From Thermoplasmatota archaeon (GTDB lineage: Archaea > Thermoplasmatota > Thermoplasmata > Thermoplasmatales > Thermoplasmataceae), in assembly GCA_023484805.1 (NCBI GenBank), contig JAMDAM010000022.1:1-38504 (forward strand): a DNA stretch of 38,504 bases, in the 5' to 3' direction. The notes beneath the pieces are model-generated. The model was not told where the DNA came from, made no database searches, and was given only the letters and a program-made list of their open reading frames with translations. Both the position numbers and the translations under genes were made by a program. Below are positions 1-38,504 of the stretch, one piece after another; the stretch's first letter is position 1; the number at the start of each line of letters is the position of its first letter.

Positions 1-6
1 AAAACC

Positions 7-15
7 TTATAAATA
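7..15 (+). promoter_or_regulatory. TATA box of the first gene
   Basis: TTATAAATA lies 21-29 nt before the GTG at 36, the archaeal TATA-to-start distance for a leaderless or nearly leaderless transcript. A purine-rich GAGGGAGGGG at 16-25 could also act as a Shine-Dalgarno if transcription starts earlier. Confidence 0.6.
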
Positions 16-35
16 GAGGGAGGGGATAATCAAAG

Positions 36-599
36 GTGCAGATACTCGGATACACAATACCTTCATTGCAATCTGTTCTTGGTTCCTTGAACCTTTTGCA
101 ACTGGGGTTCATTGGTATGATAATAATCATTCTCCTGATTTTTGCCGTCAGGATGACTGTTGCGCTTCATGGAACCAAGTATACATTTTTCAGGGTCGCG
201 TTTGTTCCCATAGTCTATACAGTTTTCACCACATACCTGTTCTACCAATCCATCGGGATGAACCTGTCGATCCTCGGGACCGCTTATGTGCTGCACTCCT
301 ACGTGTTACTGATTCCTGCAGGACTTATAATCGGCTTCGCAGGGGGAATCAAGGCGGGAAAGAGCGTCAGGATATATGAAAAGAAGGGAAATAGATACTT
401 TAGAAAATCACTCTGGATCAGCCTTTTCTGGACCTCCTCATTCGTGCTAGAATTTGTGTCCCTGATATATTTTCCTGCACTCAATATTAGCCTTATCTTT
501 ACCGGACTCCTTTCTCTGGCTACCGGAATGCTGGATGGGCAGGCTATCAGGACGCACTTTGTCAATAAGGCATACATCACTGGCCAGAATCCAGACTAA
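36..599 (+). CDS. Multi-pass membrane protein of unknown function
   Basis: This 187-residue protein starts with GTG. It has about five hydrophobic stretches, near residues 15-40, 48-70, 80-105, 122-145 and 147-165, so it should sit in the cytoplasmic membrane. Short basic loops (GIKAGKSVR, EKKGNRYFRK) look cytoplasmic. I see no catalytic motif. The layout loosely recalls small CcdC/DUF1453-like membrane proteins, but that is only a resemblance. It is separated from the downstream pilin by a 99-nt AT-rich spacer with its own TATA-like sequence, so the two are probably transcribed separately. The function is not recognised. Confidence 0.75.
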   Translation: MQILGYTIPSLQSVLGSLNLLQLGFIGMIIIILLIFAVRMTVALHGTKYTFFRVAFVPIVYTVFTTYLFYQSIGMNLSILGTAYVLHSYVLLIPAGLIIGFAGGIKAGKSVRIYEKKGNRYFRKSLWISLFWTSSFVLEFVSLIYFPALNISLIFTGLLSLATGMLDGQAIRTHFVNKAYITGQNPD

Positions 600-698
600 T
601 ATATTTTACTATATATTTTGTCAGCCATATTTTAATAAAAATTGGGAAAGATTTTAATATTAATTAAGGGTAATAAGTGAACCGGAGAACATGAGGAA

Positions 699-1196
699 AT
701 GAAAGAGATATTGCATGAAGAAGATAATGCCGTGTCACCCATAATAGCCACAATTCTCTTGATTGCAATAACTGTAGTTCTGGCTGCTACACTTTATTCA
801 GTTATCGGTGGATATACATCGTATCTGGGGTCGACAACTCCCACTGCTTCGCTAACGGTCACGGACCTGAATACCCAGACTGACTCGTCGTACATGATCT
901 ACATCTCTTCTGTGAGCCCCAACGGCAACATATCCCTGTCTGATGTTGATCTGCTCATCACGAACAGCACGGGAACTGTTTCGGAGATAAACCTTGGCTT
1001 TGCCGTGCCACCAGGATCTTCCAACACACAATCAACCTCCCCATGGAGCATCACTGTGAGTGCCGGAAATTACCTTGGGGAGAATCCGGTTATAACAGTC
1101 AAGAGCACCCTAGGGATACAGACGATCTCCTACCTCGAACTTATTGACACAACCACGCACGGAACCATTGCAACGGATTCCCCGTCACTCCCATGA
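699..1196 (+). CDS. Archaeal type IV pilin-like protein
   Basis: The 165-residue product begins with a short charged leader ending EEDN, followed by AVSPIIATILLIAITVVLAA. This is the hallmark of archaeal pilins and archaellin-like proteins with a class III signal peptide. The prepilin peptidase (PibD/FlaK type) would be expected to cut just before AVSP, leaving the hydrophobic helix to assemble into a filament or anchor the protein. The rest (about residues 45-165) is Thr/Ser/Asn-rich and beta-like, with NIS and NST sequons typical of an exposed domain. No pilus ATPase, platform protein or peptidase lies nearby, so the machinery must be elsewhere. A TATA-like TTTTAATATTAATTAA ends about 32 nt before the ATG. 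A non-filament substrate-binding protein with a pilin-type signal is the alternative. Confidence 0.85.
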   Translation: MKEILHEEDNAVSPIIATILLIAITVVLAATLYSVIGGYTSYLGSTTPTASLTVTDLNTQTDSSYMIYISSVSPNGNISLSDVDLLITNSTGTVSEINLGFAVPPGSSNTQSTSPWSITVSAGNYLGENPVITVKSTLGIQTISYLELIDTTTHGTIATDSPSLP

Positions 1197-1209
1197 AAAT
1201 AGTTACCTA

Positions 1210-3285
1210 TTATGAAGATACCTGCTTCCTGAACTCCTCTATGGATGTTGTTGCAGGGAGGCAGGCGTAATTCTTGCATACATATGCCATGGCCTTTCCA
1301 TCATTTATGTCCTTAAGTTCCAGCATGAATGTGGAATAGAACTCATGCCCCTCCCTTCCGACTGCAGTTATGGTCATGTTCGGGTTATAGTTCTCCTGGG
1401 CTATCTTGATCATTTTGTCTCCGGTATTGTCATCCCCTCGGATGATTTTCACATGGGTTGTGGGTCCGATGGCAAAATCGAGGGCACACATCAGGTACAG
1501 GTGGAAAACCGGTGCCTCCGATACTGTCCCGTACAGGGAATCAAGAGATTTTACCGCGATACCGCTGAGGCTCTCATCGTCAACAAGATGCGACAGACGC
1601 AACAGATTCAGTATCTGGACAGAGTTACCTGAGGGTATTGCCCCATCGTACCATTCCTTTCTCCTTCCCCCAACCTCGTTCCTGTAGGTGGCTGTAAAGA
1701 AAAACCCGTAGTCCTTCGTGTCAAGGAACTCCTTGATGGCAGTTCTGTTAAGCCTATCCGCATTTTCCAGATATTTGGTTTCCAGCGAGACCTCGTAGAG
1801 GTCAATGAGCCCGTTTATCAGGAATGCATAATCGTCAATGAAACCCTCAATGGCCGGTGAACCTTCGCGGAATGTGTGAAATAGACGGTTTTCTCCGGCA
1901 TCCATCCTCTCGAGGATGAAATCGGCGGTCTCCACCGCGATTTTCAGAATATCGCTTTTGCCGGTAGCCCTGTAGCCAAGAGAGAGCGCAGATATCATTA
2001 TCCCGTTCAGGCTCGTGAGGATCTTGTCGTCAGTGTGTGGCCTTGTTCTTCCGGACCTGTAATCAAGCAGCTTCTTCCGGTCCTGCTCTATCCTATGGGA
2101 AAGGGCATTCGGTTCCAGGGACATCTGGCTAGCCAGCTCAGCTATGTCTTTCTCCATGTAGAGGATGTTCTTCCCGGTGCTTCTTCCGGTCGATTCGTCA
2201 TGGTAGTTGCCCATCTGGTTTGCGTTGAATGCGTCAGCAAAAAATTTTCCCTCCACCTCACCAAGGACAGCCAGTATCTCAGAATATGTCCATGTATAAT
2301 ATTTGCCTTCAGCGCCTTCGCTATCTGCATCGATTGCTGAGAAGAATCCTCCTCGCGGATCGTGCATTTCAGCCATGAGGAAGGAGAACAGGTCCCCGAT
2401 CATCTCACCGTAGATTTTCTTTCCGGTGACTTGTTGCAGCTCAGCGAGGGCTATCATTATCATCCCCTGATCGTAAAGCATCTTCTCAAAATGTGGCAGA
2501 AACCATCCAGCATCGGTAGAGTATCTGTGAAATCCGTGTCCTATGTGGTCGTGTATACCTCCGAGATTGATCTTCTCAATTGTCCTTTCTACCATCATGA
2601 GTGCAGCCTCGTCATGGTATCTGCGGAAATACCGCAGGAGAAAGATCAGGTAGTGGGGCGTTGGAAATTTTGGTGACAACCCGAACCCTCCGTTCTGCCG
2701 GTCAAAGTTTTCGCTCAGTTCCCTGAAGGAATCCTTCAGGAATTTCTCTTCCACGAGATTTCCTGGCCTAGATGCGACTCCCGCTTCAAGTTTCGAGACA
2801 ATTTCGTTTGCCCTCTTCATGAGATCGTTTCCCTGCTTCTTCCATAGCTCCCCTACTGCATCCGACAGATCTATGATTCCCATTTGTTCACCACGCGACC
2901 TCCTTGGAATGTAAGTCATGGCAAAAACAGGCTTCCTGTCTGGCGTAACGATCATGTTTAGCGGCCATCCTCCAGAGCCTGTCAGTATCTGGCTGGCGGT
3001 CATGTAAAAATTATCTATGTCCGGCCTCTCTTCACGGTCGACCTTGATGCACACGAAATTGCGGTTCATTGCGGCAGCCACTTCTTCGTCCTCGAATGAC
3101 TCGTGCTCCATCACATGACACCAGTGACAGGTCGAATATCCTATGCTCAGAAATATGGGCTTATTTTCATTTCTTGCCCGTTGGAATGCTTCCTCGGACC
3201 ATGGATACCAGTCCACCGGATTATGTGCATGCTGGAGGAGATACGGACTCTTTTCATTGATCAGCCTGTTGTCGTGGTTTTTCAT
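1210..3285 (-). CDS. DUF255 / YyaL-family thioredoxin-fold protein
   Basis: This is a 691-residue protein of the DUF255 family (bacterial YyaL, human SPATA20). The N-terminal thioredoxin-like domain carries CHWCHVM (Cys53 and Cys56) and the family signatures [14 protein letters not shown] and GGWPLN. The C-terminal two thirds resemble the (alpha/alpha)6 barrel of N-acylglucosamine epimerases and glycosidases (for example HGFHRYSTD and HFEKMLYDQ). The biological role is poorly known; a redox-linked function is inferred from the CxxC. The reading frame extends 12 codons further upstream to 3321, but I chose the ATG at 3285 because TTAAATAT at 3311-3318 is 26-33 nt before it and family members begin at this point. 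The gene converges on the pilin gene with a 13-nt gap. Confidence 0.9.
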
Positions 3286-3310
3286 AATGTAAATTCCCAT
3301 TGCTCTATGG

Positions 3311-3318
3311 ATATTTAA
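3311..3318 (-). promoter_or_regulatory. TATA box that sets the DUF255 start
   Basis: TTAAATAT read on the minus strand lies 26-33 nt before the ATG at 3285 and inside the longer upstream reading frame. It supports the shorter protein and a leaderless transcript. Confidence 0.5.
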
Positions 3319-3349
3319 CATTTGTTAGCGTATTTTCCTACTTCGCAGG

Positions 3350-3430
3350 ATGATCGACGGAGAGTTTCATACAGGCGGCGTTGAGATAGAGGAGATATAT
3401 CCTGGTCTGCTAGCTCAGGGAACCACGTAA
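3350..3430 (+). CDS. Possible 26-residue small ORF
   Basis: An ATG preceded by GCAGG opens 26 codons that look protein-like (charged start MIDGEF, then GGVEIEEIYPG) before TAA. It lies in the 262-bp spacer between the DUF255 gene and the histidine phosphatase. It could be a small gene, a remnant of a longer one, or chance. I recognise no family and found no continuation in the other frames. Confidence 0.2.
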   Translation: MIDGEFHTGGVEIEEIYPGLLAQGTT

Positions 3431-3547
3431 CTGGATTTAGAAAGAATACACAAATGATAAGCCATCCCTGCAAACCGGCGGTGAACATCCCTGTGATTAA
3501 TAATCAGCCGAGCATGTTTAATATGACAGTGCCTTATTACAAAGCAG

Positions 3548-4117
3548 ATGAAGAAGGCAATACTCATCCGTCACGGGGAGAGTGAGGCTAATGTTCGTGG
3601 AATCCTATCTGAGGAACTTGAGTATTACAACCTCACCGAATCTGGCAGAAGCCAGGCTGAGCGCATCGGGAACATACTGCGCAATTACCGCATTGACGGT
3701 ATATTCTCCAGCCCTATCCTCAGGACAAGGGAAACCGCGGAGATAATTTCCAGAGCAACGGGAAGAAGGGTGGAGATCCTGGAGGACATTCGTGAGTCAG
3801 GACTAGGAGATTTCAATGGGAAACCATTCCAGAGCCTGCCGTTTGGCGGAAGGGAGGAGCTTGGCATGGAACCGTGGTCCTCACTGGTTAAGCGGATGGT
3901 CGGTGCACTTGAAAGGCATGAGGGAAACTTTGTGTATGTCAGCCACGCCTTGCCCATAAGGGCTGCTGTAGCACATTACCTGGGCATGAATGAGCTTGAC
4001 AGCTATGGCATTGAAATCAGGTACACATCCATTTCAGCCATAGATTTAAGCAACGGCAAGGTACTCTGCATAGGGTCCCTGAAACCGAGCAAGAAGATTG
4101 AGTCAGCCTTTTCATGA
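3548..4117 (+). CDS. Histidine phosphatase (phosphoglycerate mutase-like)
   Basis: The 189-residue protein carries the branch-1 histidine phosphatase signature LIRHGESEAN (residues 6-15), with the phospho-accepting His at residue 9. It also has the second arginine (SSPILRTRETA), the acidic ESGLGDFNG motif and the second His in VSHALPIR. Family members remove phosphate from sugar phosphates, nucleotides or cobalamin precursors, or act as phosphoglycerate mutases. The short length fits a general phosphatase better than a full dPGM, and the substrate cannot be read from sequence. TTTAATAT at 3517-3524 is 24-31 nt before the ATG, so a leaderless mRNA is likely. Its last codons overlap the convergent MFS gene by 6 nt. 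Confidence 0.88.
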   Translation: MKKAILIRHGESEANVRGILSEELEYYNLTESGRSQAERIGNILRNYRIDGIFSSPILRTRETAEIISRATGRRVEILEDIRESGLGDFNGKPFQSLPFGGREELGMEPWSSLVKRMVGALERHEGNFVYVSHALPIRAAVAHYLGMNELDSYGIEIRYTSISAIDLSNGKVLCIGSLKPSKKIESAFS

Positions 4118-5272
4118 ATTGCCCTGCAGATTCCTGAAAACAAGTAGCAGGAAAGCAAGGGAAAGAAAGAGCATGCCGATAATGAGAAGGGCGTTTAAGG
4201 AAGAGACAACGCTGTTGGAGTATAATGAAAGAACCGCTCCCGCATATAATCCCCCGACAAACTGGCCGCCGTATTGAAAGGAGTTAAAAATCCCCAGGCC
4301 AGATCCATAATAGCCGGTTGAAGACAGGCGGGAAACCAGTGGGGGAAATGCAATATCATACAATGCATACCCAATGAAGAAAAGTGTGCTGCCGAAGAAG
4401 AGGTAATACAGGCCAGATGCCGAAAGGAAGAGTACAAATGGGGTGCTTGCAACCAGTATGACCACAGATCCTACAGCCACAATTTTGAATTTGCCCCTGT
4501 CCGCAAGTATCGATGACAGGACGGCAATTACGCCTGCAATGAAAAGTGATGGCAGCAGAAATTCATAGAAATCAGATACTGGCAAAAATTTTTCCGATAT
4601 CAGCGGGAGGTGAAAATAGAAATATGCCATATATGCAGAGATAAAGAGACCGGATCCTGCCATTAACAGGTGATTGAAGTTCAGCTTCCCCCGTGTTCCT
4701 TCCCTTATTCTTTTAAGCGACGGATTTATGAACAGGACGGAAGCCATTGAAATCATGCCGGCGACTGCAGTTATGAAGAATATCCAGCGGATTCCAACCG
4801 CTGCGCCTATTACTGGACCCAGGAGCGTTCCAAACAGGAACGAAAGTCCCACTGGAATGCCTATCATGGCCATTGCAAAATTGCGCTGGTTCTCCTCGAC
4901 GTTTTCCTGCACCATTGCACTCACTGTCGACGACACTGCCCCGCTGCCTGCAATCAACCTCCCGGCTATGAGGCCGTAAATATTTACGGGATTCCAGCAG
5001 ATCAGGTTTCCCACTATGAAGGGTATCATACCAAGGAAAATCACGTATTTCCTTCCAATCCTGTCAGAAAGCCTGCCCATCGGGTACTGGAACATAGCCA
5101 TGGTGATTCCATAAGAACCAAGTGCGAGACCCACCATCAGCGGCGAAGAGGAAAATTCATAGCCGTATATTGTAAACACAGGAAGGGAGAAGAATATCCC
5201 GAGAGTCCGGAGCGAGATGATTGCCGATCCTGTACCTATTATCCTTTTTTGTATGGCATTGAAGTGATTCAT
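4112..5272 (-). CDS. MFS transporter, 12-TM drug/metabolite exporter type
   Basis: The 386-residue protein has about twelve hydrophobic segments. The MFS motif A, GRLSDRIGRK, sits in the loop after TM2 (about residues 67-76), and LIAGRLIAGSGAV is typical of TM4. The compact size, short loops and lack of sugar-porter motifs suggest a proton-driven exporter of the YajR/Bcr-like kind, but the substrate is unknown. It starts at an ATG 29 nt after the stop of the GAF/fRMsr-type gene on the same strand. The two may be co-transcribed, although an A/T-rich AAATAAGG could give it its own promoter. Confidence 0.88.
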   Translation of the reverse strand: MNHFNAIQKRIIGTGSAIISLRTLGIFFSLPVFTIYGYEFSSSPLMVGLALGSYGITMAMFQYPMGRLSDRIGRKYVIFLGMIPFIVGNLICWNPVNIYGLIAGRLIAGSGAVSSTVSAMVQENVEENQRNFAMAMIGIPVGLSFLFGTLLGPVIGAAVGIRWIFFITAVAGMISMASVLFINPSLKRIREGTRGKLNFNHLLMAGSGLFISAYMAYFYFHLPLISEKFLPVSDFYEFLLPSLFIAGVIAVLSSILADRGKFKIVAVGSVVILVASTPFVLFLSASGLYYLFFGSTLFFIGYALYDIAFPPLVSRLSSTGYYGSGLGIFNSFQYGGQFVGGLYAGAVLSLYSNSVVSSLNALLIIGMLFLSLAFLLLVFRNLQGNS

Positions 5273-5301
5273 GGAATAACTACCGGATACATCCAGAATC
5301 C

Positions 5302-5808
5302 TTATTTCGCCAGGGAACTGACAGCGCCTGCGACTAACTCCGCAATCTCGGAGATAAACCGTTCATCTTCACCGTGAAAAGCGCTTCTGGTATCTGAGTC
5401 TATATCTATCTCTCCAACAGGCTTCCCGCCATGCCTGACGGGGACTACAAGTTCTGATTTAGTGTTTATGAAACAGGCGAGATAAGTGGGATTTGAATGA
5501 ACATCAGCCTCGTTCACTATGGCATTCTGTACTATGGCCTGGCTGCATAGCCCATCACCAATGCTGATCTGTTCATGCTCAGTCCGATCACCTGCATAAC
5601 TGTGCAGGACCAGTTTATCACCTGCAACAATGTAAACTCCAACCCAGTTGTATTTTCCGTTGTAAGCTTTCAGGTCCTCGCACAGCTTCTGCAGATAACC
5701 CGGTCCATGAGAAACTATTCCCTCCTTTGCCCTAGCAATGAAATGGGCATTGTCTTCTGGTTTCACGATTGAAGATTTATATTTTATATTAATACATGTT
5801 GGAGCCAT
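5302..5808 (-). CDS. GAF-domain protein, probable free methionine-(R)-sulfoxide reductase
   Basis: The 168-residue frame is essentially one GAF domain. NWVGVYIV, GDGLCSQAIV, YLACFINTKSELVVPV and GEIDIDS match free-methionine-R-sulfoxide reductases (fRMsr), which reduce free Met-R-O and protect against oxidation. E. coli fRMsr uses three cysteines. Here the cysteines in GDGLC and YLAC are present, while the third position (TEHEQIS) has Glu, so any resolving step must differ. A GAF-only sensor is the alternative. The start is ambiguous. The ATG at 5808 has a TTTAAGAT about 23-30 nt upstream. A GTG at 5766, giving 154 residues, sits 20-27 nt after a stronger AT-rich TATA (5775-5793). The gene is divergent from cysS. 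Confidence 0.75.
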   Translation of the reverse strand: MAPTCINIKYKSSIVKPEDNAHFIARAKEGIVSHGPGYLQKLCEDLKAYNGKYNWVGVYIVAGDKLVLHSYAGDRTEHEQISIGDGLCSQAIVQNAIVNEADVHSNPTYLACFINTKSELVVPVRHGGKPVGEIDIDSDTRSAFHGEDERFISEIAELVAGAVSSLAK

Positions 5809-5846
5809 CTAAGAGAATGCCTGACGTGATATCTTAAAGACCCCTG

Positions 5847-5860
5847 TTAAATATTAATAT
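5847..5860 (+). promoter_or_regulatory. TATA region of cysS
   Basis: TTAAATATTAATAT lies 28-41 nt before the cysS ATG. Transcription would begin close to, or a few bases before, the start codon. Confidence 0.5.
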
Positions 5861-5887
5861 GCTCGCCACATACAGCATCAGCCTCAA

Positions 5888-7258
5888 ATGCAAATAAAGG
5901 ACACCATGAAGGGGAAAACCGAGTTTCATGAACTGCATAAGGGCAGGGTCAACATGTTTGTATGCGGACCAACCGTTTATGACATTCCGCATGTTGGAAA
6001 CTCGAGGGTATATGTCTTCTTTGATATGGTTGCAAAATATCTCAGGACAAGGGGCTATTCAGTGTTTTACCTCCAGAACATAACCGACATAGACGACAAG
6101 ATTATAAACAGGGCCGCAGAAGAGGGAAGCGACTATCAGGCAGTATCAGATAGGTATTATTCACTCTACATGGACATAATGAAAAGCCTGGGGATTGATA
6201 GCGTAAACATATACGCCAGAGCCACCCTGTACATGGATGAAATAATCAGCCAGATCCAGAGGTTGCAGGATCTTGGTTACGTCTATGCCACAGACGATGG
6301 CCTGTATTTTAGAATCCGAAAATTCGTGGACTATGGAAAACTCTCAGGGCAGGACATTGATCACATAGAGGCGGGCGCAAGGGTTGAAGTGAACGAGAAA
6401 AAGGAGGATCCTGGAGATTTTGCCGTGTGGAAGTTCAGGAAGCCGGGCGAACCATTCTGGAACTCCCCCTGGGGAGAAGGCAGGCCAGGCTGGCACATCG
6501 AGGATACTGCAATCACTGAGTGTCATTTCGGGCCATCGTACGACATCCACGGCGGAGGTTCAGACCTGATTTTCCCACATCACGAAGCTGAAATCGCGCA
6601 GATGAGGGCAATCAGCGGATTGCCAATCCTGGCCAGCGTGTGGATGCACGTTGGGATGCTGAACATTAACGGCAACAAGATGTCGAAGTCCCTGAAGAAT
6701 TTCATCACCATTGATCAGGTAATGAGATCCCACAGCAGGGAGGAAATTAGGTTTTACTTCCTGAATTCGGGATACAGGAGCACAATGATCTTCTCGGATG
6801 CAGCCCTTAAGGAAAGTTCTGAAACCCTGAAACGGATACAGACAACCTACGACAAACTGGTTATAAAAGCGGGTGGACGCGCATCATTGTATGCTGATCG
6901 CCAGGGGATTAGCCAAAAGTTGCAGGGAATCATGGATAACGACTTTGACTCAAGGGAATTTTTCGCCGAGATCATGAAAATGACAACAGAAATAAACCGG
7001 GCTATAGACTCCATGGACGCTGAAAGCGCTGCATCTTACCTCGGCATCTTCAACTGGATGAATTCCTTCATGGGAATCCTGAAGGAGAAATCTGATGAGG
7101 GAATTCCAGTGAAACTGGTTGATGACCTTATCAGTCTCAGGAACCAGATGCGCAGGGAGAAGATGTTCTCGGTTTCAGATGCCATACGGGAAATTCTCTT
7201 CAGGAATGGAATAATACTGGAAGACAGGGAAGGTGTTACTGAATGGCGAAGGTCGTGA
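5888..7258 (+). CDS. cysS: Cysteinyl-tRNA synthetase
   Basis: The 456-residue enzyme charges tRNA-Cys with cysteine. It shows every class I hallmark: CGPTVYDIPHVGN (zinc Cys26 and the HIGH-type PHVGN at 34-38), the signature ITDIDDKIINRA, GWHIEDTAI, and KMSKS at 264-268. Further likely zinc ligands are Cys212 and His231/Glu235 in FPHHEAE. The length matches the family (about 460). The C-terminal helical domain is complete. The gene overlaps the next one (nicotinamidase) by 16 nt, so the synthetase and the two NAD-salvage genes form a tightly packed operon. It shares a short divergent promoter region with the fRMsr-like gene. Confidence 0.97.
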   Translation: MQIKDTMKGKTEFHELHKGRVNMFVCGPTVYDIPHVGNSRVYVFFDMVAKYLRTRGYSVFYLQNITDIDDKIINRAAEEGSDYQAVSDRYYSLYMDIMKSLGIDSVNIYARATLYMDEIISQIQRLQDLGYVYATDDGLYFRIRKFVDYGKLSGQDIDHIEAGARVEVNEKKEDPGDFAVWKFRKPGEPFWNSPWGEGRPGWHIEDTAITECHFGPSYDIHGGGSDLIFPHHEAEIAQMRAISGLPILASVWMHVGMLNINGNKMSKSLKNFITIDQVMRSHSREEIRFYFLNSGYRSTMIFSDAALKESSETLKRIQTTYDKLVIKAGGRASLYADRQGISQKLQGIMDNDFDSREFFAEIMKMTTEINRAIDSMDAESAASYLGIFNWMNSFMGILKEKSDEGIPVKLVDDLISLRNQMRREKMFSVSDAIREILFRNGIILEDREGVTEWRRS

Positions 7259-7803
7259 GGAAGGCAGGAGCAGGAAGCGCCATTGTTGTGGTGGATTTGG
7301 TCAATGACTTTGTCACAGGCGTCTTTGGAAATGGACGCGCGGTGCGTACTGCCGAGAGGACTGCAGAATTTCTCCAGAAAGTCGGAAACACATTGCCTCT
7401 AATATTCACGATGGACACACATCTTGAGAATGACCCTGAATTTGCGGTATGGGGCAGGCACTGCGTTGCTGGAACAGAAGGCAGCATGCTCGCCAAGGTA
7501 CTTTCATCATTCGAGGGGCACAGAATCACCAAAAGGCATTTTGATTCCTTCTATGACTCCGATCTGGACGGCGTACTGCGGGCAAACGGAATATCACGCA
7601 TATTTCTCAGCGGGATCTCAACCGATATATGCGTTTTGCACACAGCTGCTGGGGCGTTCTTCAGGAACTATGGCATCAGCGTGATTTCAGACCTTTGCTC
7701 CTCCATAGCTGAGGAGAATCACAATATCGGACTGGAAAATATGCGAAAGAATTATGGAGCCCGGATAATAACAGCAGAAGATGCTTTGAGTGAGATTTTA
7801 TGA
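7243..7803 (+). CDS. pncA: Nicotinamidase (isochorismatase-like hydrolase)
   Basis: The 186-residue protein converts nicotinamide to nicotinate and ammonia, the first step of NAD salvage. The expected catalytic residues are visible: Asp18 in VVVDLVNDF, Lys97 in [13 protein letters not shown], and the nucleophile Cys130 in [10 protein letters not shown]. The metal site is Asp58/His60 in MDTH and His73 in WGRHC. It starts inside the end of cysS (16-nt overlap) and overlaps the next gene by 4 nt (ATGA), so translational coupling is likely. The neighbour, nicotinate phosphoribosyltransferase, uses its product, which makes nicotinamidase much more likely than another isochorismatase-type hydrolase. 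Confidence 0.93.
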
Positions 7804-9002
7804 CAGCAAGAAAATTCAACGTTGCAACGGATGAGGAGATCAGCACATGCCAGGCTTCCGATGTTTACTTCGAGAGATCAATAAGCTCAATCGAAAAAGT
7901 AAGCGGGAGCGAAAATGTCGTTTCTGAGGTAACTGTGTCCGGGCCACTGGATACCTGGATTAATTTCTCAGGGCTGGACGAGGTAATAAACCTGCTGCAG
8001 GGTAAAAACGTGGACATGTACGCAATACCTGAGGGAACGGTGCTGAGCCCCAGGGATTCAAGGGGAACACCCGTGCCTTTTGTGTGGATAGAGGGCAACT
8101 ATTCGGAATTCGGCAAGTGTGAAACCTCCATTCTCGGATTTCTCTGCCAGTCATCCGGAATTTCCACAAAATCCTCAAAGATCCGCCTCGCAGCGGGCGA
8201 TGCAAAATTTTACTCATTCGGGATCAGACGCATGCACCCGGCCCTGTCACCAATGATAGACCGTGCTGCCTTCATTGGAGGAGCCGACGGCGTATCCGGG
8301 ATACTCGGAGCCGAGGTAATTGGCGAGCGCCCCGTAGGCACCATGCCCCACGCCCTCTCCCTGCTGCTTGGAGATCACGATGCGTGGGAGACTGTTGTAA
8401 AGAACTCACCTTCGGGTAGCAGGACAGTGCTTATAGATACATTCAGCGATGAAAAGTTTGCTGCCCTTAAAGCTGCCGAAACATTCCCAGAAATAGATTA
8501 CATAAGACTGGATACCCCATCCTCACGCCGCGGTAACTTCCCTGCCATAGTAAGGGAAGTGAGGTGGGAGCTGGACCTCAGGGGTTATTCCAGAGTGAAG
8601 ATAATGGTATCAGGCGGACTGGATGAGGATTCCGTCAGGGAGTTGAGGAAAGCCGGAGCTGACGCGTTTGGAGTGGGTACGTCAATATCTGCAGCCAAGC
8701 CCTTTGATTTTGCAATGGATATAGTGGAGATAGCAGGGAAATCCGGCACTAAAAAGGGAAAATTTTCTGGCAGGAAAGACGTCCTCAGGTGCGGTTCGTG
8801 CAACAGCCTGAGAGTGGTCCCATTCGGCCAGGGTAACCTGCAGTGCACCTGCGGTGGAGAAATGAAATCCTTGATGAAGAAATATTTGAGCAGAGGTATT
8901 CCCACCGGCAAATACGAAGCCCCAGGGAAGATAAGGGAAAGGGCCTTGAATGAATTGAAGTCCCTTAGCCAGGCTGATTCGAACGGAAAGGGGACAGCTT
9001 AA
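7800..9002 (+). CDS. pncB: Nicotinate phosphoribosyltransferase
   Basis: The 400-residue protein joins nicotinate to PRPP to make nicotinate mononucleotide, the second step of NAD salvage. It has the type II PRTase barrel features [50 protein letters not shown] and SGGLDEDSV. It ends with a zinc-knuckle-like pair CGSCN and CTCGG (about residues 332-355), as in the structurally characterised Thermoplasma acidophilum enzyme. The start overlaps the nicotinamidase stop as ATGA. The spacing and order give a complete two-step salvage unit. I see nothing missing. Confidence 0.95.
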
Positions 9003-9117
9003 CCGGAGCCCCGGCCGCCAAATTATCCTCTAATATACCATACCGGCAGAATAATGCAACATTGTTGCTGGAAAGGCAGTAAAACATGTTACCTTAGAGA
9101 TGCTTTTGTAATGACGC

Positions 9118-9723
9118 CTAAGGCTGATCAAGCAGGTCCAGAATCTCTGACACCTCGTCTATCTCATAATTCGGGATATCTGTATCAAACTTCCTTCCAT
9201 GCTTGATCAGGACTGCTAGGTTGCCAAGCTTCCTCGCAGGTATCATGTCAGTCAATGCATCCCCTACAACCATTATTGCTCCGGGTTCCGTTATGCCAAG
9301 GAGCTGCATTGCCTTTAAATAGGGCTCCGTATCCGGCTTCCCGTGCTTGACATCATCTATTGTAACCACGAGGTTCGTGGGAAGCGTTATCATATCCACC
9401 ATTTTCCTCCTGGAAGAGGTGACGATAACTGTGCCTATGTTTCTCCGCTTAAGCTCCATGAAAGTACCTGGTACGTCCGGGAAAAGAGAGATTTCCGGGA
9501 GATGTTCTGCAAATATCCTTTCCTCTTCCATCTCCACGGCATAGGGATCGCTGGAGTACTTTGCTGCAAGGGTCAGCCCTGGAAGGCCTATCAGGGGCTT
9601 GAGTTCATCTTCCTTCGGGGTTATTCCAAACTTCCTGAATGAACCATTCCATGCCAGTATGCGAAAATCAAACGAGTTAAGGATAGTTCCGTCAAGGTCG
9701 AAAATAATTCCCCTGATTTTCAA
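9118..9723 (-). CDS. HAD-superfamily phosphatase (phosphoglycolate-phosphatase-like)
   Basis: The 201-residue protein has all four HAD motifs: IIFDLDGTILNS near the N terminus (nucleophile Asp in DLDGT), VIVTSS for motif II, KHGKPDTEPY for the conserved Lys, and VVGDALTDM for the metal-binding acidic pair. A small alpha-helical cap lies between motifs I and II, as in phosphoglycolate phosphatase and beta-phosphoglucomutase relatives. The substrate is unknown. The start is TTG at 9721-9723: an in-frame TGA lies just upstream, no ATG or GTG is available, and AAATATAATAT sits about 25-35 nt before it. It is divergent from the zinc alcohol dehydrogenase gene. Confidence 0.87.
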   Translation of the reverse strand: MKIRGIIFDLDGTILNSFDFRILAWNGSFRKFGITPKEDELKPLIGLPGLTLAAKYSSDPYAVEMEEERIFAEHLPEISLFPDVPGTFMELKRRNIGTVIVTSSRRKMVDMITLPTNLVVTIDDVKHGKPDTEPYLKAMQLLGITEPGAIMVVGDALTDMIPARKLGNLAVLIKHGRKFDTDIPNYEIDEVSEILDLLDQP

Positions 9724-9747
9724 GACTGTGCCATATCAAACCCTGTG

Positions 9748-9778
9748 ATATTATATTTGTGCGGAATTGGATATATAT
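9748..9778. promoter_or_regulatory. Divergent promoter with two TATA boxes
   Basis: The minus-strand TATA (complement of 9748-9758) is 25-35 nt from the HAD TTG. The plus-strand TATA, ATATATAT at 9771-9778, is 20-27 nt from the ATG at 9798. The two TATA boxes are only 12 nt apart, so the genes likely compete for or share regulation. The positions fix both starts. Confidence 0.6.
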
Positions 9779-9797
9779 GTGTATCGGATACAAGGGC

Positions 9798-10814
9798 ATG
9801 AAGACTGCATATCTCGATGAGCTGAAGCATCCGCTGAGAATTGGCGAAAGTGAAATTGAGGATCCAGCGGGCGATGAGATAATTGTCAGGCAGGAAGTCA
9901 CGGGCGTGTGCTATCGTGATATCCTTACCATGGATGGATTTTTTCCCAGAGTGAGATTGCCAATAGTTCCAGGGCATGAAATTGCGGGAGAGATAGTTAA
10001 AATTGGACCGGATGTATCAAGATTCAAAGTTGGAGAGAGGGTGGCCAGCCTCATTTACATACCGTGCGGACAGTGCGAATTTTGCCGGTCTGGCCGTGAG
10101 AATCTCTGTCCCAATAAGAAAACTTTCGGAGAACTGCTTGATGGTTCATACCGGAAATATGTCAAGGTTTCAGAGAAATCCGTTGTGCACGTTCCCGAGG
10201 GTGTGGGAAATCATGAAGCGGCCATATCAGCCTGCGTGACCGGCATGATCTATCACGCCATCAGGGTTGAGGCCGGAATAAAGGAAGGTGAGACCATCCT
10301 GCTTACCGGTTCCGGAGGAGGAGTAGGAATGCATGCCATACAGATAGCAAAGGCGCTTGGAGCCAGGGTTATTGCGGAAACGTCCTCAAAGTGGAAGACA
10401 GACCAGATCCTTGCCGCAGGGGCAGACCACGTCGTTTATTCAGGAGAGGATTTCAGCAGGAAGGTAAAGGAGCTGTCCGATGGAGGTGTTGATGTTGTAC
10501 TTGAGAGCGTAGGTAAACCAACCTTCGACAGCGCCCTGAGGAGCTTGAAAACGGGCGGAAGGATGGCTGTGATTGGAAATGTGATCCCAGATCCAGTCAA
10601 CCTTCCCCTGGGACTGATAATACTCAAGGGAAACAGGATTTTCGGCAGCATAAGCTCTACCAGGGAAGACATGAAGAAAGCACTGGAATTATCTGCAGCC
10701 GGAAAAGTTAAAGCCATATCAAACATGGAAATACCATTGGATAACATAAACTCTGCATATGAAGATATCAGAAACCGCAGGAATCTTGGAAGGGTGATGA
10801 TAAAACTTGAATGA
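9798..10814 (+). CDS. Zinc-dependent alcohol dehydrogenase / acryloyl-CoA reductase-like MDR
   Basis: The 338-residue medium-chain dehydrogenase has the catalytic zinc set Cys38 (GVCYRD), His60-Glu61 (PGHE) and Cys146. The structural zinc is bound by Cys90, Cys93, Cys96 and Cys104 (PCGQCEFC, ENLC). The Rossmann motif is TGSGGGVGMHA near 168. These features match zinc alcohol dehydrogenases and the related archaeal acryloyl-CoA reductases, and sequence alone does not choose between them. A frame 13 codons longer is open, but the TATA at 9771-9778 overlaps it, so I chose the ATG at 9798, where family members begin (MKTAYL). Confidence 0.87.
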   Translation: MKTAYLDELKHPLRIGESEIEDPAGDEIIVRQEVTGVCYRDILTMDGFFPRVRLPIVPGHEIAGEIVKIGPDVSRFKVGERVASLIYIPCGQCEFCRSGRENLCPNKKTFGELLDGSYRKYVKVSEKSVVHVPEGVGNHEAAISACVTGMIYHAIRVEAGIKEGETILLTGSGGGVGMHAIQIAKALGARVIAETSSKWKTDQILAAGADHVVYSGEDFSRKVKELSDGGVDVVLESVGKPTFDSALRSLKTGGRMAVIGNVIPDPVNLPLGLIILKGNRIFGSISSTREDMKKALELSAAGKVKAISNMEIPLDNINSAYEDIRNRRNLGRVMIKLE

Positions 10815-10914
10815 ACATGCCCTTGGTGGCGGTTTCTTCCTGTGAAGAGCAGTTTATACTTCTAAATAAACCGGTCAGGAAAGTATTTATATTAAATGAT
10901 ACTGGTTCTTCACT

Positions 10915-12102
10915 ATGAAAAGCAATGCGATAGTTGTTATCGTTGCGGCAATTATAATTGTGGGGGGTATCGGATACCTGGCTTACAGTAACCCTTCATT
11001 GTTAACCGGTTCAAAATCATCTACTCCGCAGACACTGAGCGGAATGAACGTAGTTTCCACCAATACAGTAAACAGTTCCATGGGAGGCAAATGGTATGAG
11101 GGCTACAACGTGACTGGGGGACTCAGCAATATCAGCAGCCTTCAGGACTTATTTTCTGGCATGGGTAGCTCAAACGGCGGCCCTGGCATGCAGACCATAA
11201 ACAGCTCCGCAGCCCAGCTCAGGTACTTCCAGTTCGCCGGATTCGGAACACCTGCCCATAACGGATCACTGCTGTTCGGGTACATGGAATTCTCCGCCGT
11301 GAATTATACTGAATTCGTCAATAAGACACTTTCCCAGAGTACGTCCCCCATAGTCAACACCACCGGAAACTATGTCCATTATGGCATTGTTTCCGGTGCA
11401 GCATATGAGTTTGTGAGCAATAAGACCACGAACGGGTATTATGAAAATGCAATATATGCAGTCTACAGTAAGAGTATAGTTGTCGGCTTCTACATTGGCA
11501 ATGACAATATTTCTTTAGGAAATTTCACTTCTCTTGTTTCAAGTGAAGTCAGCATACTAAAGTCACAGCCGGTTAACTTCATAACTGCCGAGAAACTGGT
11601 TCAGTCGAACACGGTGAACAATGCCATGAGCGCTACAACGTGGTCAAGCGACTTCAATTTCAGCGTTAACTTCATGAGGAGCACCGGAATGCTTGGGAAC
11701 CTCATAAACAGCACATCTCCTGGATCCTTTGGCTCTGACCTGTATATAGTTAATGCTTCCTACTCGAATGTGACTGGCCTTGGCCTGGCTGCATTCTCAA
11801 ACGGCAGCAGAGGATCGCTCCTCCTGGGATATCTTGAGGCGAGAAACTCCACGCTTGCAAAATCAGCATATGAAAATCTCAGCAACAGCGTGCAAAGCGC
11901 CAGTAATTACGGTTATGCAAACGGTACAACCTCCGGGATGAAGTACTTCAATATTTCGTTCCAATTGGGGTCTGGATTCCCTGGAACAAGCATGTACGTA
12001 GTGCTGTATCAATCATACCTGATCTTTGAGGTATATGCCGGCGCACACGTTTCGAACTCTAGCCTTTTGAGTATACTTGATACGGAGTCAAGCATACTCT
12101 AA
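10915..12102 (+). CDS. Membrane-anchored surface glycoprotein with two repeated domains
   Basis: The 395-residue protein starts with a single hydrophobic helix (about residues 5-24), after which the chain is Ser/Thr/Asn-rich with more than twenty N-X-S/T sequons, so it should face outside and be glycosylated. Two halves look alike. The first (about 42-220) opens VVSTNTVNSSMGGKWYEGYN; the second (about 225-395) opens LVQSNTVNNAMSATTWSSDFN. Each then has a LLFGYMEF/LLLGYLEA strand, a helix with Asn/Ser, an IYAVYSKSIVV/MYVVLYQSYLI strand and an ending SEVSIL/TESSIL. This indicates a tandem domain duplication. TATTTATATTAAATG lies upstream of the ATG. The function is unknown; a binding or shielding role on the cell surface is a guess. 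Confidence 0.8.
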   Translation: MKSNAIVVIVAAIIIVGGIGYLAYSNPSLLTGSKSSTPQTLSGMNVVSTNTVNSSMGGKWYEGYNVTGGLSNISSLQDLFSGMGSSNGGPGMQTINSSAAQLRYFQFAGFGTPAHNGSLLFGYMEFSAVNYTEFVNKTLSQSTSPIVNTTGNYVHYGIVSGAAYEFVSNKTTNGYYENAIYAVYSKSIVVGFYIGNDNISLGNFTSLVSSEVSILKSQPVNFITAEKLVQSNTVNNAMSATTWSSDFNFSVNFMRSTGMLGNLINSTSPGSFGSDLYIVNASYSNVTGLGLAAFSNGSRGSLLLGYLEARNSTLAKSAYENLSNSVQSASNYGYANGTTSGMKYFNISFQLGSGFPGTSMYVVLYQSYLIFEVYAGAHVSNSSLLSILDTESSIL

Positions 12103-12163
12103 CCCTATTTTCTCCCCGCTTGCATTTCAGGCTGAAGACCTTTCAGAAAGGTTTTTAAGAGGG

Positions 12164-12170
12164 TATTAAT
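12164..12170 (+). promoter_or_regulatory. TATA box of the 52-aa gene
   Basis: TATTAAT lies 21-27 nt before the ATG at 12191, as expected for a leaderless archaeal gene, and supports this small ORF being expressed. Confidence 0.5.
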
Positions 12171-12190
12171 TGCTTCGTTAGGTTGTTTTT

Positions 12191-12349
12191 ATGCAGGAAT
12201 TGATTTGCAACATTGAATTTGACAAGGATGAGGACCAGTTCATAGCAAAACTCAGGACAGAGATTGGCGGCCTCAGGGAGTATACAGGAAACACGTTTGA
12301 CGAAGTGCTCAACGACGTCATGGTAGAACTTGAGGAAGAATTCTCGTAA
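12191..12349 (+). CDS. Small acidic protein (52 aa), unknown function
   Basis: An ATG with its own TATA box opens a 52-codon frame. The product is strongly acidic (about 15 Asp/Glu against 4 Lys/Arg). It starts MQELICNIEF, continues DKDEDQF and AKLRTEIGGL, and ends ELEEEFS. It looks like a compact alpha or alpha/beta cytosolic protein with one Cys (residue 6) and no membrane segment. Its composition is quite unlike the Asn/Ser-rich surface proteins on either side, so it is not a fragment of them. I recognise no family. Confidence 0.6.
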   Translation: MQELICNIEFDKDEDQFIAKLRTEIGGLREYTGNTFDEVLNDVMVELEEEFS

Positions 12350-12398
12350 TCCATTATTGTACCAAAAATAAGTTATTTCACCGGGACATGATTTTTTA

Positions 12399-13400
12399 GT
12401 GTATCTAAAGGCGATCGCTGTTGTCATAGTTCTGATGTCTGGCATAGGAGTTCAGGCTGGCGCGGCGCATGGTGATAATGGCAGCGTAGTATTCGGAAAC
12501 GCTCCTTTTATTAATGTTACGCTTCCTGATAACGTGGGTTACAACCTGACTTACCTTGGGCTGGTTTATGTGCCGGGGACTATATTATCACAGCCTACTA
12601 TATTATCACAGCCTTCTGCCAACTATTTTTCCATGGATAACTGGAGCAATTCATTCAGCAACAACGGTAGCATGTCCTATCACTCAACGTTCCAGATCAG
12701 GCAGACCGGCATGGGTATGATGGATGACCATGCTTCTCAGGCGGGAAACTCGCTCTCAGTATCAATCTTCATAAACGTTACCCCCGTGAAACCAGGCAAT
12801 CTCGCAAGCCAATCGCCGGACGGCCATAATGTTACCTACTTTGCCAACTATACATATTACAGGATAACAACATGGGTTTCTGCAACCTCTTCAACCACTC
12901 TATCCAGCGGAGGGAAACTAGTGCTGGTGATAAGCTTCGGAGGCAGGGAAGATGGATCGGAAGTGACTGGAACCACATTTACGGGAACAGGCATGATGGG
13001 AGAAAATGAACATGCCCAGCAGTTCAAAGGATACCTGCTGAACAACAACTCCAAATACCCTGCACTTTTCTGGTGGAACAATACATATAGCCTGAACGGC
13101 AATAACGAAACTTTTATCTCGCCGTACAGCAGTGTGTACGACAGCATGTTCCAGGATATGTCTGAATCCGGTCAGGTAAACTTTGAGTTCAACCTGTCCG
13201 GAAGCAGCAGCGTGATCTTCCAGGATCCGTATCTTGCAACCGCTGGCATCGGAATAACAACTCTTCCCCCCTCAACCATAACGCTGGCAGCCATCAATTT
13301 CCTGCTGGAACATACCGAACTTCTGGCAGGCGGAGCAGCAATAGGTTCCGTGCTGATTGCCATCCCCTATATCGCATACAGAAGGAAGAAATTCATATAA
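12399..13400 (+). CDS. Secreted surface protein with signal peptide and C-terminal membrane anchor
   Basis: The 333-residue protein starts with GTG, followed by a signal-peptide-like stretch (about residues 4-20) with a plausible cut near QAGAAHG. The body is Asn/Ser/Thr-rich with many N-X-S/T sequons and beta-strand character. It ends with a transmembrane helix (about 303-325) followed by YRRKKFI, a basic stop-transfer tail. This is the layout of a type I surface glycoprotein with its C terminus in the cytoplasm. Near residue 62 it carries two direct copies of TILSQP coded by an 18-bp tandem repeat. An AAAATAAGTTATT element lies about 25-35 nt before the start. The function is unknown. The next gene is convergent. 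Confidence 0.78.
   Translation: MYLKAIAVVIVLMSGIGVQAGAAHGDNGSVVFGNAPFINVTLPDNVGYNLTYLGLVYVPGTILSQPTILSQPSANYFSMDNWSNSFSNNGSMSYHSTFQIRQTGMGMMDDHASQAGNSLSVSIFINVTPVKPGNLASQSPDGHNVTYFANYTYYRITTWVSATSSTTLSSGGKLVLVISFGGREDGSEVTGTTFTGTGMMGENEHAQQFKGYLLNNNSKYPALFWWNNTYSLNGNNETFISPYSSVYDSMFQDMSESGQVNFEFNLSGSSSVIFQDPYLATAGIGITTLPPSTITLAAINFLLEHTELLAGGAAIGSVLIAIPYIAYRRKKFI
12579..12614 (+). repeat. In-frame 18-bp tandem duplication
   Basis: The 18-mer ACTATATTATCACAGCCT occurs twice in a row (12579-12596 and 12597-12614) with no mismatch. It adds six residues (TILSQP) to the surface protein without breaking the frame. The lack of any change between copies suggests a recent slippage event. Confidence 0.95.
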
Positions 13401-13401
13401 A

Positions 13402-13902
13402 TTACTTGAAAAGGTTTATCAGATTGTTTGCAGCGTAATCCACAAAGCTCTCGCGAAACTTCAGCAGGATGCCTATTATGTCTTCCCTCTTCCTGAGCGA
13501 ATAAACGATCTTCCCGGAATCGGATGACCTTGACACGATCCCAGCAGATTCCAGTTCAGCCAGTATTGCAAGCGCCTCCTCCCTCTTCCGTTCATTTTTT
13601 GGATAGAGGGTATCCTCACGGATGTCTCCCCTTAGGATCTGGAACATAATTTCCTTTCCCCTGTTGCTGCGAAGATAGAAGAATACGTTGTTCTGGAGTG
13701 CACTGGCCGATAGTGAAAAGAACCGGACAAACTTGCCGTCCTTTCTCCCCTTGATGACGCCTTCCTTCTCCAGTGAGTAAAGATGGTATTCCAGCTGTCC
13801 CACTGCAGTTCCTGTCTGCCGCTGTATTTCCCTGAAGTGAACTCCAGGATTGTTCTCAATGAAGTTGAGAACTTTCTCCCTGACGCTGTCTGGCTCCGGC
13901 AC
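13402..13902 (-). CDS. Double winged-helix transcriptional regulator
   Basis: The 166-residue protein has an N-terminal winged helix (about residues 5-65; NPGVHFREIQRQTG, then QLEYHLYSLEKEGVI and a wing GRKDGKFVRFF). A second winged-helix-like unit follows (about 85-150; EALAILAELESAGIVSR). This tandem layout is common in euryarchaeal regulators. It starts with GTG directly after the TAG of the upstream membrane protein gene, with AGAGGT as Shine-Dalgarno, so it is translated from the same mRNA. Archaea often pair such a regulator with a small membrane protein. The target genes are unknown. The divergence of the neighbouring surface-protein genes offers no clear operator. Confidence 0.82.
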   Translation of the reverse strand: MPEPDSVREKVLNFIENNPGVHFREIQRQTGTAVGQLEYHLYSLEKEGVIKGRKDGKFVRFFSLSASALQNNVFFYLRSNRGKEIMFQILRGDIREDTLYPKNERKREEALAILAELESAGIVSRSSDSGKIVYSLRKREDIIGILLKFRESFVDYAANNLINLFK

Positions 13903-14175
13903 CTATTTACCTCTGACTGCTCCAAAGTAGAAAATAATCAGGAGGATAAGATCGGAAAGCAGAAAAATCGACAGGAAATTATTCCCCTGAAGCACTATCC
14001 CAAAAACGGACAGGGCAAACAGGAGGTTTACCAGCAGGATAACCGCGAATGCTGCGCCAAGATACATAACAGCCCTTGGGCCGCCTCTGGCTGAGGCCCT
14101 TATGGTAACTGCCAGCAGGAATGAGGATAGAATAAGCGATATTCCCACTATTATGATTTCAAACGACAGAATCAT
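13903..14175 (-). CDS. Small three-helix membrane protein paired with the regulator
   Basis: The 90-residue product has three hydrophobic helices (about residues 3-25, 38-60 and 65-85) with a short basic loop RASARGG between the first two. It resembles the small membrane proteins (DUF7521-like) found beside double winged-helix regulators in other euryarchaea, which suggests a membrane-sensor/regulator pair; that role is inferred. I chose the ATG at 14175; a TTG at 14184 would add three residues. It follows the lhr stop by about ten nucleotides and abuts the regulator gene, so all three may be one transcript. Confidence 0.72.
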   Translation of the reverse strand: MILSFEIIIVGISLILSSFLLAVTIRASARGGPRAVMYLGAAFAVILLVNLLFALSVFGIVLQGNNFLSIFLLSDLILLIIFYFGAVRGK

Positions 14176-14185
14176 CGGAACCAAC

Positions 14186-17100
14186 CTACCTGAACGTCAG
14201 TGCGTACCCCATTCGGTTCATCTCCTTCCTGATAGTTTCCCTGTTCTTCCTGTCCCCTATTATCTTTGTAACCTCAATAACCTTTCCCTTTTTCTTCCCG
14301 GTAAAGGCCGTAACAAGTTCTCCCATATAGAGGTAGAAATAGTTCCGCACGCCAAGTTTCCTCTTTATGAAGGATGAGAAGTATAACGGAATTATGTCCT
14401 TGGGACCGAATATCACCGTGTTGCCAGCTGTTATTTTTTTCTCTGGCCTGTATCTGGACGAAACATAGCTCACCCTTCTTTCATCTGTTACAATGACCTT
14501 CCTCACCTTTCCGCTGGAAAGAAGTTTTTCCACGATCCTGGTGTATTCCTCGCCGGCTTCAGACCCAGTAACATTCTCGAATTTTTCCCTGTCAAAGAAC
14601 ATCATCTCCTTCAGCAGGAACTCCAGGATGGCATCCACCGCCTCATACCGTCCGGTCCTTTCCGGAACGACCACATATTTGCGGTTGTAATCCCGGGCCA
14701 GTATGTTGCGTGAGTATAGGTTTTTTATAACAGACCTGACTCCTGGGATATTTTTCCTCACGTTCTGCAGGATTTCTTCCTCGGACGCCCCGTTACTGTC
14801 AAGAACAATGCTGATTATCCTTTCCTCATCCTGGCTCAGTTTGGTATTCTTCATTGCCCGGAACAGTGAGATGGCCTCCATCGCAGCATATGCCTGAACC
14901 CCGTACGGACCATTGAAAAGAAAAAGCAGCCTGGACTGGAAATAGTTCCTGAGTTGCGTATTTGTAATACCAAGAGAATTTGCCTCTATTTCACTCCTTA
15001 TTCCCAGCAGTCGCTCCTTCAGGAAATTGAACAGTATCGCCTCGGATGGCCTTGCTCGGGAGAACTGGCCTACAGCCGCCTTCATGAGTGGCTCTTCACC
15101 GATTTCCAACACCTCTGCATCGGAATTTATTATCAATTCACCTGTGCGCTTGAATCCCTTTATCTCTGAAACCCCGGAGAATATCTCCTTCTCGTCGTAT
15201 ATCACCACGGCATCTAGCCCTATGTTCTTCTTTAACTCCACAAATGCGTCGAGAATCGACTCCCTGTTAATGCCGGGAATCTCCTGGATTTCCTCAATCC
15301 AGAGCACGTTGTCCCGCAAATCGGACTGAACGTCGGCAACCTCTACGCCACCGGTAAGCAGCCGGGAATTGAATTCAATGTCCCTGGTATAAAGCCTGCC
15401 CAGATACATATTGACAGGATCATATATAGAGACCAGTATGCTTCCGCCATAGTCGGAAACAACGCCCTGGTTTCCATAATATAGTTCGCGGTTGAAGTAG
15501 AAGGGCTTGATTCCGGCCGACTTGACCTCCATTTCCGGGTGGAACCAGAATGTCCTCGACAGTTCATTCATCGTGACGGGGCCAAACAGTTCTATCAGGT
15601 AACCCACGCTTCCCTCGGACCTGGCATCGCCGAAGAGGATCCGCAGCCTGCCTCCTTCGTCTCTGCTTATTGCCAGCTTATACTCCAGTATCCTGAGTAT
15701 CTGCCTTACTATCTTGATGTCGAGCGATGAACGCTTTACAAGATCCTTCTCAGAATCGTACCCCTGTGAAACATACATCAGGATATCTGATTCCTCCTTG
15801 GTGAATTTCTCGTAGCGAAGATAGTTAAGGGTCTTTGCAAGTCTTATGGACATGTAAGTTGTTCTGTGCTTTACAAATCTCCCGGAAACCACTTCCCCGG
15901 AGGCAATAAGTTCCATAAGGTCTGAATCACGGAATCCTTTGCACCTTGCAGAGATGCTCCACTTATCTGAAGCATACCCATATAGCTGAAAATATTCCCT
16001 TGCGCTGCTCACTGGAGATGAAAGCCTCTTTACCCTCTCTGCCTGAATGTCCCTCCTGCTCTCCCCGAGCATCAGATCCAGGTCCTCCTTGAGAATGTAC
16101 TGCTTGGAGAAAACAGGGGATATGTAGTCAAGAACGACTTCCCCATTTTCAACCATCTTTCCGGTTATGGCTTCCAGGTTTACCGATTCTGCGGGCAACC
16201 TTATCATTATCTCGTCCAGAGTCAATGGGCCGTAGGAACCAAGAATCTTCCTGATGCAGAATTCTACGTCATCCTCGGTCCACTGCTCCCTCTCAAACTC
16301 CGTGGAACTGTAAGCCGTGGTGCCTGACTTGATGTTCCGCTTGAGCAGGAATGCGGATTCCAGCCTTATGAGCTCATCCTTCAGGTCATTTTCATGCATT
16401 TCAGCCCTGTTTTTCAGCTCGTTGAAGGTGAGTCCCCTGCATAGATCCAGCAGCTTCCTGCGATCTGGAGTTATTTCCACTCGCTTGGAAAAAAGCCTCC
16501 TGAGGACACCGTAATTTGATGCAGACGCCCATAGGGGAGAACGGACGTAGGCGGAAATTATGCCACCATTCTCAATAAGCTTCTCCGTTATCGGATTCAC
16601 GTCCGTATCGCTGTACGGAAAGGGAGAATTGAACCTGTCCCTGAAGGGATCAATGTAAAGGAAGTGGTCCGCAAATGCCAGATAAGACTCTTCATCGGCA
16701 ATTCTTGGCACCTTGCTCCTGAAATAATTCTCAACGACCTTGGAGTCATTGAACAGGAAGCGTATTTTCTGCTCCCCGAAAACCCTGTCAATGATCTTGC
16801 TCTGCAGTTCCTTGAGCAGCTTGGACCGGTCCTCCATGAGTACTATATCTGATACTCCTGTGAGTATTATGCCGTATGAGAAAGGGCTCGTGTCCTCCCT
16901 GTAGTCCAGTATTCCGTATTGCCCCCTGTCGATCACATTCCTGACGTAAAGCAAGGCCCTGGGAACGTCCATCATGTCGTTCATAATCTCATGGTATGTC
17001 TCCTTGATCACGGGAAAATTCTTTATGCTCTCCAGGCTCCTCAACACCTTGTCGCTCCGCAGCTGCTGCCTTACAATTGAGATGTCATAACCTTTGTACT

Positions 17101-19327
17101 TCCTGAGAACCATAAGCGACCTGGCTGCACAGTGCCTGAACCTCTGCTTGAAAACCTCTGTATTTATTATTGACCTCGATACCATATCCTCCAGGTTGCC
17201 CGAGCTTATCAGTGAGAGTTGTTCCCTTAGTGGTATCTTCTGTGGTGCAGTCAGCATGAATCCATCATCGGTAACGGTGATCCTTGTAGTTACCGAATAT
17301 GCATTGGAAAGCGCCTGAGCATACGCCCGGGAGAGAGCGTCATTTATCCTCCTTCCAAGGGGTATGTGGTATATTATGCTGTACAGGTTCTTCGAATCGA
17401 TATATCCTTCGACCAGAAGCTTCCTGTCCGTGGGAAGGTAAAAAGTAGCCTGTGTCCGGACATATGAGATCAGGCTGTTTGCCCCGTACTCGTCCAGCTT
17501 GTAATTCTCCATGAGCCACCTGACCGTTTCCTCCCCTTCCTTGATCCTTCTTGCAAGTTCCTCCCTGAATTTTCCAATGAGGACTCCAAGATCGTAGTTC
17601 CTGGGAAGCATCTCCCCTGTCCATGACGGTACCGTTGGCCTCATGCCGATTGCGTCCTTGACATTGACACGGTTGCCGCTCGACCTCACAAACATATAGG
17701 TTCTCGCACCGAGAACGAATACATCTCCATGCTTTAGGCGCTCCACGAATTTGTCGCTAAGCTGCCCAAGGTGCTTCCCCCTTTCATTCACAACCTGGTA
17801 GTCGGCCTCTTCCGGGATTGTCCCGACGTTCATGAAATAGATCATCCGGCTGCTTCTCTTCTTTCCAAACGTATTCTGTTCCTTGTCGTACCAGATTTTT
17901 GAATATATGGTGCTTTCCTCTATCTCTCCACTGAGATAGTTTATGGTTGACCGGTAATCTTCGATGTCAAGGTTCCTGAATGAATACGACCCCCTGATGA
18001 GGTTGTACGCTTCGTCGAATCCCCATACCTTCTCCAGGGACATTCCCACGATAACCTGGGAAAGGACATCCAGGGAGTTTTCAGGAATCACCACCTTGTC
18101 TATCTCGCGATCATAAGCAGCCTTTGTCAGGACAGCACACTCCATGAGGTCATCGAGATCGAAGACCAGGAACCTTCCCTTTGAGAGCTGGTTTATGCCA
18201 TGCCCCGAACGGCCTATGCGCTGAAGGCCCTTTGAGACGGACTTTGGACTGCCGATCTGCACCACGAGATCAATGTTTCCTATGTCAATCCCAAGTTCCA
18301 GTGAGGTGGACGTGATCACGCACTTCAACTCACCGTTCTTCAGTTTGTTCTCGACATCCAGCCTCGTTTCCTTGCCAAGTGAGGAATGATGAGCCTCGAT
18401 GCTCTCTATTCCCCTGGCCTTGAGCCGCATGGCAACGTGCTCGGTGCCGCTCCGTGTGTTGGTGAAAACAAGTGTGGTGGTGTGCTCGGAGATCAGGCCC
18501 GCAAGCACGTCATACATCTTGTCGTTGGCGACTTCATAGTTAGCCCTGCTGAGGTCCTTCACCGGCGTGATTGTGCTTAGATCCAGGAACTTCTTTGTGT
18601 CCACGTCAACAATCTCGAAGCTTCTGGGCTTTCCGGACTCGAACCCGCACAGATACTGCCCGATGACTTCCAGAGGAGCCTGGGTAGCCGATAGACCTAT
18701 CCTGACGAAGTGCCCGGCAATACCCTCCAGCCTTTCCAGGTTCAACGAAAGCAGGGTGCCCCTTTTCGTGGCGGAAACCTCGTGGATTTCATCGACTATT
18801 ACATACTTGAGGTCCCTGAATTTTTCCCTGAATTTTGGAGCGGACAGGGCAAGAGAAAATGATTCAGGGGTAGTTATGAGTATGTGAGGCGGCTTCCTGA
18901 GCATTTTTTGCCTCTCCGCCTGGGGAGTGTCTCCGGAACGGACTGATACGCGAATCTGGGGGAAACTGAAGTTGCTTTCCTTTGAAATTTCAGCAATCTC
19001 CGCAAGTGGCTTCTTCAGGTTCTTGTCGATATCATTGGCGAGCGCCTTTAGAGGGCTTATGTAAAGACAGTAAATCTTATCCTCAAGCGTTCCCCCTCTC
19101 GACATCAGGAAAAGCTCATTGAGTATTGACAGGAACCCCGTCATGGTTTTACCGGTTCCCGTTGGGCTGGATACAAGCACATTCATTTTTCTATGGATAA
19201 GGGGAATAGCCTTTTTCTGAGGCTCTGTGAGGCCGGTATAGTTGTTGTTGAACCATTTTGCTATTACCGGATCGAGAAAAGGTAACTCTTCCTCGACTCT
19301 ATAGGATAAGTCATGCACCTCTTCCAT
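14186..19327 (-). CDS. lhr: Very long Lhr-family ATP-dependent helicase
   Basis: The 1713-residue protein is a superfamily 2 helicase of the Lhr (large helicase-related) group, which acts in DNA or RNA repair. Motifs in order: TEPQKKA (Q, about 34-40), SSPTGTGKT (Walker A, 53-61), SPLKALAND (91-99), TTPES (152-156), VDEIH (178-182), GLSATQ (211-216), LVFTNTRSGTEH (286-297), TSTSLELGIDIG (339-350) and QRIGRSGHG (369-377). The winged-helix and beta-domain region of the Lhr core follows to about residue 850. Most archaeal Lhr proteins end near 850-950 residues. This one carries about 800 further residues that look like repeated winged-helix units, closer in size to full-length bacterial Lhr. TATTAAAC lies about 20-27 nt before the ATG. 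The frame is unbroken. Confidence 0.9.
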   Translation of the reverse strand: MEEVHDLSYRVEEELPFLDPVIAKWFNNNYTGLTEPQKKAIPLIHRKMNVLVSSPTGTGKTMTGFLSILNELFLMSRGGTLEDKIYCLYISPLKALANDIDKNLKKPLAEIAEISKESNFSFPQIRVSVRSGDTPQAERQKMLRKPPHILITTPESFSLALSAPKFREKFRDLKYVIVDEIHEVSATKRGTLLSLNLERLEGIAGHFVRIGLSATQAPLEVIGQYLCGFESGKPRSFEIVDVDTKKFLDLSTITPVKDLSRANYEVANDKMYDVLAGLISEHTTTLVFTNTRSGTEHVAMRLKARGIESIEAHHSSLGKETRLDVENKLKNGELKCVITSTSLELGIDIGNIDLVVQIGSPKSVSKGLQRIGRSGHGINQLSKGRFLVFDLDDLMECAVLTKAAYDREIDKVVIPENSLDVLSQVIVGMSLEKVWGFDEAYNLIRGSYSFRNLDIEDYRSTINYLSGEIEESTIYSKIWYDKEQNTFGKKRSSRMIYFMNVGTIPEEADYQVVNERGKHLGQLSDKFVERLKHGDVFVLGARTYMFVRSSGNRVNVKDAIGMRPTVPSWTGEMLPRNYDLGVLIGKFREELARRIKEGEETVRWLMENYKLDEYGANSLISYVRTQATFYLPTDRKLLVEGYIDSKNLYSIIYHIPLGRRINDALSRAYAQALSNAYSVTTRITVTDDGFMLTAPQKIPLREQLSLISSGNLEDMVSRSIINTEVFKQRFRHCAARSLMVLRKYKGYDISIVRQQLRSDKVLRSLESIKNFPVIKETYHEIMNDMMDVPRALLYVRNVIDRGQYGILDYREDTSPFSYGIILTGVSDIVLMEDRSKLLKELQSKIIDRVFGEQKIRFLFNDSKVVENYFRSKVPRIADEESYLAFADHFLYIDPFRDRFNSPFPYSDTDVNPITEKLIENGGIISAYVRSPLWASASNYGVLRRLFSKRVEITPDRRKLLDLCRGLTFNELKNRAEMHENDLKDELIRLESAFLLKRNIKSGTTAYSSTEFEREQWTEDDVEFCIRKILGSYGPLTLDEIMIRLPAESVNLEAITGKMVENGEVVLDYISPVFSKQYILKEDLDLMLGESRRDIQAERVKRLSSPVSSAREYFQLYGYASDKWSISARCKGFRDSDLMELIASGEVVSGRFVKHRTTYMSIRLAKTLNYLRYEKFTKEESDILMYVSQGYDSEKDLVKRSSLDIKIVRQILRILEYKLAISRDEGGRLRILFGDARSEGSVGYLIELFGPVTMNELSRTFWFHPEMEVKSAGIKPFYFNRELYYGNQGVVSDYGGSILVSIYDPVNMYLGRLYTRDIEFNSRLLTGGVEVADVQSDLRDNVLWIEEIQEIPGINRESILDAFVELKKNIGLDAVVIYDEKEIFSGVSEIKGFKRTGELIINSDAEVLEIGEEPLMKAAVGQFSRARPSEAILFNFLKERLLGIRSEIEANSLGITNTQLRNYFQSRLLFLFNGPYGVQAYAAMEAISLFRAMKNTKLSQDEERIISIVLDSNGASEEEILQNVRKNIPGVRSVIKNLYSRNILARDYNRKYVVVPERTGRYEAVDAILEFLLKEMMFFDREKFENVTGSEAGEEYTRIVEKLLSSGKVRKVIVTDERRVSYVSSRYRPEKKITAGNTVIFGPKDIIPLYFSSFIKRKLGVRNYFYLYMGELVTAFTGKKKGKVIEVTKIIGDRKNRETIRKEMNRMGYALTFR

Positions 19328-19427
19328 GTGTTAAATCCTTCTTTTAGTTTAATACGGTATTTAACCGTTTTGTAGATTCATGAAACGTTGCCAGGTTACG
19401 AGGATACGGCTGGCCCTGAACGTGTTG

Positions 19428-20528
19428 CTATCCCTGCCCGGACCTGAGATAACTTATCCTTGAGAGATTCCTGATCAGTGTCTGCACGTTTCTGTCTCCC
19501 GATCCAAGGCTGCCAAGGGCATCCCTGTAGAATTCAATGGCGACATCGTAATCGTGTACATTGACTGGTTTTGGAATGCCATCCTTGCCACCGAGGGCAA
19601 AGGAATATTTCACAGGGTCCTGGAAGGAGGGCGGCTCCCCATGGATAACCTCTGCCAGGTAGGAGAGTGCCCTGATCGTGGATTTGCCAACACCGTTGAT
19701 GTTCATCAGATCCATGAAATCTGACGGGCTGTATTCATATATCATTCTCAGCTTCTTCCAGTCCACGCTGCGATCAAGCCTGAGTTCCCGGGTCTCGCCT
19801 GAAAACCGGTCAAGTGTGCTCTGCCCTTCCTGTGCCACCCTTCTTCTGAGTGCCTCCGGGTCGTCACCTGCAACCTCAACCATGGAGTTCCTGTTACGCT
19901 CGCTGAGCCTGGTGGAAAGATCAAGCGACTCGGGGCGGTAGTCGAATGATGACACCCCGTTACGGGCGTCGTTTACCAGTTCCTGGCGACTGGACCAGAT
20001 CCAGTGATATCGCCTTGCCATCCTGATCCCCTGATCCATGCCCTGCTGTATTACCGCCCATTTTCCAGAACTATCAATGACTATGAACTGAAGATACAGG
20101 TCGTATCCATCCTGCAGGAGATTGTTATCTATCCTGGCTATGCTTTTGGCTTTACTGAGTATGCCGGGCACCTTGCTCTCCGATATATAACCGCTTCCGG
20201 CAAGATTGTCTGCCTCTGCCGATGCCCTTCCCATGCGCTCGCCCTTGCCGCCAATAACACGGATTGCTCCATCGTGCTTAACATAATATTCCTTGATGGC
20301 TGCAAGGGTTGCGGTAGTAGTTCCGCTGGAATTCCAGTCAAATCCGGTTACCAGAGAGAATGAGTGGAACCAGAATGGGTCGGACAGCTTCTCCAGAAGG
20401 GTATCCACCCCGTACTCCTGGATTATTATGTCACAGAGAGTTCCGCCAAGTTCCACCATCCTCTTGAAAAGATATTCCGGCGGATGCCCATAATGCAGCG
20501 GCAGAATGGAGGTGCCCCTTCTTTCCAT
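19428..20528 (-). CDS. DUF763 domain protein
   Basis: The 366-residue protein matches the DUF763 family. The N terminus MERRGTSILPLHYGHPPEYL, the DPFWFHSFSLVTGFDWNSSGT region and the GGKGERMG segment are diagnostic. A helix-hairpin-helix-like stretch near residues 275-290 (MNINGVGKSTIRALSY) suggests contact with DNA or RNA. The function of the family is unknown. A TTTATTATC element lies about 28 nt before the ATG, in the 44-nt spacer after rps27ae, so it can be transcribed separately from the ribosomal operon on the same strand. Confidence 0.85.
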   Translation of the reverse strand: MERRGTSILPLHYGHPPEYLFKRMVELGGTLCDIIIQEYGVDTLLEKLSDPFWFHSFSLVTGFDWNSSGTTTATLAAIKEYYVKHDGAIRVIGGKGERMGRASAEADNLAGSGYISESKVPGILSKAKSIARIDNNLLQDGYDLYLQFIVIDSSGKWAVIQQGMDQGIRMARRYHWIWSSRQELVNDARNGVSSFDYRPESLDLSTRLSERNRNSMVEVAGDDPEALRRRVAQEGQSTLDRFSGETRELRLDRSVDWKKLRMIYEYSPSDFMDLMNINGVGKSTIRALSYLAEVIHGEPPSFQDPVKYSFALGGKDGIPKPVNVHDYDVAIEFYRDALGSLGSGDRNVQTLIRNLSRISYLRSGQG

Positions 20529-20572
20529 GGATAATGATTCTTGAAATGATAATAAATTATCTCAAAAAATAG

Positions 20573-20725
20573 TTATTTTTTCTTGAATTCGGTGTATCCA
20601 CACTTCCCGCAGGTCAGCCTGTCCTCGTGTTCAGCGAGAAACGTACCAGGGCCGCACCGTGGGCAAAACCTTCTGAGTCTTGTGAGTTTTTCTCCTTCAA
20701 CTTTGTATAATTCTCTCTTCATCAT
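20573..20725 (-). CDS. rps27ae: Small ribosomal subunit protein eS31 (S27ae)
   Basis: This 50-residue zinc-ribbon protein of the small ribosomal subunit has ligands Cys21/Cys24 in CPRCGPG and Cys39/Cys42 in CGKCGY, with the typical basic LTRLRRF before the first pair and a lysine tail. Two adjacent ATG codons (20725 and 20722) are possible starts; both give the same protein except for one Met. It begins one nucleotide after the rps24e stop, the usual archaeal order, and is the last gene of the operon. Confidence 0.95.
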
Positions 20726-20726
20726 T

Positions 20727-21029
20727 TTATTCACTTGCCGCTTTCTGTTTAAGCCCGTTCCTGATGAGCTCGTAGTCAGGTTCGTACAGCATTGCGCTTT
20801 CCGTGTTCTGGTAAATCTTGGAGTAGCCTATGAGTTCCCTCTTGCCTGCCTCCTGCTTCAAAGCGTCAACTATCACGAGATCCTTTTTCGATCCTGTGTT
20901 CTTGGCTATGAGGTCCCTCACCGATTCCCTGCTTGGTGACCCGCTGCCGGTATAAATGATCCTGTATCGTATCTCCTTCCTTTTCAGCAGCACGTTCTCC
21001 CTTGTCGATTCTATCTTGATTTCAGTCAT
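20727..21029 (-). CDS. rps24e: Small ribosomal subunit protein eS24
   Basis: The 100-residue protein matches archaeal S24e, with the N-terminal strand pattern [18 protein letters not shown], then [15 protein letters not shown] and [17 protein letters not shown] near the end. It binds the small subunit rRNA. Its start overlaps the dephospho-CoA kinase stop by 4 nt, and its stop is one nucleotide from rps27ae, so expression is coupled through the operon. Confidence 0.95.
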
Positions 21030-21529
21030 TGCAGTTTCATCCTCTCAACGAGTCTATTTACAGTACCTTTAATATCAGGGTTAATGTCTATACAGCCAAG
21101 CCCCCTGTCAGGGATGCCGTAAGCAACAACTGTATCAAAGCCTGAATAATAAATTATTGGTATCACTGCCAGATCCTCTTCCCCGTGTACCTCAATCCTG
21201 CCACCCGTTCCCCTCCGTATCAGTCTGCCGATTAAATTGAACAGTTCAAGCGATATGGTTCCGGGATCATTCACCACTTCCATTGACCCTTCAATGTGAG
21301 CAAAATTTCTGTGCTCGTTCCTCTTTGTCTTCAGGTCAACGACTTCCATGAAGAGTTTTATTCCAGCATCCTTGAGGCGCTCGGTTGTCACATCGCCCAC
21401 TGCTATTATTCTTTTAGTTCCGGACTTCTGTATCAATTCCTCAAGGGAGCAGATGTTATAGCTGTTTGCCGCAATCTCTGAACGCAGGTCCTCAGTTATG
21501 ATGTACTTACTGCCGGACTTTGATGGCAT
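21026..21529 (-). CDS. GTP-dependent dephospho-CoA kinase (DUF359)
   Basis: The 167-residue protein is a DUF359-family member. This family was shown in Thermococcus to be the archaeal dephospho-CoA kinase that uses GTP in the last step of CoA synthesis. Signature stretches are VGDVTTERL, FMEVVDLKTKRNEHRN, VNDPGTIS, VHGEEDLAVIP and YGIPDRGLG. Its start overlaps the end of spt4 by 23 nt and its stop overlaps rps24e, so a CoA enzyme is embedded in a transcription/translation operon, an arrangement that recurs in euryarchaea. The operon context and motifs agree. Confidence 0.9.
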   Translation of the reverse strand: MPSKSGSKYIITEDLRSEIAANSYNICSLEELIQKSGTKRIIAVGDVTTERLKDAGIKLFMEVVDLKTKRNEHRNFAHIEGSMEVVNDPGTISLELFNLIGRLIRRGTGGRIEVHGEEDLAVIPIIYYSGFDTVVAYGIPDRGLGCIDINPDIKGTVNRLVERMKLQ

Positions 21530-21701
21530 ACATACCTTCAGAAGTTATGCCCGCCCGCTCGGCCACTATGGAATTCTTATGTTCCTTTATATAGAGGAAT
21601 CCACTCCAATCCGAGGTCAGCTTCTCCTCTGGATGGGAGATGCACACCTTCTCTGCAGTCAGTCTCTTGCACTTCTTGCATGCCTTAAGTGTTATCTTCA
21701 T
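21507..21701 (-). CDS. spt4: Transcription elongation factor Spt4 (RpoE'')
   Basis: The 64-residue protein is the archaeal Spt4, partner of Spt5 in a processivity clamp on RNA polymerase. The zinc site reads Cys8-x2-Cys11 (ACKKC) and Cys20-x2-His23 (CISH), so the fourth ligand appears to be His rather than Cys. The core SDWSGFLYI matches the family. I chose the ATG at 21701. A GTG at 21710 that overlaps the rpo7 TGA would add three residues and cannot be excluded. It sits between rpo7 and dephospho-CoA kinase with overlaps on the downstream side. Confidence 0.92.
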   Translation of the reverse strand: MKITLKACKKCKRLTAEKVCISHPEEKLTSDWSGFLYIKEHKNSIVAERAGITSEGMYAIKVRQ

Positions 21702-21706
21702 CTTAA

Positions 21707-22294
21707 TCACTGATTCTTGTTATTTCTGGCCTTCTCGAGCCACTCAAGCTTGCCCAGCCCCATCTGTTTCATTGTGAGCCCGATCTGGCTGTCCCTAATT
21801 GATGATGAGTTTAGGTTCATGGCAACAATCCTTACCCTGACCCTGTCACCGATCTTAAGGTCTCTCTTCGTATCCTTTCCTATAAACCTCTGGTTCGCCA
21901 TATCCTTGTCTATCCTGTCATCCATTATCTGGCTGATGTGAAGCAACCCGTCAAAGGGACCTATCCTGACAAATGCCCCGAATTCCTTGACTGATACAAC
22001 AACACCATCTATGATTTCGTGCATTTCTGGATAATAGGCGATAGCCTTGTACTTGATTGTCTGGTAGACTCCACCGTCCCCGTGAACTATTGCTCCTTCC
22101 CCCACCGGCTTGACATCTACTATGGATACAACGTAGCACTTTCCCGGATTCTTCTGCGTCTCACCTTCGTCAACATCAATAAGTTTCCCCTCAATGGTTT
22201 CCCTCGCGACACGCATTATGGATTCATTGTAGTCATTGCTGAGCATCTCAGGCGGGATTCTCGCAATATTCTCATCTTCAATCATTATATACAT
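21707..22294 (-). CDS. rpo7: RNA polymerase subunit Rpo7 (E')
   Basis: The 195-residue protein is archaeal Rpo7, half of the Rpo4/7 stalk that helps open promoters and binds nascent RNA. The N-terminal tip domain starts MYIMIEDENIARIPPEML. The S1 OB fold (about residues 95-175) contains GVVVSVKEFGAFVRIGPFDG and LLHISQI. An ATG four codons inside is possible, but the family begins at MY, so I keep 22294. It leads the operon rpo7-spt4-kinase-rps24e-rps27ae. A weak TTTAAGTTAGG about 30-40 nt upstream may be its TATA box. Confidence 0.95.
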   Translation of the reverse strand: MYIMIEDENIARIPPEMLSNDYNESIMRVARETIEGKLIDVDEGETQKNPGKCYVVSIVDVKPVGEGAIVHGDGGVYQTIKYKAIAYYPEMHEIIDGVVVSVKEFGAFVRIGPFDGLLHISQIMDDRIDKDMANQRFIGKDTKRDLKIGDRVRVRIVAMNLNSSSIRDSQIGLTMKQMGLGKLEWLEKARNNKNQ

Positions 22295-22581
22295 TCAAGA
22301 CACCATTCCACGACATTCAGAACCTAACTTAAACCATGCTCCAGAACCGTACAAATTGCAACCAGCCATACTCAACCTACTGCGGAACGTCATCGGTGAA
22401 ACTACGGCGGATAAGGCAATTCCGGTCCCTACCCAAATGGGCATTTATTAGTGATGTTAATGTTAACTATTAACCTTATGGTGGGTCAGCGCATCAGGCA
22501 ACGGCACTCTGCATCGCCCCATCAGCATTCCATGGCAGGTATTCCGCAATCTATAATTACAATTTTGCCTATACATACAGC
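22295..22581. other. Intergenic region between rpo7 and acyl-CoA dehydrogenase
   Basis: This 287-bp divergent spacer holds the weak rpo7 promoter on the left and ATCTATAATTAC (22550-22561), the probable TATA region of the acyl-CoA dehydrogenase, on the right. In the middle, 22456-22474 contains GTTAATGTTAACTATTAAC, where GTTAA/TTAAC half-sites form overlapping inverted repeats that could bind a regulator. I see no tRNA or ORF in it. Confidence 0.4.
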
Positions 22582-23739
22582 ATGCTTGAACTTTCAGAAA
22601 GCGATACTTACAGGGATCTGAGAGACGCAGTCAGGTCGTTTGTCAGAAAAGAGGTGTTTCCTGCAGCAACAGAAATGGACAGAAACGACCATTTTCCCAC
22701 TGAACTTTTCAGGAAGATGGGAAAGCTCGGCTATCTTGGCATTACCATTCCAGAAGAGTACGGGGGGTCCGGCATGGATTATCGTGCCCAGGCAATTGTG
22801 GAAGAGGAACTCGGATATGCATCTGCTTCCCTGGGATTGTCTTACGGTGCTCACAGTAACCTGTGCCTTGACAACCTGTTCAGGAATGGGACAGAATTCA
22901 TGAGAAGGGAATACGTCCCCAAGTTGGCAAGTGGTGAGTGGATAGGTTCCCTTGCGCTTACAGAGCCCGGATCCGGATCAGATGCCCTTGCCATGAAGAC
23001 AACTGCGAAGGTTGCCGGAAAGGATTACGTTGTGACGGGCAGCAAAACCCTGATTACAAACGCACCGTATGCCGATCTTTTCCTGGCGTACGCAAGAACC
23101 GGTGATGCATACACCCCATTCGTGATACTAAGCACCGATAAGGGCTTTTCAAGGGGAGCAAAATTTGACAAGATGGGGATGAGGGGATCGCCCACAGGCG
23201 AAGTATTCTTTGATTCCATAATGTTGCCGGAAGATCGTGTAGTGGGAAAAGCAGGGAGTGGAAAGGATATTATTATGAGCGGACTCAACTCGGAGAGGGT
23301 GATTCTTTCCTTCATATTCATCGGCCTTGCAAGAAGGGCAATAGACCTTTCTGTCAGGTATAGCATGCAACGGAAGCAGAGCGGAAAATACCTTTACGAA
23401 TTTGAGATGATACAAGAAAAACTGGCTGTCATGTATACCAGATACGAGGCGGGCCGCCTCCTTGCCATGAAGGCACTGAGCAAATTGGAAAAGGACAGGA
23501 TGGACGCAATGTCTGCTGCTACCGCGATCTACTATGTTGCTGAATCTGCAGAACAGATAGCCCGTGAAGCCATACAGATACACGGAGGCTATGGCTATGT
23601 GAAGGATTTTGAAGTTGAACGCTTACTGAGGGATGCGATCCTGGGACAGATAGGAGCCGGAACAACGGAAATAAGAAAGAAATTGATATCGTCCGGCCTG
23701 ATTAAAAACTATATGAGTCAAGACAGGATGCCGGACTGA
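22582..23739 (+). CDS. Acyl-CoA dehydrogenase, isovaleryl-/long-chain type
   Basis: The 385-residue flavoenzyme introduces the trans-2 double bond into acyl-CoA. Signatures are GYLGITIPEEYGGSGM, LALTEPGSGSDA, KMGMRGSPTGEVFF and AIQIHGGYGYVKDF. The catalytic Glu of medium-chain enzymes near the C terminus is replaced here (GAGTTEIRK). Glu238 in SGLNSERVIL occupies the helix-G position that is catalytic in isovaleryl-CoA and long-chain enzymes, so branched-chain or long-chain substrates are likely. The thiolase/dehydrogenase pair at 34.7-36.7 kb could act downstream. Nmd3 begins only 3 nt after its stop. Electron transfer flavoprotein is not in the window. Confidence 0.92.
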   Translation: MLELSESDTYRDLRDAVRSFVRKEVFPAATEMDRNDHFPTELFRKMGKLGYLGITIPEEYGGSGMDYRAQAIVEEELGYASASLGLSYGAHSNLCLDNLFRNGTEFMRREYVPKLASGEWIGSLALTEPGSGSDALAMKTTAKVAGKDYVVTGSKTLITNAPYADLFLAYARTGDAYTPFVILSTDKGFSRGAKFDKMGMRGSPTGEVFFDSIMLPEDRVVGKAGSGKDIIMSGLNSERVILSFIFIGLARRAIDLSVRYSMQRKQSGKYLYEFEMIQEKLAVMYTRYEAGRLLAMKALSKLEKDRMDAMSAATAIYYVAESAEQIAREAIQIHGGYGYVKDFEVERLLRDAILGQIGAGTTEIRKKLISSGLIKNYMSQDRMPD

Positions 23740-23742
23740 CTT

Positions 23743-24747
23743 ATGAAATGTATTATCTGCGGTGAAAAGGATTCTGTGGAGAGAGGGCTCTGCGAGGATT
23801 GCCTTTTCAAGTCAGTAAGCATCACCTTTGACGCTTCCGAGGACATAGTGATATGCCCTAAATGTGGTGGAATAAAGATTGGAAAGCGGTGGCACTACAG
23901 GAATAAAGAGCATGAGATGCAGAAGAGGATAGAATCAAAGGTAAACCTGAGAGGGATAGACGGAAAAACTGCCAGCGTCTCTTTCAGCGACTTTGACATG
24001 GCTACAGATGACAGAATAGAATTTGAGGCAGAGATCGAGTCTTCTTCAGGTCTGAAACACACTTTTCCAGGTGAAGTTCATCTCAAGAAGCTCCTCAACA
24101 GCTGCCCGGAATGCAACAAGAAGACAGGGTCATACTATGAAGCCATCGTACAGATCAGGTCTTCCTTCGGCGAATACGACAGTTCCATTGATGAGGTTGT
24201 TTCCGAAGCCATTGCCATTGAAAACAACCTGGAGAAGGAGCATAGCAATTCCTTCATCTCAAAAATAGAGAAGAAGCCGGAAGGGATTGACATATATCTC
24301 GGCAGGAAAACTGATGCCGCACAGATCACAAAGGCAATAACGGATAGGAGACCGTCGAGCCTCATCGTAACAAAGAGTCTTGCCGGAAGGCGTGAGGGAG
24401 AGGATTTCAACCGCTACACCTACGGAATCAGGATTCTTGGGCTGACCGAGGGTTCAGTTATCTCCATGAAGGATGGGACATACATAGTAAGGGCGATACA
24501 TAAGGAGAATACGAGGCTGCTTAACACAGAAACCGGGAAGGAAAAGATTGTGAAGTCAGAAACGCTCTTCAGGAATGACTACAGGGTAGTGGAGAGAAAA
24601 ATACGGAAGAGAAAATTCATAGTTGTTTCCAGAAATGGTGAGGAAGTTGAGGTAATGGACCCTGAAAACTTCGTGGTTTCCACAGTCAGGGGAAAGTTTT
24701 CAGGAAATGAGATAGAACTTTACTCCTACGAAGGCCGCCTGTATTAG
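23743..24747 (+). CDS. nmd3: Nmd3-family ribosome biogenesis protein
   Basis: The 334-residue protein is an archaeal Nmd3, related to the eukaryotic large-subunit export adaptor. In archaea it is thought to act in large-subunit maturation. The N terminus has paired zinc sites Cys3/Cys6 and Cys17/Cys20, then Cys38/Cys41 (CPKCGGIKIG) with the following W50, and another pair in CPECNKKTG. The middle section is the OB/SH3-like region (ITDRRPSSLIVTKSLAGRREG). The archaeal length fits. It follows the acyl-CoA dehydrogenase by 3 nt, an odd functional pairing that is probably just shared transcription. Confidence 0.9.
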   Translation: MKCIICGEKDSVERGLCEDCLFKSVSITFDASEDIVICPKCGGIKIGKRWHYRNKEHEMQKRIESKVNLRGIDGKTASVSFSDFDMATDDRIEFEAEIESSSGLKHTFPGEVHLKKLLNSCPECNKKTGSYYEAIVQIRSSFGEYDSSIDEVVSEAIAIENNLEKEHSNSFISKIEKKPEGIDIYLGRKTDAAQITKAITDRRPSSLIVTKSLAGRREGEDFNRYTYGIRILGLTEGSVISMKDGTYIVRAIHKENTRLLNTETGKEKIVKSETLFRNDYRVVERKIRKRKFIVVSRNGEEVEVMDPENFVVSTVRGKFSGNEIELYSYEGRLY

Positions 24748-24789
24748 ACAACCGCCAAGGTTAATATTTGTACGGAACATCCTTGGACC

Positions 24790-26061
24790 ATGAGGATCAG
24801 TGCAGAATGGCAAAAACTCACTGAAGCGATGATTCATCGCCCCGGAATTGAGATCGCTTATGCAATGCTCGCGCCCAGACCATTTCTGTTTGAAAGACCA
24901 TTTAAGATAACAAAGGCTGTAAGGGAACATGAGTCGCTGGAAAGAGTCCTTAAGGAAAACGGAGTAAGGGTGAGAGTCCTTCGTGACACCGTTGTGGATG
25001 AAGCTGAAAAATCAATTGATTTCAGGAAAAAACTTGAAGAAAAGGTGAAATCCACTGTCAGATTTTTTGGAACAGTTGAGTCAACAAACCGTGCGACCGC
25101 AGAATTTGTAAAGAATATTGAGACAATAGACTCATCGACACTGTTCCAGATCCTCACCCTTGAGCCTGCTATTGATCTAAAGCGGGACATGGATGACCTG
25201 TCAGTTGAGTATCCTACGGTATATTCAAACATACCACTTGCCAACCTGTATTTCATGCGAGACCAGCAGGCTGTTGGGAACAATGGGGTGGTCATAGGCA
25301 ACATGAAGAAGAGGCAGAGATCAAGGGAAACTGAGATTACAGATTTCGTCATAAGCAATGCTCTTCACGAGAATGGCGTATCCAGGGTCTCTGAAGACCA
25401 CTCGTTTGAGGGTGGAGATTTCATTCCAGCCGGGGAATTTGCACTGATTGGCACCGGGCCAAGAACCGACATGGATGGTGCAATGGAAGTCATAAGGTCC
25501 GGTAGATTTGATTTCGACGAATTCTTTGTCGTAACCAATCCCATCTATGACTTCATGGAGGGTGGGACCAGGGATTCCATGATCAACATGCATCTGGATA
25601 CGTACTTTAACATTGCAGGGGATGGAATTGCAGTAACTGCCTTTGACCTCGCAAAGAAAGCAGAAGGTGTGGTGATGGGAAAAGGTGCCAGAGGGGAATA
25701 CATGGAGACGGGGAGAAGCAACCTTTATGACTACATGAGGGGGAAAGGGTACAATTTCATAAACCTCAGGCTGAGCGAGCAGATGGGATATTCTTCTAAC
25801 TTCCTTACGGTATCAGACAGGAAGATACTTGCTGTTAACGTAAAGCAAGTAATCAGGAAGCTGCTAGACGAGAATGTCTTCTCGAGGAAACTCGCCGACA
25901 TGGTACGTTCAGACCTTGCAAAAAAAGATTCTGACCGGCTGTTTCCGGAAAGGAAAGACATAACAGACCTAGGCCTGGACTGCATTACCCTTGAACTGAG
26001 TGAACTCACGGGGGGATACGGAGGGGCACACTGCATGACTGCGGCCCTTAACCGGAACTGA
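24790..26061 (+). CDS. arcA: Arginine deiminase
   Basis: The 423-residue protein belongs to the arginine deiminase group of amidinotransferase-fold enzymes, which hydrolyse arginine to citrulline and ammonia. The catalytic set is visible: Asp158 in FMRDQQ, Glu207 in FEGGDF, His268 and Asp270 in MHLDTYF, and the nucleophile Cys415 in GGAHCMTAAL near the C terminus. The length matches the family (about 410). No ornithine transcarbamylase or carbamate kinase is nearby, so the ATP-yielding pathway is not shown here; a role in ammonia release or acid tolerance is inference. GGTTAATATTTG lies about 20-30 nt before the ATG. Confidence 0.9.
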   Translation: MRISAEWQKLTEAMIHRPGIEIAYAMLAPRPFLFERPFKITKAVREHESLERVLKENGVRVRVLRDTVVDEAEKSIDFRKKLEEKVKSTVRFFGTVESTNRATAEFVKNIETIDSSTLFQILTLEPAIDLKRDMDDLSVEYPTVYSNIPLANLYFMRDQQAVGNNGVVIGNMKKRQRSRETEITDFVISNALHENGVSRVSEDHSFEGGDFIPAGEFALIGTGPRTDMDGAMEVIRSGRFDFDEFFVVTNPIYDFMEGGTRDSMINMHLDTYFNIAGDGIAVTAFDLAKKAEGVVMGKGARGEYMETGRSNLYDYMRGKGYNFINLRLSEQMGYSSNFLTVSDRKILAVNVKQVIRKLLDENVFSRKLADMVRSDLAKKDSDRLFPERKDITDLGLDCITLELSELTGGYGGAHCMTAALNRN

Positions 26062-26063
26062 CC

Positions 26064-26264
26064 CTAATTGCCGGAATCTGAAAAGATGATGTTCAGGATG
26101 ATGGAATAAGTCACGGTGATACTGCCGTCTGATGTGCAAGCAACAGCAATATTCTGGCTCGTTGACACCAGAATGGGGTCGTTAATGATAACCGCGGCAG
26201 TGGCGGTAGTGGGCAGGAATGCTGCTGTGAATATTTCCTTGAAAAGAACTGTTTTTTTGTTCAT
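26064..26264 (-). CDS. Possible 66-residue secreted or membrane-associated protein
   Basis: A frame open further upstream could start at 26519, but the ATG at 26264 has TATATACT exactly 23-30 nt before it and is the better start. The 66-residue product begins MNKKTVLFKEIF, then a hydrophobic Ala/Thr-rich stretch (AAFLPTTATAAVII) that resembles a signal or anchor, and a beta-like hydrophobic tail. It lies two nucleotides from the convergent arginine deiminase stop. I recognise no family. Expression is plausible but not proven. Confidence 0.42.
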   Translation of the reverse strand: MNKKTVLFKEIFTAAFLPTTATAAVIINDPILVSTSQNIAVACTSDGSITVTYSIILNIIFSDSGN

Positions 26265-26286
26265 ATTTTCTCGGTATAGTATTATG

Positions 26287-26294
26287 AGTATATA
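26287..26294 (-). promoter_or_regulatory. TATA box favouring the 26264 start
   Basis: TATATACT on the minus strand sits 23-30 nt before the ATG at 26264. The spacing fits leaderless transcription and argues against the longer upstream frame. Confidence 0.5.
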
Positions 26295-26432
26295 GAAATA
26301 TAATAACGTATAATTTAATCCATCTGTACAGCGCCTGTCGTTTGGATCATGCCTCTGTATGCTTGCGGAGTCTGGAAGATGTTTTGTTGCAGTTCCAGAT
26401 AATGCTAAATAACCGCAGGCGATGATCAGAAC

Positions 26433-26588
26433 GTGTCCGTAAAGGGATTGTGCCATATTTGCGGGGCACCTGCATCGGCTCTTTGCAGGATATGCAATGA
26501 GCCAACCTGCGAGATTCACCTGTCTAAAAACGGGAGGGTCTGCATACAGTGCCAGGAAAAGTTTGGTGGGCTCGTATTCAACGCCTGA
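26433..26588 (+). CDS. Small double zinc-finger protein (51 aa)
   Basis: A GTG with TAAATAA at 26406-26412 (21-27 nt upstream) opens a 51-residue protein. It holds eight evenly spaced ligands: Cys7/Cys10, Cys18/Cys21, Cys26/His29 and Cys37/Cys40 (LCHICGAPA, LCRICNEPTCEIH, VCIQC). The pattern CxxC-x7-CxxC-x4-CxxH-x7-CxxC should bind two zinc ions in a cross-brace, like HIT-type or B-box fingers. Such fingers mediate protein or nucleic-acid contacts. Its last 11 nt overlap the convergent pheS. The function is unknown. The ligand periodicity makes a chance ORF unlikely. Confidence 0.75.
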   Translation: MSVKGLCHICGAPASALCRICNEPTCEIHLSKNGRVCIQCQEKFGGLVFNA

Positions 26589-28050
26589 ATCTGTATGACT
26601 GCAGCCAATCCAGGTCAGAGTTGTATATATCCCTTATATCCTTTATGTCGTAGAACATCATTGCAAGCCTCTCAAGGCCGAGGCCCCAGGCTATCACAGG
26701 TTCCTTGAGGCCCATGGGTGCCGTGACCTCCGGCCTGAACAGACCAGATCCACCCATCTCTACCTCCTTCCCGTCTATGACTGCCACCACATCCATGCTG
26801 GGCTCTGTATATGGATAGTATGACGGGATCAGCTTTATTTCATTGAAGCCGAGTTTTGAGTAGAATTCCCTTATGAGCCACTTTAACGTTGATATGTTGG
26901 CGTCCTTCCCATAGAATACTCCCTCAATCTGGTGCAGTTCCGCAAGATGCTTCCAGTCAACGCTTTCGTGCCGGAATGCCTTCTCTATGGAGAATACTGC
27001 GACTGGCGGTTCGCGATGGTTGTAGAGATACCTTATGGTGTTAACTGTTGTGTGCGTTCTTAGCAGCATTCGTCTTGCCTCTGCCTCGTCCCACCGGTAT
27101 CTCCACCCAGAATATCCTGGAATCCCACTTTCATGTGACCTTTTTACCTTTTGAAGAATTTCCGGATTTTCAAACTTGGGCTTGTTCTTGACCTCGACAT
27201 AGAATGTATCCTGCAATTCCCTTGCTGGATGGTGCTGCGGGATGAAAAGTGCGTCCATGTTCCAGCCCGCATATTCGATGTAATGCCCGCGTATTTCACT
27301 GAATCCAAGCTCTAGGAATATTCTCTTTACGCGATTGATCAGGTATGTTATCGGGTGCATGGAGGCCCCGTGAAGAGCTTCCACGGGAGAGGAAAGATCG
27401 TACTCCCTGAATGCTGATGATTTCCACCTGCCGGATAAAATTACTTTACTGTCTATTTCCTCGATGCTGTCCTTGCCAGAATCGCGAATCTCGAGGCGCC
27501 TGCCTTTATCTGTGAGGGTTATGTATCTCCTTCCTATTTTCTTCACTTCCAGCAGATCACCTCTCCCCCTGAGGTTCTCCATTATTTTCTGATCCACGCT
27601 TCCCTGCCCTGAATCCAGAATTTCGAGGGCCTTCTGACGATCCTCGATTTCTCTGGCAGCAGCTGGGTTTTCAAGATATACTATCTTGCCTCCCTTCGGC
27701 TTGATCCCAAACTTTGCAAGTTGGGTTATGGCAATTCCCCCTCTTTCCTTTCCAAATCTTACAAATATCTGGTCCAGCATAACTGAACCTTCATTCCTGA
27801 GAAATTTAAGAACTTGGAGTTCTGGCAGACCTTCATTCAGATATTTCCTCCCTTCACCACCCAGCGCGAATTTCTGCTCATATTCAGTCTCCACGGTTAC
27901 GAAACCTTTCTGCTGCAGCCACGAAACTGCGCTGACCAGCTCTCTCTTGGTCATCCCGGGGAGAATGATGCTGTCTTCAGCCACCCTGGACGAATCCGGG
28001 AGGCCTTTCATGAATTTCAGAACCTCGTTCTCGTTCCTGCTTAAATCCAT
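26578..28050 (-). CDS. pheS: Phenylalanyl-tRNA synthetase alpha subunit
   Basis: The 490-residue protein is the archaeal/eukaryotic-type catalytic alpha subunit. N-terminal winged-helix units (about residues 1-190; for example ELVSAVSWLQQKGFV) bind tRNA. The class II core starts with HPITYLINRVKRIFLELGF, followed by QHHPARELQDTFYV, motif 2 around FRHESVDWKHLAELHQIEG, and motif 3 GLGLERLAMM (about 457-466). The beta subunit gene is not in the window. I chose the ATG at 28050; a TTG one codon earlier is possible. The gene is divergent from the disrupted regulator region. Confidence 0.95.
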   Translation of the reverse strand: MDLSRNENEVLKFMKGLPDSSRVAEDSIILPGMTKRELVSAVSWLQQKGFVTVETEYEQKFALGGEGRKYLNEGLPELQVLKFLRNEGSVMLDQIFVRFGKERGGIAITQLAKFGIKPKGGKIVYLENPAAAREIEDRQKALEILDSGQGSVDQKIMENLRGRGDLLEVKKIGRRYITLTDKGRRLEIRDSGKDSIEEIDSKVILSGRWKSSAFREYDLSSPVEALHGASMHPITYLINRVKRIFLELGFSEIRGHYIEYAGWNMDALFIPQHHPARELQDTFYVEVKNKPKFENPEILQKVKRSHESGIPGYSGWRYRWDEAEARRMLLRTHTTVNTIRYLYNHREPPVAVFSIEKAFRHESVDWKHLAELHQIEGVFYGKDANISTLKWLIREFYSKLGFNEIKLIPSYYPYTEPSMDVVAVIDGKEVEMGGSGLFRPEVTAPMGLKEPVIAWGLGLERLAMMFYDIKDIRDIYNSDLDWLQSYRFRR

Positions 28051-28130
28051 CAAGTATGGAACATACCTTCAAATATGAATTTTTGCAGCTTCCCTGTAAT
28101 CTGACAGCCACTCATTTGGCAGGAAATCCA

Positions 28131-28146
28131 CTATATTTTAATATAG
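28131..28146 (+). promoter_or_regulatory. TATA/operator palindrome of the disrupted regulator
   Basis: CTATATT-TT-AATATAG is a perfect 7-bp inverted repeat. Its right half contains TTAATATA, 20-27 nt before the ATG at 28165. A palindrome over the TATA box just ahead of a GntR-type regulator gene suggests an autoregulatory operator. Only the first codons (ATG CAA A) of that gene remain before the inverted repeat begins. Confidence 0.5.
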
Positions 28147-28171
28147 GGTATACATTATTATATAATGCAAA

Positions 28172-28411
28172 CCGGAGGTATTCTTACTCCAAACTTTATC
28201 GTGCTCTGGGTTATGTACGGCACAATCCAGTACACCAGTCCGATAACCAGAAATACGGCAGGGGTATCTATTTCAGATGGATTCAGTCATTGCACCTCAT
28301 TTTGGTTTTGCACACCGCCTGTAGGCGATTACGTCCATTATCACTGCAACAGGCAGCAGCATCTCGATCAGCGTGAACTATCGCGTGGGGTTGACGGGGA
28401 ATATACCAGCT
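28172..28411 (+). repeat. Left arm of a 240-bp perfect inverted repeat
   Basis: This arm is the exact reverse complement of 28543-28782, reading from CCGGAGGTATTC to ATATACCAGCT. It carries no gene sense of its own: its reading frames are antisense copies of the DUF1648 gene start and the regulator tail. It sits where the winged-helix half of the regulator should be, so it is taken to be the derived copy. Confidence 0.97.
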
Positions 28412-28586
28412 CCTTGTAAAGCCTGCTTCAGGCGCCCAGGTAAAGCGATTCCTGGATGACTGGAGTTCAGTTGAGGTTAGCCTCATCAACGAGGCAAAGG
28501 CCATGGGATTCGAAGCAGAGAAGATTATGGAGATATTCAAGAAGCTGGTATATTCCCCGTCAACCCCACGCGATAGTTCACGCTGA
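28395..28586 (+). pseudogene. 3' remnant of a GntR/YtrA-like regulator
   Basis: From 28412 the frame reads as the end of a regulator: KPASGAQVKRFLDDW, then VSLINEAKAMGFEAEKIME and IFKKL, stopping at TGA 28584. The INEAKAMGFEAEKIMEIFKKL helix resembles the short C-terminal tail of YtrA-type GntR regulators, which commonly precede DUF1648-type membrane proteins as here. The N-terminal DNA-binding half (about 70 codons) is missing and replaced by the inverted copy; an in-frame TGA at 28392 closes the frame upstream. The promoter and first codons of the gene appear to survive at 28131-28171, in a different frame. The last 14 codons lie in the right arm. The family call is an inference. Confidence 0.5.
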
Positions 28587-28782
28587 TCGAGATGCTGCTG
28601 CCTGTTGCAGTGATAATGGACGTAATCGCCTACAGGCGGTGTGCAAAACCAAAATGAGGTGCAATGACTGAATCCATCTGAAATAGATACCCCTGCCGTA
28701 TTTCTGGTTATCGGACTGGTGTACTGGATTGTGCCGTACATAACCCAGAGCACGATAAAGTTTGGAGTAAGAATACCTCCGG
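28543..28782 (-). repeat. Right arm of the 240-bp inverted repeat
   Basis: This arm holds the regulator tail, a short open frame (28592-28657, 21 codons with one hydrophobic stretch) and the first 38 codons of the DUF1648 gene. Because it is continuous with that gene, it is the probable original copy. The arms are separated by 131 bp (28412-28542). After a single mismatch at the inner edge, four more bases match. The outer edge contains the palindrome CTCCGGAG (28777-28784). Confidence 0.97.
28656..28661 (+). promoter_or_regulatory. Shine-Dalgarno before a CTG start
   Basis: GAGGTG is a full match to the archaeal anti-SD core. It lies 6 nt before the CTG at 28668, the ideal distance. The ATG at 28664 is too close to it and runs into a stop after five codons. 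Confidence 0.55.
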
Positions 28783-29759
28783 AGAAGGTCAGTGACCCGG
28801 TTATTAGGAAAATGCTGAGAATATATCACGGGTGGCTCGCTCTGGTCACAATAGGCATTTTTGCGTTGTTCATAATTATCCCTGACCTTTACGGAGTCTA
28901 CAAAATTGGAACTTTTTCATATATTGCGGAAATTGCCGCGATTTATCTCATTTATTTTATGGTTCATGCCAGGCTCAAAAGAATAAAGGAGGAAAACGGA
29001 TGGTACCACGGAGCAAGAGAGGCTGCCGGCGTGCTGTTGCCTATTGCACCTCAAAGCCATGGAGACTACGTTTACACAATAATGATCTCATTTTCCGCTG
29101 TGATAGTTGCTGCGACGGTTATCATGGGCGCCATACTTTACCCGGACCTGCCTTCACTTCTCGTTACCCACTATTCCAGTAATGGGATTCCAAACGGTTT
29201 TGAAAGAAAGGATCTGATCGACGTTTTTACATTTCCGATCCTGCAACTGATTGTTACTGCAATTCTCTTCATAGTTTCATGTGCAATATGGAGAGCCAGA
29301 CAGGAAATTGAGGTATTCAGGCCGTATACTTCTTATCTGCAGCAGCTGAAATTCAAAAAGTATTACAGGTACGTGATTATCGCAATATCCATTTCACTTA
29401 ATGTTTCATTGATGCTTGTGGCGGCAATTCACTGGGGGCTGCTGAACAATAATTATGGATCCGCCCTGGATTACTTCCCGATTACCGCAGTACTACTTAT
29501 ATCTACACCCATGATTTATCTCGGCCAACAGGGAAGCAGAATAAAAACCGGGTTCCCGGAACAGCCGACCGGCTTCATCAACATGAACGATGATGTCCTA
29601 TGGAAGGGCGGAATTTTTTATTTCAACAGGTCTGATCATTCGTTTCTGGTGGCAAAGAGATTCGGTATAGGATGGACAATTAACTTCGGCAATCCTGTTA
29701 CCTGGGCAGTTCTTTTGGGAATTGTTATGGTTCCAGTATTCGGTTTATTGATCTTATAA
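28668..29759 (+). CDS. DUF1648/DUF5808 membrane protein, probable CTG start
   Basis: The 363-residue protein (from CTG) has about eight membrane helices. TM1 is AVFLVIGLVYWIVPYIT, followed by the family motif TIKFGVRIPPEKV. A DUF1648 motif appears as YPDLPSLLVTHYSSNGIP and a DUF5808 motif as DDVLWKGGIFYFNRSD then KRFGIGWTINFGNP. Relatives in bacteria are controlled by YtrA-type regulators and link to envelope stress; the exact role is unknown. The first GTG (28719) would cut TM1 in half. An in-frame TGA ends right before the CTG, which follows GAGGTG at a 6-nt spacing, so I place the start there. A one-base frameshift from the ATG at 28664 is the alternative. Confidence 0.75.
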   Translation: MNPSEIDTPAVFLVIGLVYWIVPYITQSTIKFGVRIPPEKVSDPVIRKMLRIYHGWLALVTIGIFALFIIIPDLYGVYKIGTFSYIAEIAAIYLIYFMVHARLKRIKEENGWYHGAREAAGVLLPIAPQSHGDYVYTIMISFSAVIVAATVIMGAILYPDLPSLLVTHYSSNGIPNGFERKDLIDVFTFPILQLIVTAILFIVSCAIWRARQEIEVFRPYTSYLQQLKFKKYYRYVIIAISISLNVSLMLVAAIHWGLLNNNYGSALDYFPITAVLLISTPMIYLGQQGSRIKTGFPEQPTGFINMNDDVLWKGGIFYFNRSDHSFLVAKRFGIGWTINFGNPVTWAVLLGIVMVPVFGLLIL

Positions 29760-29838
29760 CTCTGAAAGCCGTGTCCCTACATTTACTGTATACATAGAAA
29801 ATATAAATACGGCCATAGAATAAGCGGGAGGTATATTA

Positions 29839-30456
29839 TTGATCGGAAAGGATGATTCCATGCAGATTTCCCTGCTTTCTGAACCTGTTTTAGGCGAGGA
29901 AAAACAATGGACAATTTTCAGCAGTTCAGTCAGCATTTATCCAGTAGTGACAATAAAGACAAGGGAAAGCCTTCTGGAAAGCGTAATCCCGCATTATGAC
30001 TGCAGAGACGATAGATCTACCATAATTCTGTATAATTTCGGATATGAGGCGACTGCAAGAGCGGCAGCAGGCAAGTGCAAGAATGCAACTTTGCTGGAAA
30101 TAGGGAACATAGATAGGGCGATTATCGGGGACTCCAGACATGCAGCAAACCTTGGCGATCAGCTGGCTTCCGAAATATTTGCCGATTCCATGAAATTCCG
30201 GAACCTCGATGTATTTATCATTGGGGCAAGCAATATCTTTCTATCCGACAGAAAAGGCTTCAACATGCGATTCACTGAACAGTTTTGGAATTCTTTTATT
30301 TCGGCTGTTAACACCATCAACAATGACTCAAGGCTTATAATGTTCAGCAAGAGAGGCAATACTGAAGTGGAAAAACTTTTGATCTCGCTATCTAACGCCG
30401 TAATATCCGTGGACATTGTGAACGACAACCTCGATTTCCAGATAACCGGCCTATGA
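29839..30456 (+). CDS. Unknown protein coupled to the glycosyltransferase, possibly degenerate RecA-like fold
   Basis: The 205-residue protein starts with TTG, preceded by GGGAGGT at a 7-nt spacing and by AAATATAAATA further upstream. Alternating hydrophobic strands and helices (STIILYNFGYEAT, ATLLEIGN, DVFIIGASNIFL, SRLIMFSKRG, NAVISVDIVND) resemble a Rossmann- or RecA-type nucleotide-binding fold, but no Walker A motif is present. It resembles the ATPase-like accessory proteins of archaea that have lost ATP binding; this is inference. It overlaps the glycosyltransferase start by 4 nt (ATGA), so the two are translated together and probably work together. Confidence 0.6.
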   Translation: MIGKDDSMQISLLSEPVLGEEKQWTIFSSSVSIYPVVTIKTRESLLESVIPHYDCRDDRSTIILYNFGYEATARAAAGKCKNATLLEIGNIDRAIIGDSRHAANLGDQLASEIFADSMKFRNLDVFIIGASNIFLSDRKGFNMRFTEQFWNSFISAVNTINNDSRLIMFSKRGNTEVEKLLISLSNAVISVDIVNDNLDFQITGL

Positions 30457-31976
30457 AAAACCCTGGAAGAGTAGCCATCATTTTCTGTTTCTTTGCTGCA
30501 CCTCTCCTCCTGTCTTTCTTTACTGCTACTTCAATAATCGCCATACCACTTGTTTATATCTACTGGCTACTTCTTTTCATTTCAGTCTTCACCGTAGCCG
30601 TATTCCAGATCCAGATGTTTAAGGCGGACAAATACACCTTCAAGTTGCTACACCATCAGGCAAGCAAAAAAATGATCATATTCATTGCCAGTTTCAACGA
30701 AGATGCCGGAATGGTGGCCAGAAACCTCTTATCAATAAAAAATGCTAACAGGGACGGTGAAGTCTGGCTACTGGACGACTCTACGGACCAGAAGATAGTA
30801 AAAGAACTGATACCGATCTGCGAGAAACTTGGAGTTAGGTTCGTTCATAGAGACTCGAGGAGGGGATATAAGGCTGGAGCCATAAATGACGCCCTGGCAC
30901 TGGTAGGGGAAGGCTATGAGTTTATGGCGGTTTTTGACAGTGACCAGATGCCTAACCCCCGATTCTTCACTGGCATCATGGGGTACTTTTCTGATCCAAA
31001 GATTGCAGTTGTTCAGATACCACAGACATATACAAGTGTTCCAACAAATATCAGTCACTCCGCTTTTTTTCAGCAGGAGGTCTTTCTGAGGAAGATAATG
31101 AGGGCAAGAAGTGGATCTTCAGCATTTATTCTCGGTTCTGGCTTTGTGGCAAGAATTTCTGCGATCAGGTCAGTAGGCGGTTTTTTTGAGGAAAATGTAA
31201 CAGAGGATCTTGCAACATCGATCCTTCTTCAGAGCAATGGCTGGAAGATAGTGTATGTGGATACTTCTGACATCTGGTACGGTAGATCCCCGGAAACTGT
31301 CAGCGCCTACATCAAGCAACAGGGAAGATGGTCACTTGGAGGGTTTCAATCGCTTTCTCTGATGCTGAGCAGCAATCTCTCGTTATCTGCATTTTTTGAT
31401 TACTTTTCAGGCTGGCTTTATTGGTTATGGGTCGGCCCGGTCAGACTTTTTTCGCTTATTACACTTGTGCTATTCCTGGATTTCAGGCTATATACAATTC
31501 TTGTGAATCCTATATTTTTCATCATCTTTTACTTCCCGTTCTTTATTTATTCAATGCTCTTCTATTACTATACAGCGAGCGACGGACTGATGAGTTACGG
31601 AATAAAGGGGTTTTTCATGCACCAAGGTGCGGAACTCATGCTGATGTTCACGGTGACTTCTTCATTTTTCGCATACGTTTTTAGAAGAAAACGTCCTTTT
31701 GCCGTCACGCCAAAAGGGGTTGCCGGAACTTATTCCCTCGGGCAGGCCATGCCCATGATCCTGATAGAATTGCTTGTTACTTCCACAATAAGTCTTGGAA
31801 TTATATGGTTGAGGACTGCCAGCCAGTTTCTGCTAAGAACAGCCATTTACATTAACTTATTTTTCGCTGTCTATCTCATACCTTTCCTGATCGCAGCAAG
31901 CGTTATACTGTTTACCAGCACCTATTCCCCTAAAGATGAAACGATCCTGCTAACCAAGGTGCAGCCGCCCGGATAG
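30453..31976 (+). CDS. Processive family 2 glycosyltransferase, cellulose-synthase-like
   Basis: The 507-residue membrane enzyme has two N-terminal helices (about residues 10-28 and 30-52), a cytoplasmic GT-A domain, and about six C-terminal helices. Catalytic motifs are DDS (108-110), DSD (162-164), TED (250-252) and QQGRW (289-293), the D,D,D,Q(Q/R)xRW set of processive synthases such as BcsA, hyaluronan and glucomannan synthases. It should polymerise a sugar from a nucleotide sugar and thread the chain through the membrane, so an exopolysaccharide is the likely product. The sugar is unknown. The upstream overlapping gene may be a regulator or partner. Confidence 0.9.
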   Translation: MKNPGRVAIIFCFFAAPLLLSFFTATSIIAIPLVYIYWLLLFISVFTVAVFQIQMFKADKYTFKLLHHQASKKMIIFIASFNEDAGMVARNLLSIKNANRDGEVWLLDDSTDQKIVKELIPICEKLGVRFVHRDSRRGYKAGAINDALALVGEGYEFMAVFDSDQMPNPRFFTGIMGYFSDPKIAVVQIPQTYTSVPTNISHSAFFQQEVFLRKIMRARSGSSAFILGSGFVARISAIRSVGGFFEENVTEDLATSILLQSNGWKIVYVDTSDIWYGRSPETVSAYIKQQGRWSLGGFQSLSLMLSSNLSLSAFFDYFSGWLYWLWVGPVRLFSLITLVLFLDFRLYTILVNPIFFIIFYFPFFIYSMLFYYYTASDGLMSYGIKGFFMHQGAELMLMFTVTSSFFAYVFRRKRPFAVTPKGVAGTYSLGQAMPMILIELLVTSTISLGIIWLRTASQFLLRTAIYINLFFAVYLIPFLIAASVILFTSTYSPKDETILLTKVQPPG

Positions 31977-32005
31977 CACCAGAATAAAAACTATGCCCTA
32001 AACCG

Positions 32006-32887
32006 CTATTGATCAACATTTGTATAAAATGACCTGGATCTCATCATGTCCCTCCTGTTTAGGGCAGGCCCGTTCTGATTTGCATATTTACGGATGAGGG
32101 ACGGCTTTCCAAATATTCGGACCAGAGATGTATCATCAGCATCTAAATTAAGCAGGTATTTTCCTTTCACCCTCTTAAGGAAATCAGCAAGGTCCAGAAA
32201 ATCACTCTCAGTGAAATTGTAGTTATACCAGTTTTTTCCGGGATATGGAGGATCAAAATAGAAGAAGGCACCTTCTGAATCGTATTTGCGTATAATGACT
32301 CGAAAGTCCAAATTTTCTATCTGCCACTTTCTCACGACATCGTGAATTTTCCCAAAACTGTAAAGCGTCTTTTTCAGGTACAGATTTGAAGACTTTTCCC
32401 TTCGCGTTCCGTAAGTCTCACCCAACCCTCCAAAGCTGCGGCTGAACCTTACCATTGTGTCCCTCGCCCTGAGTGGATCGATAATGCCGCTGCTGTTTGA
32501 AGGTGGTTCAGAAAGAACCCGCGACAAACCTGAACCTGTACCGGCTTTGCCGGTTTTCCTCACTTCGCCCCTTCCACCAGTACCGGTATCACTATCACGA
32601 TGGGGATCAGTCCTGACTCTGGAATTTTCGTCTTCACTGGCAACCTCTTCCTTCAGCATTTCATATAATGTTCCGGGTTTGTACTTTATTGAATTGAACA
32701 GATTAGTGAACTGGGGGTCTATGTCGTTATAGACAGTGTTGGGAGAATTAATATTAAGCGATACTGACCCGGACCCACCGAAAACGTCTATAAACAAGTT
32801 GCAGTGAGAGTTGTTAAACACTTTCTTAATATCCGGAATAACAACAAACTTGGCTCCGGGATATTTTAGCAGTCTGAGATATACCAT
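32006..32887 (-). CDS. D12-class DNA adenine methyltransferase (Dam-like), orphan
   Basis: The 293-residue protein transfers a methyl group to N6 of adenine in a DNA site. The SAM motif FIDVFGGSGSV (about 32-42) is preceded by LLKYPGAK (7-14), and the catalytic motif is FDPPYPGKNWY (211-221). Between them, residues 83-134 are a polar Gly/Ser/Thr/Arg-rich stretch (TGTGGRGEVRKTGKAGTGSG) with no predicted structure, unusual for the family. No restriction endonuclease or specificity gene is present nearby, so it looks like an orphan modification gene or a remnant of a restriction-modification or viral system. The recognition site is unknown. Confidence 0.85.
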   Translation of the reverse strand: MVYLRLLKYPGAKFVVIPDIKKVFNNSHCNLFIDVFGGSGSVSLNINSPNTVYNDIDPQFTNLFNSIKYKPGTLYEMLKEEVASEDENSRVRTDPHRDSDTGTGGRGEVRKTGKAGTGSGLSRVLSEPPSNSSGIIDPLRARDTMVRFSRSFGGLGETYGTRREKSSNLYLKKTLYSFGKIHDVVRKWQIENLDFRVIIRKYDSEGAFFYFDPPYPGKNWYNYNFTESDFLDLADFLKRVKGKYLLNLDADDTSLVRIFGKPSLIRKYANQNGPALNRRDMMRSRSFYTNVDQ

Positions 32888-33235
32888 GGATCACTGCTGG
32901 CATATCATCTTTCAGGCTATATTGCTTTCCAAATCATAATAATTGAAAGAACTCTAATCGGAAAGCAACTCTTTGATAAAATGTCGCAGTTCCCCTATCT
33001 AAAATAATCAAGGTCGTATAGACGTTGCCCTTTGCGGCTTGTTCCAATCTGATTGGCAATGCCATGGCCTGATAGTCGGCGAAAGTCATAAAGCATGATC
33101 TGCTGCCAAACAAATGGTCATTTTATCCAGATAAACACTCCTGGTGCAATTATAATTTTACTGTGTTGAAGAACCAGCAGTCAGTATTATGCAATGATAT
33201 AGTTAATTTAAATACCACTATGGATTTTAATTTCG
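32888..33235. other. 348-bp spacer between methyltransferase and DHFR-like gene
   Basis: The right end holds TTTAAATA (33207-33214), 22-29 nt before the DHFR-like ATG. On the minus strand 32934-33089 is open for 51 codons from an ATG (starts MTFADYQAMALPIRLEQAAK). An overlapping 33-codon frame also looks protein-like. Neither has a clear TATA or SD, so they may be remnants of a decayed gene. I see no RNA gene or insertion-sequence ends. Confidence 0.3.
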
Positions 33236-33817
33236 ATGGCAAGAAAAATCACGGTCAACATGTATATGACTCTTGATGGATTCGGCGTATTCGCAAAATA
33301 TCCTGGATCTGACATAGAGGAAGATGAGCCTGATGATTTCTGGAAGGAAATGTGGATAAGCAGATATGACTCAGTTGACACGATAATCTTCGGGAGGCGA
33401 TCATACGAAGGACACGCACAGGTCCATGCACTGGCTAACCGGAAGAAAACTGACAAGGAATATCTATATGATTACTCCAGGTTTCTCGAGAGATGCAAGT
33501 TAATAGTACTTAGCAACACTTTACAGAAAACAACATGGGGAAATAGCAAAATTGAGAAAGGCGATATCGGAGATTTGGTGGAGCGGCTAAAAAAGGAGCC
33601 TGGAAAGGACATAATAGTGGAGGGTGGGCCTTCACTGGCCCACGATTTCATCCAGAGAAGGCTAGCTGATGACTACAAAATGCTTGTGATGCCAGTGATT
33701 TACGGAAAAGGGCCTCATTATTGGGGTACAATGGATGACCAGGAAACGCTGAGGCTGATCAGCGTAAAGAAAATGACGCATGGTGAGCTGATCCTTCATT
33801 ATGCCAGCGTCAGGTAA
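33236..33817 (+). CDS. DHFR-like reductase (RibD C-terminal family)
   Basis: The 193-residue protein matches the dihydrofolate-reductase-like family (YyaP, RibD C-terminal). Signatures are VNMYMTLDGF at the start, TIIFGRRSYEGHA in the middle, the NADPH-binding DIIVEGGPSLAHDF, and MPVIYGKGPHYWG. The family reduces folate or riboflavin-pathway substrates, but stand-alone members like this are mostly uncharacterised. TTTAAATA upstream indicates a leaderless ATG. It lies in the accessory stretch near the orphan methyltransferase. A hairpin covers its stop codon. Confidence 0.85.
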   Translation: MARKITVNMYMTLDGFGVFAKYPGSDIEEDEPDDFWKEMWISRYDSVDTIIFGRRSYEGHAQVHALANRKKTDKEYLYDYSRFLERCKLIVLSNTLQKTTWGNSKIEKGDIGDLVERLKKEPGKDIIVEGGPSLAHDFIQRRLADDYKMLVMPVIYGKGPHYWGTMDDQETLRLISVKKMTHGELILHYASVR

Positions 33818-33827
33818 ACGCTGGTAT
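33801..33827 (+). terminator. Hairpin across the DHFR-like stop codon
   Basis: ATGCCAGCGT and ACGCTGGTAT form a 10-bp stem (one G-T pair) with a 7-nt loop CAGGTAA that contains the TAA stop. It is followed by no strong T-run, so it could be a 3'-end stabiliser or processing site rather than a classical terminator. Confidence 0.45.
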
Positions 33828-33998
33828 AGTTTCAGCAGTAATCTGTACCAAAAGGGAGCTATGTCATAGGATGAACACTTAACAGGCAGGCATTTAACAG
33901 CTTTAATTGAAACAGAAATTACATGCTGGTTATTTGGCCTTTACCATCCTCCTATCGTCCTTTAGTCTCCGATATATGAGAAAATTCCGGGAATACTT

Positions 33999-34469
33999 TC
34001 ACTGAACTACTGCTATTAAAGGGGTGGTAATATCCAGAATAACCATTGAAGTGTTATTGGAATTCGCTTTGAAAACAATATTGAGGGGTGTTTCATTAAT
34101 ATTAGTAGCATCTATGGAAACAGATCCAGATTGGCCTGAACAAAATCCGGTACTGAATACCTGATGACCAAGCGCGCAAACATTCATTTCGACTGTTCCA
34201 GGCTGTGAAGATAGCGTTGCTACAACAAAGGAATATGACAGGTTAATACTATCACTCGATAATGGTTGTGTTACAACCAAAAGGGATTGATTCGGTTGCA
34301 GCTGAATCTCAGTAAAAGCCTGAAGTAGAATACTTTCCGATCCTTTAGAAAATCCCTGATTGTACCCCCGTGTTTTTCCCATTTCCAGACCAATTTCAAA
34401 AAAACCCACAGAAGCCAGGACTATGATGACTGTAATCACAACAGCAGCTATGAATTTTCTTTTTTCCAT
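33999..34469 (-). CDS. Membrane-anchored extracytoplasmic protein of unknown function
   Basis: The 156-residue protein has a basic start MEKRKF and one hydrophobic helix (about residues 6-26), then an extracytoplasmic domain of beta-strand character with NLS, NET and NNTS sequons and two Cys (NVCALG and GFCSG) that could form a disulfide. I chose the ATG at 34469, because ATTTATAC lies about 20-30 nt upstream; a TTG two codons earlier is possible. I recognise no family. Confidence 0.68.
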   Translation of the reverse strand: MEKRKFIAAVVITVIIVLASVGFFEIGLEMGKTRGYNQGFSKGSESILLQAFTEIQLQPNQSLLVVTQPLSSDSINLSYSFVVATLSSQPGTVEMNVCALGHQVFSTGFCSGQSGSVSIDATNINETPLNIVFKANSNNTSMVILDITTPLIAVVQ

Positions 34470-34642
34470 GATCAATCGTAAAAATATTCAGTATAAATAT
34501 TTTTATAGATAAATATTTAAAAACTCCTGTAAGGGTTACTTTAGGACAAAAATCTCAGAAAACCTCAAGATAGATATACCATTTATCTTATTGCAGAAAT
34601 AGTGCCATGTAGTATTTTTACAAAACTAAACAATATATAGAA

Positions 34643-34715
34643 TGGGTCTGTCCGGATTTGGACCGGAGTTTCCAACTCCCGAAGCTGGAAGGATACCAGG
34701 CTACCCCACAGACCC
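34643..34715 (-). tRNA. tRNA-Pro (anticodon CGG)
   Basis: Read on the minus strand, GGGTCTG pairs with CAGACCC (acceptor stem), followed by discriminator A at 34643. The D arm is GGGGTAGCCTGGTATCC. The anticodon stem CCAGC/GTTGG encloses the loop TTCGGGA, giving CGG for proline. The T arm is TCCGG-TCCAAAT-CCGGA. Total length is 73 nt with no intron and no encoded CCA. An AATATTATTAA element upstream, at the end of the dehydrogenase gene, may be its TATA box; a T-rich stretch follows. Confidence 0.92.
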
Positions 34716-34754
34716 TGTGATCGAGGAAAGGTTGCAGCCTTAATAATATTTCAG

Positions 34755-35516
34755 TTAGCGTGGAGGCATCCTTATGGCTCCGTCAAGCCGTATAGTTTCT
34801 CCGTTTATCATTGCATTCTCTATTATGTGTACGGCAAGGGCAGCAAATTCCTCAGGCCTCCCCAACCTTGAGGGGAAAGGAACCTGCTTTCCAAGTGTTT
34901 CCCTCACGTCAGGAGGGAGTTTTCCGAGAAGCGGGGTGTCGAATATGCCTGGTGCAATTGTAACAACCCTTATTCCATAGGCTGCCAGATCACGCGCAAT
35001 TGGAAGCGTCATTCCAACTATTCCCCCCTTGGATGCAGAATATGCAGCCTGACCAATCTGGCCCTCGAAGGCTGCTATTGAGGAAGTGTTGACTATCACG
35101 CCACGTTCCCCGTCAGAATTGGGGTTATTCATTGTAGCGTATTGGGAGAATATTCGGATGGCGTTGAATGTTCCTATGAGGTTAATCCCGATAACTTTTG
35201 AGAAGCTCTGCAATGAGTGGACCCCATTCTTTCCGACAACTTTTTCTGCTATCGCGATTCCTGCGCAGTTGATCAACCCATGCACCTTCCTGCCTTCCTT
35301 AGTTGCCTCAGAAAAAAGATTCTTTACGCTTTCCTCATCGGTTACGTCGGTTTTGATAAATATTCCTTTCAGTTCTTTCGCCACGACGACTCCGTTGTCC
35401 TGGTCAAGATCAGCTATTATTACGCCTGCACCTTTACTGTATAGAAGGCGTGCAACTGCAGCCCCGAGCCCTGAAGCGCCACCGGTTATGACGAATGACC
35501 TGTCCCTTATTTCCAT
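34755..35516 (-). CDS. Short-chain dehydrogenase, 3-hydroxyacyl-CoA dehydrogenase type II-like
   Basis: The 253-residue SDR has TGGASGLG (11-18) for NAD binding, the acid ADLD (35-38) favouring NAD, and the catalytic Ser145, Tyr159 and Lys163 (NTSS, YSASK). The C-terminal [20 protein letters not shown] and [16 protein letters not shown] closely match HSD10-type 3-hydroxyacyl-CoA dehydrogenases, which oxidise 3-hydroxyacyl-CoA in beta-oxidation or branched-chain degradation. It lies 21 nt after the thiolase stop on the same strand, so the two form a beta-oxidation operon. No enoyl-CoA hydratase is present in the window. Confidence 0.92.
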
Positions 35517-35537
35517 GACCTGAAATGCAAAGAAAGG

Positions 35538-36716
35538 TCATAACCTTTCCACTATCATGCCGTTCGCCATCCCGCCACCTTCACAAATGGCTATCAGGCC
35601 AGTGCTGAGCTTTTCGTGCTCCAGTGCGTTGATCATTGTTGCGATTATCCTCGTGCCTGTGGCTCCCAGCGGATGGCCAATGGCAATTGCACCCCCATGA
35701 ATGTTCAGTTTCTGCATTGGGACCTGAAATTCCTTCTGCCAGGCAAGCACCACGGAAGCAAAAGCTTCATTGACTTCGAAGAGGTCTATATCGTCCAATT
35801 TCATTTTTGCCTTTTCAAGAAGCTTTCTTGTAACCGGTATTGGGCCTGTAAGCATCTTAATCGGGTCAACACCCACAGCGGCCGTTGTTAAAATACGCGC
35901 TCTCGGCTTGAGGTTTAATTCATCTACCGATGCCCCGGATGCCAAGAGGGCAAGGCTGGCTCCGTCCGATATCTGGCTTGAGTTCCCTGCGGTGATCATC
36001 TTCAGCCCCTCAAAAGCCGGAGGCAAACTGGCCATTTTTTCAAAATCCACCGCTTCCCTTACGCCTTCGTCCTCGCTAACGGTTGCTTCCTTACCGTCAT
36101 CCCCTGTCACTTTGACCGGCACAATTTCCTTTGTCGTCCTTGGTCTAGCCTTGGAGGCAAGCTTATGGCTCCTCTCTCCAAGCCTGTCCATCTCCTCCCT
36201 GGTAACGCCCCATTCGCGGGCAATCATTTCAGCGCCTGCGGCCTGGCTGAACCATCCACTGTTAATGCCGTATCTTGCCTTGAGGCCGGAAGTCAGCGGG
36301 GAAAAACCATCCCTGAAATTGCTGTACATTGGAATGCGCGTCATGGATTCCACTCCCCCGGAAATAACAAGGTCATAATTGCCGGACATTATCCCATAGG
36401 CTGCAAAAGTGGCCGCCTGCAGGCTGGATCCACACTGGCGATCTATCGTCGTCGCAGGCACGCTCTCCGCAAAACCTGCCGATAGCCAGGCGTTTCTCGC
36501 TATATTGGTCGACTGCTCTCCATTCTGCGTCACGCAGCCGATCAGGACATCATCGATCAGTGAGTCGTAAATATTGTTCTTATCAACAACGTTTATCATC
36601 AGGTCCGCCAGGAGATCCACAGGATGCTTGTTCTTCAGTTTCCCGTTGCGCTTCCCTATGGGCGTTCTCTTCGCATCTATAATGTAAACTTCCCTTCCCT
36701 TCTCAAATTTTGCCAG
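35538..36716 (-). CDS. Thiolase (acetyl-CoA acetyltransferase), probable CTG start
   Basis: The 392-residue enzyme cleaves 3-ketoacyl-CoA or condenses acetyl-CoA. The nucleophile is Cys95 in IDRQCGSSLQ; the other active-site elements are GGVESM, NEAFA, the His in GHPLGATG and the Cys in CEGGGMANG. The conserved N-terminal strand VYIIDAKRTPIGK is encoded upstream of the first ATG/GTG/TTG (GTG at 36620), so that start would truncate the fold. The frame is closed by TGA at 36723-36725. Between them only CTG 36714-36716 has an SD (GGGTGA) at a 6-nt spacing and gives a natural N terminus MAKFEKGREV. A frameshift in the purine-rich run after TTG is the alternative. Confidence 0.9.
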   Translation of the reverse strand: MAKFEKGREVYIIDAKRTPIGKRNGKLKNKHPVDLLADLMINVVDKNNIYDSLIDDVLIGCVTQNGEQSTNIARNAWLSAGFAESVPATTIDRQCGSSLQAATFAAYGIMSGNYDLVISGGVESMTRIPMYSNFRDGFSPLTSGLKARYGINSGWFSQAAGAEMIAREWGVTREEMDRLGERSHKLASKARPRTTKEIVPVKVTGDDGKEATVSEDEGVREAVDFEKMASLPPAFEGLKMITAGNSSQISDGASLALLASGASVDELNLKPRARILTTAAVGVDPIKMLTGPIPVTRKLLEKAKMKLDDIDLFEVNEAFASVVLAWQKEFQVPMQKLNIHGGAIAIGHPLGATGTRIIATMINALEHEKLSTGLIAICEGGGMANGMIVERL

Positions 36717-37039
36717 ATAGATTCACCCGAAATTGGAATAATGCTAACCGCTAAAATATTTTTGTTTTGCACCACCTTTTTTACAAGAACTGATCAACCG
36801 GCATGTCCTTGTGCAAAATTGAAAAACTGCGAATTTTCATGCTCCGTATGCCCAAAAATCCAGTTATTCAAAAAAAATTTGATTGGTCCTGACGTAGGTG
36901 GAAACTCAAAGCAAGAGAGAGAATTAGCCAGCCACATCACATCTTCTTACCAAGGCGAACCTTGGCATATCAGGAGTTTGCGCAGCCTACCTAACATCTT
37001 GGAGAAATTATTAAATATCATGTACGTGTGTGTTTTGAC
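36717..37039. other. 323-bp spacer between thiolase and MFS genes
   Basis: Left end: GGGTGA SD and an ATATTTTA TATA-like element on the minus strand (about 36750-36760) for the thiolase. Right end: TTATTAAATAT (37008-37018) for the MFS gene. A small perfect hairpin CCAAGG-CGAA-CCTTGG lies at 36950-36965. A plus-strand open frame runs through but overlaps thiolase antisense and looks non-coding. Confidence 0.5.
36723..36728 (-). promoter_or_regulatory. Shine-Dalgarno before the thiolase CTG
   Basis: GGGTGA on the minus strand ends 6 nt before CTG 36716 and matches the anti-SD core GGTGA. It overlaps the TGA that closes the frame upstream, so translation must start after it. Confidence 0.5.
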
Positions 37040-38383
37040 ATGGATAATGAAGCATCTGCTTTAACTGCAAGACTGAACCGGATCAATGCTTGGTCTCTCC
37101 CCATGTACCTGCTCGGTATAATTGGGATGGGGTACTTCTTCGTATTCTACGATATTTCCGATATCGGGTTTGCGATGACAACGGTACAAACACAATTCAA
37201 CCTAACCGGGTCAGAGGTTCTGTTTGTTGCACTCTCTGTTGGCTTAATCGGGTATGCGGTTGGATCTTATGTTATTGGAACGCTATCAGACTCATATGGA
37301 CGTTTCAACATGATGCTCATAACTATGCTGCTCACGGCAATCGGGTCCTTCGGCGACGCACTTTCCACAAACATGGTGACGCTTTCTTTCTGGAGATTCA
37401 TCACCGGAATGGGAGTAGGGGCTGACCTGAATCTTGTGTCAACATACATAGGAGAGTTCGCACCAGCTGCATCAAGAGGGAGAATTTCCGTGATTACGTT
37501 TCTTGTTGGTATTATGGGCCAGGCGGTAACGCCATTCATTGCGTTATCTCTTGTTCCTGTTTATTATACAGGTTGGAGATGGCTATTTGTTATAGGTGGA
37601 GTGATAGCGGTTATAGCACTCCTTCTGAGATTCGAGTTACCGGAATCCCCGAGATGGCTGATTAACAACAAGAAATACGACAGGGCGGAGGCCATCATAA
37701 GTCGAATGGAGGTAGTAGCAAAGAAAAAGAACGCACTTCTGGAAAGTCAGCAAGCTTCTGTCGAGACGGATTTCGGGCGTTTTCCGACATCGTATCTCTT
37801 TAGAAAGCCGTATTCAACGAGACTTGCAATAACAATCTCTCTTTGGTTTTTCTGGTACATAGGAAATTACGGTTTTCTGGGAGATGCAGCCACCCTGCTG
37901 AGCAATGCAGGCTATACGGTGTATTCATCCATCGGGTTCATCGCAATTGGCGCTATCGGTTATCCAGTTGGCGCATTAATATCGATAGTCCTGGCAGATA
38001 AGGTAGAAAGAAAGTATCTGATATTTGTATATACCATAATTTGGATCATAAGCATGGTGCTCTTCGGCTCCCTCAGTTCTGTTGCTGTAATATATGCCGG
38101 AACTTTCCTTGCATCACTTGCGCTAGGATCCTACCTGCAGGTCGCGTATTCATACACGGCGGAAATTTTCCCGACCAGAGCCAGAACGTCGGGTTTTGCC
38201 CTGAGTGATGGGCTTGGCCATATTGGAGGGGCAGTCGGAGCCCTGTTCCTGCCTGTCCTAGTTGTATCCTACTCGTTCTTCTTCGGGTTTACCTTCATTG
38301 GAGTAACCGGACTAATCGCAGGACTGATTGCGCTTCTTGGGCCGATTTCAACGACTAAGAAGCTGGAGGATGTGTCCGCCTGA
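37040..38383 (+). CDS. MFS transporter, sugar/organic-acid porter type
   Basis: The 447-residue protein has twelve predicted helices. The loop after TM2 is GTLSDSYGRF (MFS motif A). TM4 is followed by YIGEFAPAASRGRIS, and the central loop contains PESPRWLINN (residues near 210), both typical of the sugar-porter and aromatic-acid:H+ symporter families. After TM10 it has SYTAEIFPTRARTSG. It is likely a proton-driven importer; the substrate is unknown. The frame extends four codons further upstream (GTG 37028), but TTATTAAATAT at 37008-37018 is 22-32 nt before the ATG at 37040, favouring that start. Confidence 0.88.
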   Translation: MDNEASALTARLNRINAWSLPMYLLGIIGMGYFFVFYDISDIGFAMTTVQTQFNLTGSEVLFVALSVGLIGYAVGSYVIGTLSDSYGRFNMMLITMLLTAIGSFGDALSTNMVTLSFWRFITGMGVGADLNLVSTYIGEFAPAASRGRISVITFLVGIMGQAVTPFIALSLVPVYYTGWRWLFVIGGVIAVIALLLRFELPESPRWLINNKKYDRAEAIISRMEVVAKKKNALLESQQASVETDFGRFPTSYLFRKPYSTRLAITISLWFFWYIGNYGFLGDAATLLSNAGYTVYSSIGFIAIGAIGYPVGALISIVLADKVERKYLIFVYTIIWIISMVLFGSLSSVAVIYAGTFLASLALGSYLQVAYSYTAEIFPTRARTSGFALSDGLGHIGGAVGALFLPVLVVSYSFFFGFTFIGVTGLIAGLIALLGPISTTKKLEDVSA

Positions 38384-38504
38384 AATATTTTATATAAATT
38401 TTTTAAATTATTTCATTCCCCCATAGCCATGGAATGATGAAATTTTTCCATTCATCCTGTTCAATTGAAAATTTTTATTTATAGCGGAATTTTATGGGAA
38501 CTAA
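38384..38504. other. AT-rich end of the window with a possible next promoter
   Basis: After the MFS stop, TATTTTATATAAATTTTTTAAATT is probably a T-rich transcript end. TTTTTATTTATAG near 38472-38484 resembles a TATA box, followed by an ATG at the very end (ATGGGAACTAA), so another plus-strand gene may start there, cut by the window edge. Confidence 0.35.

Follow-up and report, generated by a model that had tools for sequence, protein, structure and literature searches.

A 240-bp perfect inverted repeat in place of the winged-helix half of a YtrA-like regulator in a draft archaeal genome: a probable technical product, less likely a template switch

YtrASa of Sulfolobus acidocaldarius, for which a structure is available (6SBS), represses its own operon, which includes a membrane-protein gene (PMC6746942). 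Short-range template switches, as described by the four-point model (PMC7954356, PMC8794818), produce a nearby inverted copy, a return to the original template and a perfect inverted repeat. A large survey of great apes put the median length of the fragments copied in this way at 12, with 128 as the longest, and the length of the locus was unchanged in just 5.5% of cases (PMC7954356). In vitro, the main type of chimera formed by multiple displacement amplification is an inverted join within 10 kb, made at 2-21 nt of complementarity and arising about once per 22 kb (PMC1855051); strand-displacement chimeras (PMC9484634) are likewise short-range inverted joins primed by a few complementary bases. 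The locus described here shares features with each of these systems.

The locus lies in the draft genome (G000; 1.09 Mb, 56 contigs, 70.7% complete) of an acid-loving, uncultured archaeon, the one genome that represents its species in our comparison. Contig C24 of this draft, 38,504 nucleotides long, was analysed as a whole and is referred to as the window. A reading made from the sequence alone had reported two 240-bp arms that are exact reverse complements separated by a 131-bp spacer, and computation confirmed this structure (Table 1). Past one mismatch the match continues for four more bases (28172-28416 and 28538-28782, 244 of 245 positions matching), and the right arm has the palindrome CTCCGGAG at its outer edge. 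Across the whole window the arms form the sole inverted repeat of at least 24 bp within 5 kb, which places the structure far beyond chance.

Table 1 Features of the regulator locus in the window
Feature	Position	Strand	Basis or detail
Promoter and candidate operator of the regulator operon	28131-28164	+	A/T-rich palindrome CTATATT-TT-AATATAG at 28131-28146, then ACATTATTAT at 28152-28161, directly 5' of the ATG
Surviving 5' end of the regulator, ATGCAAACCGGAG	28165-28177	+	Identical sequence in G001; includes CCGGAG at 28172-28177
Left arm, inverted copy of 28543-28782	28172-28411	-	Exact match; aligns reversed to G001 10098-10342 at 89.9%
Right-junction microhomology CAGCT	28407-28411	+	Extended imperfect match CAGCT[C/T]CTTG
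C-terminal part of the regulator with stop, without its own start codon	28407-28586	+	Differs from the G001 protein at one residue here
Spacer between the arms, ancestral orientation	28412-28542	+	Comparison with G001, repeat scan
Right arm, ancestral: regulator end and DUF1648 gene start	28543-28782	+	Collinear with G001, ~88%
DUF1648/DUF5808 membrane-protein gene	28668-29759	+	363-codon frame, open from CTG 28668, with GTG 28719 as its first listed start

The closest relative (G001), whose DNA is ~90% identical to that of G000, encodes at the same place an intact GntR/YtrA-like regulator of 135 codons (L024:9739-10146) followed by a DUF1648 gene, with flanks 91% and 88% identical to the window. 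The G001 protein has a GntR winged helix at residues 17-76 of 135 (PF00392, 1e-10), followed by a short C-terminal part; of the solved structures, 6SBS matches it best (7.7e-17). Intact regulators are also present in G002 and G003 (90% and 81% identical to that of G001, respectively). The comparison with related genomes thus yielded the intact regulator anticipated from the sequence, although at 135 rather than about 125 codons. What remains of the regulator in the window is ATGCAAACCGGAG and the last 59 codons; positions 28404-28583 are 97% identical to residues 76-135 of the G001 protein, and a profile search detected PF00392 neither there nor in 28165-28416. The earlier proposal that a GntR/YtrA-like regulator has lost its winged-helix half to an inverted copy of downstream DNA therefore holds for the assembled sequence. 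Alignment and a PF07853 match likewise bear out that the regulator tail follows the left arm while the DUF1648 gene continues from the right arm. At the DNA level no intact copy of the regulator segment was found elsewhere in the draft, which holds only a 36% paralogue within an intact regulator/DUF1648 pair on contig C29.

The ancestral locus resembles the YtrASa operon in its order of a GntR/YtrA-like regulator and a membrane-protein gene. It differs in that the membrane protein is of the DUF1648/DUF5808 type (PF07853, 2.6e-10; PF19124, 1.1e-11) and that the regulator in the draft is without a winged helix. By analogy with YtrASa, the segment upstream of the regulator may act as operator of its operon. 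Within it, ACATTATTAT is invariant across four species of the genus while its surroundings vary, and this element just 5' of the regulator ATG is a candidate operator or start-site element.

Two smaller observations concern the coding regions. Between 28656 and 28685 the DUF1648 frame has no ATG, GTG or TTG near the GAGGTG, and it opens at CTG 28668; the ATG at 28664 yields merely a five-codon out-of-frame peptide. The start region of the G001 gene is alike, and the open frame in G002 likewise begins LNP. Use of a non-standard CTG start by this gene is possible. In both G000 and G001 the C-terminal part of the regulator (28482-28556) matches PF09288 (UBA_3, a UBA-type domain model) barely above the cut-off, which would be unusual for a YtrA-like protein and is possibly a chance helical match.

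Right arm and spacer align collinearly with G001 and thus keep the ancestral arrangement, which makes the left arm the newly made copy. Two long inverted repeats flanking a spacer could also be read as the terminal repeats of a mobile or invertible element. This reading is refuted by the same collinearity, in both G001 and G002, which identifies the right arm and spacer as ancestral chromosomal genes; moreover, the spacer has no transposase or recombinase, and no third copy was found in the 863 kb of the draft scanned for inverted repeats (79% of it). We regard such an element as practically excluded. The left arm equals the right arm of the window and is only 89.9% identical to the corresponding DNA of G001, so the copy derives from G000 itself. 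A chimera with DNA of a co-occurring relative was rejected on this ground.

Counted between the microhomologies, 229 new bases (28178-28406) replace 215 of G001 (L024:9752-9966). At the left join G001 reads ...CAAACCGGAG and then, past the break, TATTC, against CTCCGGAGGTATTC in the donor; CCGGAG is common to both and is also present in G002. At the right join AAACAGCTCCTTG stands against ATACCAGCTTCTTG, with CAGCT in common. Random inverted joins in the same DNA share at least five bases in 0.5% of trials and at least six in 0.16%. Gene conversion between old inverted paralogues was considered and rejected, because alignments of the lost segment with the reversed donor are gap-ridden and reveal no clear homology; their scores lie at z ~2-2.5 above shuffles, single-base shuffles being a lenient control.

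A second event of the same form was found on contig C12 of the draft (L049), with arms at 10871-11085 and 11389-11603 (215 bp, zero differences). Relative to G001:C66, 203 bp have replaced 204, and the joins have microhomologies of five (TGACC) and four (TGGT) bases. The G001 counterpart is an intact gene for a thermopsin-type protein of 1015 aa (thermopsin/PEGA surface protein), while in G000 the gene is interrupted, leaving frames of 294 and 669 aa. Perfect inverted repeats of like size with a short spacer were absent from the 1.35 Mb of relatives scanned (G001, 238 kb; G002, 400 kb; G003, 313 kb; four closed family genomes, 400 kb) and from 1.55 Mb in 160 phage metagenome contigs. These control samples, of moderate size, contained a few diverged repeats and, in G002, one widely spaced pair. 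The footprint is therefore particular to G000. From base counts, the probability that both events fall in G000 at equal rates is ~0.05, which is statistically weak; the probability that arms of 240 and 215 bp would both be unmutated is ~0.002 if events were uniform since the ~10% split from G001.

Both loci could record a real and very recent mutation, in which, during replication, the growing strand left its template at CCGGAG for the opposite strand ~600 bp further on, was extended there in reverse for 240 bases and returned at CAGCT, knocking out the regulator and leaving a long inverted repeat, with a like course in the thermopsin-type gene. The four-point pattern is complete, with ancestral sequence on both sides of the inverted fragment, a return, and microhomology at both joins, in agreement with the template switch first suggested from the sequence; the donor is also the genome's own DNA rather than that of a co-occurring relative. 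Long template switches are known in principle. The copied fragments of 240 and 215 bp nevertheless exceed the published maximum of 128, a range from apes that only lowers the likelihood of membership in this class (PMC7954356), and, unlike the described switches with their median of 12, they are near length-neutral and occur twice in one draft. Both are unmutated and both break conserved genes; no decayed example was seen, and none in relatives. We consider a real template switch a serious explanation, though one that falls well short of even chances. Improbable, in our view, is the further idea that the lineage is truly prone to frequent long (200-250 bp) inverted template switches, caused by defective processing of hairpins or stalled forks, whose gene-breaking perfect repeats are soon lost.

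Five pairs of contigs in the draft, among them L108/L111, L047/L119 and L044/L061, have exact 127-bp end overlaps, which identifies a k=127 de Bruijn assembly. Such an assembler requires reads over each join and cannot invent joins with 5-base overlaps, so molecules with these joins existed in the library. This supports a real mutation, and it weighs against an artefact in that four joins, two per locus, must each occur in reads, their overlaps of 4-6 bases being far below k; in an unamplified metagenome, normal reads should also outvote them. Contigs C14 (L051) and C15 (L052) of the draft are 93.4% identical to each other across 11.5 kb. C14 is 100% identical to G001:C37 across the 3 kb tested and C15 is the 94% version; judged by sequence identity, C14 looks like a stray contig of a co-occurring relative binned into G000. 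The G001 strain would thus also be present in the same setting.

On balance we favour, with modest confidence, a technical origin of the left arm in sequencing or assembly, in which the contig was led through inverted chimeric molecules. While the DNA was being amplified or made into a library, a 3' end would leave its template and pair, over 5-6 bases, with the opposite strand at a distance of several hundred bases, so that such molecules arose. The k=127 assembler would then follow a path of near-equal length through the chimeric joins and the well-covered downstream copy, and discard the true regulator segment. Some assemblers drop one of two paths when an alternative of similar length exists, without comparing the letters, and such dropping by length would explain the equal exchange lengths.

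Several findings point to this technical origin. The same draft holds a second event in which 200-odd bases are replaced by a nearby inverted copy. Both exchanges are near length-neutral (229 for 215 and 203 for 204), as an alternative path of matching length gives, and the arms are identical at both loci. Both events break conserved genes, the regulator being intact in G001-G003 and the thermopsin-type gene in G001, and the draft is a k=127 de Bruijn assembly. As in inverted chimeras made in vitro, two nearby segments are joined in inverted orientation, and the 6 and 5 bases at the regulator locus and the 5 and 4 on C12 lie within the 2-21 nt of complementarity. The chimera that the sequence-only reading had offered as its alternative is thus the favoured reading, owing to the second event. 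A single fold-back of the usual multiple-displacement kind is insufficient, as two joins, out and back, are needed. The known chimeras (PMC1855051, PMC9484634) usually have one such join, whereas here there are two per locus with near-equal lengths, a difference that we attribute to assembly. A general artefact of metagenome contigs was rejected on the zero cases among the 160 phage contigs (1.55 Mb), and the technical cause would have to be specific to this sample.

If the structure were real, its consequences for expression would be ambiguous. The regulator would be without its DNA-binding part and transcription might be derepressed, a fair guess by analogy with YtrASa. The predicted transcript, however, would begin with a perfect 240-bp hairpin (-547 kcal/mol; shuffles, -192), and the DUF1648 frame would start inside it, whether at 28668 or 28719, which makes poor translation no less likely than overexpression. 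The suggestion that the membrane gene is now deregulated is accordingly not supported. A selected rearrangement, in which loss of the YtrA repressor raises or switches expression of the membrane protein and the hairpin serves as a new control element, would draw on this stability and on the autorepression by YtrASa (PMC6746942). Loss of expression is equally likely with the hairpin over the downstream start, no relative examined has such a structure, C29 holds the intact paralogous pair, and the thermopsin event implies a process that is not specific to this operon. We therefore judge selection for altered regulation very unlikely.

The two loci define a footprint for which draft genomes can be scanned: two inverted arms of 200-odd bases with zero divergence, a length-neutral exchange and microhomologies at the edges. 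Such a scan would flag genes that falsely look broken and prevent annotation from recording regulator losses that never happened. Should reads establish the structure as real, the archaeon would have undergone a template-switch mutation of unusual length. In the organism itself, this locus probably encodes an ordinary YtrA-like regulator that is intact.
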